Shown here one piece after another: positions 1 through 9,610 of a DNA stretch of 9,610 bases. Under the pieces are notes generated by a model. The model was not told the DNA's origin. It was given only the letters and a program-made list of their open reading frames with translations, and searched no databases. The stretch covers positions 1 through 9,610 of the forward strand of contig JAOHKR010000023.1 of assembly GCA_028101445.1 (NCBI GenBank), given 5' to 3'. This DNA comes from Candidatus Pelagibacter sp. (lineage in GTDB: Bacteria > Pseudomonadota > Alphaproteobacteria > Pelagibacterales > Pelagibacteraceae). The position numbers and the translations under genes were made by a program. The stretch's first letter is position 1; the number at the start of each line of letters is the position of its first letter.

Positions 1-34
1 CATCGAGATAAAATTAATTGATAAAATTATTTAA
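1..34 (+). CDS. possible 3' end of an upstream gene
   Basis: Frame 2 is open from the window edge and ends in a TAA at 32-34, whose last A is the first base of the ATG of the next gene (a TAATG junction). Such 1-nt overlaps occur elsewhere in this window (rfbA to the rfbD-like gene at 7243), which makes a co-transcribed upstream gene plausible. Only about ten codons are visible, and frame 1 is also open up to a TGA at 19-21, so neither the frame nor the product can be settled. Confidence 0.3.
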   Translation, partial: IEIKLIDKII

Positions 35-810
35 TGAATATTTTTTATAAATATAAACAATTTTACAAAACCTATGGATTGAAAGAAACTTTAATAAAAA
101 TAATTTCTAAGCCTTTAAGACTAATAAATAAAAAAAGGGCCTACATTGATTTCATTAACTCAAAAAAAAAAATATTTCATTACAATTCATTAAAAGACAG
201 ATTTTCATATATCTACTCTTCAAATTTTTGGCCATCAAAGGAGAGTGTTTCAGGCCCAGGCTCAGAATTAGAAAATACTTCTAATATACGAAAAGAAATA
301 GTTAAGCTCATTAAAGAGTACAAATTTAAAAAAATTTTAGATGTACCTTGTGGAGATTTCAATTGGATAAAACATATCATAAATAAAGATATAGATTATA
401 TAGGTGGTGATATTGTTCCAAATCTTATTAGAGAAAATACGCAAAAATATACCACTTCTAATGTTAAATTTATAGAACTAGATATAATTAATAATAAATT
501 ACCCAACGCAGATTTATTGATTTGTAGAGATTGTTTAATACATTTATCTTTTAAAAATATAGAAAGTTTTTTTAATAATGTTAAAAAATCAAATTTAAAT
601 TATTTTCTTATTACATCATATGAATACAAAAATAAGATAATACCAAATATTGATATTCATGATGGAGATTTCAGACCAACATTTTTAACTAAATCACCTT
701 TTAACTTGCCGCCACCAATAGTTAAATTTTTAGACAAAGATTTAGAACACCAAAATAATCAAAACTTAAGCTGTTACCTATATCTGTATTCAAGAAAACA
801 ACTAAAGTGA
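34..810 (+). CDS. class I SAM-dependent methyltransferase of a glycan cluster
   Basis: Predicted soluble methyltransferase of 258 aa. Residues 101-111 read ILDVPCGDFNW, a recognisable variant of the glycine-rich SAM-binding motif I. An acidic residue in GGDIVP (about D126) fits motif II, and LICRDCLIHLS at 162-172 is the conserved central block of this methyltransferase group. The C-terminal DGDFRPTF and PFNLPPP segments are also typical of the group, which is often found in O-antigen and capsule loci; the acceptor is not known. The first 90 residues are basic and poorly conserved-looking. The ATG is favoured because it overlaps an apparent upstream stop. The next feature downstream is the tRNA, 41 bp away on the same strand. 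I am confident in the methyltransferase fold, but not in the substrate. Confidence 0.85.
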   Translation: MNIFYKYKQFYKTYGLKETLIKIISKPLRLINKKRAYIDFINSKKKIFHYNSLKDRFSYIYSSNFWPSKESVSGPGSELENTSNIRKEIVKLIKEYKFKKILDVPCGDFNWIKHIINKDIDYIGGDIVPNLIRENTQKYTTSNVKFIELDIINNKLPNADLLICRDCLIHLSFKNIESFFNNVKKSNLNYFLITSYEYKNKIIPNIDIHDGDFRPTFLTKSPFNLPPPIVKFLDKDLEHQNNQNLSCYLYLYSRKQLK

Positions 811-838
811 TTGAATAAAAATCAAAACTATTATAAAT
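811..838 (+). promoter_or_regulatory. candidate promoter of the tRNA gene
   Basis: The 41-bp gap before the tRNA contains TTGAAT at 811-816 and TATAAA at 832-837, resembling -35 and -10 boxes. The spacer is 15 bp, shorter than the usual 16-18, and the sequence is so AT-rich that chance matches are expected. The -10 box would place transcription start a few bases before 852. Confidence 0.3.
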
Positions 839-851
839 CAAATTATTAAAT

Positions 852-928
852 GGCGAGGTAGCTCAGTTGGTTAGAGCACAGGACTCATAAGCCTGGGGTC
901 GGCGGTTCGAATCCGCCCCTCGCTACCA
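852..928 (+). tRNA. tRNA with CAT anticodon, most likely elongator tRNA-Met
   Basis: A 77-nt cloverleaf can be folded by eye. The acceptor stem pairs 852-858 with 918-924 (G-U at the first pair). The D stem is GCTC/GAGC at 861-864/874-877, the anticodon stem 879-883/891-895, and the T stem GGCGG/CCGCC at 901-905/913-917 with a TTCGAAT loop. Discriminator A925 is followed by an encoded CCA at 926-928. The anticodon CAT is at 886-888. An initiator tRNA is unlikely: pair 1-72 is G-U rather than the initiator mismatch, and the anticodon stem lacks three consecutive G-C pairs at the loop. A lysidine-type tRNA-Ile2 cannot be fully excluded. Base pair 31-39 is an A-G mismatch (883/891). The 3' portion from 876 is the attachment core that is repeated twice downstream. 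Confidence 0.93.
876..928 (+). repeat. attachment core copy 1 (inside the intact tRNA, attL-like)
   Basis: This is the part of the tRNA from the end of the D stem to CCA. It recurs identically at 1377-1429 (identity runs three bases past CCA) and, from 881 onward with one difference, at 4473-4520. Identity begins in or just before the anticodon stem, as expected for tyrosine-integrase crossover at a tRNA anticodon loop, with the element restoring the 3' half of the tRNA. Confidence 0.85.
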
Positions 929-951
929 AAATATGACGTTGATGCAATTTT

Positions 952-970
952 GGTCACACATTGGTCACAC
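952..970 (+). promoter_or_regulatory. left arm-type site pair of element A
   Basis: Two direct copies of GGTCACAC start at 952 and 963, 11 bp apart (about one helical turn), 23 bp after the tRNA CCA. The same pair with the same spacing recurs at the other three element ends, in the same orientation. This is the expected layout for integrase arm-binding sites, although the binding protein is not in the window. Confidence 0.55.
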
Positions 971-989
971 ACAGTTTTAATCTTGCATA

Positions 990-1025
990 CAAACCCAGAA
1001 CTAAGATCCCTAAAAGTTTATTCAT
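990..1025 (-). repeat. signal-peptide-coding repeat, copy R1
   Basis: Read on the minus strand from ATG at 1025-1023, it encodes M-N-K-L-L-G-I-L-V-L-G-L, the start of an exported-protein signal peptide. The frame then runs out of the repeat and stops at 956-954, for about 23 codons in all. The repeat matches R2-R4 at DNA level, not only in protein. Its ATG overlaps the TGA stop of the 64-aa gene (ATGA). It looks like the truncated 5' end of a secreted-protein gene. Confidence 0.7.
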
Positions 1026-1216
1026 ATTAAATATTGTTTATAAATTTCTTCACGTTGAGTTTTTTCCATACCTTTAGTTTTTTCTACAAACTCATTTCTT
1101 AAATCCCTAGTTTTGAAAATATAAAAACAAACAGTATCTTCGCTATGATAAATAGCCTTTAATTCATCATCAATATCATTTAATTCTTTTGGAATATCAG
1201 CTTTAATGCAAATCAT
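1022..1216 (-). CDS. small protein of unknown function, element A cargo
   Basis: This 64-aa product begins MICIKADIPKELND and is hydrophilic and charged, rich in Glu, Lys and Asp. It has no signal peptide, membrane segment or metal-binding cluster, and I do not recognise a family. It is the only intact gene in element A and reads toward the tRNA. Copies of the signal-peptide repeat lie on both sides in the same orientation: R2 just upstream of its ATG, and R1 starting inside its stop codon (ATGA). No clear Shine-Dalgarno precedes the start. It could be a regulator, an antitoxin-like protein or a degenerate cargo gene; nothing in the sequence decides between these. Confidence 0.55.
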   Translation of the reverse strand: MICIKADIPKELNDIDDELKAIYHSEDTVCFYIFKTRDLRNEFVEKTKGMEKTQREEIYKQYLI

Positions 1217-1227
1217 AATAGTTTATT

Positions 1228-1263
1228 TAAACCCAGAACCACGATCCCTAAAAGTTTTTTAAT
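1228..1263 (-). repeat. signal-peptide-coding repeat, copy R2
   Basis: On the minus strand this reads K-K-L-L-G-I-V-V-L-G from 1260 down to 1231. The DNA core, from AAACTTTTAG to TTCTGGGTT, is identical to R3. The position equivalent to the start codon is ATT (1263-1261), so the copy has lost its ATG and is unlikely to be translated as such. The frame stops after a few codons, just before the start of the 64-aa gene. Confidence 0.7.
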
Positions 1264-1280
1264 AATAAATCATACATTAT

Positions 1281-1376
1281 TTTGGTCACAAATTGGACTC
1301 ACTCAGAAGCAAAATATGGTTTCAGGTTGCAAAAAAAGTATTGTATAACGTTGAGAAGTGAAGGGCAGAGGTTGCC
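1281..1376 (+). repeat. right-end flank of element A, homologous to that of element B
   Basis: The stretch before the second tRNA fragment aligns without gaps to 4372-4467 at a constant offset of 3091 bp. By eye about three quarters of positions match, including AGAAGCAAAATAT, TTCAGGTTG, TTGTATAAC and AAGTGAAGGG. In a tRNA-integrated element this position belongs to the element, not the chromosome, so the homology says A and B are relatives. Confidence 0.75.
1284..1306 (+). promoter_or_regulatory. right arm-type site pair of element A
   Basis: GGTCACA starts at 1284 and the diverged copy GGACTCAC at 1295, again 11 bp apart. The pair sits about 90 bp before the tRNA fragment, at the same distance as the pair at 4375 in element B. 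Confidence 0.5.
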
Positions 1377-1429
1377 GCACAGGACTCATAAGCCTGGGGT
1401 CGGCGGTTCGAATCCGCCCCTCGCTACCA
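1377..1429 (+). repeat. attachment core copy 2 (tRNA 3' fragment between elements A and B)
   Basis: This is a 53-nt exact copy of tRNA positions 876-928, including anticodon loop, T arm and CCA. The D arm and 5' acceptor strand are absent, so it cannot make a tRNA. It serves as the right junction of element A and the left junction of element B. Confidence 0.9.
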
Positions 1430-1607
1430 AACAAATCAACGTTTGTTAGTTTAAATACAACTTGATTTTTAGACTTGGTCACACTCTGGTCACACTCAGA
1501 TAAAATTCAACGTAACACCTCGACCCTCGTTACTTAGATTTCTTACCTAGGAAATTTAGATCAATTATAGCACTGTGTTCGTATTGTAACGACTAGTTAG
1601 TCCGGAT
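1430..1607 (+). other. left-end non-coding stretch of element B
   Basis: No protein-like frame is seen on either strand. It holds the arm-type pair at 1477-1495, a short inverted repeat GACTA-GT-TAGTC at 1591-1602 just before the nuclease start (operator-like, but short enough to be chance), and TATAAT on the minus strand at 1569-1564 with no good -35 box and no gene behind it. A plus-strand promoter for the nuclease is presumably here but is not clearly recognisable. Confidence 0.4.
1477..1495 (+). promoter_or_regulatory. left arm-type site pair of element B
   Basis: GGTCACAC starts at 1477 and again at 1488, 11 bp apart, 47 bp after the CCA of the second tRNA fragment. Element A has the same pair after its own CCA. 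Sequence between the pair and the CCA is otherwise different, so the boxes stand out as conserved. Confidence 0.55.
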
Positions 1608-2639
1608 ATGATGGGTCCAATGATAAGAGATACTTTAATAAAGATTCTAACCGAGTTTGAAATTGCGAGAAAAAAAGACAAATTTAAAGATCACCCACTT
1701 GCAAACTTTATTAGAAATGAAGCTAAGGAAAATTTTAAATCAGCTTTAGGAAAAGAAGCAAAAAATTATATTATTGATGCTAGCCCTGGAAAAGGAAATT
1801 GGGTTAACAATCCATGGATTAATATAATGGATGAACGGGTTACTACTACTGCAGAGGATGGATATTATCCTGTTTATCTTTTCTCTGAAGATCAAAAAAC
1901 AATTGTTTTGGAATTAGGACAAGGAGAATATCAAGCTAGAAAAACCTTTAAAAAAGATACAGAAAATATTTTGATATCTAGGGCTGCAATTATGAGGTCT
2001 AAGGTCCCTAGTCACACAAATAGATTTAAATCAAACATATCAATAAATTTAAAAAAAGGAGACAAAGTTAAGGAAAGATGGATTTCATCAGCAGCTTTTG
2101 GAAAAGTTTATAAAATTAATAAGATCCCAGAAGAAAACGAGCTCGTTGATGATTTAAAAGAAATTTTAAAATTGTATCAAATTATAATTTCAAAGGGAGG
2201 AGTTGTTGAAGGTGAATTTAAAAAAATCTATGTTGACCAAGATGAAGACGCTATCGGTGAAGAAACTAAAATTATAAAACATATTGATAAGGAAATTGAA
2301 ATTATAAAGACAGATCGAAATTTTATATTAGAATTAAAAAAAAATAGTGATTATACCTGTGAAGCTTGTGGTTTAAAGTATGAGAAAATATATGGAGATT
2401 ATAGCAAGAAAAAAGATTTTATAGAGGCTCACCATATTGAACCAAAGTTTAAGGTTAAAGAGGGTGCTGAAACTAACAAGAAAATGTCTAGATCAGCCAA
2501 AGACTTTGCGATGTTGTGCGCTAACTGTCATAGAATGATACATAGAATGATGAAGAAAGAAAAAGACAGAGTTATATCCTTGAATGAATTTAAAGAAAGA
2601 ATAAACTTAAAATTCAAAGAGAAATTAAAAGAAATATGA
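1608..2639 (+). CDS. MrcB_N (DUF3578)-HNH endonuclease, probable modification-dependent defence nuclease
   Basis: A 343-aa two-domain protein. Residues about 10-195 resemble the MrcB-like N-terminal domain (DUF3578): a GKGNW block at 61-65 with a following W70, then D75-E-R and the YYPVYLFSED strand at 86-95 followed by LELGQG. This domain is associated with McrB-type and other modification-dependent restriction proteins. Residues about 245-315 form an HNH nuclease with a zinc-knuckle arrangement: C251-x2-C254, catalytic EAHHIEP (H275, H276), and C304-x2-CH (C307, H308) plus H312. All key residues are present, so it should be active, plausibly cleaving modified or foreign DNA. The start may be 1608, 1611 or 1620; no clear Shine-Dalgarno decides. 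The TGA overlaps the ATG of repeat R3. No partner methylase or AAA+ subunit is nearby. Confidence 0.85.
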   Translation: MMGPMIRDTLIKILTEFEIARKKDKFKDHPLANFIRNEAKENFKSALGKEAKNYIIDASPGKGNWVNNPWINIMDERVTTTAEDGYYPVYLFSEDQKTIVLELGQGEYQARKTFKKDTENILISRAAIMRSKVPSHTNRFKSNISINLKKGDKVKERWISSAAFGKVYKINKIPEENELVDDLKEILKLYQIIISKGGVVEGEFKKIYVDQDEDAIGEETKIIKHIDKEIEIIKTDRNFILELKKNSDYTCEACGLKYEKIYGDYSKKKDFIEAHHIEPKFKVKEGAETNKKMSRSAKDFAMLCANCHRMIHRMMKKEKDRVISLNEFKERINLKFKEKLKEI

Positions 2640-2671
2640 GAAAACTTTTAGGGATCGTGGTTCTGGGTTAA
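2636..2671 (+). repeat. signal-peptide-coding repeat, copy R3 (11-codon relic)
   Basis: ATG at 2636 overlaps the nuclease stop (ATGA) and opens an 11-codon frame, M-R-K-L-L-G-I-V-V-L-G, then TAA at 2669-2671. The DNA core is identical to R2. It looks like a signal-peptide start cut off just after the repeat, so it is a relic or seam rather than a gene. Confidence 0.7.
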
Positions 2672-2702
2672 TGCAAAATAAAAAAAATTGATAGTAGTTT
2701 AT

Positions 2703-2706
2703 GGAG
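2703..2706 (+). promoter_or_regulatory. Shine-Dalgarno GGAG of the small membrane protein gene
   Basis: GGAG lies 8 nt before the ATG at 2715. Recognisable ribosome-binding sites are rare in this window, so this supports both the gene and its start. Confidence 0.6.
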
Positions 2707-2714
2707 ATAATTAA

Positions 2715-2936
2715 ATGAACAATAAATTTTTTGAATGGATGGGTGTTGCGACAGCAATTTTGTACTCTTTATTTGTTGCATTTAACATTGGTCTAGAATT
2801 TGTTGGTTTTTCATTATTATTATTATCAGCAGTTTTAATAGGTATCTGGGCTTATCGAGGAAAACACAAAGGAATATTATTATTACAATTCTTTTATGCT
2901 AGTGCTGGTATCATTGGAATGATTAGATGGTTTTGA
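2715..2936 (+). CDS. small integral membrane protein
   Basis: This 73-aa protein is almost entirely hydrophobic and predicts three membrane helices at about residues 8-24, 27-46 and 52-70, with a short basic loop (RGKHKG, about 48-53). A GIIGMIRW motif ends the protein. The layout resembles very small PnuC-like or SWEET-half-type marine membrane proteins, but I cannot assign a family. It has a good GGAG ribosome-binding site and sits between R3 and the exported hydrolase, whose likely ATG begins 3 nt after its stop, so the two are probably translated from one mRNA. No signal peptide separate from the first helix is seen. It could be a transporter subunit or an accessory membrane protein; the function is unknown. 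Confidence 0.7.
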   Translation: MNNKFFEWMGVATAILYSLFVAFNIGLEFVGFSLLLLSAVLIGIWAYRGKHKGILLLQFFYASAGIIGMIRWF

Positions 2937-2938
2937 AG

Positions 2939-2974
2939 ATGAAAAAACTTTTAGCGATCATAGTTCTGGGTTTG
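2939..2974 (+). repeat. signal-peptide-coding repeat, copy R4 (in use)
   Basis: This copy encodes M-K-K-L-L-A-I-I-V-L-G-L, the functional start of the exported serine hydrolase. It differs from R2/R3 at three core positions, while codons such as CTT-TTA and GTT-CTG-GGT are kept. It is the only one of the four copies joined to a full-length secreted protein. Confidence 0.75.
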
Positions 2975-4123
2975 TTGTGGAGTACCACCTTAATTGCAAC
3001 ACCACCAAAAAATAAATGGTCTCCTTCATTAGAAAAATGGAAGAAGGATTTCCCAAAAGCAGAATATCCTCCTAATGATTGCAAGTTTTGTACAGAAAGA
3101 CACGATTACTGGGCTCATGGTTGGTATCGAAAAGCAAGTTTAAAAAATAGAGATTACAAAAATAATGGGGGGCTGAAAAGAATTGTAATACAACCTGCAA
3201 AAAAAACAATCAGACCAATTAAAAAAAATATTAAACCTCTTCCAAAAGAAATTTATGATTATGTGTATTACAGAGATATCTCTAGTTTAATGGTATTTGA
3301 TAAAGGAGTGTTAATTCACGATTGGAAAAGAGATTATATTTTCAATGACAAGCCTATTAACGGAGAGTCAAGAAGTAAGTCAATAGTTGGTGTTGCTGCT
3401 TTAAAAATGGCTTGCCAAAATATTTTAGATTTAGACAAAACTCATGGAGATTATTCTCCAGAAATTAAAGACTCATTTTATGGCCATATAAAATTAAAAG
3501 ACTCTTTAAATATGTTGGGTAGAGATCAATTTGTAATAAATTATAATATTTTAAAGGAAACGCACAGAAAGAAATCTGACTTAACAACTATTCTTAATAA
3601 GCACCCTAAAAAATTAGAAACAGAAGGACCGAAAGAATTCAAATACTCAAATCCTAATACTGATTTAATAACATTAGATATGATCAATGTATTAGGAGGA
3701 AAAAAGAAGTTTGCTAAATGGTTTCAAAAAAATATTTCAGAAGCTGCAGGTTTCGAGTCAAAAGGTAAGATTTTGCTGGATAAAAATGGAACTCCAATTT
3801 CATCGTCATCTATCATGCTTACTAGGGATGATTGGCTAAGGTTTGGAATGTACGTTATTGAATTAATGAAGGATAAAAACTCTTGTGAGGGAAAAAAGTT
3901 ACAAGAGGCTTTTGAGAATGCTACTCCCACTAAGAAAAAATTTGCTCCCCAATATGCAATGTTCTTTTGGTTAAATGGGTATGGTGTAGAAAATTTAGTT
4001 CAAATGAGAGGACACGGTTTAAGACTATCTTTAATTGATTGGAAAAATGACAAAATAATTCAGACGAATGGTTTTGCTATTAGTTGGAAACCTCAAGAGT
4101 TAGTAAATCTTATTTGGAAATAA
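2939..4123 (+). CDS. exported serine hydrolase, beta-lactamase (S12/PF00144) fold
   Basis: A 394-aa protein with a classic signal peptide (MKKLLAIIVLGLL followed by WSTTLIA, likely cleaved near residue 20), so it is periplasmic or outer-surface. Three active-site elements of the serine beta-lactamase/esterase family are visible: S144-R-S-K147 (SxxK), Y236-S-N238 (YxN), and R-G-H359-G360 in the place of the KTG/HxG box. A C48-x2-C51 pair follows the signal sequence. Members act as DD-peptidases, esterases or amide hydrolases; the substrate here is unknown. A longer frame opens at ATG 2927, but the ATG at 2939 is preferred because it begins the signal peptide and matches the start of repeats R1 and R3, and 2927 would overlap the previous gene. 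It is the last plus-strand gene of element B. Confidence 0.8.
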   Translation: MKKLLAIIVLGLLWSTTLIATPPKNKWSPSLEKWKKDFPKAEYPPNDCKFCTERHDYWAHGWYRKASLKNRDYKNNGGLKRIVIQPAKKTIRPIKKNIKPLPKEIYDYVYYRDISSLMVFDKGVLIHDWKRDYIFNDKPINGESRSKSIVGVAALKMACQNILDLDKTHGDYSPEIKDSFYGHIKLKDSLNMLGRDQFVINYNILKETHRKKSDLTTILNKHPKKLETEGPKEFKYSNPNTDLITLDMINVLGGKKKFAKWFQKNISEAAGFESKGKILLDKNGTPISSSSIMLTRDDWLRFGMYVIELMKDKNSCEGKKLQEAFENATPTKKKFAPQYAMFFWLNGYGVENLVQMRGHGLRLSLIDWKNDKIIQTNGFAISWKPQELVNLIWK

Positions 4124-4127
4124 ATTA

Positions 4128-4149
4128 CGTCACAGTTGCGTCCGTGACG
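4128..4149. terminator. hairpin after the serine hydrolase gene
   Basis: CGTCAC at 4128-4133 pairs perfectly with GTGACG at 4144-4149 across a 10-nt loop. A second hairpin, AACATT/AATGTT with a 5-nt loop, follows at 4154-4170. Neither is followed by a clean T run, so termination on the plus strand is only suggested. The first hairpin also covers the stop codon (4132-4130) of the small minus-strand frame and could serve both strands. Confidence 0.35.
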
Positions 4150-4338
4150 GATTAACATTTAAATAATGTTGCAAAGTCTTATGTATCTCTGTTCGGAAAG
4201 GGGCGTTCTGTTGCCAGGTGCAATAACTATTTCCCATCAACTTAAATCTCCATCCTAGTCTAAAGGCTAAATAGTTAGGTTCCTTTATTTCTTTTTTAAG
4301 GGGTGGGGGTTAAAAGACTTTTCGAATTTCAGATTCAA
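4130..4338 (-). CDS. small two-frame gene with an A AAA AAG slip site, or a frameshifted relic
   Basis: On the minus strand a near-perfect Shine-Dalgarno AAGGAGG (4350-4344) lies 5 nt before TTG at 4338-4336. The frame reads MNLKFEKSFNPHPLKKK and stops at 4287-4285. Over the last Lys codons lies the heptamer A AAA AAG (4297-4291), in the phase used for -1 ribosomal frameshifting in dnaX-type genes. Slipping by -1 opens a further 53 codons (EIKEPNYLAFRLGWRF...) to the TGA at 4132-4130, giving 69 aa. The continuation has protein-like composition and the region is less AT-rich than its surroundings. A 9-bp inverted repeat, TAACTATTT/AAATAGTTA, begins 13 nt after the heptamer. Alternatively, one base lost or gained in the A run has broken a small gene. 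The place, reading inward from the right-end arm sites, would suit an excisionase-like gene, but no family is recognised. Confidence 0.4.
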
Positions 4339-4343
4339 ATGAG

Positions 4344-4350
4344 CCTCCTT
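4344..4350 (-). promoter_or_regulatory. Shine-Dalgarno AAGGAGG deciding the TTG start at 4338
   Basis: The + strand CCTCCTT at 4344-4350 is AAGGAGG on the minus strand, the strongest ribosome-binding match noticed in the window, 5 nt from the TTG. It argues that the following small frame is or was translated. Confidence 0.5.
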
Positions 4351-4371
4351 TTGATTAATTAGTGATTAAAT

Positions 4372-4472
4372 TCTTGTCACAAATCGGTCACATCGAGAAG
4401 CAAAATATTGATTCAGGTTGTATAAAAAGTGTTGTATAACAATTGTAAGTGAAGGGTAGAGGTTACTAGTTC
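4372..4472 (+). repeat. right-end flank of element B, homologous to that of element A
   Basis: This aligns without gaps with 1281-1381; identity is about three quarters by eye and then becomes near-perfect in the tRNA fragment. The last eight bases before 4473 are unrelated to the element A copy, which places the left limit of the shared core at the anticodon stem. Confidence 0.75.
4375..4392 (+). promoter_or_regulatory. right arm-type site pair of element B
   Basis: TGTCACA starts at 4375 and GGTCACA at 4386, 11 bp apart, about 90 bp before the tRNA fragment, as in element A. The pair lies upstream of the Shine-Dalgarno of the minus-strand small frame, so a protein bound here could also control that gene. 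Confidence 0.5.
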
Positions 4473-4520
4473 GGACTCATAAGCCTGGGGTCGGCGGTTC
4501 GAATCCGCCTCTCGCTACCA
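4473..4520 (+). repeat. attachment core copy 3 (attR-like tRNA 3' fragment)
   Basis: This is a 48-nt copy of tRNA positions 881-928 with one change (T at 4510 against C at 918, first base of the 3' acceptor strand). It ends in CCA and forms the outer right boundary of the tandem elements. The change would turn a G-C pair into G-U and marks this as an older or foreign copy. Confidence 0.88.
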
Positions 4521-4527
4521 AAAATCT

Positions 4528-5211
4528 ATGAAACAAAAACACATATTTTTTTTTAAAAGGTTACTTTATTATATCTATGGAGAAAAATTTTATAAAAGAT
4601 TTAATTATGACTGGAGTAAACAGCCATCAAGAATACAAATTATTAAAGAAATAATTAAAAAAGAAAATTACAAAAATTACTTAGAAGTTGGTTGTGATAA
4701 TGATGAAAATTTCAAAGAAGTTGACATTGAAAATAAGGTTGGTGTCGATCCATTAAAAGGAGGAACTTTAAGAATGACAAGTGATGAATTCTTTAAAAGT
4801 AATAAAAAAAATTTTGATTTAATTTTTCTAGATGGCTTACACACATATGAACAGACAATAAAAGATATAAATAATTCTTTAAATTTTATTAACGATAAAG
4901 GTGTAATCATAATACATGACTGTCTTCCCAAAAAAATATGGAACCAGATTGTTCCAAGAATTTATGGACATTGGAATGGTGATGTTTGGAAAGCTATAGT
5001 GCATGCAAGAACGTATAATCATGCTGATACTTATACTTGTTTAGCAGATCATGGACTTGGTATTATATTTAGAAGAAAAAATAAACATAAATTGGAACTT
5101 CAAATAGATAATTTTAAAAATTTAAGATTTTCAGATTATTATAATAATCACAAAAAATTTATGAATTTAATAAATTGTAATGATTTGGAAAAAATCTTTA
5201 AGATAAATTAA
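4528..5211 (+). CDS. class I SAM-dependent methyltransferase (Methyltransf_24 type)
   Basis: A 227-aa soluble protein. YLEVGCDND (51-59) is motif I of the SAM fold, VGVDP (about 71-75) gives the acidic ribose-binding residue, FDLIFLDGLHTYE (96-108) is the highly typical motif of glycan-cluster methyltransferases, and GVIIIHDCLP (125-134) with NGDVWK (150-155) completes the family pattern. It probably methylates a sugar or sugar nucleotide in surface-glycan assembly. The ATG is only 7 nt after the CCA of the third tRNA fragment, so the DNA upstream is attachment-site sequence with no ribosome-binding site or promoter. Before the elements arrived this gene would have followed the tRNA directly. 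The stop is 3 nt before the next gene, suggesting co-transcription. Confidence 0.85.
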   Translation: MKQKHIFFFKRLLYYIYGEKFYKRFNYDWSKQPSRIQIIKEIIKKENYKNYLEVGCDNDENFKEVDIENKVGVDPLKGGTLRMTSDEFFKSNKKNFDLIFLDGLHTYEQTIKDINNSLNFINDKGVIIIHDCLPKKIWNQIVPRIYGHWNGDVWKAIVHARTYNHADTYTCLADHGLGIIFRRKNKHKLELQIDNFKNLRFSDYYNNHKKFMNLINCNDLEKIFKIN

Positions 5212-5214
5212 ATT

Positions 5215-6021
5215 ATGAATATGTTTTGTGTAACGATTTATAACGATCATTATGATAAAATAAAAAATCTTGGATACATACCTGTGGGTCTTGGAGAAAA
5301 TGTTAGTTCAAATGCATTTATTACAGATAAAACAGGCACAAATATTAACGAAAAAAATTCATTTTATGGAGAGTATACTTTTCATTATTGGATATGGAAA
5401 AATAAAATTGATAATTTAAAGAATAATTGGATCGGTTTTTGTCAATACAGAAAATATTGGTCAATAAAAAGCAATAAAAAAAATCATGAAAACTTAGTTC
5501 AATTAAAAGAAAGTGTGCTTAAGGAAATTCCAAAACAGTATGAAAACTACGAAAGTATTTTAGGAGAACCTTTATTCATTAATAATTTTAAGTTTACAAA
5601 ATTTTTAAAAAAAAATTTTATTAAAATGATTAAAAATCCTAATTTGTTTTTCGACAAAAGTAAAAGAAACATAAAATTTCATTTCGATTTAATGCATGGC
5701 GAAGGTAATCTAGATAAAGCTATTTCTTTACTTGATGATAAAGATCGTAATGATTTTAGCTATTTTGTGAATTCGGAAGTTTCATTTAATCCGCACAACA
5801 TGTTTATTTGTAAGTCAAATAAGATTTTAAAAGATTATTACGATTCTGTATTTCCTTGGCTAGAGAGATGTGAAAAAGAATTTGGTTTTGAATTAGAAGG
5901 ATATGGATTAAAAAGAATTTATGGATTTTTAGCTGAGAGGTACATGTCTTATTGGTTTAAAAAATATACAAATTTTTCTACTATGCCAATAATTTTTAAA
6001 GATATATCTTACTTAAACTAG
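5215..6021 (+). CDS. DUF4422-type glycosyltransferase
   Basis: A 268-aa protein. The signature of DUF4422 capsular/LPS glycosyltransferases is visible in order: VTIYNDHY near the N terminus, the pocket segment YGEYTFHYWIWKN (51-63), WIGFCQYRKYW (72-82), NPHNMFI (192-198) and the C-terminal RIYGFLAERYMSYWF (234-248). Members transfer a sugar, often galactofuranose or a related residue, in polysaccharide assembly; the donor is not known here. The length fits the family. It begins 3 nt after the preceding methyltransferase, with an alternative ATG two codons later. Its TAG shares the tetranucleotide CTAG (6018-6021) with the stop of the convergent rfbC, leaving no room for a terminator between them. 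Confidence 0.8.
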   Translation: MNMFCVTIYNDHYDKIKNLGYIPVGLGENVSSNAFITDKTGTNINEKNSFYGEYTFHYWIWKNKIDNLKNNWIGFCQYRKYWSIKSNKKNHENLVQLKESVLKEIPKQYENYESILGEPLFINNFKFTKFLKKNFIKMIKNPNLFFDKSKRNIKFHFDLMHGEGNLDKAISLLDDKDRNDFSYFVNSEVSFNPHNMFICKSNKILKDYYDSVFPWLERCEKEFGFELEGYGLKRIYGFLAERYMSYWFKKYTNFSTMPIIFKDISYLN

Positions 6022-6551
6022 AGGGATTTTAATTTTTTTTTAAATTGAACGAAGGAAGGCAAATCTTTATCTTTTTGTGATATTGTCATTTTCTTTTTTG
6101 GCCATTTAAAATCAATAAATGGATCATTATAAATTATCCCACTTTCAAATTTTGGGGCATAATAATTATCTAATTTGTAATAAATAATATTTTCTTTATC
6201 ATAACAGAAATAACCATGCGCGAAACCAGCAGGTATAAAAAGTCCTAATGCATTTTTTTTTGATAATATAATGCTATATGTTTTACCAAAAGTTTTTGAT
6301 CTTTTCCTTAAATCAATAACAACGTCTAGTATTTTTCCTTTAACAACATTTACAAATTTAGATTGCTTATTTTTAGTTTGAAAATGAAAGCCTCTAAAAA
6401 CATTTTTTTTTGAAGTTGTGCAATATTCAAAAATAAATTTTTTTTTAAGAATTTTATTATTAAATGTTTCTCTTAAAAATCCTCTCTTATCACTATTGTT
6501 TTTTTGTTTTACAATTAATAGATCTTTAAATTTTGTTTTTTTAATAATCAT
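6018..6551 (-). CDS. rfbC: dTDP-4-dehydrorhamnose 3,5-epimerase
   Basis: A 177-aa cupin-fold epimerase of normal length. It converts dTDP-4-dehydro-6-deoxy-D-glucose to the L-lyxo form, the third step of dTDP-L-rhamnose synthesis. Visible family blocks are VFRGFHFQ (51-58, with catalytic-type His56), VVKGKILDVVIDLR (69-82), SKTFGK (85-90), FIPAGFAHGYF (105-115), the YKLDNYYAP segment (125-133) with the active-site Tyr, and the final SQKDKDLP. It is the last gene of the minus-strand operon and overlaps the preceding rfbD-like gene by 4 nt (ATGA). Its stop overlaps that of the facing glycosyltransferase gene. Confidence 0.93.
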   Translation of the reverse strand: MIIKKTKFKDLLIVKQKNNSDKRGFLRETFNNKILKKKFIFEYCTTSKKNVFRGFHFQTKNKQSKFVNVVKGKILDVVIDLRKRSKTFGKTYSIILSKKNALGLFIPAGFAHGYFCYDKENIIYYKLDNYYAPKFESGIIYNDPFIDFKWPKKKMTISQKDKDLPSFVQFKKKLKSL

Positions 6552-7243
6552 TGTTTTATAATTTTCTTTAATTTACCTAGGTTCATATCGGTTCTTTTAG
6601 GAAATTCACCTTTTGAATAAATTTTTTTAATTTTAGTATTAAATTTTTTTGCAAATTCATAAACTGATTGGCTTGGGCCACCAATGTTGATAATGCCCTT
6701 TTTTTTTAAAACTTTTAAAATTAATTTAGCTACTTTATCTTGGAAAATAAAATTTGATTTCACATTTGCGTACGCTTTTTTGTGAATAAAAGGTTTTTCA
6801 GTCATACATAGTCTTATAATAAGTGAATTTTTATACATCTGTACAGCACATTCACCACCAAGCTTCGACCAAGAATAATTATTCCAGGGCTTTAAAGAAT
6901 CTTCCTCTTTATAATTTCCTTTTTTTCCAGGGTATACATAGCTCGTAGAAATATAGATTATTTTAATTCCTAGTTTGGAGGCCTCACTAACTAAATTACA
7001 AGTTCCAATGATATTTAATTCTATACTTTTGCCAATATTTTTTTCGTGAATTTTCATCGGTCTGGATAAGCCTGCTAAATGAAGAATACAATTTGGCTTA
7101 TATTTTCTTAAATTTTTAGAAATTGATCGTTTTGATAGAATATTGAGTTGTTGTTTGTTTTTAAAAATAAATCTTTTATCGTTTAAATTTTGTAATACTT
7201 TCCCAAATCTTCCTTCAGATCCTGTGACAATAATTTTAAACAT
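6548..7243 (-). CDS. RmlD-like NAD(P)-dependent sugar-nucleotide reductase, short form
   Basis: A 231-aa SDR-fold protein with the nucleotide-binding motif G8-x-x-G11-x-x-G14, HLAGLSRP (55-62), the serine region YISTSYVYPG (97-106), a Y123-x3-K127 catalytic pair in NNYSWSKLGGE, and a C-terminal KRTDMNLGKLKKI like the R-x-x-x-x-L-x-x-x-K-L ending of RmlD. Its position between rfbA and rfbC makes it the probable dTDP-4-dehydrorhamnose reductase, the last step of the pathway. It is some 50-60 residues shorter than typical RmlD, mainly in the C-terminal substrate domain. It could instead be a reductase for another dTDP-6-deoxyhexose, such as 6-deoxytalose. It overlaps rfbA by 1 nt (TAATG) and rfbC by 4 nt. 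Confidence 0.72.
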   Translation of the reverse strand: MFKIIVTGSEGRFGKVLQNLNDKRFIFKNKQQLNILSKRSISKNLRKYKPNCILHLAGLSRPMKIHEKNIGKSIELNIIGTCNLVSEASKLGIKIIYISTSYVYPGKKGNYKEEDSLKPWNNYSWSKLGGECAVQMYKNSLIIRLCMTEKPFIHKKAYANVKSNFIFQDKVAKLILKVLKKKGIINIGGPSQSVYEFAKKFNTKIKKIYSKGEFPKRTDMNLGKLKKIIKQ

Positions 7244-8112
7244 TATTTTATTAATGATTTTAGATATTTGGAATAATCACAATTACCATAAAATTTTATA
7301 GAGTTTTTTATATTTTCTTTATTAATCCATTTATTGTTTAAGGCAATTTCTTCCAAACAAGCTATTTTTAAACCTTGTCTATTTTCAATAGCTGAAATGA
7401 AATTTCCAGCATCATAAAAATCTTTAATGCTTCCTGTATCTAACCATGATCCACCTCGTCCAATATGTTCGGCTTTTAATTTATTTTTTCTTTTGTACAT
7501 ATTTAAAAGATCAATAATTTCAAACTCACCTCTTTTTGATTTTTTTAATTTTTTTGTGAGTCCAATTACCTTATTGTCAAAAAAATATAGACCTGTAACA
7601 GCAAGATTCGATCTAGTTTTTTTTGGTTTTTCTACAAGTTTTATCACTTTTTTATTTTTATCTAATGATGCAACTCCATATTGATGAGGATTTTTAACTG
7701 GATGTGTAAAAATTTTTGCACCAGATTTTAAATTTATATTTTTTTTTAATATTTTAGTAAGACTTTGTCCGTAAAAAAAATTATCACCTAAAATTAATGA
7801 CACGTTATCATTGCCAATGAATTTTTCACCAATAGTAAACGCTTGTGGCAAACCTTCAGGTTTTGTTTGTTCTTTATATTCAATTGATATTCCTAGGTTA
7901 TTTTTAATTGGAAGAACTTTATTAAACTCTTCAAGTTGACCCTTATTAACTATAATTAAAATTTTTTTTATTCCAGCTAACATTAGAACTGATATTGGAT
8001 AAAAAATTAAAGGTTTATCATAAAGGGGAAGTAATTGTTTATTTACTGCTTTTGTTAACGGGCTCATTCTTGAACCAATTCCACCTGCTAAAATAATTCC
8101 TTTTCTAATCAT
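7243..8112 (-). CDS. rfbA: glucose-1-phosphate thymidylyltransferase
   Basis: A 289-aa enzyme of standard length that makes dTDP-glucose from dTTP and glucose 1-phosphate, the entry step to dTDP-L-rhamnose. The N-terminal nucleotide-binding signature is GIILAGGIGSRMSPLTK (5-21), followed by KQLLPLYDKP. LILGDNFFYGQ (107-116) supplies the metal-binding Asp110. EKPKKTRSNLAVTGLYFFD (161-179) and GRGGSWLDTGS (218-228, Asp225) are the sugar-binding and catalytic blocks. It overlaps rfbB by 4 nt (ATGA) and the rfbD-like gene by 1 nt, so translation is probably coupled through the operon. Confidence 0.95.
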   Translation of the reverse strand: MIRKGIILAGGIGSRMSPLTKAVNKQLLPLYDKPLIFYPISVLMLAGIKKILIIVNKGQLEEFNKVLPIKNNLGISIEYKEQTKPEGLPQAFTIGEKFIGNDNVSLILGDNFFYGQSLTKILKKNINLKSGAKIFTHPVKNPHQYGVASLDKNKKVIKLVEKPKKTRSNLAVTGLYFFDNKVIGLTKKLKKSKRGEFEIIDLLNMYKRKNKLKAEHIGRGGSWLDTGSIKDFYDAGNFISAIENRQGLKIACLEEIALNNKWINKENIKNSIKFYGNCDYSKYLKSLIK

Positions 8113-9134
8113 AACTTAAGGCCTAATCTTTTTTCATAACTTTTTTTTGAAATTGTATTTAAAAAATTTATATTATTTAAATACCAACTAATTGTTTCTT
8201 TTAAACCTTGTTCAAAATTAATTTTTGTTTTCCATTTAAATTTTTTAAAGATTTTTTTGTTATCTAAAGCATATCTCATGTCATGACCTGGCCTATCTTT
8301 AACAAATTTTATTTTTGTTTTACTTCCAATATTAATTTTCATTGACTTACAAATTTTTAGTAATTTTTTTACTAAGTCTATATTTTTAAAGTTTACACCA
8401 GATCCAACATTATAACTTTCACCATTTTTACCTTTTAAATAAAGCGTTAATAAGGCTTCGCAATGATCCATTACATGTATCCATTCTCTTGAGTTTTCAC
8501 CTTTTGAATATATTGGTAGCTCTTTGTTATTAAAAATGTTCAAAATGACTTTTGGTATTAATTTTTCTGGAAATTGATAAGGCCCGTAATTATTACAGCA
8601 GTTTGAAATTACAGCATTCAATTTATATGTTCTAACATAAGATTTAACTAAATGATCTGCACTTGCTTTAGAAGCCGAGTAGGGTGAGCTCGGAGCATAT
8701 TGGTAATTTTCATCAGATCGTAAACTTTTTCTAATATCTCCATACACTTCATCCGTAGAAATGTGAATTAGTTTCGGAGAAATCTTTTTTCTTTGTAAAA
8801 ATCTCAAAGATTCTAAAAGGCTAAAAGTTCCATTTATATTTGTGTGAATAAAATTTTCAGGTCCATCAATAGATCTATCTACATGTGTTTCAGCAGCTAA
8901 ATTAAAAATTGCTTTGGGTTTATTTTTTTGAATAACATCAATAAGTCTTTTTTTATTATTTATATCTAATTTGATAAGTTTATAATTTTTATTGTTCCTA
9001 ATTCTATTTTTTAGTTTATTTGATGAATAAGTTAATTTGTCTACGTTAATGACAAAATACCTTTTTTTAATAAGATAATTGACTAAATTACTACCAATAA
9101 AACCAGATCCGCCTGTAACGATCACTTTTTTCAT
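8109..9134 (-). CDS. rfbB: dTDP-glucose 4,6-dehydratase
   Basis: A 341-aa SDR enzyme that converts dTDP-glucose to dTDP-4-dehydro-6-deoxyglucose. The sequence shows the NAD-binding G8-G-x-G11-x-x-G14, NLAAETHVDRSID (78-90), the catalytic triad segment STDEVYG with T127, D128 and E129, the Y152-x3-K156 pair in SSPYSASKASAD, NCCNNYGPYQFPEKLIP (178-194), GENSREWIHV (212-221) and RPGHDMRYALD (281-291). All are diagnostic of RfbB/RmlB. It is the first gene of the minus-strand operon; its ATG faces a 76-bp divergent intergenic region shared with a glycosyltransferase gene. The product feeds the RfbC and RfbD-like enzymes. Confidence 0.96.
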   Translation of the reverse strand: MKKVIVTGGSGFIGSNLVNYLIKKRYFVINVDKLTYSSNKLKNRIRNNKNYKLIKLDINNKKRLIDVIQKNKPKAIFNLAAETHVDRSIDGPENFIHTNINGTFSLLESLRFLQRKKISPKLIHISTDEVYGDIRKSLRSDENYQYAPSSPYSASKASADHLVKSYVRTYKLNAVISNCCNNYGPYQFPEKLIPKVILNIFNNKELPIYSKGENSREWIHVMDHCEALLTLYLKGKNGESYNVGSGVNFKNIDLVKKLLKICKSMKINIGSKTKIKFVKDRPGHDMRYALDNKKIFKKFKWKTKINFEQGLKETISWYLNNINFLNTISKKSYEKRLGLKL

Positions 9135-9210
9135 TTTAAATAAAGAATAATAAGCTCAATGTGTTAAATTAGTAAAAGAATTATCTTTTAAAATCAAATA
9201 TTATTATTGA
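9135..9210. promoter_or_regulatory. divergent promoter region between rfbB and the GT2 gene
   Basis: This 76-bp, very AT-rich gap separates the two divergent start codons and must hold the promoter of the rfb operon and probably that of the glycosyltransferase gene. Individual -35/-10 boxes cannot be chosen reliably in such AT-rich sequence, and no operator-like inverted repeat stands out. Confidence 0.45.
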
Positions 9211-9610
9211 ATGGAGTCAAAAGATATAAGCATTGTAATTGTAACATTTAAAAGTGAAGATATTATATCTAAATGTTTAAAATCAATACCTAATGATATT
9301 AAGGTTATAATTGTAGAAAACTCAAAAAATGAAAAATTTAAAAAAGATCTAGAAAATAAATATAAAAATGTAGATTGTATTCTAACGGGAAATAATAGAG
9401 GTTACGCTGCAGCTAACAATATCGGGCTTAATATTGTTAAAACAAAATATGCATTAGTTTTAAATCCCGACTGCATTTTAGGACATGAAGCAATTAATAA
9501 TTTTTTTATTACAGCAAATAAGGTTCAAGATTTTCACTTAATAGGCCCAGCCCAGGACCAAATGATTAACATAGATTTTAAGAATAATGATTTTATTCAA
9601 GTCGAAAATC
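9211..9610 (+). CDS. GT2 glycosyltransferase, rhamnosyltransferase-like (5' part)
   Basis: The gene opens with ATG at 9211 and continues past the window edge; 133 codons are visible. ISIVIVTFKSED (6-17) is the first strand of the GT-A fold, VIIVENSKN (32-40) the usual second block, GNNRGYAAANNIGL (60-73) the conserved GT2 helix, and YALVLNPDC (80-88) contains NPD in place of the DxD metal motif, a feature of WbbL-like rhamnosyltransferases and relatives. Divergent from the dTDP-rhamnose operon, it may use that sugar nucleotide as donor to build the surface glycan in the cytoplasm. The acceptor and exact linkage cannot be read from the sequence. No Shine-Dalgarno is evident. Confidence 0.85.
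   Translation, partial: MESKDISIVIVTFKSEDIISKCLKSIPNDIKVIIVENSKNEKFKKDLENKYKNVDCILTGNNRGYAAANNIGLNIVKTKYALVLNPDCILGHEAINNFFITANKVQDFHLIGPAQDQMINIDFKNNDFIQVEN

What the first reader, a model, noticed from the sequence alone, without database searches (positions are those of the whole stretch)
990..2974. DNA repeat encoding a signal peptide, four copies at cargo boundaries
Copies at 990-1025(-), 1228-1263(-), 2636-2671(+) and 2939-2974(+) share a core of nearly 30 bp, identical between R2 and R3. The conservation includes synonymous positions, so it is DNA-level spread, not only protein constraint. Only R4 drives a full secreted protein; the others are cut short or lack ATG. Copies occur in both elements.
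Basis: seen in the sequence. Interest (0 to 1): 0.75.

Follow-up and report, generated by a model that had tools for sequence, protein, structure and literature searches.

The report
Signal-peptide DNA as gene-cassette joint
In SAR11, a very abundant group of ocean bacteria, one short DNA sequence that encodes the export tag of secreted proteins is repeated through genomic islands and marks the point where genes are swapped, so that a new gene can arrive with an export tag already attached.

Summary
In detail: four copies of a 28-bp core (none expected). It is a SAR11 repeat: 150 of 397 genomes of one family carry it, up to 16 copies each; a reversed-pattern control gave 0. It is conserved as DNA: in copies found by protein search, four codons used 3-9% of the time elsewhere are 88-100% fixed. 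It is a joint: among 267 copies, 152 pairs share the upstream flank and 169 the downstream flank, only 3 both; ordinary gene starts nearby share both in 72-74%. Flank similarity switches within about 34 bp. Core-to-core cassettes, including the window's 202-bp one, recur with different neighbours (16 of 17 pairs). 145 core-started proteins form 78 mature-part families. Best reading: a coding joint at which island cassettes are exchanged, probably by homologous recombination. The enzyme is not shown: copy-rich genomes had no more tyrosine recombinases than core-free ones, and no fixed exchange point was seen. Other secreted-protein starts in islands also change neighbours, though less. Ten library searches found no description of it.

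The parts
852..928 (+). intact tRNA-Met (CAT), left end of the tandem elements
   Evidence: ARAGORN and Rfam
950..971 (+). paired 11-bp direct repeat TTGGTCACACA, left end of element 1
   Evidence: (family D4) and sequence
992..1019 (-). core copy R1 (ATG at 1025-1023, stops after about 23 codons), between cassette and direct repeat
1022..1216 (-). 64-aa ORF; with its short leader it forms a 202-bp core-to-core cassette also found in two other SAR11 genomes with different neighbours
1230..1257 (-). core copy R2, no start codon
1282..1302 (+). paired direct repeat (degenerate), right end of element 1
   Evidence: D4
1370..1431 (+). partial tRNA-Met repeat, boundary between elements 1 and 2
   Evidence: (D2)
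1475..1496 (+). paired direct repeat, left end of element 2
   Evidence: D4
1608..2639 (+). 343-aa protein, MrcB_N domain plus HNH match just under its cut-off
   Evidence: Pfam
2642..2669 (+). core copy R3, orphan (ATG overlaps the stop of the preceding gene; 11 codons)
2715..2936 (+). 73-aa hydrophobic ORF of unknown family
2945..2972 (+). core copy R4, start of the secreted protein
2939..4123 (+). 394-aa protein with signal peptide; CubicO / class C beta-lactamase-like by names and Pfam of some relatives
4374..4393 (+). degenerate paired direct repeat, right end of element 2
   Evidence: sequence, by eye
4461..4522 (+). partial tRNA-Met repeat, right end of element 2
   Evidence: D2

Best explanation
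The repeat is a roughly 34-bp joint, (ATG)AAAAARCTTTTAGSGATCDTGGTTCTGGGTT, at which the gene cassettes of SAR11 genomic islands are exchanged. When the joint carries an ATG and the cassette behind it is in frame, the joint is also translated as the first 11 residues of a signal peptide (MKKLLGIVVLG), so an arriving gene becomes a secreted protein. When the cassette is out of frame or has its own start, or the joint is the last one of an array, the copy stands alone. Shown: DNA-level conservation; same-orientation arrays; upstream and downstream modules recombined with each other across the 34 bp; cassettes recurring core to core with new neighbours. Inferred: that crossovers inside the joint, most likely RecA-type homologous recombination between short identical stretches, produce the exchange, and that repeated copying plus within-genome homogenisation keeps the DNA sequence fixed. 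Inferred from the tRNA fragments and paired direct repeats: the window's islands enter the chromosome separately, by an integrase acting at tRNA genes. Export of the products is inferred from sequence.
For: Frequency: 150 of 397 family genomes with up to 2 mismatches; all 12 genomes, picked through loci that hold the core, with 1-16 copies; reversed-pattern control 0 in both calls. DNA level: of 79 copies found by protein search in 8 copy-rich genomes, GGG 65/73 (usage 6.4% in long ORFs of the fetched regions), ATC 75/79 (8.7%), GTG 37/37 of those with valine (9.0%), CTG 67/76 (2.7%), CTT 70/70 (19%). Copies without a long ORF are no more decayed than coding ones, within what the search can find. 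Junction: of 152 upstream-similar pairs 145 have no downstream similarity, of 169 downstream-similar pairs 166 have no upstream similarity, both only 3. Control: gene starts 450-6000 bp from a core are similar on both sides in 658 of 886 and 658 of 917. Identity switches between -6 and about +30. Cassettes: 17 homologous pairs, both neighbours different in 16, one shared in 1, both shared in 0. Some flanks are 99-100% identical over about 390-400 bp on one side with no detected similarity on the other, so exchange is recent. Orientation: 102 of 105 neighbouring copies within 5 kb. 145 core-started proteins fall into 78 mature-part families. Against a fixed exchange point: in closely related pairs (36 upstream, 39 downstream) core differences occur all along the core in both classes. 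Core position 16 is more alike within than between genomes (0.65 vs 0.42, 0 of 1000 shuffles).
Against: No recombination event was observed directly. Other secreted-protein starts in these islands also show much one-sided similarity: 88 of 160 downstream-similar pairs without upstream similarity, though 41 of 50 upstream-similar pairs similar on both sides; in an earlier control within 3 kb of a core, 28 of 40 and 14 of 19 were one-sided. So islands turn over at other points too. 28-34 bp is near the lower limit for RecA exchange (recalled). Homogenisation was significant at one of three positions tested (positions 3 and 11: 220 and 88 of 1000 shuffles) and would itself blur any exchange point. 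Copies with many changes could have been missed by the searches.
Confidence: 0.68

Rival explanations
1. Site-specific cassette system: a tyrosine recombinase (an island integrase or the host Xer protein) recognises the core, as an integrase does in an integron, and the signal peptide is a by-product of the site's sequence.
For: Array architecture, uniform orientation, cassette mobility, and conservation of silent positions. One viral-collection contig has an orphan core, a paired direct repeat and then a divergent tyrosine integrase about 280 bp on (L120). In G136 a 325-aa PF00589 protein lies on the same contig about 4 kb beyond the last core, but it is of the size seen in most of these genomes.
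Against: A relative of the L120 integrase is in 4 of 394 family genomes. PF00589 matches: 9 in ten copy-rich genomes, 10 in ten core-free ones, 0-2 each; genome completeness unknown. No fixed exchange point. No inverted-repeat arms seen in the core by eye.
Confidence: 0.17
2. Ordinary protein constraint plus gene duplication: secreted proteins descend from one another or share a good signal peptide, and islands are merely dynamic.
For: Most copies have a start and an open frame of at least 60 codons (167 of 279). Other secreted-protein starts in islands also change neighbours often.
Against: Four rare codons fixed at 88-100%; and core position 16, which changes the residue, departs from the consensus valine in 42 of 79 copies, more than any silent position (next: lysine 3, 31 of 79). 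Orphan and out-of-frame copies keep the core. Mature parts fall into 78 families. Flank similarity switches at the core edges.
Confidence: 0.07
3. The DNA is held fixed by a regulatory role at the RNA or DNA level (small RNA target, translation enhancer, protein-binding site), and its abundance makes it a recombination hot spot.
For: Conservation is strongest in the first 11 codons, and several upstream modules place a promoter-like -10 element a few nt before the ATG (by eye).
Against: No stable RNA fold (z -0.17 and 0.54). Orphan copies at array ends have no ORF of their own to regulate (inference).
Confidence: 0.08

Closest known systems
Integrons and their gene cassettes
   Same: Same-orientation arrays of mostly small cassettes with a repeated joint; cassettes recur with different neighbours.
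   Different: The joint is coding and can start the protein, folds no better than shuffles, no integrase was tied to the arrays, and no fixed exchange point was seen. Wilhelm et al. 2007 (PMC2217521, passages read) report that attC sites were not found at SAR11 hypervariable regions.
Xer-dependent pdif modules of Acinetobacter plasmids
   Same: Small gene modules bounded by a short repeated site (listing and abstract starts; site size of about 28 bp recalled).
   Different: The core does not resemble the dif consensus as recalled; a dif-like search of six SAR11 genomes found nothing, so Xer use could not be tested.
Crinkler effector genes of oomycetes
   Same: A conserved secretion header and fragment recombination behind it (listing and abstract starts; details recalled).
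   Different: Eukaryotic gene family, not a bacterial array of cassettes; the header there is a translocation domain (recalled).
Tycheposons and other tRNA-integrated islands of marine bacteria
   Same: Elements bounded by tRNA repeats in a streamlined marine bacterium (tycheposon features recalled, listing only).
   Different: No integrase among the cargo ORFs of the window's elements; the cassette joint is a second, internal exchange layer.

Membership tests
Integron | dedicated tyrosine integrase next to the array | tested here: not met
   PF00589: 9 in ten copy-rich and 10 in ten core-free genomes; L120-type integrase in 4 of 394. Exceptions: one array end with an integrase about 280 bp on (L120), one contig with a PF00589 protein about 4 kb on (G136). 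Genomes may be incomplete
Integron | array of cassettes sharing a repeated site in one orientation | tested here: met
   102 of 105 neighbouring copies same orientation; 114 core-to-core cassettes
Integron | attC-type foldable site with fixed exchange point | tested here: not met
   no fold beyond shuffles with RNA parameters; no left/right polarity of core variants
pdif module | XerC/XerD (dif-like) site at module ends | tested here: inconclusive
   0 of 6 genomes gave a dif-like match to compare with
tRNA-integrated genomic island | element bounded by intact tRNA and partial tRNA repeats | tested here: met
   for the window only
tRNA-integrated genomic island | own integrase | tested here: not met
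   no integrase family among the four cargo ORFs of elements 1 and 2 scanned with Pfam; the elements look non-autonomous

The most novel reading that the evidence does not exclude
SAR11 bacteria use a dedicated cassette-exchange system whose recombination site is itself a signal-peptide reading frame: a gene inserted in frame behind it is exported at once, and the paired hypervariable direct repeats at array ends are the binding sites of the cognate recombinase.
Probability: 0.17. Interest if true: 0.93.

Novelty: new variant of a known kind. Interest (0 to 1): 0.77.

Why it matters
SAR11 genomes are small yet have fast-changing islands, and the known cassette machinery (attC sites) was looked for and not found there (PMC2217521, passages). 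A defined 34-bp joint gives those islands a testable grammar: it predicts where genes are gained and lost, lets cassettes be catalogued in SAR11 genomes and metagenomes, and suggests how unrelated genes can be turned into secreted proteins in one step.

Tried and rejected
Whole genome of the window: none is held. RNA structure of the core: no better than shuffles. Dedicated recombinase as marker of copy-rich genomes: not seen. dif comparison: no dif-like match in 6 genomes. Empty site upstream of an RNA-helicase gene: of 11 loci compared, the three with a core share the stretch from core to gene and differ upstream, but the loci without a core were too diverged to show the site before insertion. 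Fixed crossover point: not supported. Search of phage records with window 860-1440: the 20 listed of 41 matches cover 12-21% of the query, mostly its tRNA part. Literature: ten searches found no description of this repeat; the peptide string gave 0 papers; PMC7318151 (SAR11 ecogenomics) does not contain 'signal peptide', 'repeat', 'cassette' or 'integrase' in its main text. The library lacks most subscription papers and all preprints.

Selection effects. Loci L001-L120 were fetched by a DNA pattern that was itself degenerate at core positions 3, 11, 16 and 18, so conservation and variation inside the core are conditional there; the codon test therefore used copies found by protein search in 8 genomes chosen for many copies. 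Of 92 matches I used 88; the four whose alignment did not begin at query residue 1 were dropped, and one search used the 79 with at most 3 residue differences. Codon usage was counted in ORFs of at least 250 aa in the fetched regions (111,439 codons), not in whole genomes; 52 coding and 36 short-frame copies, mean mismatches 2.10 and 0.78 (1.26 and 0.78 when both are limited to at most 6); the difference is not significant (p 0.087), and badly decayed orphans would be missed. The signal-peptide controls use a crude motif. Pair counts are not independent events; cluster counts are. The repeated 20-mer count was made only in regions chosen for holding the core. In one search, 7 of the 15 orphan copies near a tRNA are at one site type (tRNA-Leu) and 2 are the window's own R1 and R2.

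Full report
What the window holds. The 9.6-kb window is SAR11-like: the genome loci sharing the repeat carry Pelagibacter-type or alphaproteobacterial titles in all 80 listed rows of 119 stretches, and the relatives of its 64-aa ORF that bear an organism name among the 120 listed are Candidatus Pelagibacter. Two tandem elements are delimited by a tRNA-Met gene (852-928) and two partial repeats of it (1370-1431, 4461-4522); the flanking ORFs include methyltransferases and, by eye, dTDP-sugar genes. Each element contains two core copies. Element 1 is a single 202-bp cassette (64-aa ORF) between R2 and R1. Element 2 holds an MrcB_N/HNH protein, R3, a 73-aa ORF, R4 and its 394-aa CubicO-like protein.

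The core occurs four times with none expected. In 397 genomes of the family, 150 have at least one copy with up to 2 mismatches, while the pattern read backwards gave 0. Copy-rich genomes hold up to 16, often clustered.

It is conserved as DNA. In 8 copy-rich genomes I collected relatives by protein search (92 matches, 88 used), fetched the DNA and compared codons. Among 79 with at most three residue differences, codons that are rare in long ORFs of the same regions are nearly fixed: GGG 65/73 against 6.4% usage, ATC 75/79 against 8.7%, GTG 37/37 of those with valine against 9.0%, CTG 67/76 against 2.7%. Codon differences are 60 synonymous, 31 of them at lysine 3, against 74 non-synonymous; 42 of the 79 copies do not have valine at residue 8 (core position 16). 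Copies without a long ORF are not more decayed than coding ones: mean 0.78 against 2.10 mismatches at 30 positions, or 0.78 against 1.26 when both are limited to at most 6, not significant (badly decayed orphans would escape the search). In protein-database relatives of the 64-aa ORF, N-terminal extensions look like translations of the core in more than one reading frame (P0002, P0003, P0004, P0008, by eye).

It is a joint. From the fetched loci I took 279 distinct copies with up to 5 mismatches; 267 have at least 150 nt on both sides. 152 pairs resemble each other upstream and 169 downstream, but only 3 on both sides. They form 36 upstream and 32 downstream clusters in which nearly every member has a different partner. 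Per-position identity shows the switch: pairs with the same upstream flank are about 0.6-0.8 identical up to -6, everything is conserved from -5 to about +28, and by about +35 they are at the random level; pairs with the same downstream flank show the mirror image. The core itself is conserved partly because most loci were fetched with it; the flank behaviour is not affected by that. Ordinary gene starts 450-6000 bp from a core are similar on both sides in 658 of 886 upstream and 658 of 917 downstream pairs; other secreted-protein starts in 41 of 50 and 41 of 160. In an earlier, looser control, secreted-protein starts within 3 kb of a core were similar on both sides in 5 of 19 and 5 of 40, so island genes shuffle at other starts too.

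Cassettes move between joints. 114 core-to-core cassettes have a median length of 844 bp. Of 17 homologous cassette pairs, 16 have different neighbours on both sides, one shares the right neighbour and none both. Examples: an 803-bp cassette about 98% identical in four genomes' loci, and the window's own 202-bp cassette, 94% and 98.5% identical to those of two other genomes; in one of these (L255) it is followed by another joint and gene, then a further joint 174 bp before a tRNA-Pro gene. Neighbouring copies share orientation in 102 of 105 cases; the window's R2/R3, on either side of an element boundary, are one of the three exceptions. 145 proteins that start with the core fall into 78 mature-part families, 56 of them with one member and the largest with 31. 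Pfam matched 29 families among the 78 representatives, each in one to three members, for example polysaccharide lyase, glucose/sorbosone dehydrogenase, LolA-like, autotransporter and nuclease.

Array ends. Orphan copies often face a conserved feature: a tRNA within 400 nt downstream for 15 of 112 orphan copies against 3 of 167 coding copies and 3.3% of random positions (7 of the 15 are one tRNA-Leu site type). A 75-aa ORF cassette recurs at many array ends. Between joint and feature there is often a paired direct repeat with about 11-bp spacing whose sequence differs between genomes but whose two halves match (by eye).

Mechanism. One contig has an orphan core, such a paired repeat and then a tyrosine integrase (L120), which is the best hint of a dedicated enzyme; in G136 a PF00589 protein lies about 4 kb beyond the last core of its contig. 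But relatives of the L120 integrase are in 4 of 394 genomes, and ten copy-rich genomes had 9 PF00589 matches against 10 in ten core-free ones. In closely related pairs the core differs all along its length whether the upstream or downstream flank is shared, so no single exchange point is visible; within-genome homogenisation could also produce this, and is significant at one of three variable positions. I therefore favour homologous exchange at short identical sequence, with site-specific recombination as main rival.

Comparison. Wilhelm et al. 2007 noted that attC sites were not found at SAR11 hypervariable regions (passages read). Lopez-Perez et al. 2014 propose homologous recombination for replacement of flexible islands in aquatic prokaryotes (abstract read). 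I found no paper describing this repeat (searches listed in Tried and rejected).

Noticed in passing
window 950-971, 1282-1302, 1475-1496, 4374-4393; L153 14500-14550; L255 6230-6290: Paired direct repeats with about 11-bp spacing next to array ends and some first promoters; the sequence differs between genomes but the two halves match, often followed by GATAAA. Possibly integrase arm sites or operators of diversifying regulators.
   Followed up: partly
L153 14560-14784, L151 5775-6002 and other array ends: A 75-aa ORF (NKENASKLWK...) with its own paired repeats forms a recurrent cassette; weak match to phage anti-repressors (phrog_463, E 0.074).
   Followed up: partly
L120 600-2273: A 557-aa tyrosine integrase that Pfam did not match at E 0.001 (PHROG integrase 4e-14) next to an orphan core, followed by a Mrr/ResIII-type restriction-helicase gene.
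   Followed up: partly
window 852-4522: Two tandem tRNA-Met elements, one only about 500 bp long and carrying a single cassette; no integrase seen in either.
   Followed up: partly
L152 7797-8300 and 1637-2128: Two pilin-like genes with near-identical N-termini, one starting just behind a degenerate core; the pilin start may be a second shared joint.
   Followed up: no
L151 9489-9959, L153 9161-9904, G018:C1, G032:C2: Another recurrent signal-peptide start (MKKLFLY...FL) in the same islands, identical over 33 nt in two genomes.
   Followed up: no
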